Source: Nocardioides sp. GY 10113 (GTDB taxonomy: Bacteria > Actinomycetota > Actinomycetes > Propionibacteriales > Nocardioidaceae). From it: a stretch of DNA of 64,000 nt. A model generated the notes under the pieces. The model made no database searches, was not told where the DNA came from, and worked only from the letters and a program-made list of their open reading frames with translations. The number at the start of each line of letters is the position of its first letter. The first letter of the stretch is position 1. The position numbers were made by a program, and so were the translations under genes. The stretch is from assembly GCF_004919105.1 (NCBI RefSeq), contig NZ_STGK01000006.1:124001-188000 (forward strand). Reading direction: 5' to 3'. Shown one piece after another: positions 1-64,000 of this stretch.

Positions 1-149
1 GCGCCGGCTGGAGCGGCGGCGGCCGGCAGGTCGGGGAAGAGCCCGATCACCGGGACCGCCGCGACGGCGGCGGCGAGCCCGCCGAGGTCGCGACGGCGTA
101 GCAGTCGGGGCGGGGTGGGGTCGGGAGAGCGAGGGTCCGAGATGCTCAT
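1..149 (-). CDS. Tat-exported protein, N-terminal fragment (cut by window edge)
   Basis: The gene reads leftward and runs off the window, so only about 49 residues are visible. They open with a short polar stretch, then a twin-arginine motif (RRRDLGG), then a hydrophobic run rich in Ala, Val and Leu. This is the layout of a Tat signal peptide, so the mature protein is probably exported folded, often with a cofactor. Its function cannot be told from this piece. The ATG at 149 is the first in this frame that places the twin arginines in the n-region. Confidence 0.6.
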   Translation of the reverse strand, partial: MSISDPRSPDPTPPRLLRRRDLGGLAAAVAAVPVIGLFPDLPAAAAPAG

Positions 150-252
150 GCCGATCCATGATGCGTGATCGCCACCAGCGATCGGCGGACCCGCGCTCGT
201 GGCGGGCCGGCCGATCGCCGGCGGCGGGATCGGGACGCCACCCGGCCGCGGG

Positions 253-918
253 TCAGCTGAAGTCGAGCTCCCCGGTCCGGGTCCGCTTCAGCTCGTAGAA
301 GTGCGGGAAGGAGGCCACGGCGACCGCCCCGTCCCAGAGCCGGCCGGCCTCCTCGCCGCGCGGCGCCTTGGACAGCACCGGCCCGAAGAACGCGACGCCG
401 TTGACGGCGATGGTGGGCGTGCCGACGTCCTCACCGACCTGGTCCATGCCCTCGTGGTGGGAGGCGGCCACGGCCTCGTCGAGCGAGGCGTCGTCCATCG
501 CGTCGAGCAGCGTCGCGTCCAGTCCGACCTCGTCCAGCACCTCGGCGATCAGGGCGCGCCCCGCGTCGGGCTCCTCGTGCAGCGGGCGGCCGTCGAGGTG
601 GATGCGCTGGCCGAACGCGTTGTAGAGCGGCAACAGCACCTCGTCGCCGTACTTCTGCGCGGCAGCGATCAGCACGCGGACGGGTCCCCACGCGGGCGCC
701 AGCATCCGGCGGTACTCGTCGGAGATGTCGCGCTCGGCGTTGAGGTAGCCCAGGCTCATGACGTGCCAGTCGACGTCGATGTCGCGGACCTGGGTGACCT
801 CCAGCAGCCAGCGGGAGGTGATCCACGCGAAGGGGCAGAGCGGGTCGAACCAGAAGTCGGCCCGATCCCGCGCGCTCCCGTCGGCGGCGCTCGGAGTTCC
901 TTGATGCGAAGAAGTCAC
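253..918 (-). CDS. DsbA-fold mycothiol-dependent nitroreductase-like protein (Rv2466c family)
   Basis: This 221-residue thioredoxin-fold protein closely follows the mycobacterial Rv2466c family, which uses mycothiol for reductive chemistry. Shared signatures are FWFDPLCP near the N-terminus, HVMSLGYLN, a long helical insert, VGEDVGTPT (cis-Pro region) and AFFGPVLSK near the C-terminus. The active site here is C28-P-F-A31. The second cysteine known from the mycobacterial CPWC enzyme is alanine, so a monothiol mechanism is implied. No signal peptide is seen, so it should be cytoplasmic. The GTG start at 918 is chosen because the family begins a few residues before the FWFDP motif; a strong ribosome site is not visible. 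Confidence 0.82.
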   Translation of the reverse strand: MTSSHQGTPSAADGSARDRADFWFDPLCPFAWITSRWLLEVTQVRDIDVDWHVMSLGYLNAERDISDEYRRMLAPAWGPVRVLIAAAQKYGDEVLLPLYNAFGQRIHLDGRPLHEEPDAGRALIAEVLDEVGLDATLLDAMDDASLDEAVAASHHEGMDQVGEDVGTPTIAVNGVAFFGPVLSKAPRGEEAGRLWDGAVAVASFPHFYELKRTRTGELDFS

Positions 919-1045
919 GGTTTCAACCACAACCGTCACAACGCACGCGGAGCCGCCTCGATTCCCGGCGACCGGCGTGAGGTCACCCACGGGCCCGGCA
1001 GCGCGCCGGGGCTGGCGGTGCGGGTGGGGCGCACCCGGGCCCCGG

Positions 1046-2749
1046 TCACCGCAGGACGCGGACCGGGATGCGCTCGACGGCGCCGTACGCCGTCTGACCG
1101 GCCTGGAGGAAGGCGCGGACCTTCCGCACCCCCGGCGCCACCGGCGCGAACACGACACGGGCGCGCCCCTTGTCGAGCGTGACCCACTCCTGCTTCGTGC
1201 CGAACCTGACCAGCAACCGGCCCTCGACCGGCCCCAGCCCCGGCGCGGTGACGCGGATCCCGACCGCGACCCGACGGCGCTTGCCGACCGGCCGCAACGA
1301 GACCGTGGGGCGGGTGCGGATGAGCTCCTCGAGGCCGGCCAGCGGCGCCTCCGCCGGCGGCAGGTAGCTGTCACGGCTCAGTGCCGCGCTCACCGTGATC
1401 TGCGCGCCGAGGTCGGCCGCCGTGGTGACGTAGGTCGGCCCGACGGCATCGGGGATCGCCACGCCGTCGCGCAGCCAGGTGTAGGTGACCTCGGCGTCGG
1501 CGGGCGTGTACTCCCCCGGCGCCACGGTGAGCTGCTCGCCGAGCTCGGGCTTGCCCGCGAGGGCGAACGGCGTCGTCACCTCGATCTGGCCCTCCCAGAC
1601 CTTCTCGGTGGAGACCGACGGCATCTTGGCGTTGGCGAACCCGGCCCCCTTGACGACCTCCACCACCGAGACCCGCTTGCCGGCGAGCTTCGGGGTGAGC
1701 ACGAGGCTGGACTCCGTGTGACCCTGGATCACCTTGCCGCCGGCGCGCCAGCGGTAGGTGATCGTCTCGGGCGCCGGCGACCAGCTGCCGCCCACGACGG
1801 TGAGCTCCTCGTCGAGCATGGGCGTGCCGTCCAGCGCCGGTGCGGTGACGTTGGCGTACGCACCCTTGGCGACGACCGCGGTGGCCGGGGTCGTCGCGGT
1901 GGCGGACCGCAACCCCTTCTTGGTCGCGGTCACCGACACGGTCACCGTCTTGCCGAGCTGGTCGGCGGTCGGCGTGAAGGTGCGCCCGGTGGCGCCGCCG
2001 ATGGCGACCCCGCCGGCCTGCCACTGGTAGGCGTACGACGACGGGGACGGCGTCCAGCTGCCCCGGCTGACGGTCAGCGGGACACCGACCTGCGGCTCGC
2101 CGGTGATGGCGGGCGCGGCGGTGTTCGTGATCGGCGGATCGACCGGCTGCTCCGGCTCGGTCGGCTCGGTCGGCCCCTCCGGCTCGACCTGCTTGACGTC
2201 CCTGAAGTGGATGAAGCCGCTGGGCCACCGGCCGCTGGACCTGGTGATCGAGCGCCAGTGGAAGGTGCCGTTCCAGCTGTCCTCCGAGATCACGATCTCG
2301 GTGGCGGAGACGACCTTCTCGACGTAGGCGACGTGGCCGCTGGAGCCGATCCCGTTGTGGTAGCGGTCCCACCACGCGATCGCGCCCACCGCGGGCTTCG
2401 TGTCGGTGATGCTCTTCATCGCCTTGCCCCAGTTGTAGGCCATGCCGCTCCCGCTCCACGGGCGGGAGTTGGGCATGCCGGCCCGGATCATCCGGTAGGC
2501 GGCGTAGTTGGTGCAGTTGTGGCCGGAGTACATCAGCCAGTACATGCGCCCGTTGTTCGCGCCGTACCCGTCGTCGGAGTAGCCGGCCGAGCGACAGCCG
2601 GAGTATCCCGAGCACAGGTACGTCGAGCCCGCGACCGGCGCGGTCCGGGCCGTCTGCTCGGCCCCACCCGACACCACCAGCAGGGTCGCGACCAGGACGC
2701 TGGAGGCCAGAGTGGACCACCAGCGCACGATCCGGGCTTCTCGGCGCAT
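1046..2749 (-). CDS. Secreted CHAP-domain peptidoglycan hydrolase with Ig-like repeats
   Basis: A 567-residue exported protein. Residues 1-40 form a Sec signal peptide (RRE..RVRWW start, then a Val/Leu core). A CHAP domain follows at about 45-170, with likely catalytic Cys79 (GHNCTNY), His139 (SSGHVAYVE) and Glu156 (ISEDSW); such domains cleave peptide bonds in peptidoglycan. A short Pro/Glu linker leads to three Ig-like repeats of about 85-90 residues (GxPxxGxxLTV...W.P.P..YxW) and a C-terminal beta domain, probably for wall binding. The ATG at 2749 gives the best signal peptide; an in-frame ATG at 2779 is possible. It is divergent from pepN across an AT-rich intergenic region. Confidence 0.85.
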   Translation of the reverse strand: MRREARIVRWWSTLASSVLVATLLVVSGGAEQTARTAPVAGSTYLCSGYSGCRSAGYSDDGYGANNGRMYWLMYSGHNCTNYAAYRMIRAGMPNSRPWSGSGMAYNWGKAMKSITDTKPAVGAIAWWDRYHNGIGSSGHVAYVEKVVSATEIVISEDSWNGTFHWRSITRSSGRWPSGFIHFRDVKQVEPEGPTEPTEPEQPVDPPITNTAAPAITGEPQVGVPLTVSRGSWTPSPSSYAYQWQAGGVAIGGATGRTFTPTADQLGKTVTVSVTATKKGLRSATATTPATAVVAKGAYANVTAPALDGTPMLDEELTVVGGSWSPAPETITYRWRAGGKVIQGHTESSLVLTPKLAGKRVSVVEVVKGAGFANAKMPSVSTEKVWEGQIEVTTPFALAGKPELGEQLTVAPGEYTPADAEVTYTWLRDGVAIPDAVGPTYVTTAADLGAQITVSAALSRDSYLPPAEAPLAGLEELIRTRPTVSLRPVGKRRRVAVGIRVTAPGLGPVEGRLLVRFGTKQEWVTLDKGRARVVFAPVAPGVRKVRAFLQAGQTAYGAVERIPVRVLR

Positions 2750-2938
2750 GGGCGCAACCTTGGGGCACTCCAGCCCCATCTCGCAACAATTTGCACAACA
2801 AACCCACCTGCCCCGGGCGTGTCGCGCTTGACTTTTTAAAATCACATCCATGTAATTCGCGCCCCGCGTTCGGGCGCGGCGCGACGGCGTGGTATCCCCG
2901 ATTCCGCGCCGCGTGGGCTCGCGAGGAGAATGACCGGC

Positions 2939-5527
2939 ATGCCCGGTATGAACCTGACGCGTGACGAGGCCACCGCCCGCGGAGCGCTGATCGATGTGAC
3001 CGCCTACGACGTCGACCTCGACCTGACCCAGGCCACCGAGGACGGCGCCACCACCTTCGGCTCCACCAGCACGATCACCTTCACGTGCGCCGAGCCCGGT
3101 GCCGAGACCTGGCTGGACCTGGTCGACGCCACCATCGAGGAGATCACCCTCAACGGCGCGCCGATCGACCCCGCCACGGCGTACGCCGACAGCCGGATCG
3201 CCCTGCCGGGCCTGGCCGCGGAGAACACGGTCGTCGTGCGCGCCGCGTGCACCTACTCGCGCAGCGGCGAGGGCCTGCACCGCTTCGTCGACCCCGCCGA
3301 CGACCGGGTCTACCTGTACTCGCAGTTCGAGGTGCCCGACGCCCGCCGCGTCTACGCCTGCTTCGAGCAGCCCGACCTCAAGTCGGTCTTCACCTTCACC
3401 GTCACCGCCCCGGCGCACTGGAAGGTCGTCTCCAACGCGCCGACGCCGGCTCCGGTGCCGGTCGACGGCGACCCCGCGTCGGCCGTCTGGGCGTTCCCCA
3501 CCACCCAGCGGATGTCGACGTACATCACCGCGATCGTCGCCGGCGACTACGTGGAGTTCCAGGACGTCTACGAGGGCCCGAACGGCTCGATCCCGCTCGG
3601 CCACTACGCGCGTCACTCGCTGGCCGCCGAGATGGAGCGCGACCTCGACGAGATCGTCGGGCTCACCAAGCAGGGCTTCGCATTCTTCGAGGACGCGTTC
3701 GGCGTGCCGTACCCGTTCGAGAAGTACGACCAGCTCTACGTCCCGGAGTACAACTCCGGCGCGATGGAGAACGCCGGGTGCGTCACCTTCCGCGACGAGT
3801 ACCTCCCCCGCTCGCGCCAGCCGCGCTCGTTCTACGAGTACCGGGCCTCGGTCATCCTCCACGAGATGGCGCACATGTGGTTCGGCAACCTGGTCACGAT
3901 GAAGTGGTGGGACGACCTCTGGCTGAACGAGTCGTTCGCCGAGTGGGCCTGCTACCACGCCGAGGCCCTGGCCACTGAGTACACCGACGCCTGGACCGGC
4001 TTCGCCAACATGCGCAAGCAGACCGGCTACCGCGCCGACCAGCTGCCCTCGACCCACCCGATCGCGGCCGACATGGTCGACCTGCACGCGGTGGAGACCA
4101 ACTTCGACATGATCACCTACGCCAAGGGCGCCTCCGTGCTCAAGCAGCTGGTCGCCTGGGTGGGCATCGAGCCGTTCCTCGCCGGGCTGGGTCAGTACTT
4201 CCGCGACCACGCCTACGACAACACCGAGTTCAGCGACCTGCTCAGCGCCCTGGAGAAGGCGTCGGGCCGCGAGCTGACCGGCTGGGCCAAGGAGTGGCTG
4301 CAGACGGCCGGCGTCAACACGGTCCGCCCGGTCTTCGAGCTCACCGAGACCGCGGACGGCGAGCCGACCTACGCGTCGTTCGCGATCCGGCAGACCGCCG
4401 CGGAGAGCCACCCGACGCTGCGCCGGCACCGGATCGGCATCGGCGCCTACCGCCACGACGACGGCAAGCTGGTCCGCGACAGCTACGTCGAGGTCGACAT
4501 CGAGGGCGAGCTGACCGAGATCCCGGCCCTCGTCGGCCAGACCCAGCCGGACCTGCTGCTGCTCAACGACGGCGACCTGACCTTCGCCAAGGTCCGCCTC
4601 GACGAGCGCTCGCTGGCCACCGCCGTCGAGCACCTCTCGGACATGGACGACTCGCTGGCCCGCGCGCTGGTCTGGAGCGCCGCCTGGGACATGACCCGCG
4701 ACGCGGAGATGTCGGCGACCGACTTCGTCGACCTGGTGCTCGGCAACATCGGCGCCGAGACCGACTCCTGGGGCGTCACGGCGTTCCCGCGCTTCGCCGC
4801 GCAGGCGGTCGGCTTCTACAGCGCGCCGCAGAACCGGGCCGCGCTGTCGCAGCGCTGGGAGGAGGGCCTCCGGGGCCTGCTGGCCGACGCCGGCGCCGGC
4901 ACCGACCACCAGCTCACCTTCGCCCGCGCGTACGCCGGAGCGGCGCACTCCGAGGCCGCGATCGCCGACCTCGAGGCCCTGCTCGACGGCTCGCTGACCT
5001 TCGAGGGCCTCACCGTGGACCAGGACCTGCGCTGGGTGCTCCTCAACAACCTGGCCCGCCTCGGCCGCGCCGACGACGCGCGGATCGACACCGAGCTCGC
5101 CGGCGACAACACCAACACCGCGTTGGAGAAGGCCGCCGCGGCCCGCGCGGCGCAGCCCCGCGCCGAGGCCAAGGACCGCGCCTGGCAGGCGGCGATGGTC
5201 GACGGCGCCACCCCGAACGAGACGGGCCGTGAGATCGCGTTCTCCTTCTGGCGCGGCGGCCAGGAGGAGGTGCTCGCGGAGTACGTCGAGCGCTACCTCT
5301 CCGACGCCCCGCACGCGTGGGAACGGATCGGATCCCACCGGGCCGCGGTCGCCGTGGAGCACCTCTTCCCCCGCGTCCTGGCCACGCCGGCGACGCTGAA
5401 GCGGGTCGAGGCCTGGCTGGCCGAGGAGTCCGAGGGCGTCAACTCCGGAGCGCGTCGCTACATCGACGAGGGTCGCGCCGACCTGGCCCGCGCCCTGGCC
5501 GCCCAGGAGCGCGACGCGCGCGGCTGA
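2939..5527 (+). CDS. pepN: Aminopeptidase N (M1 family zinc metallopeptidase)
   Basis: An 862-residue cytosolic zinc aminopeptidase that removes N-terminal residues from peptides. It carries the M1 exopeptidase signature GAMEN (in YNSGAMENAG) and the zinc site H308-E-M-A-H312 with the third ligand Glu331 (WLNESFAEW). The C-terminal half matches the helical ERAP1-like domain. Full length for the actinobacterial family. Three in-frame ATGs occur at 2930, 2939 and 2948. The Shine-Dalgarno GAGGAG at 2923-2928 is only 1 nt from the first but 10 nt from the second, and the family usually begins MPG-NLTRDEA, so 2939 is chosen. Confidence 0.95.
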   Translation: MPGMNLTRDEATARGALIDVTAYDVDLDLTQATEDGATTFGSTSTITFTCAEPGAETWLDLVDATIEEITLNGAPIDPATAYADSRIALPGLAAENTVVVRAACTYSRSGEGLHRFVDPADDRVYLYSQFEVPDARRVYACFEQPDLKSVFTFTVTAPAHWKVVSNAPTPAPVPVDGDPASAVWAFPTTQRMSTYITAIVAGDYVEFQDVYEGPNGSIPLGHYARHSLAAEMERDLDEIVGLTKQGFAFFEDAFGVPYPFEKYDQLYVPEYNSGAMENAGCVTFRDEYLPRSRQPRSFYEYRASVILHEMAHMWFGNLVTMKWWDDLWLNESFAEWACYHAEALATEYTDAWTGFANMRKQTGYRADQLPSTHPIAADMVDLHAVETNFDMITYAKGASVLKQLVAWVGIEPFLAGLGQYFRDHAYDNTEFSDLLSALEKASGRELTGWAKEWLQTAGVNTVRPVFELTETADGEPTYASFAIRQTAAESHPTLRRHRIGIGAYRHDDGKLVRDSYVEVDIEGELTEIPALVGQTQPDLLLLNDGDLTFAKVRLDERSLATAVEHLSDMDDSLARALVWSAAWDMTRDAEMSATDFVDLVLGNIGAETDSWGVTAFPRFAAQAVGFYSAPQNRAALSQRWEEGLRGLLADAGAGTDHQLTFARAYAGAAHSEAAIADLEALLDGSLTFEGLTVDQDLRWVLLNNLARLGRADDARIDTELAGDNTNTALEKAAAARAAQPRAEAKDRAWQAAMVDGATPNETGREIAFSFWRGGQEEVLAEYVERYLSDAPHAWERIGSHRAAVAVEHLFPRVLATPATLKRVEAWLAEESEGVNSGARRYIDEGRADLARALAAQERDARG

Positions 5528-5559
5528 TCCGGCGCCGACCGGCACCACGCAGCACCGCC

Positions 5560-5594
5560 GACGCCGGCGTCCCGGAGCCCGGGGCGCCGGCGTC
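5560..5594 (+). terminator. Hairpin terminator after pepN
   Basis: GACGCCGGCG (5560-5569) pairs with CGCCGGCGTC (5585-5594), and the stem continues inward to a tight loop near 5576-5578. No T-run follows, which is usual in high-GC actinobacteria. Confidence 0.65.
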
Positions 5595-5702
5595 GTACGT
5601 CGCGGCCAGGCGTGCCGACCTCGACAACGTCGCAGGTGGCGGGCACGCCGGGGCCGGACGCGAGTTTGGAGCCCGTCGCGGGTTGACGTAACGTCGAGGA
5701 CG

Positions 5703-6158
5703 ATGATCCGTGAAATCGCACAGCACGACCACGACCAGGTAATCGACCTCAACCAGGGCGCACTGCACGCCGTCAGCCCTCTCGACCACGAGGGACTGTC
5801 GCTGCTGCTGAAGATGTCCGACCAGGCCTACGTGGCCGACCGGGCCGGCGACGTCGCCGGCTTCGTCATCACGCTCCCGCCCGACGCGACCTACGACTCC
5901 AGCCGGTTCCGCTGGTTCGCCGAGCGGTACGAGGACTTCGTCTACCTCGACCGGGTGATCGTCTCCCCCGACCACCAGCGCCAGGGCGTCGGCAGCGAGC
6001 TCTACGACCAGCTGCCCACCGACGTTCCGGTCGGCCTCGAGGTCTACTCCGACAACGACAAGTCCCTGGCGTTCCACGCCGAGCAGGGATTCCGCGCCGT
6101 CGGCGAGCTGGAGCACAACGGCATCGTCAACGTGATGATGCTGCGCGCGGCCGCCTGA
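5703..6158 (+). CDS. GNAT family N-acetyltransferase
   Basis: A 151-residue single-domain acetyltransferase that transfers acetyl from acetyl-CoA to an unknown amine. The acetyl-CoA loop RQGVGS follows the typical beta-strand VIVSPDHQ, and the C-terminal part has the EVYSDNDKSLAFHAEQGFR pattern seen in GNAT proteins with small-molecule or protein substrates. A GAGGA ribosome site precedes the ATG. It is a separate unit between the pepN terminator and a strong hairpin. Confidence 0.85.
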   Translation: MIREIAQHDHDQVIDLNQGALHAVSPLDHEGLSLLLKMSDQAYVADRAGDVAGFVITLPPDATYDSSRFRWFAERYEDFVYLDRVIVSPDHQRQGVGSELYDQLPTDVPVGLEVYSDNDKSLAFHAEQGFRAVGELEHNGIVNVMMLRAAA

Positions 6159-6180
6159 CCGGCCTGAAGACCCGTCACGC

Positions 6181-6218
6181 ACGAAGCGCCGGCCCCCACG
6201 CGGGGACCGGCGCTTCGT
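6181..6218. terminator. Bidirectional hairpin terminator
   Basis: A perfect 12-bp stem (ACGAAGCGCCGG at 6181-6192 with its complement at 6207-6218) encloses a CCCC/GGGG inner pairing. It lies between the convergent acetyltransferase and the TPM-like gene and can serve both. Confidence 0.75.
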
Positions 6219-6233
6219 CGTACGGGCGTGAGG

Positions 6234-6587
6234 TCAGTCCAACGCGTGCTCGCCGAGCAGCTGCACGCCGCGGACCAGCCCGCCGGCCAGGTCCCCCTCG
6301 GCGAACGCCGCGCCCATCTGGGCGACCGCGTCGGCAGCCTCCTCGTCGGTCAGCGTGCGCCGCACGTGGCCGCCGGTGACGATCTCGACGATCCGGCGGC
6401 TCGGGTCCACCATGATCAGGATGCTGCGGGAGGGCAGCACCATCGTGTTGTGCAGGCTGGTCGCGAAGTCGCGCTGGTCGCCCTCGACCGTGCCCAGGTA
6501 GACCGAGATCTCGGCACGGCAGGCCTGCTCGGCGGCTCGGATCGCCGCGTCGAGTCGGGCCTGCTCGGCAGGCTTGAGGTAGGGCAT
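6234..6587 (-). CDS. DUF5130 / TPM-like domain protein
   Basis: A 117-residue protein with the alpha/beta pattern of the TPM fold: an N-terminal amphipathic helix (LDAAIRAAEQ), a strand ISVYLGTVEG, then ILIMVDPSRRIVEIVTGGHVRRTL. Actinobacterial homologues are annotated DUF5130. No signal peptide or membrane helix is seen. It lies 24 bp downstream of a membrane protein whose glycine-rich tail ends in GGSW, like the C-termini of larger TPM proteins, so the two probably work together at the membrane. Biochemical function is unknown. Confidence 0.7.
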   Translation of the reverse strand: MPYLKPAEQARLDAAIRAAEQACRAEISVYLGTVEGDQRDFATSLHNTMVLPSRSILIMVDPSRRIVEIVTGGHVRRTLTDEEAADAVAQMGAAFAEGDLAGGLVRGVQLLGEHALD

Positions 6588-6611
6588 CGCGGGCCTCGTC
6601 GTCGGCGTAGG

Positions 6612-6980
6612 CTACCAGGAGCCGCCGGCGCCGCCGGCCGCCGAGCCCTCGCCGTCGGGGGCGGCGAGCTCGCCGGCCTCCTTGCTCGGGCCGCCGAGCC
6701 ACTGCTCCTCGGGGGCGCGCTTGGCGGGGTTGATCGTCTCGCCGCGGGCCAGCGCCGGGGCGATGAAGACGGCACTGATCAGCACGAAGGCCAGCAGCGG
6801 GACGCCCACGAAGAGCAGCCAGACCTCGAGGTGGTCGATGTCCGGCTTGGGCTCCCAGCCGCCGTCGCTGGGCAGCGGGGTGTCGGCCGACGCCGGGCCG
6901 GCGGCGAGGACGAAGCCGACCCCGACGAGGGTCAGGAGCGAGAGCGCGGCGGCGGAGCGGCGTACGGCAGAGCTGATCAC
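6612..6980 (-). CDS. Small membrane protein with signal peptide, partner of the TPM-like gene
   Basis: A 122-residue protein. Residues 1-32 look like a signal peptide ending ASA-D. A second hydrophobic helix spans about 52-75 (WLLFVGVPLLAFVLISAVFI). The rest is a charged cytoplasmic tail ending in GGAGGSW. No enzymatic motif is visible. It is co-oriented with and just upstream of the DUF5130 gene, and divergent from the MscS channel gene. A family name is not recognised. Confidence 0.65.
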   Translation of the reverse strand: MISSAVRRSAAALSLLTLVGVGFVLAAGPASADTPLPSDGGWEPKPDIDHLEVWLLFVGVPLLAFVLISAVFIAPALARGETINPAKRAPEEQWLGGPSKEAGELAAPDGEGSAAGGAGGSW

Positions 6981-7064
6981 GGGGATACCTTATCGAGTCT
7001 GAGCGGCGACTCCTCATCGCGCCCGGGGTCGTGGTCCGCGGGCGCCCTTTGGTTCACTGGGGCA

Positions 7065-8102
7065 ATGGCGATCTGGGCTCCCGCGGCACTCGTGCTCTCC
7101 CTGGCCTCCAACCCCTGCGACTCGGAGGAGCAGATCTGCAACGTCGCGTGGGACTGGTTCCACAACGAGCACGTCGCCCGCTGGTCGACCATCGTGATCG
7201 GCAAGCCGCTGGCCGTGCTCAGCCTGATCCTCCTCGGCTGGATCAGCCGCTGGATCCTGCACCGCCTCATCGACCGGCTCGCGTCCCGCGCAGAGAAGGG
7301 CGTGCTGCCGGACAAGGTCGACTTCACCGCCACGGACCGCCGCGCCCAGCGCGCGAAGACGATGGCGGGCGTCGCGAAGTCGATCATCTCCGGCCTGGTC
7401 GGGGTCATCGTGGTCACGATGATCCTCAGCGAGCTCGGCGTGAACATCGCGCCGATCATCGCCAGCGCCGGCATCATCGGCCTGGCGCTCTCGTTCGGCG
7501 CCCAGTCCCTGGTCAGGGACCTGGTGTCCGGCACCTTCATCTTCCTGGAGGACCAGTACGGCGTGGGCGACGTGGTGGACCTCGGTGAGGCCAGCGGCAC
7601 GGTGGAGGCCGTCTCGCTGCGCTCGACCCGGCTGCGCGACATCAACGGCGTCGTCTGGCACGTGCCCAACGGCGAGATCGTCCGCGTGGGCAACCAGAGC
7701 CAGAACTGGTCGCGGGCGGTGATCGACGTGGGCGTCGGGTACGGCGAGGACCTGGTCCGCGTCCAGCAGGTGCTCCGCGAGATCGCCCACGACCTGTGGG
7801 AGGACGAGGACTACCGCGACGTGGTGATCGAGGAGCCCGAGGTCACCGGCGTCGAGAACCTGGCCGCCGACGCGGTCACGGTCCGGGTGATGGTGAAGAC
7901 CGCCCCGCTGCAGCAGTGGTCCGTGGCCCGGGCGCTGCGCCAGCGGATCAAGGCGCGGTTCGACTACGAGGGCATCGAGATCCCGTTCGCCCAGCGGGTC
8001 GTCTGGCACCGCGACGAGCGGGGGCGAGACGACGCGGCGCCGGCCGACGAGCGGTCCGACGAGCGGTCCCGAAGCGGGCGTTCCGCCGGCTCCGAGGGAT
8101 GA
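7065..8102 (+). CDS. Small-conductance mechanosensitive channel (MscS family)
   Basis: A 345-residue channel predicted to open under membrane tension and release solutes. It has an N-terminal membrane helix (about 45-70), a second near 115-135, and the pore-lining TM3 with the MscS pattern IIGLALSFGAQSLVRDL, followed by the beta domain (FIFLEDQYGVGDVVDL..SGTVEAVSLRSTRLRD) and a C-terminal alpha/beta domain. The final 25 residues are Arg/Ser/Asp rich and low complexity. The ATG at 7065 fits the first hydrophobic segment. The globin gene starts 7 bp after its stop and is probably co-transcribed. Confidence 0.88.
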   Translation: MAIWAPAALVLSLASNPCDSEEQICNVAWDWFHNEHVARWSTIVIGKPLAVLSLILLGWISRWILHRLIDRLASRAEKGVLPDKVDFTATDRRAQRAKTMAGVAKSIISGLVGVIVVTMILSELGVNIAPIIASAGIIGLALSFGAQSLVRDLVSGTFIFLEDQYGVGDVVDLGEASGTVEAVSLRSTRLRDINGVVWHVPNGEIVRVGNQSQNWSRAVIDVGVGYGEDLVRVQQVLREIAHDLWEDEDYRDVVIEEPEVTGVENLAADAVTVRVMVKTAPLQQWSVARALRQRIKARFDYEGIEIPFAQRVVWHRDERGRDDAAPADERSDERSRSGRSAGSEG

Positions 8103-8109
8103 TGGGCTC

Positions 8110-8496
8110 GTGACCCAGAGCGTCGAGGCGGAGACCTTCTACGAGGAGATCGGCGGGTTCGAGACCTTCCGGCGGATCGTCGCGCGCTTCTACGAGGGTG
8201 TGGCCACGGACGAGGTGCTCCGGCCGATGTACCCGGAGGAGGACCTGGGGCCGGCGGAGCAGCGGTTCCTCCACTTCCTGGTGCAGTACTGGGGCGGCCC
8301 GACCACCTACTCCGACGAGCGCGGCCACCCGCGGCTGCGGATGCGGCACGCGCCGTTCCGCGTCGACGCCGAGGCGCGCGACCGGTGGCTGACCCACTTC
8401 CGCGCGGGGCTGGACGCCGTCGAGCTGACCCCCGAGCAGGACGAGCGGTTCTGGGCCTACGTCACCCACGCCGCGAACTTCATGATCAACACCTGA
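8110..8496 (+). CDS. glbO: Group II truncated hemoglobin
   Basis: A 128-residue 2/2 globin, probably for O2/NO binding or redox chemistry. Family features are FYEEIGGFETF at the N-terminus, Tyr28 at the distal B10 position (ARFYEG), the segment QYWGGPTTYSDERGHPRLRMRH with proximal His80, and the C-terminal FWAYVTHAANFMIN. GTG start. It lies immediately after the MscS gene. Mycobacterial GlbO is the best-known relative; the symbol is assigned by motif only. Confidence 0.88.
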   Translation: MTQSVEAETFYEEIGGFETFRRIVARFYEGVATDEVLRPMYPEEDLGPAEQRFLHFLVQYWGGPTTYSDERGHPRLRMRHAPFRVDAEARDRWLTHFRAGLDAVELTPEQDERFWAYVTHAANFMINT

Positions 8497-8541
8497 CGGC
8501 CCGAGCGCGCCGCTCGCGCCTGACGGGCGCCGGCCCGCCGG

Positions 8542-9432
8542 CTACTCCGCGGCCGCGAGCCGATCCAGGAGCGCCCGGTGCTCGTCGGGGAACGGCGTCG
8601 GCCGCTGCGTGGCGGGGTCGAACAGGACCAGCACGACGCGTGCCCGCGCGAGCACCGTGTCGGTGTCCTCGGGTGCGGTGATCGCCGCCTCCATCGTCAC
8701 CGAGCTGGTGCCGACCGACGCGATCCGGGTCCAGCAGTCGTAGGGGTCGGACCGCAACGTCAGCGCGCGGTGGTAGTCGACGTCGGTCTGCGCGACGACG
8801 AAGTGGTAGCGCGCGCCCTCCCGCACCTCGGAGGCCAGGTCGGTGATCAGCCGGATCCGCGCCTCCTGGAAGTACTCGAAGTACATGACGTTGTTGACGT
8901 GGCGGTACACGTCGACGTCGGAGAACCGGACGTGGACCGGGTAGTGCCGCTCCGGCGCGGGCCGCACCGCCACCGCGGCGGGCCGCTTCGCCGCCGGCTC
9001 CGGCTCCAGGAACTGCTCCAGCATCGCGCGCTCGGCGTCGCTGAGCCGCCGCGGCTGCTCGGCATCGAACCGGTACGGCGCGAGCACGGTGCTCGCCCGC
9101 AGGTAGACCCGTCGGGTGCCGTCGGCCCGCTCGTGGAAGACCTCGTAGGCCAGGGTGAAGGAGGCGGTGCGGATCCGCGTCACCCATACCTCGATCGTGA
9201 CCGGGGTGCGGCTGAACAGCAGCGGGCGCAGGTAGGTCACCTCGTGGCGGACCACCACGATGCCCTCGACCAGCGCCTCCCCCGGCGTACCGCCGTCGTA
9301 GCGGTCGTGGCTGTGGCTGCGGAACAGGTCGACGCGCGCCTCTTGGAGGTAGTCGACGTACCGGACGTTGTTGACGTGTCCCAGCATGTCCATGTCGCCC
9401 CAGCGCAGGGGGCAGAGGTAGCGGTGCCGCAC
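8542..9432 (-). CDS. Tandem hotdog-fold acyl-CoA thioesterase
   Basis: A 296-residue protein made of two hotdog domains, each opening with the thioesterase signature: HVNNVRYVDYLQEAR in the first and HVNNVMYFEYFQEAR in the second, both preceded by an aspartate. These enzymes hydrolyse acyl-CoA thioesters. It is divergent from a thiolase gene, which suggests a role in acyl-CoA turnover. The GTG start at 9432 (MRHRYLCPLRWGDMD) places the first hotdog motif at the usual distance. An inverted repeat ATGGTG-N5-CACCAT (9439-9455) lies just upstream and could be an operator. Confidence 0.85.
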   Translation of the reverse strand: MRHRYLCPLRWGDMDMLGHVNNVRYVDYLQEARVDLFRSHSHDRYDGGTPGEALVEGIVVVRHEVTYLRPLLFSRTPVTIEVWVTRIRTASFTLAYEVFHERADGTRRVYLRASTVLAPYRFDAEQPRRLSDAERAMLEQFLEPEPAAKRPAAVAVRPAPERHYPVHVRFSDVDVYRHVNNVMYFEYFQEARIRLITDLASEVREGARYHFVVAQTDVDYHRALTLRSDPYDCWTRIASVGTSSVTMEAAITAPEDTDTVLARARVVLVLFDPATQRPTPFPDEHRALLDRLAAAE

Positions 9433-9543
9433 TTGGGCATGGTGCCAGACACCATTGAGCGGACCGACCGCGCCCGCGTTCGTGGACAGGTGCCACACTG
9501 GGCGCCGAATACCTGTTCCCAGCTTCAAAGACGGAGTAGCCGC

Positions 9544-10758
9544 ATGCCCGAAGCAGTGATCGTTTCCGCCGCCCGCACGCCGATCGGGCGCGCCAACAAG
9601 GGCTCGCTGAAGGACTTCCGCGCCGACGACCTGTCCGCGTTCATCGCGAAGGCCGCGCTGGACAAGATCCCGGCACTGGACCCGAACGAGATCGACGACT
9701 ACATCCTCGGCTGCGGCCTGCCCGGTGGCGAGGCCGGCAACAACATGGCCCGCAACGTCACCGCGCTGATGGGCTACGAGATCCCCGGCACCACGGTGAC
9801 CCGCTACTGCGCCTCCTCCGTGCAGTCCACGCGGATGGCGTTCCACGCGATCAAGGCCGGCGAGGGCGACGTCTTCCTCTCCGGTGGCGTCGAGGCCGTG
9901 TCGCGCTTCCAGTTCGGCACCTCCGACCACATCCCGAACACCAAGAACCCGAAGTTCGCCGACGCCCAGCAGCGCACCGCGGAGTACGCGCAGGGCGGCA
10001 AGGACTGGCACGACCCCCGCGAGGACGGGCTGCTGCCGGACGTCTACATCGCGATGGGCCAGACCGCGGAGAACGTGGCGCGCATGCGCGGCCTGGACCG
10101 CAAGACCCTCGACGAGTTCGGCGTCCGCTCGCAGAACCTGGCCGAGAAGGCGATCGCCGACGGCTTCTGGGCCCGCGAGATCACCCCGATCACCACCCCG
10201 GACGGCACCGTCGTCACCGCCGACGACGGCCCGCGGGCCGGCGTCACCTACGACGCGGTCAAGGACCTCAAGCCGGTCTTCCGCCCCGACGGCGTGGTCA
10301 CCGCGGCCAACTGCTGCCCGCTCAACGACGGTGCCGCCGCCGTGGTGATCATGTCCGACACCAAGGCCGCCGAGCTGGGCCTCACCCCGCTCGCCCGGAT
10401 CGTCTCCACCGGCGTCTCCGGCCTCTCGCCGGAGATCATGGGCCTCGGCCCCGTCGAGGCGACCCGCAACGCCCTGAAGTACGCCGGCATGAGCATCAAC
10501 GACATCGACCTGGTCGAGATCAACGAGGCCTTCGCCGCCCAGGTGCTGCCCTCCGCCGAGGACCTCGGCGTCGACCTGGACAAGCTGAACGTCAACGGCG
10601 GCGCGATCGCCGTCGGCCACCCGTTCGGCATGACCGGCGCCCGCCTGCAGAACACGATGCTGAACAGCCTCGACTGGCACGACAAGTCGACCGGCCTGAT
10701 CACCATGTGCGTCGGCGGCGGCCAGGGCATGGCGCTGATCCTGGAGCGGATGAGCTGA
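9544..10758 (+). CDS. Thiolase family acetyl-CoA C-acyltransferase
   Basis: A 404-residue thiolase that cleaves or forms beta-ketoacyl-CoA. The nucleophile Cys89 lies in TVTRYCASS, the catalytic His in VGHPFGMTGAR, and the second Cys in TMCVGGGQG, with NEAFAAQ between. The length fits FadA/AtoB enzymes. A GGAG ribosome site precedes the ATG. Divergent from the thioesterase gene; transcription ends at a strong hairpin 30 bp after the stop. Beta-oxidation is the likeliest role, but substrate length cannot be told. Confidence 0.92.
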   Translation: MPEAVIVSAARTPIGRANKGSLKDFRADDLSAFIAKAALDKIPALDPNEIDDYILGCGLPGGEAGNNMARNVTALMGYEIPGTTVTRYCASSVQSTRMAFHAIKAGEGDVFLSGGVEAVSRFQFGTSDHIPNTKNPKFADAQQRTAEYAQGGKDWHDPREDGLLPDVYIAMGQTAENVARMRGLDRKTLDEFGVRSQNLAEKAIADGFWAREITPITTPDGTVVTADDGPRAGVTYDAVKDLKPVFRPDGVVTAANCCPLNDGAAAVVIMSDTKAAELGLTPLARIVSTGVSGLSPEIMGLGPVEATRNALKYAGMSINDIDLVEINEAFAAQVLPSAEDLGVDLDKLNVNGGAIAVGHPFGMTGARLQNTMLNSLDWHDKSTGLITMCVGGGQGMALILERMS

Positions 10759-10788
10759 CCCACTCGGTCCCCCGACCGACGTAGCGAC

Positions 10789-10821
10789 GAGCGCCCGGCC
10801 ACCGATGGTGGCCGGGCGCTC
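10789..10821 (+). terminator. Hairpin terminator after the thiolase gene
   Basis: A perfect 15-bp stem (GAGCGCCCGGCCACC, 10789-10803, with 10807-10821) closes a GAT loop, followed by TGCGTT. Confidence 0.8.
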
Positions 10822-10909
10822 TGCGTTCCCCGGACCGGACGCGCGCACCCGGGCGGCGGCTGCCGGAGATGCACCTGAAAGTAGGGCCGCCACCGACGGT
10901 CCGCCGACC

Positions 10910-10915
10910 TACACT
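10910..10915 (+). promoter_or_regulatory. -10 box of leaderless marR-type gene
   Basis: TACACT ends 7 nt before the GTG at 10923, so transcription would start on or next to the start codon. The 13 bases covering it (10901-10913) recur downstream of the gene at 11453-11465. Confidence 0.55.
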
Positions 10916-10922
10916 GGCTCGC

Positions 10923-11429
10923 GTGAGCGACCCGGATGGCCCAGCGGCGACGGAGCCCCGCTGGCTCGATGCCGAGCAGCAGCAGACCTGGCGGGCCTTC
11001 CTGCTCGGCACCACCCTCCTCAACGACCGGCTCGAGGAGGACCTGCGTCGCAGGTTCGGCATGTCGCTGGTCGAGTACGAGGTGATGGTCCGGCTCTCCG
11101 AGTCCGACGGCCAGATGCGGATGGCCCAGCTCGCCGATTCCCTGGCCCACAGCCGCAGCCGGATCACCCACACGGTGGCCCGGATGGAGCGCGACGGCCT
11201 GGTCGAGCGGTGCGACTCCCCGGAGGACCGGCGCGGCGTCCTCGCCCGGCTGACGCCGGCCGGCTGGCAGGCGCTGGAGACGGCTGCCCCGGTGCACGTC
11301 AACGGCGTCCGCGACTACCTGGTCGACCTCGCCTCGCCCGAGGACTTCGCCGCCCTGCGGCGGGTGATGGACGCGGTCGCCGACCGACTGATCGGCGACC
11401 ACCCCGCCCGCGAGCTCCGCGCCACCTGA
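10923..11429 (+). CDS. MarR family transcriptional regulator
   Basis: A 168-residue winged-helix regulator. A dimerisation helix (TWRAFLLGTTLLNDRLEEDLRR) precedes the DNA-binding part (LSESDGQMRMAQLADSLAHSRSRITHTVARMERDGLVER) and the wing CDSPEDRRGVLARLTPAGWQAL; the C-terminal helices complete the dimer interface. The ligand is unknown. The GTG at 10923 is chosen because a -10 box lies 7 nt upstream; an upstream ATG at 10869 would start before that promoter. It probably controls itself or a neighbour. Confidence 0.85.
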   Translation: MSDPDGPAATEPRWLDAEQQQTWRAFLLGTTLLNDRLEEDLRRRFGMSLVEYEVMVRLSESDGQMRMAQLADSLAHSRSRITHTVARMERDGLVERCDSPEDRRGVLARLTPAGWQALETAAPVHVNGVRDYLVDLASPEDFAALRRVMDAVADRLIGDHPARELRAT

Positions 11430-11460
11430 CCCGCCCACCGCGAGGACCTACGCCGCCGAC

Positions 11461-11470
11461 CTACATGTAG
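11461..11470. promoter_or_regulatory. Perfect palindrome CTACATGTAG, possible operator
   Basis: A 10-bp palindrome directly preceded by the same 13 bases that overlap the marR-type -10 box. It could be a second binding site for that regulator; no gene start is visible next to it. Confidence 0.3.
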
Positions 11471-11621
11471 CACGGGTTTCACGTGGCCTCTGTTGACCAA
11501 CGCCACCGCCTGACCCCGCGAGAGGCTCGACGTCTGCAGCGCGGGGAACGCGAAGCAGGCGCTCCGGAGGAAGCGAGGAACGAGCGCCCGGAGGGCGCGA
11601 GCGAGCCTCCCCGCGCGCAGA

Positions 11622-11658
11622 CGCCGCTGGCCGCCAGGACACCTGGCGGCCAGCGGCG
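11622..11658. terminator. Perfect 17-bp hairpin terminator
   Basis: CGCCGCTGGCCGCCAGG (11622-11638) pairs exactly with 11642-11658 across an ACA loop. It lies between the convergent MarR-type gene and ettA and can terminate both. Confidence 0.75.
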
Positions 11659-11717
11659 GTCGACTGCGCGGCCGGCAGCGTGTCAAGCGAAGCGCCGACA
11701 CGCTCGGCCCATCCAGC

Positions 11718-13400
<1,683 letters not shown>

Positions 13401-13407
13401 GGCCGCA

Positions 13408-13413
13408 AGGCTA
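13408..13413 (-). promoter_or_regulatory. -10 box of leaderless ettA
   Basis: TAGCCT on the minus strand ends 7 nt before the ettA ATG (13400). It lies downstream of the ssb terminator, so ettA has its own promoter. Confidence 0.55.
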
Positions 13414-13441
13414 CGCAGATTCGCGCCCGGAAGCCCGTTCG

Positions 13442-13475
13442 GGGTGGCCGCCGTCCCAGACCACGACGGCCACCC
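13442..13475 (-). terminator. Hairpin between ssb paralogue and ettA
   Basis: GGGTGGCCG (13442-13450) pairs with CGGCCACCC (13467-13475); an inner GCCGTC/GACGGC pairing is an alternative. Confidence 0.45.
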
Positions 13476-13510
13476 GGGAGACGGGTGCCGCGGCCCCGCC
13501 TCCCCAGCGC

Positions 13511-13933
13511 TCAGGCGGCGGCGCCGGACGCCCCCGCCCCCGCCCCGGCCGCGGGCTCGAACCCCTGGGCGGGAGAGGTCCGGCGGAACTCGGTGCAGCC
13601 ACGCGACAGGTCGTGGCCGACCGTGATCGCCTCGACCTCCAGCGCGACCACCTCGGTGTCGGCCTTGTTGACGTAGCTGCGGTGGGTGAGCCGGCCGTGC
13701 ACCACGACCGGGTCACCCTTGCGCAGGGAGCGCAGGCAGTGGTCGGCCAGCGCCCGCCAGGCGCTGACGGTGTACCACTGCGTCTCGCCGTCGACCCACT
13801 CCTCACGCTGGCGGTTGAACCGCCGCGGCGTGCACGCCACCCGGAAGTGGGTCACCAGCACGCCGCCGACGTCGCGACCGGACGGCTCCCCGCCCAACCA
13901 CCCCTGCAGCGTGACCATCGTGTCGTTGGCCAT
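13511..13933 (-). CDS. Single-stranded DNA-binding protein paralogue lacking the acidic tail
   Basis: A 140-residue OB-fold protein of the SSB family. It begins MANDTMVTLQGWLGG and shows HFRVACTPRRF, DGETQWYTVSAWRALADHC and GDPVVVHGRLTHRSY, as in SSBs. The tail is Ala/Gly rich and ends GASGAAA; the acidic DDDIPF-type tip by which canonical SSB recruits partners is absent. It is therefore probably a secondary SSB used in recombination or competence, not the replicative one. A strong ribosome site (GGAGAGGAGAG) supports the ATG at 13933. Confidence 0.85.
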   Translation of the reverse strand: MANDTMVTLQGWLGGEPSGRDVGGVLVTHFRVACTPRRFNRQREEWVDGETQWYTVSAWRALADHCLRSLRKGDPVVVHGRLTHRSYVNKADTEVVALEVEAITVGHDLSRGCTEFRRTSPAQGFEPAAGAGAGASGAAA

Positions 13934-14114
13934 GGGACTCTCCTCTCCTCGTGGCCCGCCGGTGCGGGCCGTGCGAGAGGAGTCCACGCAACGCCCCCGA
14001 CGCTGCCGCCCCGACCGGCACGAGGCCTGGGGACAGCGGCGGAGGGATCGACGGCTGTGCGCGACAACCGGGCCGCGGCGTCAGCGCTGGGGCAGTCGGT
14101 CGAGGTGGACGACG

Positions 14115-15740
14115 TCAGCCGCGCGCGGCGCGGACCCCGGACCGGAAGTCCGAGTAGTCGCGGACCACGGCGCGGACCGGACGGACCACCTCGCCGTCGA
14201 GCACGCCCGCCACCGCCCGGTCGAGCGCATCCTCGGCGCCCTGGGAGCGGGAGCGCGCCAGCGACGAGCTGGCGATACGGCCGATCACCGCCAGCACCAG
14301 GCCGGCGCCAAGGGCACCACCCAGCACGAGCGCGGGCACCGGGAGCCCGCCGACCTCGGGCGCCGGGTCCACGACTCCGAACGCCGCGAGCGCCCACCAC
14401 GCGCCGCCGGCGATCGCGGCGAGCAGCAGCAGCCACTGCAGCACCCGCAGGACGTGCGCCCAGAACGGCAGCCGGGAGGCGCCCAGCTCCGCGCCGCGCA
14501 GCTCGCGATCGATCCGGTCGCCGGTCTCCGCGAGACGGTCGGTGGCGGCAGCCTGGATGGCGTGTGCCCACGGCAGGGCCAGGCCGCCGCTGCAGTCGTC
14601 GGCGAACTCGCGGATCGCGGTGTTCAGGGCACCCCGCTGCACCTCGCCGACCTGCGGCAGGTCACGGCGGTCGGCGGACCCGGCACCGAGCTCGGTCGCG
14701 AGCTCGGTGTCCGGCCTGCGGCTCAGCAGCGCCAGCGGCGGCCAGGTGGTGGCCCGGCCGGCCCGAGCACTGACGCTGCGGCGTACGCCCTGGGCGATCA
14801 CGGGGATGCCGACGGCCTCGCCGACCTTGCGCTCCAGGTCCGTGACCGCGTCGGCCGAGACCTCCGGCGCGTCGGCGTCACCGCCGGCCTCCTCGAGGCG
14901 GCGCGCGGCGGCGGCCACGTCGGCCTCCAGCCGCATCGCGGCGGCGCGCTTGGAGGTGACCCGCTCGGTGATCTCGCGGCGCAGCTCCGCCATGCCGAGG
15001 CCGTGGCGGGCGCTCACGGGGAGGACCTTGACGTCGCGCAGGCCGTCCTCGGCCAGCAGTCGGCGCACGTCGTCGACCATCGCCTCCCGCTTGTCCTCGG
15101 GGATGGTGTCGATGTGGTTGACCGCCACGAGCATCACGTCCTCGTGCCCGGCCAGCGGCTTGAGGTACCGGTCGTGCAGCGCCGCGTCGGCGTACTTCTG
15201 GGGGTCGACGACCCAGACCAGCAGGTCCGCCAGCTCGACGAGGCGGTCCACCTCGAGGTGGTGGGCCACCTCCGTGGAGTCGTGGTCGGGCAGGTCCATC
15301 AGTACGACGCCGTCGAACTCCTGCTCGTCGCCGCCGGCGTCGAGCAGGGAGTCCCGCATGGTCTGGTGACGCGGCGGGATGCCGAGCCAGTGCAGCAGCT
15401 CCCCGGCGCCCTCGTGGCCCCAGACGACGGCGGTCGCCCAGGACGTGGTGGGCCGGCGCACGCCGACCGAGGAGAGCTCCAGGCCGGCCAGCGCGTTGTA
15501 GGTGGAGGACTTGCCCGAGCCGGTCGCACCGGCGATGGCGACGACGGTGTGCTGGGCGGAGAGCCGCAGCCGCTCGGTCGCGCGTCGCGTGCCGGCGGTG
15601 ATGTCGTCGAGGAGCGCGTCGTCCAGCCGCCCGCGTGCCGCGGAGACCGCGGCGTCGAGGCCGTCCAGGCGCGCACCGATCGCGGTGCCGCGGGTGGCGA
15701 GCTCGCGCACCTCGTCGAGCTCGTCGGTCAGGGCCGTCAC
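14115..15740 (-). CDS. YfjP/dynamin-like GTPase with C-terminal membrane hairpin
   Basis: A 541-residue GTPase. The P-loop is GATGSGKSS at about 71-79, switch and DxxG-like region VLMDLPDHDS, and an NHID guanine motif (VAVNHIDTIP). Two adjacent membrane helices lie at about 425-490 (VLQWLLLLAAIAGGAWW.. and PALVLGGALGAGLVLAVI). Length and layout match actinobacterial proteins annotated YfjP-family GTPase, which resemble bacterial dynamins and probably remodel membranes. Its GTG start overlaps the stop of the preceding GTPase gene (GTGA), implying coupled translation and a joint complex. Confidence 0.82.
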   Translation of the reverse strand: MTALTDELDEVRELATRGTAIGARLDGLDAAVSAARGRLDDALLDDITAGTRRATERLRLSAQHTVVAIAGATGSGKSSTYNALAGLELSSVGVRRPTTSWATAVVWGHEGAGELLHWLGIPPRHQTMRDSLLDAGGDEQEFDGVVLMDLPDHDSTEVAHHLEVDRLVELADLLVWVVDPQKYADAALHDRYLKPLAGHEDVMLVAVNHIDTIPEDKREAMVDDVRRLLAEDGLRDVKVLPVSARHGLGMAELRREITERVTSKRAAAMRLEADVAAAARRLEEAGGDADAPEVSADAVTDLERKVGEAVGIPVIAQGVRRSVSARAGRATTWPPLALLSRRPDTELATELGAGSADRRDLPQVGEVQRGALNTAIREFADDCSGGLALPWAHAIQAAATDRLAETGDRIDRELRGAELGASRLPFWAHVLRVLQWLLLLAAIAGGAWWALAAFGVVDPAPEVGGLPVPALVLGGALGAGLVLAVIGRIASSSLARSRSQGAEDALDRAVAGVLDGEVVRPVRAVVRDYSDFRSGVRAARG

Positions 15741-17488
15741 CAGCGCTCCCCCATCTCCTTCTTGGCGGCGAACCGCAGGTCGTCGACCCGGCGCGCCGCG
15801 TGGCGCAGCTGCTCGGGCGCCTCGGGCGTGAGCTCCCACTCCTGGGCCGGCGCCAGGTAGCGCTCGCGCTCCCCGGCCAGCAGCTCACCGAGCCGCTCCT
15901 CCAGCGAACGGCCCGCCGCGGCCACCATGGCGTCGGTCGCCTCGGCGCCGACGACGGTCTCCAGCAGGTTCCGGCCGAGCCGCACCGACTCGTTGGCGGG
16001 GCCCTGCGGTGCGGCCTCGCCGAGGGTGACCACGGCCAGTGCGATCGCGAGGCCGCGCACCCCCAGGGCGAGGAACCGTGCGGTCGCCCGCACGTCGCCG
16101 CTGCCCTCCTTGACGAGGGCCTGCAGCTCGGCCTGCCAGTCGCGGGCCGAGCCGGCGGCGCGGGTGCGCAGCGCGCGTCCGGCGCGGGACAGGTCGTCGG
16201 TCGCCGCCGACAGCAGCGCCCGGCCGTGCTCGTCGCCGGACCAGGCGGCGGAGGCGGTCGCGGCGGCCAGCTCGGCGCGGTCGGCGGCCAGGGACTCGTA
16301 GGCGACCTCGATCGCGATCGCGACGCGCTCGGCCTGTTGGGGCTTGCCCTTGATGGCGTTGACCAGTCGTTCGCGGACGAAGCCGACCTTGGCGTCCAGG
16401 GAGCGGACGAGCTCGCCGCTGCCCACGAACTCCTGCCAGCGCGCGAGCAGCTCGCCGCGCAGCATCGAGCCGTCGCGGCCGGCGGCCTGCAGCGAGGCGG
16501 TCGCCTCGTCGTACACCCGGTCGGCGGTGGCCAGCAGGCCGGCCACGGCGTCGACCTGCGCGGTGGCGGCGTCGGCGATCGGGTACGCCTTGCGGGTCAC
16601 CGTGCGCACGGCGCCGCCGACCGTCTGGTTGACCACGCCGCGGCGCGCGGGGGCGTCGTCGGCCAGCGCCTCCAGCCAGCCCCGGACGTCCGCGACGTGC
16701 CCGGCGGGCAGCAGCCCGTCGTCGTCGACGGGTCCCTCGGCGACGCCGAAGAGCGGGGAGTCCTTGAGCCCGCGGGAGGCCATCATCCGGGCCAGGTGGG
16801 CGGAGACGGTCGAGACCGACTCCGCGGGGGTGCGGTCGAGGATCAGCGCGACGGCGGTGGAGCGCTCCACGGCCTGCTTGAGGTACTCCCACGGCACCTG
16901 GTCGGCGTAGCGCGCCGAGGAGGTGACGAAGAGCCACAGGTCCGCGGCGGCCAGCAGCTGGCCCGCCAGCTCACGGTTGCGGGCATCGACCGAGTCGACG
17001 TCGGGCGCGTCCAGGATGGCGATGCCCCGCGGCACGGAGTCCGAGGCCACCAGCTGGATCGAGTCCTGGTCCGTGGTCGGCGCGGCCACCCGCTTGAGGT
17101 CGGGCAGCAGCCGGTCCGGTCCGAACCAGTGTCCCTCCTCCGGATGGTGCACCAGGACGGGCGACCGGGTGGTCGGACGGAGCACCCCCGGCGTGGTCAC
17201 GCGGTGGCCGACCAGGCTGTTCACCAGGGTCGACTTGCCGGCCCCGGTGGAGCCGCCGACGACGGTCAGCAACGGCGCGTCGAGCGTCATCAACCGCGGG
17301 ATGACGTAGTCCTCGAGCTGCTCGATCAGCTGGGCGCGGGACTCGCGCATGGCGTCGACGCCGGGCAGGTCGAGGGGCAGCGGGGCGGCCTTGAGCGCGC
17401 CGTTGAGCCGCACCACCTCGGTCAGCAGCTTGCCGCCGCCCGATGCGTCGGCGAGCACGGCCGTCACGGCTGCCTCGGTTCCGGTCAT
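15737..17488 (-). CDS. Dynamin-like GTPase (partner of the YfjP-type GTPase)
   Basis: A 583-residue GTPase with P-loop GGSTGAGKST at about 78-87, a DxPD switch (AILDAPDVDSVD) and long helical C-terminal regions (about 300-583) with a possible membrane-associated stretch GVRGLAIALAVVTLG. Bacterial dynamin-like proteins often come as two adjacent unequal genes that build hetero-assemblies on membranes, as this pair does. Its ATG overlaps the stop of prsW (ATGA), and its own stop overlaps the next GTPase start. A role in membrane fission, repair or division is inferred. Confidence 0.8.
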   Translation of the reverse strand: MTGTEAAVTAVLADASGGGKLLTEVVRLNGALKAAPLPLDLPGVDAMRESRAQLIEQLEDYVIPRLMTLDAPLLTVVGGSTGAGKSTLVNSLVGHRVTTPGVLRPTTRSPVLVHHPEEGHWFGPDRLLPDLKRVAAPTTDQDSIQLVASDSVPRGIAILDAPDVDSVDARNRELAGQLLAAADLWLFVTSSARYADQVPWEYLKQAVERSTAVALILDRTPAESVSTVSAHLARMMASRGLKDSPLFGVAEGPVDDDGLLPAGHVADVRGWLEALADDAPARRGVVNQTVGGAVRTVTRKAYPIADAATAQVDAVAGLLATADRVYDEATASLQAAGRDGSMLRGELLARWQEFVGSGELVRSLDAKVGFVRERLVNAIKGKPQQAERVAIAIEVAYESLAADRAELAAATASAAWSGDEHGRALLSAATDDLSRAGRALRTRAAGSARDWQAELQALVKEGSGDVRATARFLALGVRGLAIALAVVTLGEAAPQGPANESVRLGRNLLETVVGAEATDAMVAAAGRSLEERLGELLAGERERYLAPAQEWELTPEAPEQLRHAARRVDDLRFAAKKEMGERW

Positions 17489-18606
17489 TGCTGGGGTACC
17501 ACCTGTCCGGGGAAGGCGAACCGGGGGCGATTCGCCTGGATGCTGTGCAAGAAGGACTGCCCACGGGCCTGCCAGTCGACCGGCGCGGTGCCCCGCAGCA
17601 GCCGGTGGTGCAGGTAGCCGAGCTCGATCGCCGCCTGCTGGTAGTCCCGCATCGCCCGCTGCGCCTGGGCACCACCCACCGCGCGGGCGTGCCGGCGCGC
17701 GATCCGCCGCGCGCGGAGGTCCACCACCCAGCCGATGTCGGTGGCCGGGATCAGGCCGCGCCGGGCGGCGTCCTCCAGGGCCGCGGCCAGCATCCGGCGC
17801 TCGGACCCGCGCGCCCACAGCGCCAGGCCGACCATGCCGCCGAACGCGGGCGCCATCAGCACGGCGTACACCAGCAGGAACGAGCCGAGCCCGTAGACGG
17901 TGGACGCGTTCCACGTCCCGTGCGCGACGACCGCGCAGGCGTAGCCGACCACCGGGGCGGTGGCGCGCACCAGGGGCGAGCGGGTGGCCACCGCGACCCC
18001 CACGCCGACGCCGATGAAGGCGGTGAAGAGCGGGTGGGCGAACGGGCTGAACAGGCACCGCATCACGAAGGTCGAGGTGATCCCGGCGATGCCGCCGGGG
18101 CCCATCCCGTCCATGCCGTCGTAGGCGGCGGCCAGGTAGAGGATGTTCTCGGTGAAGGCGAACCCGATGCCGACCATGCCGGCGTAGACGATGCCGTCGA
18201 GGATGCCGTCCACCTCGGCCCGACGCCACCACAGCAGCAGGAGCAGGAAGAGGCCCTTGGAGGCCTCCTCGGTGACCGGCGCGACCACGGCCAGCTCCGC
18301 GGTGCTGGCGAAGCCCACGACGAAGCCGCCCAGTCCCTGCAGCAGCAGCGCGGCGACGGTGGCCACGCAGGCGCCCCAGAGCAGGCCGAGCGCGAGCAGC
18401 GTCTTCGGCTCGGGCTCGTAGCGATCCAGCCACAGGTACGCCACCAGCAGCGGCCCCACCGGCAGTGCTGCCATGATGGTGGCGAGCAGGGTGATCGACG
18501 GGGCCCCCGACACCGCGAGCAGGAGCAGCACTGCCGACGCCCCGAGCGCGACCGCAACGGTCACGAGGACCGTGAACGAGACGCTCTCGCGGTAGTGGGC
18601 AGGCAT
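17485..18606 (-). CDS. PrsW family intramembrane metalloprotease
   Basis: A 373-residue polytopic protein with about eight membrane helices. It shows the PrsW signatures: Glu113-Glu114 in VTEEASKG, Glu153 in GFAFTENILY, HPLFTAFIG and AHGTWNAS, which supply metal-binding and catalytic residues in this CPBP-like protease superfamily. The C-terminal 90 residues are cytoplasmic and end in VPQQ. PrsW in Bacillus cleaves an anti-sigma factor; the substrate here is unknown. It leads a three-gene operon with two dynamin-like GTPases. A TAGGCT box 7 nt before the ATG supports this start. Confidence 0.85.
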   Translation of the reverse strand: MPAHYRESVSFTVLVTVAVALGASAVLLLLAVSGAPSITLLATIMAALPVGPLLVAYLWLDRYEPEPKTLLALGLLWGACVATVAALLLQGLGGFVVGFASTAELAVVAPVTEEASKGLFLLLLLWWRRAEVDGILDGIVYAGMVGIGFAFTENILYLAAAYDGMDGMGPGGIAGITSTFVMRCLFSPFAHPLFTAFIGVGVGVAVATRSPLVRATAPVVGYACAVVAHGTWNASTVYGLGSFLLVYAVLMAPAFGGMVGLALWARGSERRMLAAALEDAARRGLIPATDIGWVVDLRARRIARRHARAVGGAQAQRAMRDYQQAAIELGYLHHRLLRGTAPVDWQARGQSFLHSIQANRPRFAFPGQVVPQQ

Positions 18607-18613
18607 GGGTCGA

Positions 18614-18619
18614 AGCCTA
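18614..18619 (-). promoter_or_regulatory. -10 box of leaderless prsW operon
   Basis: TAGGCT on the minus strand ends 7 nt before the ATG at 18606. Confidence 0.5.
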
Positions 18620-18653
18620 TCGGCAGCGACTTCGTAGCCCGGATTCGCCGGCG

Positions 18654-18659
18654 TACCCT
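18654..18659 (+). promoter_or_regulatory. -10 box of leaderless aminopeptidase P gene
   Basis: TACCCT ends 6 nt before the GTG at 18666. The out-of-frame GTG at 18661 is ignored. This and the prsW -10 box share a 60-bp divergent region. Confidence 0.5.
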
Positions 18660-18665
18660 GGTGAC

Positions 18666-20105
18666 GTGGACAACGAGCACGCAGCAGTACCGATCGACGC
18701 CCCCGAGAGCGCACCGCGGACCGAGTCCCACGACCAGCCCGTGCCGGACGCCTACGCCGCTTTCATGCGCACCGGGTGGCACGACGCGGAGCGCGACGTC
18801 TCCGAGCACCCGATCGCGCCGTACGCCCGCGATCGCCGGGCGCGGCTTGCGGCGATGTTCCCGGGCGAGCGCCTGGTGCTGCCCGCCGGCACGTTCAAGG
18901 TCCGCGCGAACGACACCGACTACCGGTTTCGCCCGGACACCGCGCACACCTACTTCTCCGGCAACCAGACCTCGGACGCCGTGCTGGTGATCGAGCCCGA
19001 CGGCGGCTCCACGCTCTACGCCCGCCCGCGCTCGGGCCTGGACAGCGACGAGTTCTTCCGCGACCGCCAGTACGGCGCCCTCTGGGCAGGTCGCAGGCCC
19101 TCCCTGGGCGAGCTCGAGGCCCAGCTGGGCCTGCCCGTACGCCACGTCTCCGAGCTCGGCGACCTCCTCGGTCACCCGGTCAAGACCCGGGTCCACCGGG
19201 GGATCTCCGCCGACGTGGACGCACTCGTCTCCGCCGACGCGACCCGCGACGCGGACCTCGCCCGGGTGGTCTCGGAGATGCGCCTGATCAAGGACGAGTG
19301 GGAGCTCGGCGAGCTCCAGGAGGCGGTCGACGCCACCGCGCTCGGCTTCGAGGACAGCCTGCGCGACTGGGCCAACGTGCTCCGCTACGGCGAGCGCTGG
19401 CTGGAGGGCACGTTCTTCCGCCGCGCCCGGGCGATGGGCAACGACATCGGCTACGACTCGATCGTGGCCAACGGCTCGCACGCGACCACGCTGCATTGGA
19501 TCGAGAACTCCGGCGCGGTGGTCCCCGGGGAGCTGATCCTGCTCGACATGGGTGTGGAGAATCACAACCTCTACACCGCGGACATCACCCGCACGCTCCC
19601 CGTCACGGGCCGGTTCACCTCGCTGCAGCGCGACCTCTACACGATGGTCTACGACGCCCAGGAGGCCGCGATCTCCGCGCTCGCCCCGGGCAAGCCGTTC
19701 CTGGCCGGCCACGAGGCCGCGATGGTGGTGCTGGCCAACGGGCTGGGCGACCTCGGGCTGCTCCCGGTCTCGGTCGAGGAGGCCCTGGACCCGAGCTCGA
19801 AGGTCTACTCGCGCTGGACCCTGCACGGCGTCAGCCACATGCTCGGCATGGACGTCCACGACTGCGGCCAGGCCGCGCCGGAGTCCTACCGCGACGGCGT
19901 CCTGGCCGAGAACATGGTGCTCACCGTGGAGCCGGGCCTCTACTTCCAGGAGGACGACCTGCTGGTGCCCGAGGAGCTGCGCGGCATCGGCATCCGGATC
20001 GAGGACGACGTGGTGGTCACCGCCGACGGCGTCCGCAACCTCTCCTCGGCGATGCCCCGCGACGTGCAGGGCGTCGAGGACTGGATGGCCGGCCTGCGCG
20101 GCTGA
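18666..20105 (+). CDS. pepP: Xaa-Pro aminopeptidase (M24 family, aminopeptidase P)
   Basis: A 479-residue enzyme that removes an N-terminal residue preceding proline. An N-terminal creatinase-like domain (to about 220) contains TAHTYFSGNQTSDAVLVI. The pita-bread catalytic domain has the dinuclear metal ligands: two Asp in LLDMGVENHNLYTADITRTLPV, His in HGVSHMLGMDVHD, Glu in LTVEPGLYF and Glu in GIRIEDDVVV. The first 50 residues are an acidic extension. The GTG start follows a -10 box by 6 nt, suggesting a leaderless message. Confidence 0.9.
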   Translation: MDNEHAAVPIDAPESAPRTESHDQPVPDAYAAFMRTGWHDAERDVSEHPIAPYARDRRARLAAMFPGERLVLPAGTFKVRANDTDYRFRPDTAHTYFSGNQTSDAVLVIEPDGGSTLYARPRSGLDSDEFFRDRQYGALWAGRRPSLGELEAQLGLPVRHVSELGDLLGHPVKTRVHRGISADVDALVSADATRDADLARVVSEMRLIKDEWELGELQEAVDATALGFEDSLRDWANVLRYGERWLEGTFFRRARAMGNDIGYDSIVANGSHATTLHWIENSGAVVPGELILLDMGVENHNLYTADITRTLPVTGRFTSLQRDLYTMVYDAQEAAISALAPGKPFLAGHEAAMVVLANGLGDLGLLPVSVEEALDPSSKVYSRWTLHGVSHMLGMDVHDCGQAAPESYRDGVLAENMVLTVEPGLYFQEDDLLVPEELRGIGIRIEDDVVVTADGVRNLSSAMPRDVQGVEDWMAGLRG

Positions 20106-20129
20106 CCCTCCGCACTCCCCCGGACGCGC

Positions 20130-20162
20130 GACGCGGCGGCCCCCTCGGGGAGCCGCCGCGTC
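20130..20162 (+). terminator. Hairpin terminator after pepP
   Basis: GACGCGGCGGC (20130-20140) pairs with 20152-20162 and encloses CCCC/GGGG; it is followed by GGCGTTTCT. It also lies downstream of the opposing tRNA-Arg. Confidence 0.75.
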
Positions 20163-20184
20163 GGCGTTTCTCGGTGCTGCGCGG

Positions 20185-20258
20185 CGCCCCCGACAGGATT
20201 CGAACCTGTGACCCGCGGATTAGAAGGCCGCTGCTCTATCCAGCTGAGCTACGGAGGC
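20185..20258 (-). tRNA. tRNA-Arg (anticodon TCT)
   Basis: A 74-nt cloverleaf on the minus strand: acceptor GCCTCCG pairs with CGGGGGC, D-arm GCTCAGCTGGATAGAGC, anticodon loop CTTCTAA with TCT, and T-arm with GGTTCGAATCC. CCA is not encoded. Confidence 0.95.
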
Positions 20259-20279
20259 CTCGGGCCTGAACCCGCGGCT

Positions 20280-20285
20280 AGTATG
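20280..20285 (-). promoter_or_regulatory. Likely -10 box of tRNA-Arg
   Basis: CATACT on the minus strand lies about 21 nt before the mature 5' end of the tRNA. The -35 is not clear. Confidence 0.35.
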
Positions 20286-20395
20286 CCGCAGCGGCCCGTC
20301 CCGGGCGGCCTCGGGCGCACCGTTCAGGTCCGGCGTTCTCCTGCCGATCCACGCCCGGAGACGAAACTCGCGCCCCGGCGACAGAAGGACGATCC

Positions 20396-21547
20396 ATGCA
20401 GCGACCACACCCTGGCACCGACAACCGGCGGCGGGGAGCGGCGGTACGGCGCTTGGCGGGCCTGGTGGCCGTGCTGATGCTCGCGGCGGTCGTCGAGGCC
20501 GCCGGGCTGGCCCGCCCCGCCGCCGCCACGACCGACCACACCGGCACCCTCGCCGGCGAGGTCGCCTACTACGTCGCGGGCACCCCGATGGAGTGCGACC
20601 CGGCGGACCCCTTCTGCGTCACCTACGTCGGGGGCTCCCCCGGCGACCCGATCGCCGGCGTGACGGTCGAGGCACGGTCGACCGACGCCCCCGACGACGT
20701 GGTCGGCACCGCGACCACGGACGCCGAGGGCAGGTTCTCGATGGTGGTGCCGCTCGGCCGGGACGGCGGCGGCGACTACTACCTCGACGAGTTCCAGCTG
20801 CACTTCTCCGCGGAGGCGATCGAGGACGGCTGGTGGCTCGCCAACCCCGAGGCGCTCACGGCGGCGCAGGCCGATGCCAGCACGGTGGGACTCGGGCAGG
20901 GCTCGACCAGCTCGGTCATCGCGCTGGCCCAGCCGGCCCCCACGCCGGTGGTCCCGGGCGACGTGACCGGCACGGTCGTCACCGCGCAGGACGCCCCGGT
21001 CGCGGGCGCCGACGTCACCGTGTGGCGCCAGCCCGCCGGCGGCGACTGGGAGGCCGCGGCCACGGACACCACCGACGCCGACGGCGCCTACGCGATCACG
21101 TTCGCCGAGGTCGACCCGGAGGCGGCGTACACCGTGTCGGCGACGAAGGACGGCGTCACGGTCTACGCCGGCAACGTCGCGACCCTCGAGCTGGCCAGCG
21201 TCGTCACGCTGACCGGCCCGCACACCTTCGCGGCGCTGACCCTCACCACGGCCGACGTCGCGGTCGCGAAGAAGAGGGCGACGTTGAACGTGAGGGCCAT
21301 CGGTCGCACGCGGGCCGCGAAGGTCATCGTGAGGCTGTCGCTGGACGGCCGCGCGACCGACCGGGTGACCGGCCGGGTGAAGGTCGCCGTCTCCGGCGCC
21401 AAGGCCGTCACGGCGAAGGTCAGGAGCGGCCGAGCGACGGTCCTGGTGCGCAAGCTGAAGAAGGGCAAGCACACCGTGACCGTCAGCTACGCCGGCACGA
21501 AGGTGTACAGGAGCGCGCGGAAGCGGACCACCGTCCGGGTCCGCTAG
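20396..21547 (+). CDS. Secreted protein with carboxypeptidase-regulatory and Ig-like domains
   Basis: A 383-residue exported protein. Residues 1-45 form a signal peptide (RRR n-region, LAGLVAVLMLAAVVEAAGL core). Two transthyretin-like domains follow, recognisable by G..V..A..G.PV.GA.V and the TDADGAYAITF / TDAEGRFSMVV turns, at about 50-180 and 190-280. The last 100 residues form a basic Ig-like repeat (about 20 Lys/Arg) ending KHTVTVSYAGTKVYRSARKRTTVRVR. No catalytic motif is seen. It is probably a surface or matrix-binding protein. Confidence 0.75.
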   Translation: MQRPHPGTDNRRRGAAVRRLAGLVAVLMLAAVVEAAGLARPAAATTDHTGTLAGEVAYYVAGTPMECDPADPFCVTYVGGSPGDPIAGVTVEARSTDAPDDVVGTATTDAEGRFSMVVPLGRDGGGDYYLDEFQLHFSAEAIEDGWWLANPEALTAAQADASTVGLGQGSTSSVIALAQPAPTPVVPGDVTGTVVTAQDAPVAGADVTVWRQPAGGDWEAAATDTTDADGAYAITFAEVDPEAAYTVSATKDGVTVYAGNVATLELASVVTLTGPHTFAALTLTTADVAVAKKRATLNVRAIGRTRAAKVIVRLSLDGRATDRVTGRVKVAVSGAKAVTAKVRSGRATVLVRKLKKGKHTVTVSYAGTKVYRSARKRTTVRVR

Positions 21548-21633
21548 CCCGAGGGGCGTCGCCGGGACCTCCGTCGCGGCGACGCCGACCATCGGCACTG
21601 CCGCCGGACCCCGTACGGCGGTGGACTGGTGCC

Positions 21634-22548
21634 ATGGCCACCGAGCTCGTCTCGATCGCCACCCCCCGCACCCGCGGGCTCCTGTGGACCGGCTGGGTGG
21701 TGGCGGGGCTGCTTCTGCTGCCGGTCGCCGGCGGCGGCTGGTACCTGGCCGCGGTCGGCGGCTCGGCCGCGCTGCTCGCCCTGCTCCCCGGCGCCGTCCC
21801 GCACCGGGAGCGCACGCCCGACCGGGCCGACCTCGCCGTCATCGCGCTGCTCTACGTCGCCGTGGTGGCGCTCGAGCGGGTCGCGTTCGTCGGCTTCGGC
21901 ACGGACCGGGTGGCCGGGCTGTTCCTGTTCTTCGCCGCCGCGCTGCTGGTCGGCGTCGCCGGGCCGGTCGTCTACACCGTGGCGGTCCGCCGCCGCGGCC
22001 TCGCCGACCTCGGCCTGCGCCGCGACGACCTCCGCAGCCCGCTCGGGTTCGCCCTGCTCTTCGGCGGCGTCCAGTTCGCGCTCACCCTGTGGGGCTACGA
22101 CCTGCCCGCGCCGGTCGACTGGGTCCCCCTGCTGGTGATGTCGCTGGTGGTCGGGGTCTTCGAGTCGATCTTCTTCCGCGGCTTCGTGCAGACCCGGCTG
22201 GAGGCCCAGCTCGGCACGCCGGCCGGCGTCGGCGGCGCCGCCGTCCTCTATGGCGCCTACCACGTGGGCTACGGCATGGGCGGCGAGGAGCTGCTCTTCC
22301 TGACCGGTCTCGGGGTGGTCTACGCGGTCGCGTTCGCCCTCGCCCGCCACCTGGTCGTGCTCTGGCCCCTGCTGACGCCTCTGGGCTCGTTCTACGCCAA
22401 CCTGGAGGCCGGCGACATCGACCTGCCCTGGGCGTCGATCCTCGGCTTCGTCGACGTGCTGGCGTTGATGGCGGTCGCGCTCTGGCTGACCGCTCGCTAC
22501 GCCCGGCGGGCCGCGAGTCGGCAGGAAGCTCCTGCCGACTCGCGCTAG
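21634..22548 (+). CDS. CPBP family intramembrane metalloprotease-like protein
   Basis: A 304-residue membrane protein with about eight helices. The CPBP core is recognisable: FESIFFRGFVQTRL for the glutamate motif (usually EExxxR; here Glu-Ser-x-x-x-Arg) and VLYGAYHVGYG for the second metal motif with its histidine. Loss of the second Glu may weaken or alter protease activity. The final codons form one arm of a perfect terminator hairpin. Function of the family in actinobacteria is mostly unknown. Confidence 0.75.
   Translation: MATELVSIATPRTRGLLWTGWVVAGLLLLPVAGGGWYLAAVGGSAALLALLPGAVPHRERTPDRADLAVIALLYVAVVALERVAFVGFGTDRVAGLFLFFAAALLVGVAGPVVYTVAVRRRGLADLGLRRDDLRSPLGFALLFGGVQFALTLWGYDLPAPVDWVPLLVMSLVVGVFESIFFRGFVQTRLEAQLGTPAGVGGAAVLYGAYHVGYGMGGEELLFLTGLGVVYAVAFALARHLVVLWPLLTPLGSFYANLEAGDIDLPWASILGFVDVLALMAVALWLTARYARRAASRQEAPADSR
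22512..22544. terminator. Terminator hairpin inside the CPBP gene end
   Basis: A perfect 15-bp stem (CGCGAGTCGGCAGGA, 22512-22526, with 22530-22544; loop AGC) lies wholly in the last codons of the CPBP gene, just before the TAG at 22546. It separates this gene from the convergent adenosine deaminase gene 8 bp away. Confidence 0.7.
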
Positions 22549-22555
22549 GAGGCCG

Positions 22556-23581
22556 CTACCGGGCGTCGATCTCGGCCCGGATCCGCGCCTTCACGTCGTC
22601 GGGTGCGAACGACGCGTCCACGCCCGCCCGGGCCAGGTCGGCGATCCCGTCGGCGTCCAGGTCGAGCAGCTCGGCGGCGATCTCGTACTCGCGGTTCAGC
22701 GTGGTGCCGAACATCGGCGGGTCGTCGGAGTTGATGGTGACCGTGACCCCGGCCTCGACGAAGGTCCGGAGCGGGTGCTCGTCGAGCGTCGGGACCGCGC
22801 GGGTGGCGACGTTGGAGGAGGGGCAGACCTCCAGCGGGATCCCGTTCTCGGCCAGGTGCGCCAGCAGCTCCGGGTCCTGGGCCGAGGAGGTGCCGTGGCC
22901 GATCCGCTCGGCGCCGAGGTCGCGCAGCGCGGACCAGACGGTCTCCGGGCCGGTGGTCTCCCCCGCGTGCGGCACCGAGCGCAGCCCGGCGGCCCGGGCG
23001 GCGTCGAAGACCGGCTTGAACTGCGGCCGCGGCACCCCGATCTCGGGGCCGCCCAACCCGAAGCCGACCAGCGCGTCCGGTGCGTGGTCCAGCGCGAAGC
23101 CCAGGGTCGCCTCGCCGGCCGGGACGCCGTCCTCGCCGGGGATGTCGTAGATCCAGCGCAGCACGATCCCCAGGTCCCGCTCGGCGGCGACCCGGGCGTC
23201 CTCGATCGCCTCGGTGTAGGCCTCGATCGGCATCCCCCGGTCGGCCACGTGCGGCAGCACCGAGGTGTACGGCGTGCAGGTGAGCTCGGCGTACCGGACG
23301 TTCTGGGGCCCGGCCAGCTCCCGCGCGATCTCGTAGGTGAGGAAGCGGATGTCCTCCGGCGTACGGATCAGGTCGACGACGGCCAGGTAGACCTCGATGA
23401 AGTGGGCGAAGTCGCGGAACTCGAAGAACCGGCGCAGCTCGTCGAGGTCGCTGGGCACGGTGCCCGGGTGCCGGGCGGCCAGCTCGGCGACCATGGCCGG
23501 CGAGGCCGAGCCGACGTGGTGGACGTGCAGCTCGGCCTTCGGCAGCGCCGCGACGAAGGCGGTGCGCTCATCGGGTGTCAT
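22556..23581 (-). CDS. Adenosine deaminase family protein
   Basis: A 341-residue TIM-barrel amidohydrolase that should convert adenosine (or a related nucleoside) to inosine. Zinc-site features: HVHHVGSASP near the N-terminus, HAGETTGP with the catalytic Glu, RIGHGTSS, and NSDDPPMFG. The HVHHVGSAS variant differs from the classical HxHLxGS and is seen in actinobacterial deaminases, so a modified nucleoside is possible. An in-frame GTG at 23599 would add six residues. Convergent with the CPBP gene. Confidence 0.85.
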   Translation of the reverse strand: MTPDERTAFVAALPKAELHVHHVGSASPAMVAELAARHPGTVPSDLDELRRFFEFRDFAHFIEVYLAVVDLIRTPEDIRFLTYEIARELAGPQNVRYAELTCTPYTSVLPHVADRGMPIEAYTEAIEDARVAAERDLGIVLRWIYDIPGEDGVPAGEATLGFALDHAPDALVGFGLGGPEIGVPRPQFKPVFDAARAAGLRSVPHAGETTGPETVWSALRDLGAERIGHGTSSAQDPELLAHLAENGIPLEVCPSSNVATRAVPTLDEHPLRTFVEAGVTVTINSDDPPMFGTTLNREYEIAAELLDLDADGIADLARAGVDASFAPDDVKARIRAEIDAR

Positions 23582-23621
23582 GGCACCCGATGATGTCACC
23601 CCCGCGGAGCCGCCGGAGCCG

Positions 23622-24371
23622 TCACTGCAGCGCGGCGATCAGGTTCGCGGCCAGGTCGTCGACGGTGCGGCCGTCGCTGAACTGCTCGCCGTCGAGGATG
23701 AGCGTGGGGGTGCCGTTGACGCCGGCGTCACGGGCCTCCTGGGTGGCCTCGGTGACCCAGTCCTCCATCGCCAGGTCCTCGATGCCGGGCCGCACGTCGG
23801 CCTCGTCGGCACCGGCCTCCACGGCCAGGTCGACCAGGTCCTCGTCGGTCACGGCGTCGGGGTTGCTCTCCGAGGGCTGGTTCTCGAAGAGCAGGTCGTG
23901 GAACTCCTTGGCGACGTCGGAGCCGGAGGCGTCCAGGACGACGGCGAAGGCGTTGGTGGCCCGGATCGGGTAGTCGCCGAACGACCCGCTGAGCAGGTCG
24001 AAGGGTCGGTACTCGACCTGGACGTTGCCCGCCGCGGCGAGCTCGGTGAGGTCGTCGCGGGTCTGCTTCTCCAGCTCGCCGCAGTAGGGGCAGAGGAAGT
24101 CCTCGTAGATGACCAGGTCGTGCGGGGCGTCGTCGGGCCCGATGGTGACGCCGTAGCTGCTGGCCGCGCTGCCCGCGGCCGCCAGCTTCTCGTCCTTCCT
24201 GTTCTGCTCGTTGAGCGTGAAGGCGAGGATGCCGCCGATCAGCACCACCATCACCAGCACGACGCCGCCGATGGTGAGGAACCGGCGGTTGCGCTCCCTG
24301 CGCTGCTGCTCGGCGCGGGCGGCGGCGGCCCTCTCGGTGCGGGCGGCCTTCTTCGAGTTGCTGCTTGCCAT
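23622..24371 (-). CDS. Membrane-anchored DsbA-like thiol-disulfide oxidoreductase
   Basis: A 249-residue protein with a basic cytoplasmic N-terminus, one membrane anchor at about 31-52 (FLTIGGVVLVMVVLIGGILAF), and an extracellular thioredoxin-fold domain with active site C94-P-Y-C97 (EDFLCPYCGELEK) and a cis-Pro loop NGTPTLILDG. It should form or rearrange disulfides in exported proteins. The gene follows a MauE-like membrane protein by 23 bp, the likely redox partner. Confidence 0.87.
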   Translation of the reverse strand: MASSNSKKAARTERAAAARAEQQRRERNRRFLTIGGVVLVMVVLIGGILAFTLNEQNRKDEKLAAAGSAASSYGVTIGPDDAPHDLVIYEDFLCPYCGELEKQTRDDLTELAAAGNVQVEYRPFDLLSGSFGDYPIRATNAFAVVLDASGSDVAKEFHDLLFENQPSESNPDAVTDEDLVDLAVEAGADEADVRPGIEDLAMEDWVTEATQEARDAGVNGTPTLILDGEQFSDGRTVDDLAANLIAALQ

Positions 24372-24394
24372 CGGGCGTCGGTGTCCTTCGTCGA

Positions 24395-24958
24395 TCAGGA
24401 GGAGACGACCGGCGCCTGGTCGGCGGCGTCCGGTGCGGTCGTGTCGGTGTCGTGGTGCTCGTCGGAGTCAGGGTGCTCGGGGTCGCGGTCGCGGGCCGGG
24501 AAGAGCAGGCCGTCGAGCGCCAGCGGCGTACGGCGGAGGAACGCCACCAGCAGGGACGCGGCGAGCAGCGCGGCGTCCCGCGCGATCTCCCAGGGGTACG
24601 CCGACGCGGCGCCCTCCTTCGCGCCGCCGCCGCCGAAGCAGCCGCAGTCGATCTCGATGCCGCGCGCCCAGACCGAGGCGATGCCGACGATGAAGGCGGC
24701 GAACAGCAGCGCGCTGACCACGGCCGCACCGCGGGCGAACACGCCGAGGATCAGCGCCAGGCCGACCACGATCTCCAGCGCGGGCAGCACCAGGCCGACG
24801 GCCTCGGCGCTGTTGCCGGGGAGCAGCTCGTAGGCGCGCACCGCGTTGATGCTGGCGTCGGGCGTGGTCACCTTCAGCGCGCCCGCGACGACCCAGACCG
24901 AGCCGGTCACCAGCCGCGCGAGCAGGCCGATCCAGGCCCAGACTTGTCCCCGTTCCAC
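24395..24958 (-). CDS. MauE/DoxX-type redox-associated membrane protein
   Basis: A 187-residue protein with four membrane helices and the cysteine motif IDCGCFGGG between helices 3 and 4, typical of MauE-family proteins that pass electrons to or from periplasmic thiol enzymes. The C-terminal tail is acidic. With the downstream DsbA-like gene it forms a probable disulfide-handling pair. The GTG at 24958 is chosen because a TACCCT -10 box ends exactly 6 nt upstream. Confidence 0.8.
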   Translation of the reverse strand: MERGQVWAWIGLLARLVTGSVWVVAGALKVTTPDASINAVRAYELLPGNSAEAVGLVLPALEIVVGLALILGVFARGAAVVSALLFAAFIVGIASVWARGIEIDCGCFGGGGAKEGAASAYPWEIARDAALLAASLLVAFLRRTPLALDGLLFPARDRDPEHPDSDEHHDTDTTAPDAADQAPVVSS

Positions 24959-24964
24959 GGGCAG

Positions 24965-24970
24965 AGGGTA
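24965..24970 (-). promoter_or_regulatory. -10 box of leaderless MauE-DsbA operon
   Basis: TACCCT on the minus strand ends 6 nt before the GTG at 24958. Confidence 0.5.
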
Positions 24971-25028
24971 ACCGCCGGCCCTGAGCGCCGGCTGAGAGGC
25001 GAACGGCAGGGAGTGTCGTCGCACGGCG

Positions 25029-25034
25029 TAGGGT
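25029..25034 (+). promoter_or_regulatory. -10 box of leaderless orn
   Basis: TAGGGT ends 7 nt before the GTG at 25042. Confidence 0.55.
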
Positions 25035-25041
25035 CTGCACC

Positions 25042-25659
25042 GTGAACGAACGACTGGTCTGGATCGACTGCGAGATGACGGGGCTCGACCTCGGCAGCGA
25101 CGCCCTCATCGAGGTGGCCGCGCTGGTGACGGACTTCGACCTCAACGTGCTCGGCGACGGCGTCGACATCGTGATCAAGCCGCCGGCCGAGGCGCTCGAC
25201 CAGATGATCGAGTTCGTCCGCAACATGCACGCCTCGTCGGGACTGCTCGAGGAGCTCGACGCCGGGGTGACCCTGGAGGAGGCCGAGGAGCAGGTGATGG
25301 CCTACCTGCGCGAGCACTGCCCGGCCGACAGCCGCCCGCCGCTGGCCGGCAACTCGGTGGCCACCGACCGCGGCTTCCTGGCCCGCGACATGACGAACCT
25401 GGACGCGTTCCTGCACTACCGGATCGTCGACGTCTCCTCGATCAAGGAGCTCTCCAAGCGCTGGTACCCGAAGGCGTACTTCAACGCTCCGACCAAGCGC
25501 GGCAACCACCGCGCGCTGGCCGACATCCAGGAGAGCATCGAGGAGCTGCGGTACTACCGCGACGTGGTCTTCGTGCCTCAGCCGGGCCCCGACAGCGACG
25601 CCGCCAAGGCGGCCGCGGAGCGGCACGGCGGGGCGATCACCGGCCTGCTCGGTTCCTGA
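25042..25659 (+). CDS. orn: Oligoribonuclease
   Basis: A 205-residue DEDDh 3'-5' exoribonuclease that degrades 2-5-mer RNAs, including pGpG from c-di-GMP breakdown. Motifs: [10 protein letters not shown] (ExoI), [14 protein letters not shown] (ExoII) and [18 protein letters not shown] (ExoIII with His). Length and sequence are canonical. It is probably leaderless. A tRNA-His gene with its own promoter follows. Confidence 0.95.
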
Positions 25660-25693
25660 CCGCCCCGATTCAACGAACCGGGGCGCGTGCGTC

Positions 25694-25699
25694 TACACT
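25694..25699 (+). promoter_or_regulatory. Promoter -10 of tRNA-His
   Basis: TACACT lies 30 nt before the tRNA. A weak TTCAAC -35 lies 19 bp upstream (25669-25674). Confidence 0.45.
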
Positions 25700-25728
25700 C
25701 GTGCACGCCCGCTCAGCGAGTGGGCGAT

Positions 25729-25802
25729 GGTGGGTATAGCTCAGCTGGTAGAGCACCTGGTTGTGGTCCAGGGGGCCGCGGGTTCAAGTCCCGTTACTCA
25801 CC
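25729..25802 (+). tRNA. tRNA-His (anticodon GTG)
   Basis: The acceptor GTGGGTA pairs with TACTCAC. The extra G(-1) at 25729 faces discriminator C at 25802, the identity mark of tRNA-His. Anticodon loop TTGTGGT lies in a CTGG/CCAG stem; the T-loop is GGTTCAAGTCC. CCA is not encoded. Confidence 0.95.
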
Positions 25803-25810
25803 CCGACCGA

Positions 25811-25843
25811 TCAAGCCCCGGCCTCCTCGAGGCCGGGGCTTGA
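25811..25843 (+). terminator. Terminator of tRNA-His
   Basis: A perfect 15-bp stem (TCAAGCCCCGGCCTC, 25811-25825, with 25829-25843; loop CTC), followed by CGCATTT. Confidence 0.8.
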
Positions 25844-26007
25844 CGCATTTCGGCCGACGACGGCCCGCGGGCGTCGGGCTACCCCATCTCGGCGACCTCG
25901 ACCGCTGAGCCCGCCGCGTCCCGGGCGGCCGCGCGTCTCGCCGCGTCACATGGATCTCCGCCCCTTGTCGGGCATCTCGGGGGCGGGAATCCAGGTGACG
26001 TCGAAGC

Positions 26008-26736
26008 TCAGGAGCGCAGGCGCTTGAGCGTCACCCGCCGGTCCGCGTCGAGCTCGGCCACCTGCGCCAGGTAGAGCTCGGCGCAGGCCAGCGCGTCGGT
26101 CAGCGCCGCGTGCGCGGCGTACCGGGGCAGCCCGTAGCGCTCGCGCGCGCTCCACAGCCGCAGTTCGCCGCTGCGCGTCTCGTCGGGGCTGCGCCGGGAC
26201 AGCCGGCGGGCGAGCAGCAGGGTGTCGACGACCGGGGGCACGAACGGCGCACCGAAATGCCGCTCGCACGCCCGCGACAGCAGGCCCACCTCGAGGGTGG
26301 CCCAGTGCGCCAGCAGGACGCGACCGGCGCACGCCTCCAGCGTCGCCTCGACCGCCTCGGCCAACGGCGCGCCGGCGGCCACCACGTCGTCGGTGAGGCC
26401 GTGGAAGACCGCGCTCTGACCGACCCCGGCGTCCGGGTCGTCGGGGTCGTCCGGCTCCTCCGGCTCCTCGGGCCGCACGATCACCTGGCGGGCGCCGGCG
26501 AGCACGATCGCGTCGCCGTCCACCGGGACGAAGCCGACGCTCAGCACCCGGTCGGTGGCCGGGTCCAGGCCGGTCGTCTCGACGTCCACGGCGAGCAGCC
26601 GGAGCTCCGCGGCGGGCGTCCGGTCGTCCGGCACGGGCGCCGCGTAGTACGCCGCCAGCGGCCCGGTCGAACGGGCCGCGGCGCGCTGCCGCCGGCGGTG
26701 CTGCCGGTGGTGCAGGTGGCCGGGGAGCGGGCTCAC
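26008..26736 (-). CDS. DEDDh 3'-5' exonuclease (DnaQ-like)
   Basis: A 242-residue exonuclease-domain protein. The ExoI motif is LAVDVETTGLDPATDRV, the middle Asp lies in VLLAHWATLEVGLL (His replaces the usual Asn before the motif), and ExoIII is AAHAALTDALACAELYLAQ with His and Asp. An acidic loop (EEPEEPDDPDDPD) interrupts the fold after strand 4. The GTG start overlaps the stop of the upstream CBS/nucleotidyltransferase gene (GTGA), so the two are co-translated. Substrate unknown; the pairing suggests nucleotide or RNA metabolism linked to signalling. Confidence 0.8.
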   Translation of the reverse strand: MSPLPGHLHHRQHRRRQRAAARSTGPLAAYYAAPVPDDRTPAAELRLLAVDVETTGLDPATDRVLSVGFVPVDGDAIVLAGARQVIVRPEEPEEPDDPDDPDAGVGQSAVFHGLTDDVVAAGAPLAEAVEATLEACAGRVLLAHWATLEVGLLSRACERHFGAPFVPPVVDTLLLARRLSRRSPDETRSGELRLWSARERYGLPRYAAHAALTDALACAELYLAQVAELDADRRVTLKRLRS

Positions 26737-28643
26737 GTGACCAGGTCGGTGCGGTAGCGGACGGAGAGCTCCCCCTGCGCGCTGCGCACCACCGCGAAGG
26801 CCTCCTTGAGGTGGCGCCGCTCGAACGGCGCCAGCATCGCGGGCGGCACGTGGTTGTCGGGCTGCTCGCCCCGGCCCAGCTGCTCGACCTGGTGCCGGAC
26901 CCGGATCAGCGAGAGGAAGTCGAACGCCGCGGACAGGTCGGCCGCGCTCTGCTCGGAGATCCCGCCCGCGGCGGCGGCCGCGCGCAGCCGCTGGCGGGTG
27001 CCGTGCTGCCCCTGCCCGCTGGCCAGGCTCGCGAGCCGGGCGATCTGGACGATCGGCGCGATCCCGCCGGCCTTGATGTCGAGGGTCTTGCGGTGCTCGC
27101 CGGAGTGCTCCAGCACGAAGTCGCGGAAGAAGCCGAGCGGCGGGCGGAACCGCTGCGCCGAACCGGCGAGGTAGAGCAGGAACCGCTGCTGGCCGGGCGC
27201 CCCGGTACGCACCGCGTCCTGGATCGCGTCGCACAGCGCCCGGTCCCCGTGCACCGGTCGCATGTCGAAGAAGGTCTGGGCCCGCAGCACCGACTCCGGC
27301 TGCTGCGAGGTGAGCCAGGAGTCGACGTACCGCCGCCAGGTCCGCAGCGGGACGCACCACCGCGGGTTCGTCGCCATCATGTCGCCCGGGCAGCGCGGGT
27401 AGCCGCACGCCTCGAGCCCGGCGACCACCCGCTCGGCCAGCTCCGCGAAGTACGCCGCGCGGTCCTCGCCGAGGTGGCCGTCGAGGTCCTCGCCGCGTGC
27501 GTCGTCGAGAGCGTCGTCGATGATGAGCGCGTTGTCCTGGTCGGACTGCAGCCCCGTCTCCATCCGGCCCTGCGACCCGAGGGCCACCCAGCAGTACCGG
27601 ACCGGCGGCGGGCCGAGCTCGGCCTCGGCCTGCTCCAGCAGGCGCCGGGTCACCGAGTCCGCGAGCGCGGTGAGGACCCGCTCGACCTCCTCGGCGGTCG
27701 CGCCGCCGGCCACCGCCGCGCTGACCGCCTCCGGCGCGCGCGCCGTCGCCTCGCGCAGCCCCTCGACGCTCGTCTGGCGGGCGACCTCGCCGACCAGGTG
27801 CACCGGATTGGAGCTCTCGAGACGGATCAGGTCGCCCGCGGTGACCATCCCGACCACCGCTCCGTCGTCGACGATCGGGAGGTGGTGGACCCGGTGATGG
27901 GTCATCTCGACCAGCGCCTCGAAGGCCAGCGCCTCGGCGGGGACGGTCACCGGCCCGGCGGTCATGATCCCCGCCACCGGCCCGGTCGGGTCGCCGCCGG
28001 CCGCCACCACCTTCGAGCGGATGTCACGGTCGGTCACGATCCCGACGAGTCCGGTCGCGTCGGTGACCATCAGCGCCGAGATGCCGCCGGAGGCGTCCAT
28101 CAGCCGAGCGGCCTCGGCGACCGTCGTACCGGGATCGACGGTGACCGGCTCGCGGGCGACGATCTCCCGCACCGGCGTCCGCATCACCGGGCTGCCGGCC
28201 CCCGAGGTGGCCGACGACGCGGCCCCGCGCAGCGCCGCCTCCAGCCGGCCGACCTGCTGGCGCAGGAAGAACTCGGAGAACCCCGGGTGCTGGGCCATCA
28301 GCCGGTGGAAGTGCTCCGCGGGCAGCAGCAGGCACAGCGAGTCCTCGTGGGCGACGATCCGGTAGAGCGACGGCCCGCGGGCGAGCACCGAGGAGAGCCC
28401 GAACGAGGTACCGGGGTCGCTGCGGTCGACCAGGTCCCCGTTGCCGTCGAACAGGTCCACCGCGCCCGAGCGGAGCACGTGGACCTGGTCGTTCTCGCCG
28501 CCGAGCGGAACGATCACCGAGCCCCGGCGGAAGTACCTCGCGGTCAGCCGGCGCGGCAGGTCGGCCAGCACCTCGGCCGGCAGCGCGTCGTACGGCGGGT
28601 GCGCGGCGAGGAAGTCGCGCACCTCGGCGAGCTCGACGTCCAT
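26733..28643 (-). CDS. Cyclic-nucleotide-binding / CBS / DUF294 nucleotidyltransferase-like protein
   Basis: A 636-residue multidomain regulator. About 1-145: cyclic nucleotide-binding-like beta roll (FRRGSVIVPLGGENDQVHVLRSGAVDLF). About 155-285: two CBS motifs (MRTPVREIVAREPVTVDPGTT and IMTAGPVTVPAEALAFEAL) that bind adenine nucleotides. About 340-480: DUF294 nucleotidyltransferase-like domain with ALGSQGRMETGLQSDQDNALI, retaining the GS and DxD-type acidic residues. About 490-636: helical substrate-binding domain. It probably senses nucleotides and modifies or controls a partner. Coupled to the downstream exonuclease gene by a 4-bp overlap. Confidence 0.83.
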   Translation of the reverse strand: MDVELAEVRDFLAAHPPYDALPAEVLADLPRRLTARYFRRGSVIVPLGGENDQVHVLRSGAVDLFDGNGDLVDRSDPGTSFGLSSVLARGPSLYRIVAHEDSLCLLLPAEHFHRLMAQHPGFSEFFLRQQVGRLEAALRGAASSATSGAGSPVMRTPVREIVAREPVTVDPGTTVAEAARLMDASGGISALMVTDATGLVGIVTDRDIRSKVVAAGGDPTGPVAGIMTAGPVTVPAEALAFEALVEMTHHRVHHLPIVDDGAVVGMVTAGDLIRLESSNPVHLVGEVARQTSVEGLREATARAPEAVSAAVAGGATAEEVERVLTALADSVTRRLLEQAEAELGPPPVRYCWVALGSQGRMETGLQSDQDNALIIDDALDDARGEDLDGHLGEDRAAYFAELAERVVAGLEACGYPRCPGDMMATNPRWCVPLRTWRRYVDSWLTSQQPESVLRAQTFFDMRPVHGDRALCDAIQDAVRTGAPGQQRFLLYLAGSAQRFRPPLGFFRDFVLEHSGEHRKTLDIKAGGIAPIVQIARLASLASGQGQHGTRQRLRAAAAAGGISEQSAADLSAAFDFLSLIRVRHQVEQLGRGEQPDNHVPPAMLAPFERRHLKEAFAVVRSAQGELSVRYRTDLVT

Positions 28644-28696
28644 GGCCCCATCGAACCGCGTCCGGCGTCGGCGCGCACCTGTTCCGCCCGGTGGCG

Positions 28697-29614
28697 TCAG
28701 GCCACGTCCGGGGGCCGGGCGCGGTCACCCGGCGGTGGGTGCTCGACCCGGCCCATGGCCGCCACCACCGCGAGGATGCCCAGCATCACGCCGATGCCGG
28801 TCGCCACGATCAGCAGGCTGGCCGCGACGAACGCGGTGCTGGCGCCGATGTCGCTGTCGCGGGCCGTGGCCGAGCTCCGGAGCGCGCCCATCAGCAGGGT
28901 GCCGAGGACGAAGAGGCCGGCCGACAGGACGGCCGCCCACCGGATCCACGGCGGCCGAGCGGGGCGGCCGGACGGCCCCTGGGCCTGACCACTGAGGAGG
29001 ACCGCGGCCGCGGCGATGGCCGTCCAGGCGCCCACCAGGAGGAAGGCGGCCATCGAGTCGCCGGCGCGGTGCCACCCGGCCGACAGCGTGGCCAGCGCGA
29101 CGACCGTCGCGGCGAGCAGGCCCAGAAGCGCGGTCGGGTAGCGCCACCGCAGTGGCATCACCAGCAGGAGGGCGGCGACGGCGGAGGCGACCGCGGTGGT
29201 GTGCCCGCTGGGCAGGCTGTTGAGCGTGGCCGGCGCCACCTCCTGGATGCCGAAGTCGGGCCGGTCGAGGAGGTGACGCTTGAGGACCTGCGCCGAGACG
29301 TTGGCCCCGACGAGGAGCCCCACAGCGGCCAGGCCCTCGACGCGGGCCAGCCGGGCCAGCGCGATCATCGCGACCAGCGCGACCGCCCCGAGCAGCGAGG
29401 CCACCGAGACCACGTTGAGGACCGAGTCGGCGCCGTCGGCGAACGCCGGGCGCGCAAGCAGCGCGCCCCGCAGCGACGCGTCCCCGAACAGCCGGCCGCC
29501 CATCGTGCGCACGCTGACCAGGTAGACCACCACGAAGCCGATCACGCAGACCAGCCCGATCAGGCCGATCTGCACCAGCGGGCGCCAGTCGCCGCGGACC
29601 CGCTCGAACCTCAC
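28697..29614 (-). CDS. PAP2-family membrane phosphatase
   Basis: A 305-residue integral membrane protein with about eight helices. The three PAP2 motifs are present: KRHLLDRPD (C1), LNSLPSGHTTA (C2) and SAGWHRAGD (C3, with catalytic His and Asp; the Arg usual in SR is missing). The enzymes dephosphorylate lipid phosphates such as phosphatidate or undecaprenyl pyrophosphate on the outer face. The start codon is GTG. It is divergent from the sigma-factor operon. Confidence 0.83.
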   Translation of the reverse strand: MRFERVRGDWRPLVQIGLIGLVCVIGFVVVYLVSVRTMGGRLFGDASLRGALLARPAFADGADSVLNVVSVASLLGAVALVAMIALARLARVEGLAAVGLLVGANVSAQVLKRHLLDRPDFGIQEVAPATLNSLPSGHTTAVASAVAALLLVMPLRWRYPTALLGLLAATVVALATLSAGWHRAGDSMAAFLLVGAWTAIAAAAVLLSGQAQGPSGRPARPPWIRWAAVLSAGLFVLGTLLMGALRSSATARDSDIGASTAFVAASLLIVATGIGVMLGILAVVAAMGRVEHPPPGDRARPPDVA

Positions 29615-29717
29615 GGCAGCATCGTCGCACCGGATGTGAGGGGCGGGACAACCATTCGCGCCACTCGCGGCGTAGAGCTAGTGAGTCAGCCGGTCGACGG
29701 CGACCGGCGCCGGGGCG

Positions 29718-30233
29718 GTGAGACGGGTGGCGACGAAACCCGAGTTCGATGACTTCGTCGTCGCGCGTTCCCCGGCGCTGCTGCGCACGGCGTACCTGTT
29801 GACCGGCGATGCGGCGCTGGCCGAGGACCTGCTCCAGACGGCGCTGGTGAAGGCGTGGTCGGCATGGTCCCGGGTGCACGACGACCCGGAGCCCTACGTA
29901 CGCCGGATCCTCGCCACCACCCGATCCTCCTGGTGGCGTCGGCGGCGCGACCACGAGATGCCGGTCGACCTCTCCACGGCGACCGGCGAGGCGACGCCCG
30001 AGGGGACCGATCCCGCCGAGCGCGAAGACCTGTGGCAGGCCCTGCGCCACCTGCCGCCGCGGCAGCGTGCGGTGGTCGTGCTCCGCTACTACGAGGACCT
30101 GACCGAGGCCCAGACCGCGGACGTCCTCGATTGCTCGATCGGGACGGTCAAGAGCCAGCACGCCAAGGCGCTGGCCCGGCTCCGCCTCGATCCCGCCGTC
30201 CAGCCGGCAGTCAACGACGGGAGCGCGCCATGA
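29718..30233 (+). CDS. SigE-family ECF RNA polymerase sigma factor
   Basis: A 171-residue extracytoplasmic-function sigma factor. Region 2: FVVARSPALLRTAYLLTGDAALAEDLLQTALVKAW, a phrase typical of the actinobacterial SigE family. Region 4: LRHLPPRQRAVVVLRYYEDLTEAQTADVLDCSIGTVKSQHAKALARL, with the helix-turn-helix. GTG start at 29718; a second in-frame GTG at 29727 is an alternative. Its TGA overlaps the ATG of the next gene, a membrane protein that is the likely partner or anti-sigma factor. Confidence 0.88.
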   Translation: MRRVATKPEFDDFVVARSPALLRTAYLLTGDAALAEDLLQTALVKAWSAWSRVHDDPEPYVRRILATTRSSWWRRRRDHEMPVDLSTATGEATPEGTDPAEREDLWQALRHLPPRQRAVVVLRYYEDLTEAQTADVLDCSIGTVKSQHAKALARLRLDPAVQPAVNDGSAP

Positions 30234-31084
30234 CGGGGTCCACGGGCACCGACGACCTGCGCCGCCTCCTCGCGGAGCGGGCGGGCGGTCTCGAGACCGA
30301 CAGGCCGGAGCGGCTCGCGGAGGTGCAGGCGCGGATCGACTCCGCGACCCTCCGCGGTCGGCTCCGTGCCACGAACGAGAGGAGCGGCGTGATGAACCCA
30401 CGCGTCGCCATCCCCGCGGCCGCCGCGCTGGCCGTCGTCGCACTGGTCGCGGTCGGCCTGGTGCTGTTCCGCGACGACCACCCCGACAACGTCCGTCCGG
30501 CCGGGCCGGGAACCACCCTCGAGGCCCCGACGGCGATCGCCACCGACGGCCGACTGGCGCCCGGCCGCCACCGCTTGCCCGTCTACGCCTCCCCGGTCGA
30601 GGTGGACCTGACGCTCGACGAGGGGTGGACCCTCAGCGACTCCGTGCTCGACAGCCACCAGGGGGTGCGGATGACCCTGGGCGAGATCGAGAAGGTGTAC
30701 GTCGATGCCTGCGGCGGTCCCCGGAGCGAGGCCGAGACACCGTCCCCGGACACCGCAGCCGGCGCGGCGGCGTGGCTCGACCACCAGAAGTCCACCCACC
30801 AGCAGGCTTCCGAGGAGACGGCGGTGGGTGGCCTCGGCGCTGTCCGCGTCGAGCAGGTCGTCCCCGACGTCGTCTCCCCCGAGGAGTGCCGCGGCGGACG
30901 GCTCTACGTCTTCACGAACCCCAACGGCGGCAAGCCGTTCTGGTCGAACGAGGACGTGGCGATGTGGCTGGTCGATGTGGGCCCTCGCCTCGTCGCGGTG
31001 ATCGCCGCCTACGACCTCGCGGACCCCGACCTCGCTGCCGCGGCCCAGGACGTGGTCGACTCGATCACGTTCCGGGAGGGCTGA
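30230..31084 (+). CDS. Membrane protein coupled to the sigma factor (putative anti-sigma/sensor)
   Basis: A 284-residue single-pass protein. The first 60 residues are cytoplasmic and helical (DDLRRLLAERAGGLE..RLAEVQARI), placed to bind the sigma factor. One membrane helix spans about 61-80 (AIPAAAALAVVALVAVGLVLF). About 200 extracellular residues follow, without a known enzymatic motif. It overlaps the sigma gene by ATGA. No zinc HxxxCxxC anti-sigma motif is seen, so anti-sigma function is an inference from context. Its last 20 bp overlap the convergent gene at 31065. Confidence 0.7.
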   Translation: MTGSTGTDDLRRLLAERAGGLETDRPERLAEVQARIDSATLRGRLRATNERSGVMNPRVAIPAAAALAVVALVAVGLVLFRDDHPDNVRPAGPGTTLEAPTAIATDGRLAPGRHRLPVYASPVEVDLTLDEGWTLSDSVLDSHQGVRMTLGEIEKVYVDACGGPRSEAETPSPDTAAGAAAWLDHQKSTHQQASEETAVGGLGAVRVEQVVPDVVSPEECRGGRLYVFTNPNGGKPFWSNEDVAMWLVDVGPRLVAVIAAYDLADPDLAAAAQDVVDSITFREG

Positions 31085-31814
31085 ACCGCACCAGCTCGAA
31101 GCGCTCGGAGCCGCCGGACAGGTCGCGCTCGGCGACCTGGCCGTAGCCGCGCAGGTAGAGCTTCTGCGAGACCACCCGCGGCTCCAGCCGGGTCCACTCC
31201 AGGGTGCGGATCCCGCGGCCGCTCGCGGCGGGGGTCGCGACCCTGGTGCCGCGCTGCACGACCCACGCCTGGTCCTCGGCCTCGCCCTTCCAGTACTCCT
31301 GCCGGTACGCCGTGTCCACCCGGGGATGTGCCGGCATGATCCGCCCGGCGACCGCACCGTCGACGCCGGCCTCCCAGGAGCCGTCCCGGTCCTCCAGGTC
31401 GCCGTGGCGGTCGTAGGTGGCGGTGGCCTCGCCGAGGTACCAGACCGTGCCGCGGTCGTCGACGGCGTACCAGTCGCGGGTGCGCTCGGCGATCGACCCA
31501 TCGGCCCGGCGCACCACGTCGCGCACCACCCGGGCGCGGATGCCGGCGACCACCCGGTGCCGGCGGGTGACCACGACCCGCTCGACGAGCCGGTGCCCCT
31601 CGTCGACGCCGCGCAGCACCCAGCGCGTTCCCGGCCGCAGCGGGAACCACGGGTTGCGGCCCGGGTGTGCGAAGGCGCTCGGGGGCGGGGCGGCGCGGCC
31701 CGCGACCGCGGGCACACCGCCGGCCGCCGTGCCCGGGCTCCCGGAGGGTGCCGCCGAGGCGGCGGGGGCGGCCAGGCAGGCGACGGCGGTCAGGGTGAGG
31801 GCGATGCGCTTCAT
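31065..31814 (-). CDS. Secreted protein of unknown function, likely two-component target
   Basis: A 249-residue exported protein with a clear signal peptide (MKRIALTLTAVACLAAPAASA). The mature part begins with a Pro/Ala linker, then NPWFPLRPGTRWVLRG, a phrase found in a family of secreted beta-rich proteins of unknown role, and alternating strands such as WYLGEATATYD and YRQEYWKGEAEDQAWV. A triple TTCAG-type repeat lies 48 bp upstream, matching the repeat before the adjacent response-regulator gene, so it is probably part of that regulon. It overlaps the convergent sigma-partner gene by 20 bp. Confidence 0.72.
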   Translation of the reverse strand: MKRIALTLTAVACLAAPAASAAPSGSPGTAAGGVPAVAGRAAPPPSAFAHPGRNPWFPLRPGTRWVLRGVDEGHRLVERVVVTRRHRVVAGIRARVVRDVVRRADGSIAERTRDWYAVDDRGTVWYLGEATATYDRHGDLEDRDGSWEAGVDGAVAGRIMPAHPRVDTAYRQEYWKGEAEDQAWVVQRGTRVATPAASGRGIRTLEWTRLEPRVVSQKLYLRGYGQVAERDLSGGSERFELVRFSPPGT

Positions 31815-31861
31815 GGCTCCTCCTCGGGCCAGGGATGTCCCTCGATCATTCGCCGCGACCG

Positions 31862-31888
31862 CTGAAGCGGGCCTGAACGTCGGCTGAC
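31862..31888 (-). promoter_or_regulatory. Response-regulator operator, three direct repeats (secreted-protein gene)
   Basis: Read toward the gene: GTCAG-N6-TTCAG-N6-TTCAG, units exactly 11 bp apart. It matches 21 of 27 positions of the repeat before the response-regulator gene. It lies between the kinase stop and the gene starting at 31814. Confidence 0.6.
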
Positions 31889-31889
31889 G

Positions 31890-33251
31890 TCACGCGGGGG
31901 CGGCTGGCAGCAGCAGCCGCAGGTGGGCGCCGCCCGCCGGGGCCGGCGGGTCGAGCAGGTCCAGCCGCCCGCCGCCCCGCTCGGCGAGCCCCCGCGCGAT
32001 CGCGAGGCCCAGCCCGCTGCCCCCGCCCGGCCGGCGGGAGGCATCCATCCGGTGGAACCGGTCGAAGACCCGCTCCCGGTGCTCGGCCGGGATCCCCGGG
32101 CCGTCGTCGGCGACGTCGAGACGCGCCCACCCGTCCTCGACGGCGACCGTGACCGCGACCCGGGTGGCGGCGTGGGTGATCGCGTTGGTCAGCAGGTTGC
32201 GCACGATCCGGCGTACGTCGGCGGGGTCGGCGTACGCCGGGGCCGCGGAGACACCCGTCGTGTCGACGACGACGCTCGCGCCGACGCGGGCCCGGGCGGC
32301 CTCCTCCAGCACCAGGGCGTCCAGGTCGAGCAACGCGGGCTGGTGGGCGACTCCGGCGTCCACGGACGCCAGCACCAGCAGGTCGCCGACCAGCCGCTCC
32401 ATGTCGGCGGTGGAGGCGAGGAGGTCGGCGCCGAGGCGCTCGACGTCGGCCGCGTCGGGTCGGGCCAGCGCGAGCTCGATCGCGAGGCGCTGGGCGGCCA
32501 GCGGGCTCTGCAGGTCGTGGGAGACGTCCGCGACCAGGTCGCGCTGCCGCCGGGCCGAGGCGTCGAGCCGCGCCAGCATCGCGTTCATCGTCGCGGCCAG
32601 CCGACCGACCTCGTCGTCGACGCCGTCGCCGCTCACCCGGGCGTCGAGGCTCTCCTCGGTGATCCGGTCGACCTCGGCGCGGATCCGGTCGAGGCGGCCG
32701 AGGGCCCGCCCGAGGAGCAGCCAGATCACGGCGCCGAGCACCGCGACGGCGAGCGGTACGCCGATCCACAGCGCCCCGCGCAGCGCCGCCGAGGCCTCGC
32801 CGACGGATTCCAGGCTGTCGCCGACGTAGGCGGTGACCTCGCCCTCGGGGCTCGGGGCGGCGGCGTACCAGAAGCGGTAGGTCTCGGTCTCGGCGTCGTC
32901 GGGCGCCTCGAAGGTGGCGGTGGCCGGATCGGCGCCGGCGGGCAGGTCCGCGACCGCGGGACGGCCCGTGATGTTCGCGGAGGCGGCGAGCACCTCGCCG
33001 CCGGGGCCGACCACCTGGGCGACACCGTTGTCGCCGGTCCGCAGCGTCGCCGGGAGGTCCCCCGAGGCGGCCAGGTCGAGCAGCTCGGCGACCCGGGCGC
33101 GGGCGACCTCGTCAGCGGCATCCGTGAGCCGGTCCTCCAGCGTGGTCACCAGCAGCACCGCCCCGACGCCGAGCAGTACGGCGAAGGCCAGCGTGCCGAG
33201 CGCGGTGGCCCGGGCGCGCAGGCTCATCCGCCGCGTCGCCCGGGCGGTCAC
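31890..33251 (-). CDS. Two-component sensor histidine kinase
   Basis: A 453-residue membrane kinase. TM1 is at about 17-37, an extracellular sensor at 38-158, and TM2 at 159-180. A HAMP-like linker follows, then the dimerisation domain with phospho-acceptor His245 (DVSHDLQSPLAAQR; the usual ELRTP is DLQSP). The ATPase domain has N-box NLLTNAITHA, G1 DDGPGIP, F-box FDRFHRMD and G2 GGGSGLGLAIA. GTG start overlapping the regulator stop (GTGA). It pairs with the OmpR-type regulator upstream; signal unknown. Confidence 0.92.
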   Translation of the reverse strand: MTARATRRMSLRARATALGTLAFAVLLGVGAVLLVTTLEDRLTDAADEVARARVAELLDLAASGDLPATLRTGDNGVAQVVGPGGEVLAASANITGRPAVADLPAGADPATATFEAPDDAETETYRFWYAAAPSPEGEVTAYVGDSLESVGEASAALRGALWIGVPLAVAVLGAVIWLLLGRALGRLDRIRAEVDRITEESLDARVSGDGVDDEVGRLAATMNAMLARLDASARRQRDLVADVSHDLQSPLAAQRLAIELALARPDAADVERLGADLLASTADMERLVGDLLVLASVDAGVAHQPALLDLDALVLEEAARARVGASVVVDTTGVSAAPAYADPADVRRIVRNLLTNAITHAATRVAVTVAVEDGWARLDVADDGPGIPAEHRERVFDRFHRMDASRRPGGGSGLGLAIARGLAERGGGRLDLLDPPAPAGGAHLRLLLPAAPA

Positions 33252-33934
33252 GGGGCCGCCTCGGCGTCGTCGACGAGCCGGTACCCGACGAGCCGCACGG
33301 TCCGGATCGAGGAGCGTCCGAACGGCTCGTCGACTCGCTGGCGGAGCTGACGGACGTAGACCTCGACGATGTTCGGGTGGCCGTCGTACGCGAAGTCCCA
33401 CACGTGCTCGAGGATCGTCGCCTTCGGCACCACCTCGCCGGCGCGGCGCATCAGGAACTCCAGCAGCGAGAACTGCCGCGGCGTCAGGTCGACCGGGACG
33501 TCCCCGCGCCACACCGCGTGCGCGGCCGGGTCCAGGCGCAGGTCGCCGACCGCGAGCACGGCGGGGCGCTCGCGGCTCCCCCGCCGCAACAGCGCCCGCA
33601 GCCGGGCGGTCAGCACCACGAACGAGAACGGCTTGGCGAGGAAGTCGTCCGCTCCGGCGTCCAGCGCCCGCGCCTCCTGCTCCGCTCCGTGGCGCGCGGT
33701 GAGCATCAGGATGGGCGTCCAGTCACCGGCCTCGCGGCGCCGCGCGCAGAGCGCGTCGCCGGCGAGGCCGGGCAGCATCACGTCCACGACCATCGCGTCG
33801 TAGGCGTTCTCGGTCGCGTACCACTCGCCCTCGGTGCCGTCGAGGGCCACGTCGACGGCGTACCCCTCCGCCTCGAGGCCGCGCCGCAACCCGGCCGCGA
33901 GCTGCTTGTCGTCCTCGACCACCAGGAGCCGCAC
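33248..33934 (-). CDS. OmpR/PhoB-type response regulator
   Basis: A 228-residue regulator. Receiver domain: acidic pocket VVEDD, phospho-acceptor Asp51 (VVDVMLPG), conserved Thr in MLTARH and Lys in LAKPFSF. C-terminal winged helix: LTPRQFSLLEFLMRRAGEVVPKATILEHVW and the wing IRTVRLVGYRLV. Regulators of this type bind direct repeats at 11-bp steps, and such repeats lie 25 bp upstream of this gene, implying autoregulation. GTG start chosen so that the receiver begins VRLLVVEDD. Confidence 0.93.
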   Translation of the reverse strand: MRLLVVEDDKQLAAGLRRGLEAEGYAVDVALDGTEGEWYATENAYDAMVVDVMLPGLAGDALCARRREAGDWTPILMLTARHGAEQEARALDAGADDFLAKPFSFVVLTARLRALLRRGSRERPAVLAVGDLRLDPAAHAVWRGDVPVDLTPRQFSLLEFLMRRAGEVVPKATILEHVWDFAYDGHPNIVEVYVRQLRQRVDEPFGRSSIRTVRLVGYRLVDDAEAAP

Positions 33935-33958
33935 GCCTGCCAGCCTGGCACCGGCGCG

Positions 33959-33985
33959 CTGAAGGCGCACTGAACGCCGGCTGAA
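33959..33985 (-). promoter_or_regulatory. Response-regulator operator, three direct repeats (own promoter)
   Basis: Read toward the regulator gene: TTCAG-N6-TTCAG-N6-TTCAG, all units identical and 11 bp apart. Confidence 0.65.
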
Positions 33986-34005
33986 CCCGGTCGGGGCGCG
34001 CCCGG

Positions 34006-34021
34006 TTCAGCGAGGCTTCAG
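34006..34021 (+). promoter_or_regulatory. Response-regulator operator, two direct repeats (PepSY gene)
   Basis: TTCAG at 34006-34010 and 34017-34021, 11 bp apart and pointing toward the PepSY gene 55 bp downstream. Same orientation relative to the gene as the other two operators. Confidence 0.6.
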
Positions 34022-34075
34022 CACCGCGGGGGGATGCTGGTGGCACCAGTGGACGGGGCAGGAAGGGAGCGCGCG

Positions 34076-34393
34076 ATGCGCAGACGAGTGATCATCGGCG
34101 CGGCGGGGATCGCGGTCGCCGCGGCCGTGGCCGCGGGCGGGGTCGCCGTCGCCACGGGCGGCGGGGACGACGGGCCGGAGAGCCACCGGTACACGCCGGA
34201 GCAGGCGGCCAAGGCGAAGGAGGCCGCGCTCGCGGCGACCGGCGGCGGCACGGTCAACAGCGTCGAGACCGACGACGAGGACGGCGCCACCTACGAGGTG
34301 GAGGTGACCACGCCCGCGGGCGACACGGTCGACGTGCGGCTCGATGAGCGGTTCCGGGTGGTCGTCATCGAGGGCGACAGCGAGGGCGGCTGA
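34076..34393 (+). CDS. Exported PepSY-type small protein
   Basis: A 105-residue protein with an N-terminal signal/anchor (MRRRVIIGAAGIAVAAAVAAGGVAVA) and one PepSY-like domain: YTPEQAAKAKEAALAATGGGTVNSVETDDEDGATYEVEVTTPAGDTVDVRLDERF. PepSY proteins often regulate peptidases or sit in two-component regulons. Divergent from the response regulator, with its own pair of TTCAG repeats, so it is probably a direct target. A GGAAGGGA ribosome site precedes the ATG at 34076. Confidence 0.8.
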   Translation: MRRRVIIGAAGIAVAAAVAAGGVAVATGGGDDGPESHRYTPEQAAKAKEAALAATGGGTVNSVETDDEDGATYEVEVTTPAGDTVDVRLDERFRVVVIEGDSEGG

Positions 34394-34420
34394 GGCGTGG
34401 CCGGCTGACGGGCGGTCGGC

Positions 34421-36337
34421 TCAGGGCTCGGGCGTCAGGTCGTCCCAGTCGGAGACGATCGGGACGAGCGTGCCCGCGGCCCAGTGCGGCTGCTGGTCAC
34501 GCTCGTGCGGGCCCGGCAGCCCTGACGCACCGGTCGGCACCACCCAGCCGCCCCGCTCGCGGTCGGCGAGATCCCAGACGTAGCGGGCCACCGACCCCTT
34601 GCTGCAGGCGTCCGTGATCGCCGGGTACGACGCCGCGGCGCGCACGCAGTCCTGGTCCCCGTCGAGCGGCGGGGCCGGCAGGTCGGGGTCGTGGAGGCCG
34701 TGCTCGGCCAGCGCGTGCACCGGCGCGGCGACGTGGGTCTCGCCCCAGGTGGCGGGCAGGTCGCCGGTGGCAGCGAGCGCGTCGACCTCGGCCAGCGCGT
34801 CGCGGGCCAGCGCGGCCAGGTCCAGGCCGAGCGGGCTGTGCCCGGCGGAGGCCGCGGCGGCCAGCGTCGGCAGTGCGAGGCCGACGCGGTAGGTGACGCC
34901 GAGCCAGGGCGCGAAGAGCGGTCCGTGGTCGTGGGTCGCGACGGCGTGCCGGAGCCGGGCGAGCTCGGGCGCCTCCGCGATCCGGTGGACCAGGGCGGAG
35001 CGCCAGGCGGCGTACCGGGCGGCGTGCGGGGAGCCCGCCCGCATCCGGCCGTCGAAGTCGTCGAAGGCGCCCGGCACCAGTGCGGCGACCGTCGGCACGC
35101 TGAGCAGCAGGCTGTCGTCGTGGATCGCGACGAAGTCCTCAGCGGTGAGGCCGGAGCGGCCCGCCAGCAGGTCACGGATCCGCCTCGCCCGGTACGGCGG
35201 CGCGAAGACCGACCCGATCCGCGCGCTCTCCGGGCCGCGGCGCTCGTTGGCGGTGACGATCGCGCCGTCGGGGTCGACGGGGTCGAGGTCGGCGCGGTGC
35301 GGGTCGTCGAGCCAGCCGACCCACTCCCCCTGGGCGTTGCGGACGGGGACGCGGCCGGCGATCCGGTAGCGGACCGCCCCGGCGCGGTCGGCGATCACCG
35401 CGTTGTTGACCGGCTCGACCCAGCGGTCCAGGGCGTCGTCGACGTCGGCGACGCTGCGGGCGCGGAGCAGCGGCAGCAGGGCGTCGAAGCCGAGGTCGCC
35501 GAGGACCCGGTAGGAGGCGCGGACCGCGAGGCCCGGCTGGAGCTCGAGGAGATCCTCGGGCAACGGTTCGCCCGGAGTCACCTCGACGAGGTCCTGGTAG
35601 TCGGCGCACGCGTTGGTGATCGCCCAGGCCACCTCGCCGGCGTGCGCGAAGTGCTGCACCCCGGGCACCCCGACGAAGCTGAAGCCGGCCACGTCGAAGG
35701 CGTCGTCGGGGTCCTCGCAGACCAGCCGGACCTGCTGGTAGACGCCGGGCTGCTCGATGGTGCGGTGCGGGTCGCCGCCGATCAGCGGCACGCCGCTGGC
35801 GGTGCGGGCCCCGCCGACGGCCCAGGCGTTGCTGCCCGAGGTGAACGGACCCTCGTGGGAGAGCAGTCGGGCGTCCGCGCCGAGCACGGCGCCGGAGAGG
35901 CGCTCCCAGAGCCGGGTTCCGATGCTGCCGAAGAGCAGGTGCTGGGCCAGGAAGGTGGCCAGCGGCGTCCACGGCTCCCACGGCCCGGGGGCGACCCCGA
36001 GGCGGTTCAGCTCCGGGACGGTGGTGGGGTCGAGGGTCGCGAGCGCGGCGTTCACCCCGTCGACGTACGACGCCACGAAGGCCTGCGTCGCGGGCTCGCA
36101 GGCGTCGTACGCGCGGCGCGCGGACTCCGTGGTCCGCATCCGGCGGGAGAAGTCGTCCCAGGCCACCCCGTCGTCCCCGACGAGGGCCGCGGTGGTGCCG
36201 GTGGCGCGCCGCCGCAGCCACTCCAGCTGCCAGGCGCGGTCCCGGACCGTCACCGCGCCCTGCGCGCGGGCCAGGTCGGTGACCGAGTCGGCCCGCAGGT
36301 GCGGGATGCCGTAGGTGTCGCGGTAGAGGCGGGCCAC
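34421..36337 (-). CDS. Penicillin acylase family (Ntn-hydrolase) protein
   Basis: A 638-residue N-terminal-nucleophile hydrolase precursor. The expected self-cleavage site is between Gly168 and Ser169 in FTSGSNAWAVGG; Ser169 becomes the new N-terminal nucleophile of the beta subunit. GGDPHR and the NACADYQD region are also family features. Substrates of relatives include beta-lactam side chains and acyl-homoserine lactones; which applies is unknown. No signal peptide is visible, unlike many relatives, so it may be cytoplasmic. A TAGCCT box 6 nt before the GTG supports the start. Confidence 0.87.
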   Translation of the reverse strand: MARLYRDTYGIPHLRADSVTDLARAQGAVTVRDRAWQLEWLRRRATGTTAALVGDDGVAWDDFSRRMRTTESARRAYDACEPATQAFVASYVDGVNAALATLDPTTVPELNRLGVAPGPWEPWTPLATFLAQHLLFGSIGTRLWERLSGAVLGADARLLSHEGPFTSGSNAWAVGGARTASGVPLIGGDPHRTIEQPGVYQQVRLVCEDPDDAFDVAGFSFVGVPGVQHFAHAGEVAWAITNACADYQDLVEVTPGEPLPEDLLELQPGLAVRASYRVLGDLGFDALLPLLRARSVADVDDALDRWVEPVNNAVIADRAGAVRYRIAGRVPVRNAQGEWVGWLDDPHRADLDPVDPDGAIVTANERRGPESARIGSVFAPPYRARRIRDLLAGRSGLTAEDFVAIHDDSLLLSVPTVAALVPGAFDDFDGRMRAGSPHAARYAAWRSALVHRIAEAPELARLRHAVATHDHGPLFAPWLGVTYRVGLALPTLAAAASAGHSPLGLDLAALARDALAEVDALAATGDLPATWGETHVAAPVHALAEHGLHDPDLPAPPLDGDQDCVRAAASYPAITDACSKGSVARYVWDLADRERGGWVVPTGASGLPGPHERDQQPHWAAGTLVPIVSDWDDLTPEP

Positions 36338-36722
36338 GCGCCGAGGCTAGCCAGCGAACGCGCGACGCGCCGACGCGGACGCGGACGGCGTTCCGAGCGC
36401 CAAGGACGCACCGGGGGCCGCTTAACAGCGCCTCGACGACTGACCCCGACTGTCTACGCGACGCAGCGGCGAACGCGGCGCTATGACGCATCCTGACGTC
36501 CGGCTTGTCCGCTGTTGATGCCACGCGTTCGGAGTCCCGGATAGCTGCTGACGAGAGGTCGCGGGGCTAGCGCGCAGCCAACCAGCTCGGCGGGGACGAT
36601 CCGCGCACGCCCTCGTCACACCACTCCGACTGCCCATCGGGCTAGCAGCCCGAGAAGGCCCGCGGCCACGCGTGGGGTGCCCTAGCCTGGGGCTTTCCGC
36701 CGCCTTCTCGTCGAGGGACGAC
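36338..36722. other. Gene-free stretch at left border of the accessory island
   Basis: 385 bp without a credible gene. It holds the acylase promoter at its left end and a lower-GC segment (about 36420-36660) with no long repeat, integrase or tRNA. A GAGGGA ribosome site near 36714 belongs to the next gene. Confidence 0.5.
36344..36349 (-). promoter_or_regulatory. -10 box of leaderless penicillin-acylase-type gene
   Basis: TAGCCT on the minus strand ends 6 nt before the GTG at 36337. Confidence 0.5.
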
Positions 36723-37628
36723 ATGACCACATCGACCATGGCCGACCGTCTCCAGCGTTGGGTCCTCGGCGCGGGTGCGGTCTGGCTGACGCTTGCCGGG
36801 GTCTCGTTGTACGCGGCGCTCCGCCTCCCGGCGACGCTCTTCTACGCCCAGTTGGAGGCGACACCCGAACGCGCTGGGCTTGGATACGTGGATCTGCTCA
36901 CCGGGTCGACTCTGGGCGTGATCGCCGTCTTCATCCTCGTCGGCGCCTTGTTCTACGCCCTGACGTTCGTGGTCGGGTTCGGCAGCCTCTATGCGCGCAT
37001 GGGCAGGTTGATGTTTTCCCCCGAAACCCGCGCGTACCAGAAGGCCCGCGGCAAGAAGACGCTGGGCGAGTTAACAGACGACGAGTTCGAGCTGCGAGTC
37101 GACTTGCTACGCAGGATGTACGACGCCGTTCCCGAAATAGCCGAGCAGGTGCCGTTCGCTGCCATGGAAGCGAGCCTCCGCGCGGAACGACTAGCCAGCA
37201 TCGCCCAGGAGGAAGATCCCGACAACAACGCTCGGACGACCGGCCAAAGCGGCATCAAACTGAAGGTCTTCCGGCTGCTGTTCGACACCCAGGCGGCCGC
37301 CATGCGGCGACACTGGAAGGCACTCGTCGGCGTCTCGGCGGCAGCGGCCTTCTTCGTCGGGCTGCCGCTCGTTGCGATCTCCCAGGCGGTCCAGGTTCGC
37401 GAGGGCGAGCCCTTCATCGGCGGCAATCTGGGACTCTTCGCGTACCAGGCCAGTCCGGTCGACGTACGGCTGAACGGTGAGATGCCTTCCGGACAGGCGC
37501 CGATCGACCCGGACGGTGACTACTTCCTCCTGGGCGGCACGCCGCAGTTCGTCACGTTGTACGACGCGGAGGCAGATGTCTCGATCCAGGTTCCCGCCTC
37601 GCTGGTCACCATCACGAGCCGCGGCTAG
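36723..37628 (+). CDS. Unrecognised membrane protein with rare codons
   Basis: A 301-residue protein, no family recognised. Membrane helices are seen at about 11-31, 55-88 (long, possibly two) and 199-221. A cytoplasmic charged region (about 90-195, helical, Lys/Arg/Glu rich) links them, and about 75 residues follow the last helix, ending in beta-rich sequence. The gene uses a TTA codon (37071) and an ATA codon (37137), both rare at this GC content, and its base composition is lower in GC than its neighbours. Together with its position this suggests acquired DNA. Confidence 0.65.
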   Translation: MTTSTMADRLQRWVLGAGAVWLTLAGVSLYAALRLPATLFYAQLEATPERAGLGYVDLLTGSTLGVIAVFILVGALFYALTFVVGFGSLYARMGRLMFSPETRAYQKARGKKTLGELTDDEFELRVDLLRRMYDAVPEIAEQVPFAAMEASLRAERLASIAQEEDPDNNARTTGQSGIKLKVFRLLFDTQAAAMRRHWKALVGVSAAAAFFVGLPLVAISQAVQVREGEPFIGGNLGLFAYQASPVDVRLNGEMPSGQAPIDPDGDYFLLGGTPQFVTLYDAEADVSIQVPASLVTITSRG

Positions 37629-37782
37629 CGGATGCCGCTAGCTCAGGGCGTCCGCCGGTCCCTCCGGCGCGGGCGTGGGGCGTCAGCCACATACTCGGGT
37701 CTGCTGAACGGCTCGGGCAGACCGTCACCTGATCGTGCGGCATCAGTCGAACGACTCCAACCCCGGAGGGAAGTCGACACCG

Positions 37783-37845
37783 ATGGCGGCACCTTCCAAC
37801 AGCATGCGGTCGACCGACGCGCGCAACCAGCACAAGGAGACTTGA
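37783..37845 (+). CDS. Possible 20-residue leader peptide
   Basis: ATG with GGAGGGA 9 nt upstream, reading MAAPSNSMRSTDARNQHKET then TGA. The stop lies 2 nt before the GTG of the next frame, and the ribosome site of that frame (AAGGAG) lies inside this one. It could be a leader peptide or a remnant. Confidence 0.3.
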   Translation: MAAPSNSMRSTDARNQHKET

Positions 37846-37847
37846 CG

Positions 37848-37935
37848 GTGGCTGACGACGCGAGCAGCAAGGTTTCCGATCTCTATGCCTACCGCAACAC
37901 CAAGAAGGAGCTCGACAAGGTCACGACTGCCGCCG
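37848..37935 (+). pseudogene. Truncated gene start of unknown function
   Basis: GTG preceded by AAGGAG with good spacing, reading MADDASSKVSDLYAYRNTKK and a few more residues (ELDKVTTAAV), with ordinary actinobacterial codon use. After about 37935 the frame stays open but turns into low-quality sequence antisense to the gene at 38124. This looks like the intact 5' end of a gene whose remainder was lost at a rearrangement. End coordinate is approximate. Confidence 0.35.
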
Positions 37936-38123
37936 TTCAGGGGAGTCACCCAGCGGGCCTACAGGCCCGTCGAACTCTGTCCCGCAGGCAACCTTGCGAT
38001 GAGTGCCCTCGGCGAACGCGATCTCTGCTGACCTCACCGCGCGCTTCGCGGCGCTTTGACGCAGGCAGGTCAGAGTCCCGCGAGCCGATCGGCTACTGGG
38101 ACACCCTGAACTTCTGGGACCAG

Positions 38124-38432
38124 TCAGGCCACGCCGGGTTGATCCAAGAACCTCCGCCACCAAGTGGCCAGCCAGGACTCGAGCTCGGATCCAGTGACCG
38201 CTCCACCGACCAGAACGACTTCACGATCCTCACGCACCGCGCGGGCGACATCGATCCGTTCGGCGAGCTCGGCGACCAGACGATCGACCGCGGCGTCGTA
38301 CACAACTGCGATCTCGCCATCGAACACGACATAGTGATTGAACTCGGGGTGGTCGTGGTCGAGGACCTCGAAGAGGTCCCCGGCCTCAAGCAAGCTTGTC
38401 AGCCAGGCCATCTCGGACGGGCCCGAACTCAC
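38124..38432 (-). CDS. Small acidic protein downstream of toxin (candidate second immunity gene)
   Basis: A 102-residue acidic soluble protein, family not recognised. It begins MSSGPSEMAWLTSLLEAGDL, has beta-like HYVVFDGEIAVVYD, a helix (VDRLVAELAERIDVAR), the strand EVVLVGG and a Trp-rich helix ELESWLATWWRRF. Its GTG overlaps the stop of the preceding 212-residue gene (GTGA), which itself overlaps the toxin gene. Size, acidity and position are those of immunity or accessory genes in polymorphic toxin loci. No signal peptide, so it would act in the cytoplasm. Confidence 0.6.
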   Translation of the reverse strand: MSSGPSEMAWLTSLLEAGDLFEVLDHDHPEFNHYVVFDGEIAVVYDAAVDRLVAELAERIDVARAVREDREVVLVGGAVTGSELESWLATWWRRFLDQPGVA

Positions 38433-39067
38433 TTCGTGCCCGCCTGAGCCGTCGAGCGCCAGTACATGAGGATCTCACCGAGAGTCTCGGGCTCTAGGAG
38501 CGGCGAAAGCGTTCGGTCTACTGCCTCCACACAAGCGTGGATAGGGCTCGCTTCATCGAGAGATCCGGCGAGCACGGGTTGGTTGGCCACCATGTTGCCC
38601 TTCGGCCGGGTCGAACCTGACGCCCAGCGACTGCCGGGGATGCAGCGGATCGCAACCTCCCCGACATAGCGCGCAAGGGCGTCGATCAGCCACAATGTGT
38701 CTGCCGAGAACCTGGCAAGTCCGACCCCGCTCGGATGGCGGAACCAACTGGGAAGCTCAGCAGGCCCTTCCAGGTAGTTCGGATTGAATCGTGGCCGGAC
38801 GTCGGCCGCAGATGTCGGGGGCTGATAGCCCGTGCGCCATGCGAGCCGAGGCACCGCCCATTCCCACAGCGCGTCCACGGACTCTACGGAGAAGTCCAGG
38901 TCCGATGCCTTCGGCCCCCCGGCTCCGGCGGAGAGGTCCGCCAGCCAGGCGAGCCGATCCGGTGTCTCGGCCAGAAACCGTTCGAGATAGGAGCGCGCCT
39001 CAGTTCGCGTCATCGCGACGAAGTCGGTGTAGCCGGTCACGGCCGGCGAGCCTACCTTTCCGATCAT
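38429..39067 (-). CDS. Candidate immunity protein for the PD-(D/E)XK toxin
   Basis: A 212-residue soluble protein, not recognised. Features: a helical N-terminal part (TRTEARSYLERFLAETPDRLAWL), an acidic linker, Trp-rich segments (VDALWEWAVPRLAW), a beta region GVGLARFSADTLWLIDALARYVGEVAIRCIP, and NMVANQPVLAG. Its ATG at 39067 overlaps the toxin TGA by 4 bp (ATGA). An internal ATG at 39013 is an alternative start. Being translated directly after the toxin and lacking export signals, it is the first candidate for the cognate inhibitor; this is inference from layout. Confidence 0.62.
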   Translation of the reverse strand: MIGKVGSPAVTGYTDFVAMTRTEARSYLERFLAETPDRLAWLADLSAGAGGPKASDLDFSVESVDALWEWAVPRLAWRTGYQPPTSAADVRPRFNPNYLEGPAELPSWFRHPSGVGLARFSADTLWLIDALARYVGEVAIRCIPGSRWASGSTRPKGNMVANQPVLAGSLDEASPIHACVEAVDRTLSPLLEPETLGEILMYWRSTAQAGTK

Positions 39068-42000
39068 GACGGGTGGATGGAGTAGGTGATCCCATTGGCC
39101 TTGAGCAGTTCAAGAACCTTGTCATCTGGGCCGATCGTGTTCGAGCTGGAGCTGGCGAAGAAGTGCCAGTGCGCCTTCGTCACACCGTTGCCGGACTGCT
39201 GGACGAGCCATGCGTCCTTCTTGATCTGGACCTCGATGGCGGTGCTCCACTTGACTCTGCCGACCTTCGACTCGTGCGCCACACCGTCAACGAGCACGTC
39301 GAAGAACCGGCCCTTGCCGATGAAGTCCTTCGTGGTTCGCCAGACCTGCTTCTCTTCACCCTTGGCACCCGCCTCCAGGTAGCCCTCGAGCCATTCTTCA
39401 CCAGCCTTGCCCGTTGCGAAGTCGCCCGCCTTGGCGCCAGGAACATGCAGGGCGCAGGCTTCCGCCGCAGCCAGGGCGATAGCTCGGCCGCTCCGCGCAC
39501 ATCCCTTCATCGCTGCGGCGACCTCGTCGAGGTCGCCCCTGCCCTTGGACAGCTGGAGCAGCGCGTCGTCGGTGAAGCCCGCATCAGTCAGGTCGTCCCA
39601 GGTGGGGCCGAGGATCTTCTTGACGGTGTCGATCTTGATCGCGTCCGGGGCGATGTTGCCGTCGATCTTCGCGATGAACGTGACGGTTTCGTCCGCCAGT
39701 TCGGGGGCATTGTCGGCGAACCTGACGGCCTTGCCGGGGATCGAAACTGCGTCGCCGGCGTAGGGGAGTATGCCGACGAGGCTCAGGCCAGCGCCGACCC
39801 AGTCGGCGTGAGCGACCGAACCGATGGCGTCGCGAAGATCCGCGATGGCGCCGAGTCCCCAGCCGTACACCGGGATGAAGCTGAGACCGCCCGAGGACAG
39901 GTTCCCGGCCAGCCAGGCCAGGGAGTCGCCGCGCCACATGTCGCCGGCGATGAAGCCCTGGAGGAAGTCCTTCGCATACGTCCATGTGCTGACGGTCTTG
40001 TCGTAGAACAGCGGGTCGAGGCCCTGGTCATCGCGGTGCCCGTTCTCGTAGGAATCGTCGTATCCGTCGCCGTCGGTGTCATGCGCCTCGGGGTTGGACC
40101 CGATGGTGCCCGCTTCGTCGCCGTCGGACAGACCGTCACCATCGACGTCGCTGTTGAACGCGTCGAGCTCGAGCTCGATGTCGGCGGGGTCGATCAGCCC
40201 GTCGCTGTCGGAGTCCTCGAGGTACGGGTCGGAGATGACCGAGTAGATCGGCTCGTCCCGCTCCAGGAGGTCGGACACGCCCGCCATCTCCCAGCCGAGG
40301 AACACCTCCCCGATCGACCGGGCCTCGCCGACCTCCTCGGCGTCGGTGAGGCCGTCGCCGTCGGTGTCGGGCAGGGTCGGGTCGGAGGTGTAGCGGTGAC
40401 CGGTGGAGTCCTGGGCGCCCTCGATCTCGATGCAGTCGCTGAGACCGTCGCCGTCGGTGTCGACGCTGGCACGCGGGTCCCCGCCGCCGGTGTCGTTGGA
40501 GATCCGACGGAACACCTCGGGGAGCTCTTCGGCGGTGTCGACGTGGTGGTACTTGCCGCCGGTCTGAGTGGCGATGTCGCTGAGCAGGGCACTGTCGACG
40601 CTGGCGCCGAGGCCGATCGTGTAGATCGCGATCCCCGCGGTACGCGCCTGCTCTGTCAGCGAACTGCTGTAGGAACCCTCACCGTCGGTGAGCAGGATCG
40701 CCATCCGCGCCCGCGCGGGGTCACCGTTGTTGATCAGGATGCTGTTCGCCAGCGAGACACCGGCACCGATGTTGGTGCCACCGACGTCATCGATCTGGTC
40801 GATCGCGGCCTTGACCGCGTCATGATCGGTGGTCAGCCCCTGCGTGACGTACGCGCTGTCGTCGAAATCGACCACCGCGGCCCGGTCTTCCGGCAGGAGC
40901 GCGTCGACGAAGTTCTTCGCCGCCGATCGGCGCAGCCCGTCGGGGTCGTTCCAGTCCATCGAGCCCGAGCTGTCGAGCACAAGCGCGAGGTCGAGCAGCA
41001 CGATGTCGGTGCCACCGCCGCCGTCACCGCGGGTGCGGCACGGGTTGTCCTGGGCGGTCCAGATCTCGCCCCAGTTCTTGATGTCGAAGATCGCGTACGT
41101 CGAGAAGTGGGTGACCGTCGCCCGGACCACGCTGGCCTGGAGGTCGACCTCCTGGTCTGCGGTTGCCGGGCCCCAGACCCGGAGCTCGGGGTCGAAGTAG
41201 AACAGCCGCAGGTCGGCCGGGTCGGTGTCACCGATGGCCGTCGGGTCGAACGGGATGGACAGCTCTGCCTGGGCGAAGCCCTCATAGGCGGGCGGGGAGA
41301 GCGAGAAGTCGTAGGCCGGGCCGACCTGGCCACCCGCACCGATCATCCGGGCGTCGGTGGTGACCTCGGTGACGTTGAACGTGGAGACCAGATCCCCGGT
41401 GCCGACCAGGGTCGCGGTGATGCCGTCGACGCCATGGACCTGTTGCTGGAGCTGCTCGTCGCCGTCCAGGACGCCGTCGTCGTCGGTGTCGGCGTCGGTG
41501 GGGCTGGTCGACATGGCCGGCTCGATGCCGTCAAGCAGCCCGTCGTCGTCGGTGTCGGCCTTGACCGGTGAGGTGCCCAGCGGGCCCTCTTCCTTGTCGG
41601 AGAGGCCGTCGTTGTCGGTGTCGGGTTCGGTCGGCTTCGTGCCCAGGGTCTGCTCTTGCAGCGCGGTCAGGCCGTCGCCGTCGAGGTCTTCCTTGCCGTC
41701 CGCGAGTCCGTCGTCGTCGGTGTCGGTGTCGGCGGGGAGGCTGAAACCGAACAGGGCGTCGATCTCGAACAGGTCGGTCAGGCCATCGCCGTCGGAATCA
41801 GCGGCCAGCGGGCTCGACCCCACGCGGAGCTCGAGCTCGTCCGGAACCCCGTCACCATCGATATCGCTGTTGGGGGTGATGCCGAGGTGGTCGAGTGCGT
41901 TGACGCCGTGCAGCCAGGCGTAGGCGAAGTTGACCTCAGCGGTGACGGGGTAGGCCTTGTCCAGTGCGGCTTCGGCGCGCGCGGTTGCCGACTGGGCCAA

Positions 42001-42597
42001 CCGCAGTTCGCGGAGCGCAGCGCTGCGTCCGCCGCGGACCAGGACGCCCTCGACACCAACCAGCAGGTCGAGCCCTGCGGTGACCTGGCTGGTGAGGGAG
42101 AGCTCGCCGGCCAGGGTGACCAGGGAGTACTCGTCGGCTTCGGCGGGAACCCGGAGCGCCGCGGCCGCGTCGTGGACCGCCGTGGCGGCGGTCAGCCTGC
42201 CGGCCATCAGCAGGTCGGTGAGCGCGTCGGCCTCGGCGGTGTTGCTCTTCAACCGCAGGCGCCCGGCGAGCCAGCCGGCGAGCTTGAGGTCGTTGAAGTA
42301 GGTCTGTCGGCCGGTCTTCTCCGACACCATTCGCACCTGGTCGCGGTACGCCGAGGTGGCGCCGGTCGTGACGGCGTCGACCAGGGCGTTTCGGACCTTG
42401 TCCGACCCGGCAGGGAGCGTGGCGGAGATGCGCTGCTTGTGCGCGACCGACGTCAACGAGAACGGCCGGTCGGCGACATCGGACACGTCCGCGCGCCAAT
42501 CGGTCGCGGCCTGGGCTGGCGGTACGTAGCCGAACAGCGCGGCCACGATGCCGCTCAGCACGACCGCGATCACGGCACGCTTCAACAGATACCCCAT
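39064..42597 (-). CDS. Large secreted polymorphic-toxin-like protein (TSP3 - VWA - nuclease)
   Basis: A 1177-residue exported protein. 1-30: Sec signal peptide (cut near AQA). 32-240: helical domain. 243-382: about six calcium-binding thrombospondin-3-type repeats (DTDxDGLxD). 390-505: beta domain ending VTHFSTYA. 530-700: von Willebrand A domain with MIDAS D542-S-S544-G-S546, T608 and D638. 712-862: second TSP3 series. 870-965: hydrophobic pre-toxin-like stretch (GLSFIPVYGWGLG, LVGILPYAGDAV). 1055-1177: toxin domain with D1100 and E1109-S-K1111, a PD-(D/E)XK nuclease pattern, after a GKAGEEWLEG helix. Two small genes follow with 4-bp overlaps. An interbacterial DNA- or RNA-cleaving toxin is the best reading. 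Confidence 0.8.
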   Translation of the reverse strand: MGYLLKRAVIAVVLSGIVAALFGYVPPAQAATDWRADVSDVADRPFSLTSVAHKQRISATLPAGSDKVRNALVDAVTTGATSAYRDQVRMVSEKTGRQTYFNDLKLAGWLAGRLRLKSNTAEADALTDLLMAGRLTAATAVHDAAAALRVPAEADEYSLVTLAGELSLTSQVTAGLDLLVGVEGVLVRGGRSAALRELRLAQSATARAEAALDKAYPVTAEVNFAYAWLHGVNALDHLGITPNSDIDGDGVPDELELRVGSSPLAADSDGDGLTDLFEIDALFGFSLPADTDTDDDGLADGKEDLDGDGLTALQEQTLGTKPTEPDTDNDGLSDKEEGPLGTSPVKADTDDDGLLDGIEPAMSTSPTDADTDDDGVLDGDEQLQQQVHGVDGITATLVGTGDLVSTFNVTEVTTDARMIGAGGQVGPAYDFSLSPPAYEGFAQAELSIPFDPTAIGDTDPADLRLFYFDPELRVWGPATADQEVDLQASVVRATVTHFSTYAIFDIKNWGEIWTAQDNPCRTRGDGGGGTDIVLLDLALVLDSSGSMDWNDPDGLRRSAAKNFVDALLPEDRAAVVDFDDSAYVTQGLTTDHDAVKAAIDQIDDVGGTNIGAGVSLANSILINNGDPARARMAILLTDGEGSYSSSLTEQARTAGIAIYTIGLGASVDSALLSDIATQTGGKYHHVDTAEELPEVFRRISNDTGGGDPRASVDTDGDGLSDCIEIEGAQDSTGHRYTSDPTLPDTDGDGLTDAEEVGEARSIGEVFLGWEMAGVSDLLERDEPIYSVISDPYLEDSDSDGLIDPADIELELDAFNSDVDGDGLSDGDEAGTIGSNPEAHDTDGDGYDDSYENGHRDDQGLDPLFYDKTVSTWTYAKDFLQGFIAGDMWRGDSLAWLAGNLSSGGLSFIPVYGWGLGAIADLRDAIGSVAHADWVGAGLSLVGILPYAGDAVSIPGKAVRFADNAPELADETVTFIAKIDGNIAPDAIKIDTVKKILGPTWDDLTDAGFTDDALLQLSKGRGDLDEVAAAMKGCARSGRAIALAAAEACALHVPGAKAGDFATGKAGEEWLEGYLEAGAKGEEKQVWRTTKDFIGKGRFFDVLVDGVAHESKVGRVKWSTAIEVQIKKDAWLVQQSGNGVTKAHWHFFASSSSNTIGPDDKVLELLKANGITYSIHPS

Positions 42598-42958
42598 GAA
42601 AAGCCCCCAGCCTTCAGCGCCGGAAATCGCGCGTGAGTTGTCGACCGCGGACGCTAACCGCGCCCGGTGGCCGGCCTAGGCCATTTGTTAGGGGTTCGCG
42701 CGATTCTTTACTTTCGGGGTCGGGTGTGCCGTGCGGGGCCTGAAGCGCAAGCTGGCATCAGGGACCCGCGCCGGGGATCCCGCAAGCCGAACCCCGATTG
42801 GGAACGTTGCACGTCCGAGTCACCGTCGGCGATGGCGCGTCCCGCAAGGCCCGTTCGGAGGCTTGTCCCGGGACGGGAGCGTCTTGCGGGTGCAGTGACG
42901 GAACGCGTCGGACGCGGCGGATCGTCGCGGCGCACGCGGCTACTCGATCAGCGGCATC
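42598..42958. other. Intergenic region upstream of the toxin gene
   Basis: 361 bp without a gene. It contains a perfect 10-bp palindrome GGCCTAGGCC (42673-42682) next to an AT-rich patch (42683-42715), the likely promoter area of the toxin gene. A GGGGG ribosome-like site lies just before its ATG. Confidence 0.45.
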
Positions 42959-43318
42959 ATGGGTCGCGTGCCCTGCGAGATCCCTGACTTCCTCGATCTG
43001 GTTTCGCAGCTCCCCGGGGTCAGCCGCTCAGACCGGGACAAGTGGCTCCGGTTCGACGTCGGGAGCCGTACCTTCGGCTACCTCTGGCCAGCGACCCGAA
43101 CAGTGGGGTTGAAGCAGACGATCGTCGAGCAGCTCTCCCTGGTGGCCGAGCGCCCTGACGTCTTCGAGGTGCAGTTCACCTCCGGAGGCTACGGCTGGGT
43201 CGTCTGCCACCTTGAAGGACTTGAGCGCGACGAGCTGGCAGAGCTCACCTTCGAGGCGTGGCGGTTGACCGCGCCCGACGCATTGCTCGAGGAACGCGCC
43301 GACGAGTTGCCGTCGTAG
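42959..43318 (+). CDS. MmcQ/YjbR family protein
   Basis: A 119-residue YjbR-type (double-wing DNA-binding-like) protein. Family phrases are LPGVSRSDRDKWLRFDVGSRTFGYLW, VGLKQTIVEQLSLVAERPDVFEVQFTSGGYGWV, and the C-terminal DELAELTFEAWRLTAP. Biochemical function of the family is unknown. It is divergent from the toxin gene and may be core sequence at the right edge of the island. GTG at 42968 is an alternative start. Confidence 0.78.
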   Translation: MGRVPCEIPDFLDLVSQLPGVSRSDRDKWLRFDVGSRTFGYLWPATRTVGLKQTIVEQLSLVAERPDVFEVQFTSGGYGWVVCHLEGLERDELAELTFEAWRLTAPDALLEERADELPS

Positions 43319-43419
43319 GCCGCGGGTCGACGCGGTCCAGGGAGACCCCGAGACCCCGGGGAGGTCGCGTCACACCACCCGGGCCGCAGCATCCGGGCCG
43401 CGGCGCGGGCCGAGGTCGA

Positions 43420-43544
43420 TCAGTGCCGCTGCTGGATCAGCGTGACGTAGCCGAGGGCGATCGTGGCCAGGCGATCAGCGCCCCCCTGATCTTGATCGCG
43501 ACGCTCGGGCCGCCGTACCGGTTCCCGGGATCCAGGTCGTTCAT
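43420..43544 (-). pseudogene. Possible frameshifted small membrane protein
   Basis: From ATG 43544 the frame reads MNDLDPGNRYGGPSVAIKIR. After a run of six G in the minus strand, a different frame gives LATIALGYVTLIQQRH and a stop at 43420. Joined, the two would make a roughly 41-residue protein with one membrane helix. Read as is, the first frame ends at 43437 without a helix. A sequencing error in the G-run is equally possible. Confidence 0.3.
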
Positions 43545-43579
43545 CACGGCAAGCCCAGGCGCGGCGCGACGGCCCGCCG

Positions 43580-43607
43580 CCACGGGCCACGGGCCACGGG
43601 CCACGTG
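43580..43607. repeat. 7-bp tandem repeat, four copies
   Basis: CCACGGG three times, then CCACGTG. Intergenic, downstream of the SDR gene. Confidence 0.7.
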
Positions 43608-43635
43608 TCGCGCTCGGCCGCGCGGATCGGCGTGG

Positions 43636-44451
43636 TCACGGGGCCGCGGGGCTGCCCTCCTCGGCCACCGAGTTGCCACCGTCGACGACCAGGCACTGAC
43701 CGGTCACGTAGGAGGCGCCGGGGGCGCAGAAGAACGCGACGGCCGCGGCCACCTCGTCGGGCGTGGCGCTGCGCCCCATCGGGACGGACCGACCCTCGGC
43801 GGCCTCATGGGCGGTCTGGCTCCCGGTCGCGATCCACCCGGGCGCCACCGCGTTGAAGGTGATGCCGTGTCGGGCGTAGTCGACGGCGCCAGACCGGGCG
43901 AGTCCCACCATGCCTGCCTTCGCCGTGGCATACGCCGCTTCCTCGCGCATCGACATCACCGGCCCCGTCACCGAGCTGACCATCACGACCCGCCCCCAGC
44001 CGTTCGCGACCATCCCGGGGAGTGCGGCGCGCGTCATCAGGAAGGCCGTGTCGACGTTGCGGGACAGTGATCGCCGCCACTGCTGGAGGCTCATCTCGCC
44101 GAGCATCCCCGACTCCGTGACCGCTGCGTCCCCCAGGGCCGGACTCGTCACGCTGGTCATGCCCGCGTTGTTGACGAGCACGCTGACGGCCCCGAGCGCG
44201 GCGGCCGCCTCTGCGCACGCCCGTCCGGCCTGATCCTCATCGGTGAGGTCCGCCACGACGCCGATCGCGTCGATACCGAGCGCCCGCAGCTCGTCGGCCC
44301 GTGCCTGCGCGCGGGCCGACGTGGCCGCCACCGCGACCCGCGCACCCATCCTGCCCAGCACGCGCGCCGTGGCGAAGCCGATGCCGTCGGGGTCTCCGGC
44401 GCCGGTCACCAGCGCGACCCTGCCCGCGAGCGAGAAGACGTCGATAGTCAT
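43636..44451 (-). CDS. Short-chain dehydrogenase/reductase
   Basis: A 271-residue NAD(P)-dependent SDR. Cofactor motif TGAGDPDGIG (the GxxDGIG variant), NNAG in VLVNNAGMTSV, catalytic Ser in VSSVTGP and Tyr-x-x-x-Lys in AAYATAKAG, and a C-terminal SYVTGQCLVVDGGNS. The length is classical. The substrate is unknown; resemblance to 3-oxoacyl-ACP reductase type proteins is generic. It lies about 50 bp downstream of the pirin gene on the same strand. Confidence 0.87.
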   Translation of the reverse strand: MTIDVFSLAGRVALVTGAGDPDGIGFATARVLGRMGARVAVAATSARAQARADELRALGIDAIGVVADLTDEDQAGRACAEAAAALGAVSVLVNNAGMTSVTSPALGDAAVTESGMLGEMSLQQWRRSLSRNVDTAFLMTRAALPGMVANGWGRVVMVSSVTGPVMSMREEAAYATAKAGMVGLARSGAVDYARHGITFNAVAPGWIATGSQTAHEAAEGRSVPMGRSATPDEVAAAVAFFCAPGASYVTGQCLVVDGGNSVAEEGSPAAP

Positions 44452-44498
44452 GCCCGGACGCTACGGGGTGCACACCGAGCGAACGGAACGGCGGTGGA

Positions 44499-45449
44499 TC
44501 AGCCGGCCGGGATGTGCCCGAACCGCCCCTTCTGGAAGTCCTCGTAGGCACCGAGCACCTCGGACTTGGTGTTCATCACGAACGGCCCGGCCCAGGCGAT
44601 CGGCTCGCGGATCGGCTGGCCGCCGAGGACGACCACGTCCAGTCGCGGCGATCGGGACTCCTGCGCCGCGTCCGCCGCGAGCGTCACGAAGTCGCCGGGA
44701 CCGAACAGGGCGGTCTGGCCCGCCCCGATCGGGCGGCCGTCGAGCCCGACGGTGCCACGCCCGTTGAGCACGTAGGCCAGGGCGTTGAACTCCACCTCCC
44801 AGGGAAGGTCGATCCGCGCGCCCGGCTCCAGCGAGAGGTGCACCAGGCTCATCGGGGTGTGGGTGGCGCCGGGGCCGCGGTGGCCGGCGACGCTGCCCGC
44901 GATCACCCGCACCAGCGCACCGGCGTCGGCCGAGGTCAGCAGCTGCACCTCGCCGGACCGGATGTCCTGGTAGCGCGGATCGGTCAGCTTGGCCGACCGC
45001 GGCAGGTTCACCCACAGCTGGATGCCGTGGAAGAGCCCTCCGGACTGGACCAGCCACTCCGGCGGCGCCTCGATGTGCAGCAGCCCCGACCCGGCGGTCA
45101 TCCACTGGGTGTCGCCGTTGGTGATGGTGCCCCCACCGCCGTGCGAGTCCTGGTGGTCGAAGACGCCGTCGATCATGTAGGTGACGGTCTCGAAGCCCCG
45201 GTGCGGGTGCCAGGGCGTTCCCTTCGGCTCCCCGGGCGCGTACTCCACCTCCCCCATCTGGTCCATCATGATGAACGGGTCCAGGTCACGCAGGTCGAGG
45301 CCGGCGAACGCCCGGCGCACCGGGAACCCCTCGCCCTCGTAGCCCTGCGGGGCCGTGGTGATCGCGCGGACCGCCCGCGGCTGGTCGCCCAGCCCGGGCT
45401 CCTTGATCCGCGGCAGCACGGCCAGGTCGTCAACGGTGATCGCCGGCAT
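44499..45449 (-). CDS. Pirin family protein
   Basis: A 316-residue bicupin. The first cupin carries the metal-binding HPHRGFETVTY with a further His in HIEAPPEW; the second (LVHLSLEPGARIDLPW) lacks obvious ligands. Bacterial pirins act as iron-dependent quercetinases or as regulators of metabolic enzymes; which applies cannot be told. A GAGGAGG ribosome site supports the ATG at 45449. It is divergent from the FAD oxidoreductase gene. Confidence 0.88.
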   Translation of the reverse strand: MPAITVDDLAVLPRIKEPGLGDQPRAVRAITTAPQGYEGEGFPVRRAFAGLDLRDLDPFIMMDQMGEVEYAPGEPKGTPWHPHRGFETVTYMIDGVFDHQDSHGGGGTITNGDTQWMTAGSGLLHIEAPPEWLVQSGGLFHGIQLWVNLPRSAKLTDPRYQDIRSGEVQLLTSADAGALVRVIAGSVAGHRGPGATHTPMSLVHLSLEPGARIDLPWEVEFNALAYVLNGRGTVGLDGRPIGAGQTALFGPGDFVTLAADAAQESRSPRLDVVVLGGQPIREPIAWAGPFVMNTKSEVLGAYEDFQKGRFGHIPAG

Positions 45450-45538
45450 CGGACACCTCCTCGTGGGAGCCAAGCCGTGTCTCGACTTGGTTTCCATTTC
45501 AACCACATTCGGTCCCGCATTGTTCCGACTTCCCGCAC

Positions 45539-45544
45539 TAGGGT
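45539..45544 (+). promoter_or_regulatory. -10 box of leaderless FAD oxidoreductase gene
   Basis: TAGGGT ends 6 nt before the GTG at 45551. A TTGTTC about 18 bp upstream is a possible -35. Confidence 0.55.
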
Positions 45545-45550
45545 CGGAGC

Positions 45551-47146
45551 GTGGACACAGGCCCCGCGAGAACCAGCTACGACGTCGCCATCGTCGGTGG
45601 TGGCCACAACGGCCTCACCGCTGCCGCGTACCTCGCGCGCGCCGGACTCTCCGTGCTGCTGCTCGAGCGTGCCGACCACGTCGGCGGCGCCGCGATCTCC
45701 ACGCAGGCCTTCCCGGCCTACCCGACCCGGCTCTCGCGGTACTCCTACCTGGTCTCGCTGCTCCCCGACGAGATCGTCCGCGACCTCGACCTCGACATCG
45801 CGCTGGCCAGCCGGCGCACGGCCTCCTACACGCCGTACCTGCACGACGGCGTGCCCGGCGGCCTGCTCGTCGAGCGCGAGGAGGGCGAAGCCACCCGGGC
45901 CTCCTTCCGCGAGCTCACCGGCTCCGACGAGGAGTACGACGCCTGGCGGGCGTTCTACGCCGGCGTCGGTGACCTGGCCGCGGCGGTCGCGCCGACCCTG
46001 ACCTCGCCGCTGCCCGCCGAGGCGGAGCTGCGCGCGGCCGTGGACCCGCAGATCTGGGCCGACGTGGTGCAGCGCCCCCTGGGCGAGGCGATCGAGCGGC
46101 GGTTCCGCGACGACGTGGTCCGCGGGGTCGTCGGCACCGACGCGCTGATCGGCACCTTCGCCTCGCTGCACGACCCGTCGCTGATCCAGAACCGCTGCTT
46201 CCTCTACCACCTCATCGGCAACGGCACCGGCGAGTGGCGGGTGCCGATCGGCGGGATGGGCGCGGTGACCGGCGCCCTGGAGGCGGCGGCGCGAGCGGCC
46301 GGCGCGGAGATCCTGACCGGCGCCGGCGTGAGCCAGATCGTGCCCGACGCCGACAGCCCGGACGGCTCCGGCGGCGCCGAGGTGCGCTGGCACGACGGCA
46401 CCTCCGAGCGCGGCGTCCACGCCCGGTTCGTGCTCGCCAACGTGGCGCCGTGGATCCTGCAGATCCTGCTCGGCGGTCCCGAGGACGAGGCGACCAAGCC
46501 CGAGGGCGCCCAGCTCAAGATCAACCTGCTGCTGGCCCGCCTCCCCCGGCTGCGCTCCGGCGCCGACCCGGCGGAGGCGTTCGCCGGGACGCTGCACCTG
46601 GCCGAGCGCTACGGTCAGCTGGAGGCGGCGTACACCGCGGCGGCCGCGGGCGAGGTGCCCGACCCGATGCCCGGCGAGGTCTACTGCCACTCGCTGACCG
46701 ACCCGTCGATCCTCGGCGACGTGCCGCCCGGCACCCACACGCTGACCTACTTCGGCCTGCACACCCCCGCGTCGCTGTTCGCGGACGACCCGGAGGCGAC
46801 GAAGGCGCTGGCGGTACGCCGCGCGCTGGCCGCCCTCGACGAGCACCTGGTCGAGCCGATCGACGAGGTGGTGCTGCGCGACCCCGACGGCACGCCGTGC
46901 ATCGAGGCGAAGATCCCGCAGGAGGTCGAGGCCGACCTGGCGATGCCGGGCGGCCACATCTTCCACGGCGACCTGGACTGGCCGTGGGCCTCGGCCCGCA
47001 CCCGCCTGGACACCCCGGCCGAGCGCTGGGGCGTGCACACCGACCACCCCCAGGTGCTGCTGTGCGGCTCCGGCGCCCGGCGCGGCGGGGCGGTCTCCGG
47101 GCTCGGCGGACACAACGCGGCACGGGCGGTGCTGGAGGCCCGCTGA
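45551..47146 (+). CDS. FAD-dependent oxidoreductase, phytoene-desaturase-like
   Basis: A 531-residue flavoprotein. The dinucleotide-binding motif is VAIVGGGHNGLTAAAYLARAGLSVLLLE, followed by HVGGAAIST. The C-terminal FAD motif is LLCGSGARRGGAVSGLGGHNAAR. The length and the GGHNGL variant fit the NAD(P)/FAD-dependent oxidoreductases related to carotenoid desaturases and PYROXD2. No carotenoid genes are nearby, so a carotenoid substrate is not supported. GTG start, leaderless by promoter position. Confidence 0.85.
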   Translation: MDTGPARTSYDVAIVGGGHNGLTAAAYLARAGLSVLLLERADHVGGAAISTQAFPAYPTRLSRYSYLVSLLPDEIVRDLDLDIALASRRTASYTPYLHDGVPGGLLVEREEGEATRASFRELTGSDEEYDAWRAFYAGVGDLAAAVAPTLTSPLPAEAELRAAVDPQIWADVVQRPLGEAIERRFRDDVVRGVVGTDALIGTFASLHDPSLIQNRCFLYHLIGNGTGEWRVPIGGMGAVTGALEAAARAAGAEILTGAGVSQIVPDADSPDGSGGAEVRWHDGTSERGVHARFVLANVAPWILQILLGGPEDEATKPEGAQLKINLLLARLPRLRSGADPAEAFAGTLHLAERYGQLEAAYTAAAAGEVPDPMPGEVYCHSLTDPSILGDVPPGTHTLTYFGLHTPASLFADDPEATKALAVRRALAALDEHLVEPIDEVVLRDPDGTPCIEAKIPQEVEADLAMPGGHIFHGDLDWPWASARTRLDTPAERWGVHTDHPQVLLCGSGARRGGAVSGLGGHNAARAVLEAR

Positions 47147-47206
47147 GGCGGGCGCAGATCACACCGGGAGGACCTTCCTCGATTTCGTACCCCGCCGCGG
47201 CGCGTG

Positions 47207-47212
47207 TAATGT
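47207..47212 (+). promoter_or_regulatory. Possible -10 of tRNA-Lys
   Basis: TAATGT lies in an AT-rich patch 42 nt before the tRNA. The -35 is unclear. Confidence 0.35.
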
Positions 47213-47253
47213 TCTTCTTGTTCACGGCGCTGCCGGGAGCGACAAAAGAACAA

Positions 47254-47326
<73 letters not shown>

Positions 47327-47332
47327 CCGAAC

Positions 47333-47369
47333 ACGAAGGCCAGGATCTCTCGCAGATCCTGGCCTTCGT
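47333..47369. terminator. Terminator between tRNA-Lys and ppk2
   Basis: A perfect 16-bp stem (ACGAAGGCCAGGATCT, 47333-47348, with 47354-47369; loop CTCGC). It serves the tRNA and probably also the convergent ppk2. Confidence 0.8.
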
Positions 47370-47391
47370 CGTCGTCCGGGTGCGGAGCGCC

Positions 47392-48255
47392 TCAGTACAG
47401 CCGGGGCACGAACGTCTGGTCGGCCATCGGCGGACGCACGTAGGCGATCTCCTTCATCTGCGGCAGGACCACCTCGTCGGGGACGGCGTCGCCGTACTCG
47501 AACTGGCTCAGCAGGTGGCTGATGCAGTTGAGCCGCGAGGCCTTCTTGTCGTCCGAGGGCACGACGTACCAGGGCGCCTGCTTGATGTCGGTGTACTGGA
47601 AGGTGGTGTCCTTCGCCATCGAGTAGCGCACGTAGAGCTCGTGCTCGGCGAGGTCCATGTCGGAGAGCTTCCAGCGCTTGATCGGCTCCTCGTTGCGGGC
47701 CTCGAACCGCTTGCGCTGCTCCTCGAAGGAGACCGAGAACCAGTACTTGAGGACGATGATCCCCGACCGCACCAGCATCCGCTCGAACTCCGGGCAGCTG
47801 CGCAGGAACTCGGTGTGCTCCTCCTCGGTGCAGTAGCCCATCACCCACTCGACGTTCGAGCGGTTGTACCAGCTGCGGTCGAACAGGACCATCTCGCCCG
47901 CGGCCGGCAGGTGCTTGGCGTACCGCTGGAAGTACCACTGCGTCCGCTCGCGCTCGGTGGGCTTGGGCAGCGCGACCACCCGGACGATGCGCGGGCTGGT
48001 GCGCTCGGTGATCCGCTTGATCACGCCGCCCTTGCCCGCGGAGCCCCGGCCCTCGAAGATCACCGCCACCTTGAGCCCCTGCGAGGCGATCCAGTGCTGC
48101 AGCCGGACGAGCTCCTCCTGCAGTCGAGCGATCTCGGCGTCGTAGACCGAGCCCCTCAGCCGGCCGCTGCTGTTGTAGTCCGACGGGTCACGCCCGACCG
48201 GCGGTTCCGGGATCGTGCCGATGTCGTCGGCATCGCCGGGCGGACCACTCGTCAT
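47392..48255 (-). CDS. ppk2: Polyphosphate kinase 2
   Basis: A 287-residue P-loop enzyme that moves phosphate between polyphosphate and nucleotides. Walker A FEGRGSAGKGG (about 67-77), Walker B VLFDRSWYNRS, and the lid region EEPIKRWKLSDMD. PPK2 class I members of this length prefer nucleoside diphosphates (NDP to NTP). The N-terminal 35 residues are variable. GGAGG ribosome site upstream. A monocistronic unit between tRNA-Lys and the DUF1905 gene. Confidence 0.92.
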   Translation of the reverse strand: MTSGPPGDADDIGTIPEPPVGRDPSDYNSSGRLRGSVYDAEIARLQEELVRLQHWIASQGLKVAVIFEGRGSAGKGGVIKRITERTSPRIVRVVALPKPTERERTQWYFQRYAKHLPAAGEMVLFDRSWYNRSNVEWVMGYCTEEEHTEFLRSCPEFERMLVRSGIIVLKYWFSVSFEEQRKRFEARNEEPIKRWKLSDMDLAEHELYVRYSMAKDTTFQYTDIKQAPWYVVPSDDKKASRLNCISHLLSQFEYGDAVPDEVVLPQMKEIAYVRPPMADQTFVPRLY

Positions 48256-48376
48256 CGCTGCCTCCGAATCTGTGGAGCTGCTGCGTCAGGTGCCCGGCAC
48301 CGGTGCCGGCGGCGCAGACGACGCTACCGGAGGAGGCGACGCGCCGTCGCCCTCCAGGGCGGACGGCCCCGAGAGC

Positions 48377-48436
48377 CGAGCACAGGGCCGAGCACCGGGC
48401 CGATGACAGGGCCGAGCACCGGCCCGATCACAGGGC
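48377..48436. repeat. 12-bp tandem repeat, five imperfect copies
   Basis: Units of the form CGAGCACMGGGC (two with CGATGAC or CGATCAC) repeat five times. The array covers the stop codon of the DUF1905 gene (48428-48430) and lies upstream of ppk2. Confidence 0.75.
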
Positions 48437-48748
48437 GCGCAGCGCGACGTCGACCGGGCCGCCCTCGACGAGGCCCTCGCGCACCCGGACGGCCTTCTTC
48501 ACCGGCAGCACGAACGTCTTGCGCTCCTGGCTCGGGAAGACCGAGGTGCGCCAGGTGCTCGACCCGACGGTCACCTCGACCCGGACGCTGCCGAACCCGC
48601 CGGCCCTCCCCGAGGCGGCCTCGTCGATCGCGTCGGCCACGTCGAACGGCAGCGCGACGAACCACCAGCCACCCGGCTCGTCCCGGGCCTGCCACTGCCA
48701 CAGCTCCGCCGCGAACTCGTACGTCGTCGCCGTGCCCTCAACGGTCAT
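48428..48748 (-). CDS. DUF1905 domain protein
   Basis: A 106-residue beta-barrel-like protein of the DUF1905 family. Typical phrases: FAAELWQWQ, GGWWFVALPFDVADAI, FGSVRVEVTVGSSTWRTSVFPSQERKTFVLPVKKAVR. Function unknown. The last codons and stop lie in a 12-bp tandem repeat. Confidence 0.78.
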   Translation of the reverse strand: MTVEGTATTYEFAAELWQWQARDEPGGWWFVALPFDVADAIDEAASGRAGGFGSVRVEVTVGSSTWRTSVFPSQERKTFVLPVKKAVRVREGLVEGGPVDVALRAL

Positions 48749-48785
48749 AGCACCACCGTGCCACCGCCCGCCGACACCGGACGCG

Positions 48786-49193
48786 TCACCCGTCCGCGGA
48801 CCGGTCCTTGCGCCCCAGCAGCCCGCCGCCGAAGAGCGCCCAGAGCACCAGCACCGGCTGGAAGAAGAGCCGGACCAGCCGCTTGCGGTCCGTGTCGAGG
48901 CCGAACGCGTCGGTGCCCTCCACGTACTGGGCGATGTTGCCGGGGAAGATCACCACGAAGAACGCCGCCAGCAGCGCCCCGATCAGCCCGCGCCGCTTCG
49001 GCAGCGCGACGAAGGCCACGCCCAGGCCGATCTCGACGACGCCGGAGGCGACCACGACGAGGTCGTCGTCGACCGGGAACCAGTCCGGCACCTGGGCCTG
49101 GAACTCCTCCCGGGCCGTGGTCAGGTGGGTCACGCCGGCGACGGTCATCACCGAGCCGAGCGCGACGCGGGCCAGGGTCTGCGGAAGCGGCAT
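48786..49193 (-). CDS. DoxX-like membrane protein
   Basis: A 135-residue protein with four membrane helices; MPLPQTLARVALGSVMTVAGVTHL and GVVEIGLGVAFVAL match the DoxX family. The function in actinobacteria is loosely tied to redox or membrane integrity. No CxC motif is seen. A TAGGGT box ends 6 nt before the ATG, so the start is well supported. Confidence 0.75.
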   Translation of the reverse strand: MPLPQTLARVALGSVMTVAGVTHLTTAREEFQAQVPDWFPVDDDLVVVASGVVEIGLGVAFVALPKRRGLIGALLAAFFVVIFPGNIAQYVEGTDAFGLDTDRKRLVRLFFQPVLVLWALFGGGLLGRKDRSADG

Positions 49194-49199
49194 GCCGGC

Positions 49200-49205
49200 A
49201 CCCTA
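49200..49205 (-). promoter_or_regulatory. -10 box of leaderless DoxX-like gene
   Basis: TAGGGT on the minus strand ends 6 nt before the ATG at 49193. Confidence 0.55.
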
Positions 49206-49282
49206 GGGCCGTCGGGCGCGGCCTCGCTAGAGTCGCCCGGAGGCATCGCACTCGGGTCGCGGTGCCGGCGAGAGGGAGAGCC

Positions 49283-50566
49283 ATGTCCTGGACCGTGCAC
49301 GGAAACGGCCGCACGGTCGCCGCGGAGGCGATCGTCCGCCCCACCGAGCGGCTCTCCTGGCCGCGCACCATCGGCTTCGGCGCCCAGCACGTGGTGGCCA
49401 TGTTCGGCGCGACCTTCCTGGTCCCGCTGCTGACCGGCTTCCCGCCGACCACCACGCTCTTCTTCTCCGGCGTCGGCACGATGCTCTTCCTCGCGCTGAA
49501 CCGGAACCGGCTGCCCAGCTACCTCGGCTCGTCCTTCGCCTTCATCACCCCGATCCAGGTCTCGATGGCCAGCGACGGGATGGGCGCCGCGCTCTTCGGC
49601 ATCCTGGTCACCGGCCTGCTGCTGGCCGCGGTCGGCGTACTGGTCACGGCGACCGGGACCGGGTGGATCGACGCCCTGCTGCCGCCGGTGGTGACCGGCG
49701 CGATCGTCGCGCTGATCGGCTTCAACCTCGGCGGTCCCGCCGCCGAGAACTTCGCCGCGGCGCCCGGCGTCGCCACGATCACCCTGGTCACCATCTGCGG
49801 CGTCGCCGCGGCGTTCCGCGGCATGCTGGCGCGCCTGTCGATCCTGGTCGGTGTGACGGTCGGCTACGTCGCGTCCGCGATCGCCGGCGACCTCGACTTC
49901 ACCGAGGTCGAGAGGGCGACGTGGCTCGGCCTGCCCGACTTCTCCGGCCCGACGATGACCTGGTCGGTGGTCCCGATGTTCCTGCCGATCGTGCTGGTGC
50001 TGGTCGCCGAGAACGTCGGCCACGTGCGCAGCGTCGCGCACCTGGTCGGCGACGACTCGATCAACGAGCGGACGGGCACCGCCCTGCTCGCCGACGGCCT
50101 CTCCACGGGCCTGGCCGGGCTGGGCGGCGGCTCGGCGACCACGACGTACGGCGAGAACATCGGCGTGATGACCGCGACCCGGGTCTTCTCCACCGCCGCC
50201 TACTGGGTCGCCGGCGCGGTCGCGGTGCTGCTCAGCCTCTCCCCGAAGTTCGGCGAGCTGCTCAACACCATCCCGGCCGGCGTCCTGGGCGGCGTCACGG
50301 TCGCCCTCTACGGCCTGATCGGCCTGATCGGCGTCCGGATCTGGATCGACAACCAGGTCGACTTCTCGCGGCCGGTCAACCAGTTCCCGGTCGCCGCGGC
50401 GCTCATCATCGCGATCGGCAACCTCACGCTGACCTGGGGCGACATGACCTTCACCGGGATCACCCTGGGCACGCTCGCCGCGATCGTGCTCTACCACGGC
50501 ATGGTGCTGCTGGAGCGGCTGCGCGGGACCGGCGACACCCGTCGCCGCTCCGACGACGCCTTCTGA
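49283..50566 (+). CDS. Uracil/xanthine permease (NCS2 family)
   Basis: A 427-residue transporter with about 12-14 membrane segments, probably a proton symporter for uracil. FGAQHVVAMFGATFLVPLLTG in TM1 and SATTTYGENIGVMTATRV in TM10 are NCS2 signatures; VAENVGHV carries the substrate-binding Glu. The closest named type is UraA. GAGAGGGAGAG gives a strong ribosome site before the ATG. No pyrimidine genes are adjacent. Confidence 0.9.
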   Translation: MSWTVHGNGRTVAAEAIVRPTERLSWPRTIGFGAQHVVAMFGATFLVPLLTGFPPTTTLFFSGVGTMLFLALNRNRLPSYLGSSFAFITPIQVSMASDGMGAALFGILVTGLLLAAVGVLVTATGTGWIDALLPPVVTGAIVALIGFNLGGPAAENFAAAPGVATITLVTICGVAAAFRGMLARLSILVGVTVGYVASAIAGDLDFTEVERATWLGLPDFSGPTMTWSVVPMFLPIVLVLVAENVGHVRSVAHLVGDDSINERTGTALLADGLSTGLAGLGGGSATTTYGENIGVMTATRVFSTAAYWVAGAVAVLLSLSPKFGELLNTIPAGVLGGVTVALYGLIGLIGVRIWIDNQVDFSRPVNQFPVAAALIIAIGNLTLTWGDMTFTGITLGTLAAIVLYHGMVLLERLRGTGDTRRRSDDAF

Positions 50567-50621
50567 CCGGCCCGACCGCGCCGGCTTCGTTCGTGTCGGG
50601 CCTCCCCGGCACACTCCTCCC

Positions 50622-51971
50622 ATGAGCACCGACCCGGACCGCTGGGCCGCCTACGCCGCCGAGGACCGGCTGGCGGCGTGGCTCGACACGCTCACCCCGG
50701 AGCGGGCCGAGATCACGGTCGACGGCCGCACCTTCCGGCCCGAGACCGAGCCCCGGTTCACCGACCCCGACGCCGCGGGCCGCTACGTCGACCGCGTCCT
50801 GGCCCACCTGCGCGAGCGCGGCAAGCAGTACGGCGGGCGCGAGGCCGTGCCGGTCGCGGTCCGGCCGCGCCGCGGCAACAGGGCGGCGACGTACTCGCTG
50901 AGCACCGCGACCATCGCCGTCCCGCCGTTCGAGCGCGGCGGCCGGTGGGCGCTGCGCGGGCTGGTGGTGCTGCACGAGATCGCCCACCACCTGCACGGCG
51001 AGGACGGCCACGGACCCGCGTGGCGGGGCACCTTCGTCCGGCTGCTCGAGGACATCGGCTCCCCGGTCACCGCCGAGCTGCTGCAGCACGCGTACGCCGA
51101 GGAGGGGCTCGGTCAGGTCACGCACAGCGTCGACGACGGCACCCTGGCCCGGATCGCCAAGCTGCTGCGCCAGGCGGAGGGCACCCACAACGAGCACGAG
51201 CGCGAGGCGTTCCTGGCCAAGGCGCAGGGCATGGCCACGAAGGCCTCGATCGCCCTCGCGCTGGCCCGCGCCCACACCGCGCGTCAGGAGCGGCGCGACC
51301 AGCCGGTCGCCGAGAGCTACCGGATCGGCGAGCCGGGCAAGCGCGGGCTGGCCCGCTACGTCCGGCTGCTGCTGAACGTCGCCCACACCAATGACCTGCG
51401 TTGCACGATCAGCCACGACTCGACCGCGGTCACCCTCTACGGGTTCGCCGCCGACATCGAGGTGACCAAGGCGCTCTACGAGTCGCTGCTGGTGCAGATG
51501 GTCACCGACTGCGAGCGGTTCCTGGCCTCCGGGAAGCGCGAGGTCGTCCGCTCCTGGAACGCGCGGCGCCGCCGGTGGGAGACCAAGCCGGTGGCCACGA
51601 TCACCGCGCGGCTGGCGTTCTACGAGGCCTACGCGATGCGGATCCACCAGCGGCTGGATGCTGCCCGGAAGGCCGAGATCGCCGCGGCCAGCGCCCAGGA
51701 GCGCGCCAGCACGGCCTCGGACGCCACCTCACCGGCCTCCGCACCGACCTCCTCCGAGACAGCGCTCGCGCTGCGCGAGAAGGAGCTGGCCGTCCACGAC
51801 TACTTCGCCGACGCGCTGCGCCGCAACCGGGTGCGCGGCTCGTGGAAGGGCGACCGGCGCTCCTCGATCGACGCCGCCCCGGCGGCCGCCGGCGAGGGGC
51901 ACCGGGCCGCCGGTCGCGCCCGGCTCACCGACGACCCCGCCCGCGGCCGGCAGCTGGGCCCCGCCGGCTGA
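50622..51971 (+). CDS. Metallohydrolase-like (TIGR04338) and DUF2786 fusion protein
   Basis: A 449-residue protein in two parts. About 1-160: a zinc-metallohydrolase-like domain with HEIAHHLH and the downstream GHGPAWRGTFVRLL, the TIGR04338 pattern. About 165-390: DUF2786 (ARIAKLLRQAEGTHNEHEREAFLAKAQGMA) plus its usual companion (YVRLLLNVAHTNDLRC..YEAYAMRI). The C-terminal 60 residues are low-complexity and basic. Both halves occur separately elsewhere; target unknown. Convergent with pafC. Confidence 0.8.
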   Translation: MSTDPDRWAAYAAEDRLAAWLDTLTPERAEITVDGRTFRPETEPRFTDPDAAGRYVDRVLAHLRERGKQYGGREAVPVAVRPRRGNRAATYSLSTATIAVPPFERGGRWALRGLVVLHEIAHHLHGEDGHGPAWRGTFVRLLEDIGSPVTAELLQHAYAEEGLGQVTHSVDDGTLARIAKLLRQAEGTHNEHEREAFLAKAQGMATKASIALALARAHTARQERRDQPVAESYRIGEPGKRGLARYVRLLLNVAHTNDLRCTISHDSTAVTLYGFAADIEVTKALYESLLVQMVTDCERFLASGKREVVRSWNARRRRWETKPVATITARLAFYEAYAMRIHQRLDAARKAEIAAASAQERASTASDATSPASAPTSSETALALREKELAVHDYFADALRRNRVRGSWKGDRRSSIDAAPAAAGEGHRAAGRARLTDDPARGRQLGPAG

Positions 51972-52006
51972 GCGGGGCGCAGCCTCCGCCGGCGGACCAG
52001 CCGCGT

Positions 52007-53014
52007 TCAGCCGACCGGGGGCGGCGGCTCCTGGTGGTGCCTCAGCAGCTCCGCGGCGAGCCCCTCGTGCACCAGCTCGAGGGACTGCGGCGCCACCACG
52101 AACGCCTCGGGCCCCGCGGCCAGCAGCATCATCGCGACCCGCCGCTCCAGCGGCGGCAGCAGCTCCACGTCGAGCGCGACCAGCTCCTCGTCGTCCTGGA
52201 CGACGGTGACCCGCTCGGCGTAGAAGTCCGCCGCCCAGCGGGCCTCGTGCGGCACGCAGACCCGCACCGTCTCGGTGGCGCGCTGCGCCTCGAGCCGGGC
52301 GGCCAGGTCCGCGGGCGGCTCGAAGGTGCGCTCGGTCAGCTCGACCTCGCGGATGTTGGAGAGCAGGTAGGTGCGCACGCTGCCGTCGGCGGCGGGCGGT
52401 CCGGCGTCGACCTCCCAGCCGCGGCGGGTCTGCACCAGCCGGTAGGGCTCGATCTCGCGCTCGGTCACCCCGTGCTGCCAGGCACGCGAGTAGACGATCC
52501 GGGCGGCGCGGCGCTGGGCCTGGGCCTCCTGGAGCCGCGGCAGCGGCTGGACCCACTGCCGCACCGCCGGCTCGTCCGCGCCGCGGTCCGCCGAGCCGAA
52601 CATCGTCTCGGTGAGCACGTCGATCGCGTCGGCCAGGTCGGTGTTGTCCGGCTCGATGTCCTGCAGGGCCAGCGCCGCGGCGTGCACCAGCGCCAGCTCG
52701 GAGGCGCCGACGTACTCCACGCCGAGCTCGCCGTGCTCCTCGACGAAGCGGACCACCTCGGCGACCGCAGGGTCCTCCTGGTCGCCGTCGGGGCCGAGGA
52801 ACTCGAGCACGTCGGGCCGGGTCAGCCCGAGCAGCCAGTCGGAGGAGACATCGGCGGCGAAGAAGGCCACGAGGTCCTCGCGCAGCTCGGCGGCGGGGAT
52901 GCCGAGATCGGCGGCGAGGTCGGCCAGCGGCAGCCCCTCGGGGTGCGCGGCGAGCCGCTCGAAGACCCGCGGCAGGCGCGCGATCCGGGCCGCGTAGACG
53001 GGAACGCCGGCCAT
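52007..53014 (-). CDS. pafC: WYL-domain transcriptional regulator, PafC-like
   Basis: A 335-residue regulator. It begins with a winged-helix region (ARIARLPRVFERLAAHPEGLPLADLAADLGI), a WYL domain in the middle (RRAARIVYSRAW..REIEPYRLVQTRRGWEVDA) and a C-terminal WCX extension. The tandem arrangement after a PafB-like gene, with 1-nt overlap (TGATG), is that of PafB/PafC, the heterodimeric activator of the mycobacterial LexA-independent DNA-damage response. The twin-arginine genes tatA and tatC that often follow pafC are absent here. Confidence 0.75.
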   Translation of the reverse strand: MAGVPVYAARIARLPRVFERLAAHPEGLPLADLAADLGIPAAELREDLVAFFAADVSSDWLLGLTRPDVLEFLGPDGDQEDPAVAEVVRFVEEHGELGVEYVGASELALVHAAALALQDIEPDNTDLADAIDVLTETMFGSADRGADEPAVRQWVQPLPRLQEAQAQRRAARIVYSRAWQHGVTEREIEPYRLVQTRRGWEVDAGPPAADGSVRTYLLSNIREVELTERTFEPPADLAARLEAQRATETVRVCVPHEARWAADFYAERVTVVQDDEELVALDVELLPPLERRVAMMLLAAGPEAFVVAPQSLELVHEGLAAELLRHHQEPPPPVG

Positions 53015-54057
53015 CAGCGTCCCTCCTCGGTCGCGGCGGCACTGACGACGTCTGCGGCGGGTCCGGCGGTGTCGGCCGGAATGCCGGCGGCGGCCGCCAG
53101 CTCGGCCAGCACCTCGGCGCGGACGTCCGCGGGCCCCTCGATCCGCACCCGGCGGCCGAGCTCGTAGAGCCGGGTCCGCAGCGCCGACCGGTTGGTCACC
53201 CGGTAGGTCATCCGGACGCCCCACTCATCGTCCGCACCGGCGACCCCGCCGGCCCCGGTCGACTCGGTCGACTCGCTGGCCGCCGGCTCGCCGAGCCAGC
53301 GCCGTACGTCGGGCTCGAAGGCCGCCGAGGTGCGCAGCACCACGTCCACCGGCGGGTCGATCTCCCAGGTCATCGGGTGCAGCCCGGCGTGCCGGACGGA
53401 GGCGACCACCTCGGCCGAGCCGACCGGGCCGGACTCGGCGTCGACCATCCGGGCCACCACGTAGGTCTTGAGCGGGCCGCCCACCGCGAGCGCCTCGGAC
53501 TCCACGCCCCGGAGGTACCAGATGCCGTTCTGGTTGCGCACCGACTCCGGGTGCACCTCCCGCGGCGTGCCCTTGTAGCCGAAGCGCAGCACCGCCCGGT
53601 CCCGGACCGCCGGCACCACGACGGCCAGCGCGTCGGCGAGCGCGTCGGCAGCGGTGCCGGCGGCGGCCGGCACCTGGGCGCTGACCTCGGCGGGCCGCTT
53701 GTCGCGGGGCAGGCCGAGGCGCGTGACCAGGTCGTCGCGGTCGGCGAGCAGCACGGCCCGCCGCAGCTGGGTCTGCTGCTCGGGGGTGAGCCGGACCCGC
53801 AGCCGGTTGTCGACGGTGGTCATCGCGTAGACCGCGCTCTCCCCGGACCCGCCGACGTTGTCGATCTGCCAGCCCTGCTTGGTCAGCGCACGCAGGTCCC
53901 GGCTGAGCTGACTGGCGGGATCGGCGCCGTCGAAGCCGGCGAGCTCGGTGAGCCGGGTGCCGCGCACCCCCGCCGCTCCGGCGGCCTCGAGGACCGCCAG
54001 GATCCGCACCAGCCGCTCCATCGGGCCCCGCTGGTCACGCCCCGGCCCCTTCGCCAC
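53014..54057 (-). CDS. pafB: WYL-domain transcriptional regulator, PafB-like
   Basis: A 347-residue regulator. N-terminal winged helix: MERLVRILAVLEAAGAAGVRGTRLTELAG and SQLSRDLRALTKQGWQI. WYL domain: VLRFGYKGTPREVHPESV and WYLRGVESEALAVGG..YVVARM. The C-terminal WCX domain ends about 300, followed by an Ala-rich tail. Start at GTG 54057 with a GAGGGGGAGGA ribosome region upstream. With pafC it would form the PafBC complex controlling DNA-repair genes; ligand-sensing by WYL (ssDNA) is known for relatives only. Confidence 0.77.
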   Translation of the reverse strand: MAKGPGRDQRGPMERLVRILAVLEAAGAAGVRGTRLTELAGFDGADPASQLSRDLRALTKQGWQIDNVGGSGESAVYAMTTVDNRLRVRLTPEQQTQLRRAVLLADRDDLVTRLGLPRDKRPAEVSAQVPAAAGTAADALADALAVVVPAVRDRAVLRFGYKGTPREVHPESVRNQNGIWYLRGVESEALAVGGPLKTYVVARMVDAESGPVGSAEVVASVRHAGLHPMTWEIDPPVDVVLRTSAAFEPDVRRWLGEPAASESTESTGAGGVAGADDEWGVRMTYRVTNRSALRTRLYELGRRVRIEGPADVRAEVLAELAAAAGIPADTAGPAADVVSAAATEEGR

Positions 54058-54096
54058 TCGTCCTCCCCCTCGTCACCGGGGTCAGGCCCCGGTTGC

Positions 54097-54864
54097 TCAC
54101 CCGTCGAACGCGCCGTGGCGGCCGGCCCCGCCGGCGAACCGCGTCGCGCCGTCGAGGGTATCGCTGGCGATGGCCTCCATCCCGTGCCGCCACTCCGCGG
54201 CGATCGCATCGTCCAGCGGCAGCCCGGCCTGCTCGTACGACGCGAGTCGGTCGCTGCGCAGGCAGGTCTGCGGGAAGCCGGCCAGCCGCTCGGCCAGCGC
54301 GACCGCCTCCGCCAGCGCGGCGCCGGGCGCGCTGACCCGGTTGGCCAACCCCATCCGCAGCGCCTCGTCGGCGCCCACCTCACGACCGGTGAGGATCAGG
54401 TCCAGCGCGCGGGAGTGGCCGATCAGCCGCGGCAGCCGGACGTTGCCGCCGTCGATCAGCGGCACGCCCCAGCGGCGACAGAAGACGCCGAAGGCCGCCT
54501 CGGGGTCGGCGACCCGCAGGTCGCACCAGAGCGCGAGCTCCAGGCCACCGGCGACGGCGTACCCCTCGACCGCGGCGATCACCGGCTTGGAGAGCAGCAT
54601 CCGGGTCGGGCCCATCGGCCCCGGACCCTCGCCCGGATCGAAGATCTCGCGTTCGCCGCGGCTGACCGCCTTGAGGTCGGCGCCGGCGCAGAACGTCCCA
54701 CCCGCGCCGTACAGCACCGCGACCGAGGCGTCGTCGTCGGCCTCGAACGCCTCGAACGCCTCGACCAACGCCCGGGCGTGCGCGTCGTCGACGGCGTTGC
54801 GCACCTCCGGCCGGTTCAGCGTCACCACGGTCACCGGACCGCGCTTGTCCACCTCGACTGGCAT
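54097..54864 (-). CDS. Enoyl-CoA hydratase/isomerase family protein
   Basis: A 255-residue crotonase-fold enzyme. Oxyanion-hole strands are GGTFCAGADLKAV and AVEGYAVAGGLELALWCDLRVA; family phrase VTLNRPEVRNAVD at the N-terminus. The position of the hydratase Glu is occupied by Val-Pro-Leu-Ile (WGVPLIDGGNVRLPRLIG), so hydration activity is uncertain and another crotonase reaction is possible. A TAGGGT box 6 nt before the ATG supports the start. Confidence 0.85.
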   Translation of the reverse strand: MPVEVDKRGPVTVVTLNRPEVRNAVDDAHARALVEAFEAFEADDDASVAVLYGAGGTFCAGADLKAVSRGEREIFDPGEGPGPMGPTRMLLSKPVIAAVEGYAVAGGLELALWCDLRVADPEAAFGVFCRRWGVPLIDGGNVRLPRLIGHSRALDLILTGREVGADEALRMGLANRVSAPGAALAEAVALAERLAGFPQTCLRSDRLASYEQAGLPLDDAIAAEWRHGMEAIASDTLDGATRFAGGAGRHGAFDG

Positions 54865-54870
54865 GGCCCG

Positions 54871-54876
54871 ACCCTA
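54871..54876 (-). promoter_or_regulatory. -10 box of leaderless enoyl-CoA hydratase-type gene
   Basis: TAGGGT on the minus strand ends 6 nt before the ATG at 54864. It lies just downstream of the GroES-like gene. Confidence 0.55.
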
Positions 54877-54898
54877 CGACCAGGGCCGCGGGGTGGTC

Positions 54899-55234
54899 CT
54901 ACAGGTACAGGCCGGCGTTCTCGTCGGCGAGGCGGTCCGCGGCGACGGCGTGGATGTCGCGCTCCCGCATCACCACGTAGACCTCGCCGCCCACCTCGAC
55001 CTCGGCCTTCTCCTCGGGGTCGTAGAGCACCCGGTCCCCGGACTCCACGGCGCGGGCGTGCGGGCCGACGGCGACCACGCGCGACCAGGCCAGGCGCTTG
55101 CCGCCCATCGCCGCGGTCGCGGGGATCACGATCCCGCCGGCCGAGCGCCGCTCCCCCGTCTCGGTGTCGAGCTCGCAGAGGATCCGGTCGTGCAGCATCT
55201 TGATCGGAGTCTTGTCCGACACGCTTCGGCTCAC
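54899..55234 (-). CDS. GroES-like co-chaperonin paralogue
   Basis: A 111-residue chaperonin-10 fold protein: KMLHDRILCELDTETGERRSAGGIVIP matches the GroES start, and VVAVGPHARAVESGDRVLYDPEEKAEVEVGGEVYVVMRERDIHAV the barrel. The mobile loop is ERRSAGGIVIPATA. It is not next to groEL, so it is a divergent paralogue. GTG starts at 55234 and 55222 are both possible. It follows the DUF3618 gene by 9 bp. Confidence 0.78.
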   Translation of the reverse strand: MSRSVSDKTPIKMLHDRILCELDTETGERRSAGGIVIPATAAMGGKRLAWSRVVAVGPHARAVESGDRVLYDPEEKAEVEVGGEVYVVMRERDIHAVAADRLADENAGLYL

Positions 55235-55243
55235 GGGGCTGGG

Positions 55244-55492
55244 TCAGCCGGCGATCTTGCGGATCACCACGAGCGTGGTGATCACCCCGACCGTGATGCC
55301 CACGGTCTTGAGGATGTTGTCGGTCCGCGGCTCGCCGGTCGCCGGGTCGACGTAGTACGCCTTGATCTGGGCGATCTCGCGCTGCGCGATCGTCTTGGGG
55401 TGCGAGCGGTAGAGGAGCTGGTCGATGGTCCCGGCGAGACGCTCGCGGGTCTCCTCGATCTCACGCTCGATGTCGGCAGGGTTGTTGCTCAC
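55244..55492 (-). CDS. DUF3618 membrane protein
   Basis: An 82-residue protein of the DUF3618 family: DIEREIEETRERLAGTIDQLLYRSHPKTIAQR, then a C-terminal membrane helix (ILKTVGITVGVITTLVVIRKIAG). Function unknown; an amphipathic helix followed by a tail anchor is typical. Its GTG overlaps the stop of cbiO (GTGA), so it is translated with the metal transporter, although functional linkage is not known. Confidence 0.8.
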   Translation of the reverse strand: MSNNPADIEREIEETRERLAGTIDQLLYRSHPKTIAQREIAQIKAYYVDPATGEPRTDNILKTVGITVGVITTLVVIRKIAG

Positions 55493-56253
55493 GGACGAAG
55501 GCTACCAACGGGAACGGGCACGAAGCCGAACGGGAGTTCCAACCGGTGGGCGCTCATCAGCTCCTGGTCGGTCAGCAGGTCGTACGTCGCGCCGTCCGCG
55601 ACCACCCTGCCCTGGCTCAGCACCACCGAGCGAGGGCACAGCTCGAGGGCGTACGGCAGGTCGTGGGTGACCATCAGCACGGTGACGTCGAGCGAGCGCA
55701 GGATCTCGGCGAGCTCGCGGCGCGAGGCCGGGTCGAGGTTGGAGGAGGGCTCGTCGAGGACGAGGATCTCGGGCTCCATCGCGAGCACGGTGGCGACCGC
55801 GACCCGGCGCCGCTGGCCGAACGAGAGGTGGTGCGGCGGGCGGTCCGCGAAGTCGGCCATGCCGACCATCTCCAGCGCCTCCATCACGCGACGCTCCAGC
55901 GCGGCGCCCTTGAGGCCGAGGTTCGCCGGGCCGAACGCGACGTCGGCGCGCACGGAGCCGAGGAAGAGCTGGTCGTCGGGGTCCTGGAAGACGATCCCGA
56001 CCCGGCGCCGGATCTCGAGGAGGTTCTTCTTGGTGACCGGCAGTCCGCTGACGGCCACCGAGCCCGCACCCTGGCCGGCGGCCGCGGTAAGGATGCCGTT
56101 GAGGTGGAGCACCAGGGTGGTCTTGCCGGCCCCGTTCGGGCCGAGCAGCGCGACCCGCTCGCCGGCGTGGACGTGCAGGTCCACCCCGAACAGCGCCTGG
56201 TGGCCGTCCGGGTAGGCGAACGCCAGCCCCTGGACGTCGAGCACCGGGGTCAT
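55489..56253 (-). CDS. cbiO: ECF transporter ATPase (cobalt/nickel)
   Basis: A 254-residue ABC ATPase of the energy-coupling factor type. Walker A GPNGAGKTT, Q-loop VFQDPDDQLF (the ECF-type DPDDQ), signature LSFGQRRR, Walker B ILVLDEPSSNLD and switch His VTHDLPYALEL. It powers uptake through CbiQ and CbiM. Its ATG overlaps the cbiQ stop (ATGA). Confidence 0.92.
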   Translation of the reverse strand: MTPVLDVQGLAFAYPDGHQALFGVDLHVHAGERVALLGPNGAGKTTLVLHLNGILTAAAGQGAGSVAVSGLPVTKKNLLEIRRRVGIVFQDPDDQLFLGSVRADVAFGPANLGLKGAALERRVMEALEMVGMADFADRPPHHLSFGQRRRVAVATVLAMEPEILVLDEPSSNLDPASRRELAEILRSLDVTVLMVTHDLPYALELCPRSVVLSQGRVVADGATYDLLTDQELMSAHRLELPFGFVPVPVGSLRP

Positions 56254-56936
56254 CGGATGCCCTCCGGCAGCCGGCCGTCGTAGCCGCGGGAGAGCATCGC
56301 GAGGTGGACCCGCTCCCCGCGCTCGTAGGAGCGGACGAAGAGCGCGCCGAGGGTCTTGGCCAGCGCCGGCCAGTGCCGGGGCGAGCGGGGGTCGACGCCG
56401 CGCGATCGCATGGCGGTCATCATCCTCCTCAGGTCCGCGGTGACCACGTCCAGGTAGCGGATCATGAAGCCCATGATCTGCACGATGAGGTGCGGCATCC
56501 GCAGCCGCTGGAGGCCGAGCAGTACCGCGTCGGTCTCGGTGGTCGCGGCCAGCGTCAGGGAGGCGATGACGCCCAGGGTGCCCTTGACCGCGAGCCCCCA
56601 GGCCGCGACCAGGCCGGGCTGGGAGACGGTGACCGCCTCCCAGCCGAGCAGCGGCACCCGCGGCCCCTCGGCGACGAACGGGATCAGCGCGGCGAAGACG
56701 AGGAACGGCACCTCGATCACGGCCCGGCGCAGCACGTAGCCGAGCGGCACGCCCGCGAGGGCGATCACCGCGAGCAGCAGCGCCAGGTAGACCCCGAAGA
56801 CCGGGTACCAGGTGCGCGGCGTGGCCACCACGGTCAGCACGAACGCCAGCAGCACCAGGATCTTCAGGTGCGCCGGCGCACGGTGCACGAAGGAGTGCCC
56901 GTGGAAGTGGAGCCGGTGGCCGTGGCCCGCGCCCAC
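56250..56936 (-). CDS. cbiQ: ECF transporter transmembrane protein (cobalt/nickel)
   Basis: A 228-residue membrane coupling subunit with about five helices. It starts MGAGHGHRLHFHGHSFVHR, a His-rich N-terminus that may bind metal. The ATPase-coupling motifs are AMRSRGVD and AMLSRGYDG (the two A-R-G signatures). The GTG at 56936 lies 5 bp after the stop of the PDGLE gene. It joins CbiO to the substrate-binding CbiM. Confidence 0.88.
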   Translation of the reverse strand: MGAGHGHRLHFHGHSFVHRAPAHLKILVLLAFVLTVVATPRTWYPVFGVYLALLLAVIALAGVPLGYVLRRAVIEVPFLVFAALIPFVAEGPRVPLLGWEAVTVSQPGLVAAWGLAVKGTLGVIASLTLAATTETDAVLLGLQRLRMPHLIVQIMGFMIRYLDVVTADLRRMMTAMRSRGVDPRSPRHWPALAKTLGALFVRSYERGERVHLAMLSRGYDGRLPEGIR

Positions 56937-56941
56937 GCCGC

Positions 56942-57310
56942 TCAGCCCTTCTCGGCGTCGGCGGTGGCGCGGTCGCCGGCGTCCCGGTCGGCTGCTGCGC
57001 CGCCCTCCGGCCCGTCGCCGGGCGTACGCCGGCGCAGCACCAGGAACAGGCCCGTGCCGAGCCCGAGCACCAGCAGGACGCCGACCACGCCGGCGATCCC
57101 GCCGCCGAGGCGCTCGTTCTCGACGCCGGTCGTGCTGTAGTCGGCGAACGGGCTGCCCGCCGCGGCCGAGTCGGAGCCGGAGTCCAGGAACCCGGTCCTC
57201 TCCGCGACGAACTCCAGCCCGTCCGGGTGGCTGCTGGCATAGAAGCTGCCGACGCCGGCGATCAGCAGGGTGACCAGGAGTCCGACCACCAGGAAGCGGC
57301 GGTTCCTCAT
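56942..57310 (-). CDS. cbiN: PDGLE-domain protein (CbiN/NikN-like)
   Basis: A 122-residue protein with an N-terminal helix (FLVVGLLVTLLIAGVGSFYAS), the SSHPDGLEFVAERTGFLD motif, an extracellular loop and a second helix (GGIAGVVGVLLVLGLGTGLFLVL). PDGLE proteins replace or resemble CbiN in cobalt/nickel ECF importers. The tail is acidic. ATG overlaps the cbiM stop (ATGA). Confidence 0.82.
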   Translation of the reverse strand: MRNRRFLVVGLLVTLLIAGVGSFYASSHPDGLEFVAERTGFLDSGSDSAAAGSPFADYSTTGVENERLGGGIAGVVGVLLVLGLGTGLFLVLRRRTPGDGPEGGAAADRDAGDRATADAEKG

Positions 57311-58020
57311 CGGGAGACCCCCGGGGCGACCTGAGGGTCGACCTCGGCGGTGACCAGGAGCGGCCGAGCCGCGCGCACGCCGCGGGCGCCGTGCACCAGG
57401 TCCGGCCGGGAGCCCACCACGGCACCCACCACCAGGGCGGTGATCGCGGCCTCGCCGACGCCGATCACGGTGTGCCAGCCGAGCATCGCGGTGAGCACCG
57501 TGCCCGTGGCGATGTCGGCGGTGCCGCCCAGCGCGAAGAGCAGCGTGAAGACGGTCGCCGCCGCGGGCACCGAGACGAAGGCGCCGACCGCCGCGGCCAC
57601 CGGCACCGAGGCGGTCCGCTTCGGCAGGACCAGCATCGCGAGGCGGAAGACGCCGTACCCGACGACGACGCCGACCAGGGCCATCAGGGTGATGTTCGTG
57701 CCGAGCGCGGTGAGTCCGCCGTCGGCCATGAACAGGCCCTGGACGAGCAGCACCACGCTGATGCAGAGCGCCGCCGTCCACGGTCCGACCAGGACCGCGG
57801 CCAGGGCGCCGCCGAGCAGGTGACCGCTGGTGCCGGCGCCGACCGGGAAGTTCATCATCTGGCCGGCGAAGACGAACGCGGCGACCAGCCCGGCCATCGG
57901 GGCGGTGCGGTCGTCGAGCTCGGCCCGCGCCTTGCGCAGCGCGATGCCGACGCCGGCCACGGCCACCGCACCGGTCGCGACCGAGGTGGGCGCGTCGAGG
58001 AACCCGTCGGGCACGTGCAT
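57307..58020 (-). CDS. cbiM: Cobalt/nickel ECF transporter substrate-binding membrane protein
   Basis: A 237-residue membrane protein with about seven helices. It begins MHVPDGFLDAPT; in this family the N-terminal Met-His chain directly coordinates the metal, so the start at 58020 is firm. Further signatures: FAGQMMNFPVGAGTSGHLLGGALAAVLVGPW and the C-terminal HTVIGVGEAAIT. First gene of cbiMNQO. A Nur-like box 62 bp upstream favours nickel as the substrate. Confidence 0.93.
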   Translation of the reverse strand: MHVPDGFLDAPTSVATGAVAVAGVGIALRKARAELDDRTAPMAGLVAAFVFAGQMMNFPVGAGTSGHLLGGALAAVLVGPWTAALCISVVLLVQGLFMADGGLTALGTNITLMALVGVVVGYGVFRLAMLVLPKRTASVPVAAAVGAFVSVPAAATVFTLLFALGGTADIATGTVLTAMLGWHTVIGVGEAAITALVVGAVVGSRPDLVHGARGVRAARPLLVTAEVDPQVAPGVSR

Positions 58021-58084
58021 GGAGCTGCTCCCGGCTGTAGTTGGATGGTGGGGCGCCGCCGGAGGCGACACCACGGCGAGCCTA

Positions 58085-58101
58085 TTGCATGTCGTTTGCA
58101 A
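58085..58101. promoter_or_regulatory. Nur (nickel-uptake regulator) box
   Basis: TTGCAT-GTCGT-TTGCAA fits the actinobacterial Nur consensus tTGCaa-N5-ttGCAA with one mismatch. The wider site is a perfect inverted repeat CTATTGC/GCAATAG (58082-58104). It lies between the divergent cbiM and bcp genes. Confidence 0.65.
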
Positions 58102-58145
58102 TAGCGACGACGGCGCCGTCACCACGACCCAGCGAGGAGAACCCC

Positions 58146-58631
58146 ATGAGCGCAGAGAATCGCCTGGCCATCGGCGACCAGGCCCCCGACTTCACCCTGC
58201 CGGACGACCGGGGCAACGAGGTCTCGCTCGCCGAGGCGCGCCGCGACGGCAAGGTGATCGTCTACTTCTACCCGGCCGCCATGACGCCGGGCTGCACGAA
58301 GCAGGCCTGCGACTTCACCGACTCGCTCGACGCCCTGCAGGCCGCCGGCTACCGCGTCCTCGGCATCTCCAAGGACACCCCCGCCAAGCTGGCGAAGTTC
58401 CGCGAGCGCGACGGCCTGACCTTCCCGCTGCTCTCCGACCCCGAGCTCACCGTCCACCGTGCGTTCGGCGCGTACGGCGAGAAGAAGCTCTACGGAAAGG
58501 TCGTCGAGGGCGTGATCCGGTCCACGTTCGTGGTCGACGCCGACGGTGCGATCGAGGTGGCGCAGTACAACGTGAAGGCCACCGGCCACGTCGCGAAGCT
58601 GCGCCGGGACCTCGGCCTCGCCGAGGCCTGA
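58146..58631 (+). CDS. bcp: Thioredoxin-dependent thiol peroxidase (Bcp/PrxQ)
   Basis: A 161-residue peroxiredoxin that reduces peroxides with thioredoxin. Peroxidatic Cys50 and resolving Cys55 lie in TPGCTKQACDF, the PrxQ arrangement on one helix. Other features: GDQAPDFTLPDDRGN and VLGISKDTPAKLAKF. GAGGAGA ribosome site upstream of ATG 58146. It shares the intergenic region with cbiM, so the Nur-like box could affect it too. Confidence 0.92.
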   Translation: MSAENRLAIGDQAPDFTLPDDRGNEVSLAEARRDGKVIVYFYPAAMTPGCTKQACDFTDSLDALQAAGYRVLGISKDTPAKLAKFRERDGLTFPLLSDPELTVHRAFGAYGEKKLYGKVVEGVIRSTFVVDADGAIEVAQYNVKATGHVAKLRRDLGLAEA

Positions 58632-58704
58632 GCAGCCGCCCGACCCGGGGCGGCCGCGCGGCGGGGGACGCTGCTGCGAGGATGGTCCCGGGTCGAGCGA
58701 ACCG

Positions 58705-58734
58705 GACGGGGTGCCCCGGCACGGCCGCCCCGTC
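58705..58734 (+). terminator. Hairpin after bcp
   Basis: GACGGGG (58705-58711) pairs with CCCCGTC (58728-58734), with inner GCC/GGC pairing. It ends 4 bp before the tRNA. Confidence 0.5.
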
Positions 58735-58738
58735 CCAT

Positions 58739-58820
58739 GCCGGAGTGGTGGAACAGGCAGACACGCAGGTTTTAGGTACCTGTGCTCTAGGGCGTGCGGG
58801 TTCGAATCCCGCCTTCGGCA
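58739..58820 (+). tRNA. tRNA-Leu (anticodon TAG)
   Basis: 82 nt with a long variable arm. Acceptor GCCGGAG pairs with CTTCGGC, anticodon loop TTTAGGT with TAG, and T-arm GGTTCGAATCC; discriminator A. CCA is not encoded. No clear promoter of its own; it may be read from bcp. Confidence 0.94.
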
Positions 58821-58836
58821 CCCCGACCCGGGCGGG

Positions 58837-59466
58837 TCAGCGCAGCAGCGCCGCCGCCTGCGGGGCGATCTCGCGCAGCGCCTTCCCGCGGTGGGAGATC
58901 GCGTCCTTGTCCTCCCGGGACAGCTCCGCGGTGGTCAGGCCGGGCCGGTCGTCGGCGACGAAGAGCACGTCGTAGCCGAACCCCCCGGCGCCGCGGACCT
59001 CACGGATCACCGAGCCGTCCATCCGGCCCTCGACGACCAGCTCGCGGCCGTCGGGCAGCACCAGCGCCACCGCGCACGTGAAGTGGGCGCCGCGCCGCTC
59101 GTCCGGCACGTCGGAGAGCTGGGCCAGCAGCAGCTCGTTGTTGCGCTGGTCGGACTTCGGCGGCCCGCTCCAGCGTGCCGAGAGCACGCCCGGCATCCCG
59201 TTCAGCGCGTCGACGCAGAGACCCGAGTCGTCGGCGATCGTGGCGATCCCGGTGGCGGCCACCCCGGCGCGGGCCTTGAGCAGCGCGTTGCCGGCGAAGG
59301 TCGGCTCGTCCTCGACCGGCTCGTCGAACGTCGCGACGTCGTCCAACCCGAGCACCTCGACCTCCGCCAGGTGCTCGAGGAGGATGCGGTGCATCTCCTC
59401 GAGCTTCTTGGCGTTGCGGGTGGCGACCAGGACCCGGGGGGTTTCGAGGCTCGCTTCGCTTCGCAC
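58837..59466 (-). CDS. rdgB: XTP/dITP pyrophosphatase (non-canonical purine NTPase)
   Basis: A 209-residue Ham1/RdgB enzyme that hydrolyses ITP, dITP and XTP to monophosphates, preventing their incorporation. Signatures: VLVATRNAKKLEEM at the start, ADDSGLCVDALNG, and GAGGFGYDVLFV..AELSREDKDAISHRGKAL. Same strand as rph, as usual. The natural start lies at GTG 59466 (or 59475), inside the first copy of a 34-bp tandem repeat; the protein N-terminus VRSEASLETPR is encoded partly by repeat sequence. Confidence 0.9.
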   Translation of the reverse strand: MRSEASLETPRVLVATRNAKKLEEMHRILLEHLAEVEVLGLDDVATFDEPVEDEPTFAGNALLKARAGVAATGIATIADDSGLCVDALNGMPGVLSARWSGPPKSDQRNNELLLAQLSDVPDERRGAHFTCAVALVLPDGRELVVEGRMDGSVIREVRGAGGFGYDVLFVADDRPGLTTAELSREDKDAISHRGKALREIAPQAAALLR

Positions 59467-59919
59467 CTCAACCACCGACCCGGCTCGCTTCGCTTCGCAC
59501 CTCAACCACCGACCCGGCTCGCTTCGCTTCGCACCTCAACCACCGACCCGGCTCGCTTCGCTTCGCACCTCAACCACCGACCCGGCTCGCTTCGCTTCGC
59601 ACCTCAACCACCGACCCGGCTCGCTTCGCTTCGCACCTCAACCACCGACCCGGCTCGCTTCGCTTCGCACCTCAACCACCGACCCGGCTCGCTTCGCTTC
59701 GCACCTCAACCACCGACCCGGCTCGCTTCGCTTCGCACCTCAACCACCGACCCGGCTCGCTTCGCTTCGCACCTCAACCACCGACCCGGCTCGCTTCGCT
59801 TCGCACCTCAACCACCGACCCGGCTCGCTTCGCTTCGCACCTCAACCACCGACCCGGCTCGCTTCGCTTCGCACCTCAACCACCGACCCGGCTCGCTTCG
59901 CTTCGCACCTCAACCACCG
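59448..59919. repeat. 34-bp tandem repeat, 14 copies
   Basis: Units start every 34 bp from 59448 to 59890; thirteen are complete and the last has 30 bp. By eye all copies are identical. The unit begins GGCTCGCTTCGCTTCG, continues CACCTCAACCACCG and ends ACCC. There are no spacers between copies. The array fills the gap between rph and rdgB, and its first copy overlaps the rdgB start. The flank GGGTTTCGA before the first copy suggests it grew from a dispersed intergenic repeat. Confidence 0.93.
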
Positions 59920-59928
59920 GATCCACCG

Positions 59929-60636
59929 TCAGCGCCCCAGCGCCTCGGCCTGCAGCCGGGTCAGGTCGGCGCAGCCCTTCTCGGCCAGCGCGAGCAGCGC
60001 GTCCAGCTCGGACCGGTCGAACGCGGCACCCTCGGCCGTGCCCTGCACCTCGACGAACTTGCCGTCGCCGGTCATCACCACGTTCATGTCGGTCTCGGCG
60101 CGGACGTCCTCGACGTAGGGCAGGTCCAGGCGCGGTACGCCGTCGATGATGCCGACGCTGACCGCGGCCACCGAGCCGGTGAGCGCGCCGGGCACGCCGA
60201 GCTTCGCGCAGGCGTCGGCCAGGGCGACGTAGGCGCCGGTGATCGCCGCGGTGCGGGTGCCGCCGTCGGCCTGGAGGACGTCGCAGTCGATCTGGATGGT
60301 GTTCTCGCCCAGCCTCTTGTCGTCGATCACCGCGCGCAGCGAGCGGCCGATCAGGCGGCTGATCTCGTGGGTGCGACCGCCGATCCGCCCCTTGACCGAC
60401 TCGCGGTCCGAGCGGGTGTTGGTGGCGGCCGGCAGCATCGCGTACTCGGCGGTGACCCAGCCGAGCCCGCTCCCCTTGCGCCAGCGCGGGACCCCCTCGG
60501 AGGCGGACGCGGCGCAGAGCACCCGGGTGCGGCCGAACTCGACCAGCACCGAGCCGGCCGGGTGGTCCAGCCAGTTGCGGGTGATCGTGATCGGGCGGAG
60601 TTCGTCGTCGGCGCGGCCGTCCTCACGGGTGCTCAT
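59929..60636 (-). CDS. rph: Ribonuclease PH
   Basis: A 235-residue phosphorolytic 3'-5' exoribonuclease that trims tRNA 3' ends. Signatures: [77 protein letters not shown]. The length is typical. The downstream rdgB is separated from it by the 34-bp repeat array, which begins 10 bp after this stop. Confidence 0.95.
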
Positions 60637-60695
60637 GACCCACCAAGTTAGCGGTCGCCCCGGACGTCGGTCCGGCCGGGCTCACCGCGCTCGGG

Positions 60696-61499
60696 TCACT
60701 TCACCTCGGCGCGCAGGATCCGGACCATCCCTGCCACCAGCGGCAGCACGATCCACAGCGCGGTCGAGACGAGCAGCTTGCCCCACTCCTCCGCGGTGTC
60801 GAGCTGCCAGTCGCCCAGCGGCGCGACCGCTGCCTGGAAGTTGACCCACTCCAGCAGGTCCCCCAGCCACTCGCGGATCGTGCCCACGGCGAACAGCACG
60901 ATCGGCAGCAGGTACCAGTAGAGGAAGAAGACCACGATCGCGGCCGGCGTGTTGAGCAGCAGCGCGCCGAGCGCGAAGCCGATCGCCATCGTCAGCACCT
61001 GCACCAGCGCGAAGCCGACGGTCCCGCTGACGTCGAACCGCCACGACGTCTGCTCCGGCTGGACGAGCTCGCAGAGCGAGGTCGCGACGAGCGCGATGGC
61101 GTTCATCGCCACCAGCGTGGCGACGACGTAGAGGACGGAGACCGTCAGCTTGGCCAGGACCACCCGGGTGCGCCGCGGCTCGAGGCTGAAGGTCACCATC
61201 GCGCTGCGCTGCGTCCACTCGGTGGTGACCAGCAGGATCGCCAGGACCGGAAGCAGCAGCGAGGTGATCCCTCCGGCGATGATGGCGTAGTCGCTGTAGG
61301 CGATCGAGGTGCCGTTCACCAGGGTCAGCACGAGCACGAAGCCCTCGACCAGCGCGACCAGGCCGGCGATGGCGGCCAGCAGCCAGAAGCCGGCGCGGGT
61401 GTCGTAGGACTTGCGGAACTCGACCAGCACCTGGCGCCAGAAGGGCGTCGGCGTCGTTCCGCTGACGTCGAGGTGGAACGAGGGGCTGATGGTGCTCAT
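60696..61499 (-). CDS. ABC transporter permease
   Basis: A 267-residue membrane protein with six helices, of the ABC-2 type: FRKSYDTRAGFWLL and TTEWTQRSAMVTFSLEPRRTRVVLAKL are typical of two-gene exporters. Its ATG overlaps the stop of the ATPase gene. Substrate unknown. The pair is inserted between the MBL/murI and rph genes. Confidence 0.85.
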   Translation of the reverse strand: MSTISPSFHLDVSGTTPTPFWRQVLVEFRKSYDTRAGFWLLAAIAGLVALVEGFVLVLTLVNGTSIAYSDYAIIAGGITSLLLPVLAILLVTTEWTQRSAMVTFSLEPRRTRVVLAKLTVSVLYVVATLVAMNAIALVATSLCELVQPEQTSWRFDVSGTVGFALVQVLTMAIGFALGALLLNTPAAIVVFFLYWYLLPIVLFAVGTIREWLGDLLEWVNFQAAVAPLGDWQLDTAEEWGKLLVSTALWIVLPLVAGMVRILRAEVK

Positions 61500-62407
61500 C
61501 GGGTGGCTCCGATCGCGTCGCGCTGGGTGGACGAGGTGAGGTCGAGGAAGAGGTCCTCCAACCCCGCCCCGCCGTCCCTCAGGTCGGTCAGGACGACCTG
61601 GGCGGCGAGGGCCGCCCGGCCCACCTGCTCGGGCGTGGCACCGACCCTCAGACCCGCGCCCGCCGGCTCGACCGGGTGACCGGCGGCGGCGAGCGCGGCG
61701 CCCAGGGCGGCGTTGTCGAGGGAGGTGACCAGCGTGGTGGCGACGCCACCGCGGGAGGCGAGCAGGGTGCCCTTGTCCCCCTGGGCCACGATCCGGCCGT
61801 TGCCGATCAGGATCATCTCGTCCGCGATCATCTCGACCTCGTGCAGCAGGTGGCTGGAGAGCAGCACGGTGCCGCCGCGGTCGGCGTAGGAGCGGAGCAG
61901 CCCGCGCATCCACCGGATGCCGGCCGGGTCCAGCCCGTTGGCGGGCTCGTCCAGGATCAGCACGGACGGGTCGCCGAGCAGGGCGTGCGCGATGCCCAGC
62001 CGCTGCTTCATGCCCAGCGAGTAGTTGCGCAGCCGGCGCTTGGCCTCCGCGTCGGTGAGGCCGACCAGGTGCAGCATCTCGTCGACCCGGCTCGCCGGCA
62101 GGCCCATGCTCAGGGCCCCGAGGCCGAGGATCTCCCGCCCGGTGCGGCCGGCGTGCTGCGCCGAGGCGTCCAGCAGGACGCCGACGTGGCGGCCGGGGTT
62201 GGGGATCTCGGCGAACGCGTGGCCACCGATGGTCACCGAGCCGCTGGTGCCCGGGGTGAGGCCCACCATCACGCGCATCGTGGTGGTCTTGCCGGCCCCG
62301 TTGGGTCCGAGGAAACCGGTCACCCGGCCGGGCTGGCAGACGAAGCTGACGTCCTCCACGGCGGTGAAGGCGCCGTAGCGCTTGGTCAGGTGGTCGACGA
62401 CGATCAT
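61496..62407 (-). CDS. ABC transporter ATP-binding protein
   Basis: A 303-residue ABC ATPase. Walker A GPNGAGKTTT, signature YSLGMKQRLGIAHALLG, Walker B VLILDEPANGLDPAG, switch His SSHLLHEVE. The C-terminal 80 residues form the extension common in ABC-2 exporters (DRRA/CcmA-type), ending GLEDLFLDLTSS. It works with the overlapping permease gene as an exporter, possibly for a drug or lipid. Confidence 0.88.
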   Translation of the reverse strand: MIVVDHLTKRYGAFTAVEDVSFVCQPGRVTGFLGPNGAGKTTTMRVMVGLTPGTSGSVTIGGHAFAEIPNPGRHVGVLLDASAQHAGRTGREILGLGALSMGLPASRVDEMLHLVGLTDAEAKRRLRNYSLGMKQRLGIAHALLGDPSVLILDEPANGLDPAGIRWMRGLLRSYADRGGTVLLSSHLLHEVEMIADEMILIGNGRIVAQGDKGTLLASRGGVATTLVTSLDNAALGAALAAAGHPVEPAGAGLRVGATPEQVGRAALAAQVVLTDLRDGGAGLEDLFLDLTSSTQRDAIGATR

Positions 62408-62454
62408 GGGCACAGCCTGCCGGACCGCCGCCGGGAACGCGGGATTTGGACGGT

Positions 62455-63240
62455 CTACAGGTCGTAGACGGCGCCCGCGCGCGCCAGCTCGCAGGGACCG
62501 GAGTACGACGAGCGCGCCTCGGCGAGCATCTCCTGGGCGTCGTGCCACGGCGGCACGTGGGTGACCGCCAGGCGGCGGACCCCGGCCTTCGCCGCGGTCT
62601 CCCCCGCCTCGACGCCGGTCAGGTGCAGGTGCGGAGGGTTGTCGTCGCCGTCGCGGAACGAGGCCTCGCAGAGGAACAGGTCGGCGTCGGCGGCGACGTC
62701 GAGCAGGGCCGGCGTGGGGCCCGTGTCGCCGCTGTAGGCGACCACCTTGCCGTACGCCGAGACCCGCATCGCCCAGGCCGGGACCGGGTGGTCGACCGCG
62801 GCGGGCTCGACGGTGAACGGGCCGATCCGGAACGGCTCGCCGAAGCTGCGGAACTCGAACTCCTCGCGCATGCCCGGCGACTTGGGCAGGTCGTAGGCCC
62901 GGGCCAGGCGGCGCGCCGTGCCTTTCGGCCCCCACACGGGGATCCGCGGCTGCGACCCGCTCGGGTGGTACTTGCGCAGCACGTAGTAGCTGGTCATGTC
63001 GACGCAGTGGTCGGCGTGCAGGTGGCTGATCAGCACCGCGTCCACGGCCAGCGGGTCGACGTAGCGCTGCAGGGCGCCGAGCGCGCCGTTGCCGAGGTCG
63101 AGGACCAGGGTCCACACCCGGGCGGGGTCCTCCTCGTCGACCGCCTGGACGAGGTAGCAGCTGGCCGGGGAGTCCGGCCCCGGGTAGGAGCCCGAGCACC
63201 CGACGACGGTGACCCTCATCCCGCCCTGCGGCACGCTCAT
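62455..63240 (-). CDS. MBL-fold metallohydrolase (Rv1339-like phosphodiesterase)
   Basis: A 261-residue metallo-beta-lactamase-fold enzyme with HLHADHCVD (HxHxDH), later [28 protein letters not shown] and HLTGVEAGE. The layout resembles RNase Z and cyclic-nucleotide phosphodiesterases. The mycobacterial homologue beside murI, Rv1339, degrades cAMP; the same location here supports that assignment. ATG at 63240 overlaps the murI stop (ATGA); an internal ATG at 63219 is possible. Confidence 0.85.
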
Positions 63241-64000
63241 GCGAGGCCTCCCGCGAACTGCGCCGCCGCGACCAGCTCCGGGCCGAGGAAGCGGCGTCCG
63301 ATGGTGGCGAACTCGTCCGGCGAGCCGGTGGTGGAGAACGCGTACGTCGGGTCGCCGGTCGGCCGCATCAGCCCGCGGTCGGCGAGCACGTGGTAGAGCT
63401 CCTTGGCGCTCTCCTCGGCGCTGCTGACCAGGGTGACGTCGTCGCCCATCACGTAGGAGATGACGCCGGTCAGCAGCGGGTAGTGGGTGCAGCCGAGGAT
63501 CAGCGTGTCCACGTCGAGCTCGATCAGCGGGTCCAGGTACTCGTGGGCCACGGCGAGCAGCTCGTCGCCGCCGGTGACGCCCGCCTCCACGTAGTCCACG
63601 AAGCGCGGGCAGGCGCGGGTGGTCAGCGTCAGCTGGGGCGCGGCGGCGAACGCGTCGTCGTACGCCATCGACTCGGCGGTGGCCCGGGTCGAGATCACGC
63701 CGACCCGGCCGTTGCGGGTGGCCGCGACGGCCCGCCGGGTCGCCGGCAGGATCACCTCGACCACGGGCACGTCGTAGCGCTCGCGGGCGTCGCGCAGCAT
63801 CGCCGCGCTGGCCGAGTTGCACGCGATCACCAGCGCCTTGACGCCCTGGTCGACCAGGTGGTCGAGGCACTCCAGGGCGTACTCGCGGACCTCGGCGATC
63901 GCCTTCGGGCCGTAGGGCTGGCGCGCGGTGTCCCCGAGGTAGGTGATCGACTCGTGCGGCAGTTGGTCGATCACGGATCGGGCGACCGTGAGGCCGCCGA
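63237..64000 (-). CDS. murI: Glutamate racemase (N-terminus cut by window edge)
   Basis: About 254 residues are visible; the first dozen or so, including the catalytic aspartate region, lie beyond the edge. The enzyme makes D-glutamate for peptidoglycan. Visible signatures: [14 protein letters not shown] at the edge, [13 protein letters not shown], catalytic Cys in [11 protein letters not shown] and second Cys in [11 protein letters not shown]. The next gene overlaps it by ATGA. Confidence 0.93.

Follow-up and report, generated by a model that had tools for sequence, protein, structure and literature searches.

The closest described relatives of the repeat analysed here are the REP/BIME elements of E. 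coli, Pseudomonas and Stenotrophomonas with their RAYT transposases, imperfect palindromes of 20-40 bp that occur many times per genome, mostly between genes and often as inverted pairs. Further points of comparison are the IS200/IS605 elements, which have unlike ends and a Y1 HUH transposase, and the REP13E12 or DUF222-HNH repeats of mycobacteria, named as a repetitive category in PMC10589994. Known REP biology covers dispersal, tandem clusters that include flanking DNA (PMC3733652, PMC3116915) and the supply of stop codons by GTAG REP ends (PMC3733652). For one TnpAREP, a change from GTAG to GTGG is reported to have moved cutting to CC in vitro (PMC8266576). Coupling of bacterial genes by termination-reinitiation over overlaps or very short gaps has likewise been described (PMC6728339, PMC10666635). 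REP-like repeats are common in bacteria, in some cases without a RAYT to spread them.

The element that we describe from Nocardioides resembles REP/BIME in being a palindrome within the range of 20-40 bp, with many dispersed, mostly extragenic copies and inverted pairs. It differs in three respects. An associated RAYT (Y1) gene was not found in the genus: the Pfam family PF01797 was detected in 0 of 98 genomes (own genome included; one genome per species), with 5 of 14 control genomes positive, and a RAYT as the present mobiliser is therefore rejected. In its arrays, all units but the last copy lack the tail. Finally, the element provides both a stop and a start codon, here chained 13 times.

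The repeat array at the rph-rdgB junction

The window, i.e. the whole 64-kb stretch of DNA that was analysed, contains a tandem array between the genes rph and rdgB, delineated by Tandem Repeats Finder at 59448-59919 (period 34, 13.9 copies, 100% matches, 0 indels, score 944). The features of the locus, in window positions, are:

60636 to 59929, minus strand: rph (RNase PH), the upstream gene; Pfam PF01138 and PF03725
59931 to 59466, minus strand: predicted stop-restart chain, from the rph TGA (59931-59929) over GTG 59926 and 13 short frames to the last restart, the rdgB start at 59466; computed frames, putatively used by ribosomes
59918 to 59477, minus strand: tandem part, 13 units of 34 bp, each made of a 29-bp body GGTGGTTGAGGTGCGAAGCGAAGCGAGCC that lacks the 3' arm and of the linker GGGTC; all 13 identical
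59476 to 59440, minus strand: last copy, adjoining rdgB, read from the sequence as a complete 37-bp REP-like element with tail TCGAAACC; dispersed consensus plus one extra A in the body
59475 to 58837, minus strand: rdgB (Ham1 family); Pfam PF01725, E 9.2e-61

The core CACCTCAACCACC occurs exactly 14 times in the array and has no other exact occurrence in the window; allowing up to 2 mismatches, 21 matches were found in the window versus 1.42 expected (maximum of 5 in 100 shuffles). A preliminary description of this DNA had counted fourteen identical 34-bp repeats. Fourteen identical 29-bp bodies are indeed present on the minus strand, whereas the last of them, on the rdgB side, has a different end, being the complete element and the only copy to carry the tail. 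The same description took the identity of the copies as a sign of recent expansion, which fits recent local growth. The extra A in the body is common to the array units and their own last copy. The copy number of 14 is that of a draft assembly of 4,511,319 bases in 36 contigs. Differing spacers, as in a CRISPR array, are not seen in any of the 13 units, and the identical linkers rule out such an array. A structured RNA is rejected as well, since the whole array folds as RNA no better than its shuffles and corresponds to no Rfam family. No promoter- or terminator-like site was found at the array.

The closest named matches of rdgB come from Nocardioides and Pimelobacter. Two in-frame GTG codons, at 59475 and 59466, are candidate starts, both within the last element, and there is no in-frame start codon between this element and the conserved codons. 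The sole match of an Rfam scan near the array was a tRNA; a tRNA gene (RF00005) lies just past the rdgB end on the opposite strand (58739-58820, plus strand).

The rph-rdgB junctions of 81 loci (own and 80 named relatives) were compared, of which 79 were readable (all except L170 and L176). Counted from the last base of the rph stop codon, the first conserved codon of rdgB comes within 44 nt in 73 of the 79, which agrees with the earlier statement that the two genes are normally close; the remaining six distances were 49, 72, 76 and 120 nt, 273 nt at a junction that includes a run of N and, at the present locus, 504 nt. The 14-copy array is confined to this genome among the 79 junctions. One complete element is located exactly at the junction in 4 of the 78 others, namely in Pimelobacter simplex 3E (L103), N. 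daeguensis (L105), Nocardioides sp. Root240 (L106) and N. potassii (L157). In all four, rph ends GGT GGT TGA inside the element, and a GTG follows one base on, in frame with rdgB as judged by eye; the insertions in the first three may represent one event. The N. lianchengensis junction (L132) holds a different repeat, GGTGGTCGAGTAGTGAGCGCCAGCGAACG, which looks unrelated and occurs three times at 41-bp intervals, with a tail on the last copy as in the other arrays; here the stop TAG overlaps the start GTG (TAGTG). L146 carries a further element type. In several species a repeat has come to form the stop-start junction between these two neighbouring genes.

Reading frames through the array were computed with the closest ATG or GTG to each stop taken as the start. 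The first frame begins with a GTG 2 nt past the rph stop; 12 further short frames come after it, each with its TGA one base ahead of the next GTG; the 14th frame enters rdgB (209 codons). The extra A of the local body sets the last GTG in the rdgB frame, while with the 36-bp consensus, checked by hand, it would be one base off. Reinitiation of ribosomes along this chain is putative, being read from the frames, and no strong Shine-Dalgarno sequence of their own precedes the GTG starts. As every unit would restart translation, the outcome of the 13 successive stop-restart steps is expected to be independent of unit number, and phase variation of rdgB through copy number is not favoured because the rdgB frame does not hinge on the unit count. 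No published account of such a chained stop-start junction was found in the listed portions of the open-licence literature. The stop-free plus-strand reading through the array that had been pointed out earlier is real; it lies on the strand opposite to rph and rdgB and is a side effect.

A dispersed element family and the growth of its arrays

The repeat unit had also been likened to dispersed intergenic repeats, and in the genome it does belong to a dispersed, mostly intergenic family. The element, GGTGGTTGAGGTGCGAGCGNAGCGAGCCTCGAAACC, is an imperfect palindrome of 36-37 bp that comes in a short-loop and a long-loop (GCTGG...) form. The full-element pattern has 30 exact matches in the own genome versus 0 for the reversed pattern; a looser pattern has 67 exact matches and is present in 40 of the 98 genomes of the genus, own included (control 0). 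The own matches form 42 clusters, 34 of them between predicted genes (none between divergent genes), 6 inside predicted open reading frames and 2 unassigned, with gene predictions based on our own codon score. Both orientations occur within 22 of the 42 clusters; the rph-rdgB array has one orientation. This distribution is REP/BIME-like. Folded as RNA, the local copy reached z = -2.6 and a 39-nt consensus z = -3.9. With DNA parameters the hairpin was no better than shuffles (z = -0.3), and the hairpin is thus modest. The search for recurrent neighbour genes at own element loci returned 167 similar ORF pairs, and the 40 viewed appear to join frames across array regions. Single elements within predicted coding sequences, with possible in-frame extension, were observed at L021 (C35 of the own genome) and L023 (C29). 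Literature searches on Nocardioides with REP, palindromic or tandem repeats, and on RAYT with Actinobacteria, returned nothing on this family, and a search by the repeat letters gave no bacterial-repeat work among the matches listed, going by titles and the starts of abstracts.

The anatomy of the rph-rdgB array recurs elsewhere in the genome. Five arrays (L002 to L006) contain 11 to 18 copies and two (L007, L008) fewer, and in each of them the body is conserved, the short linker is specific to that array and just the final copy bears a tail; smaller arrays of 2 or 3 copies have the same anatomy. The tandem form, a truncated copy followed by linker and full element, has 18 own matches and was found in 27 of the 98 genomes (control 0). 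It is not a constant companion of the element, as G086 has 98 element and 0 tandem matches and G100 has 57 and 3. Within an array, body variants are common to the units and their own last copy, which argues for local growth; L005 combines two unit types in a repeating pattern. At two other loci, L013 (C34: 66500-72300) and L030 (C3: 101500-105900), the whole element plus spacer is repeated, with seven 60-bp units at the former and six 66-bp units at the latter. The rph-rdgB array is one among many recurrent, locally grown REP-like arrays. The preliminary interpretation is supported in part; the complete last copy, the anatomy recurring in genome and genus, and the stop and start codons contributed by the element were absent from it.

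The linker shares at least 5 bases with the upstream flank in 10 of 18 own arrays (shuffled mean 0.9, maximum 5). Six of these ten match only a degenerate first copy, and four (L009, L015, L019, L020) are clean; the linker of the rph-rdgB array shares only 1 base. In other genomes, some truncated copies differ in loop type from the full copy that follows them, so that simple tandem duplication is rejected as the sole source of truncated copies. Arrays appear to be seeded in more than one way and to be lengthened by slippage or unequal exchange.

Taken together, the array probably arose by insertion of a REP/BIME-like element at the rph-rdgB junction, followed by amplification in place and tolerated through a portable stop-start. 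The dispersed palindrome would have inserted at the stop/start junction, and its 5' part with a 5-bp linker would then have been multiplied locally, through slippage or unequal recombination. The complete copy would have stayed at the rdgB end, the gene's own start being lost. The TGA-G-GTG of the element may let ribosomes coming from rph terminate and reinitiate at each unit in turn, until translation of rdgB begins at the last GTG; this portable stop-start would be the reason why the insertion is tolerated. The reading builds on the presence of the array here and its absence from most relatives, its anatomy, the body variants within arrays and the reading frames, from which the mode of amplification, actual reinitiation and the reason for tolerance are extrapolated. 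The excess of linker-flank matches over shuffles in the own arrays also speaks for it, as do the single elements at the junction in four relatives. Counting against it are the single base shared between linker and flank, the loop-type mismatches elsewhere, the lack of a strong Shine-Dalgarno sequence and the draft-assembly copy number.

DUF222-HNH units as candidate mobilisers

The genus has many REP-like repeats and no Y1 transposase was found in it, and DUF222-HNH genes form a concrete candidate family for their spread. The array could be the solo left end of a DUF222-HNH mobile unit, whose HNH protein would act on the tandem GGTTGAG-type repeats at its own end, gene-less arrays being non-autonomous relics; we regard this as a tentative possibility. 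It would add a mobiliser to the insertion-and-amplification explanation and does not exclude it.

The clearest case is G098, a genome in one contig, with 7 unit copies of ~1.55 kb that are 88-94% identical and start in 2-5 tandem element copies. In each unit the tandem elements come first; they are followed by a DUF222 gene whose end is HNH-like, and the shared right-hand part contains the hairpin-like CCCCGCCCACCAGCGGGG. The left flanks differ, and four of the seven (L240, L241, L242, L246) have another common repeat, CGAGACGCCGCC, in the array or next to it. On the right side, the pairs L240/L241 and L242/L246 are alike beyond the unit edge, which makes the right end less certain. At L244, the same two-copy array occurs with 72 bp identical to the unit end and no further unit match in 4 kb, an observation in favour of a solo left end.

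Elements also lie beside or at the edges of DUF222 units in other genomes. G040 and G008 have inverted elements at DUF222 genes, with ~1 to 1.6 kb between them, and in G101 opposite-orientation repeats were present on two sides in 5 of 8 loci. G066 and G055 have no exact element match; at the corresponding place, several of their DUF222 copies carry tandem 22-bp GGTTGAG repeats, up to 11. The longest such run observed, at L253 (G066:C1:3422800-3426200), consists of eleven 22-bp repeats CCGGGTTGAGTCGGGCCTGCGT ahead of a DUF222-HNH gene, with fewer at other G066 copies. The multi-copy DUF222 genes of G086 have a single long-loop element. Across G066, G055 and G086, a loose same-orientation match was located no more than ~350 bases upstream of the gene, or, for L265, where its open frame starts, in 16 of 19 judged DUF222 copies, where about one would be expected from the density at rdgB loci (163 hits in 436,021 bases); copies within a genome are related, so that the 19 represent three families rather than independent cases. 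This count omits L256, which is cut by a contig end, as well as G047 and G085, for which orientation was not set. Between genomes, the DUF222 proteins compared have 27-69% identity, in some cases confined to short stretches.

Several observations speak against a solo left end. DUF222 is far more widespread than the element (97 versus 40 of 98 genomes). A generic match lies near only 4 of 30 top-scoring DUF222 loci, compared to 2 of 21 controls; for DUF222 loci from ten element-rich genomes, any match was found at 10 of 30 and a full copy at 5 of 30. None of 35 own element loci encodes DUF222 in the stretch of flank covered, and in the own genome the element sits inside DUF222 genes: its tail follows directly after LTSPR codons at L069 (end of C36) and L070 (start of C8), with a third likely case at L304 (start of C18). 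C36 and C8 break exactly at that tail, as if at an overlong array inside the DUF222 gene; contig ends were read for 27 of 36 starts, 13 ends and the C32 start, so that the list of DUF222 breaks is partial. Finally, two G098 pairs share their right flanks beyond the unit. The G098 DUF222 protein gave a Pfam HNH match below cut-off (16.2 versus 21.4 bits), only a weak sub-cut-off Cas9d match in NCBIfam, and weak PDB matches; Pfam still lists DUF222 as of unknown function.

At multi-copy DUF222-HNH units, an edge repeat is clear in G098, loose in 16 of 19 copies of G066, G055 and G086, and absent near most other sampled loci. On this sequence basis, DUF222-HNH is an unproven candidate mobiliser. 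More broadly, the DUF222-HNH genes of Nocardioides and relatives might represent a new kind of autonomous mobile unit, with a left end formed by a copy-number-variable tandem array of GGTTGAG type on which the HNH protein acts; dispersed elements and the rph-rdgB array would be solo ends that survive at tight junctions by means of the portable stop-start. We consider this rather doubtful, slightly more so in view of the right flanks shared beyond the unit. Such units would share with REP13E12 the multi-copy DUF222-HNH gene; the tandem palindromic left ends, in contrast, are a feature seen in Nocardioides relatives, the only group compared. Like IS200/IS605, the G098 units have unlike ends, with the modest-hairpin element on the left and the hairpin-like sequence on the right; unlike IS200/IS605, their gene is a DUF222-HNH gene and not a Y1 HUH transposase. 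No published account of tandem left ends at DUF222-HNH units was found in the listed portions of the open-licence literature.

Less likely readings: a miscounted array, a lost transposase or regulatory sites

The copy number might be an assembly artefact, the array itself being real and its true length shorter or longer. The draft state of the genome, in 36 contigs, is consistent with this, as is the fact that C36 and C8 stop where the element begins inside a DUF222 gene. On the other hand, several arrays of differing unit length and number were assembled, each with its own linker, and tandem copies also exist in the complete one-contig genome G098. We regard such an artefact as unlikely.

It is about as improbable that the element is an ordinary REP which owed its spread to a RAYT (Y1) transposase, since lost from the lineage. 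Such an origin would suit its size, its location between genes, the inverted pairs and the GTGG foot directly preceded by CC; the GTAG to GTGG change that reportedly shifted the cutting of one TnpAREP to CC in vitro (PMC8266576) would suit it as well. However, PF01797 is missing from all 98 genomes, and yet element numbers vary widely between species, as expected if the element were still moving.

That the array was selected because its units bind a protein or regulate rph-rdgB is very improbable: the regular spacing and identity of the units would fit, but the array occurs at only 1 of 79 junctions, arrays of the same anatomy exist at other loci, and neither a promoter- or terminator-like site nor an Rfam family nor folding beyond shuffles was detected.

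Repeats were observed at rdgB in other forms as well. At the N. albus junction (L160), several copies of a 12-bp repeat, GAGCCCAAGAAC, lengthen the rdgB start, with fewer copies in N. luteus (L173). In two genomes, G010 (L055/L057) and G012 (L054/L056), rdgB was matched as two pieces (residues 1-94 and 94-198); the gap in G010 corresponds to an in-frame insert with CTTCGAGACG...CTCAGGGACC, which looks like another palindromic repeat.
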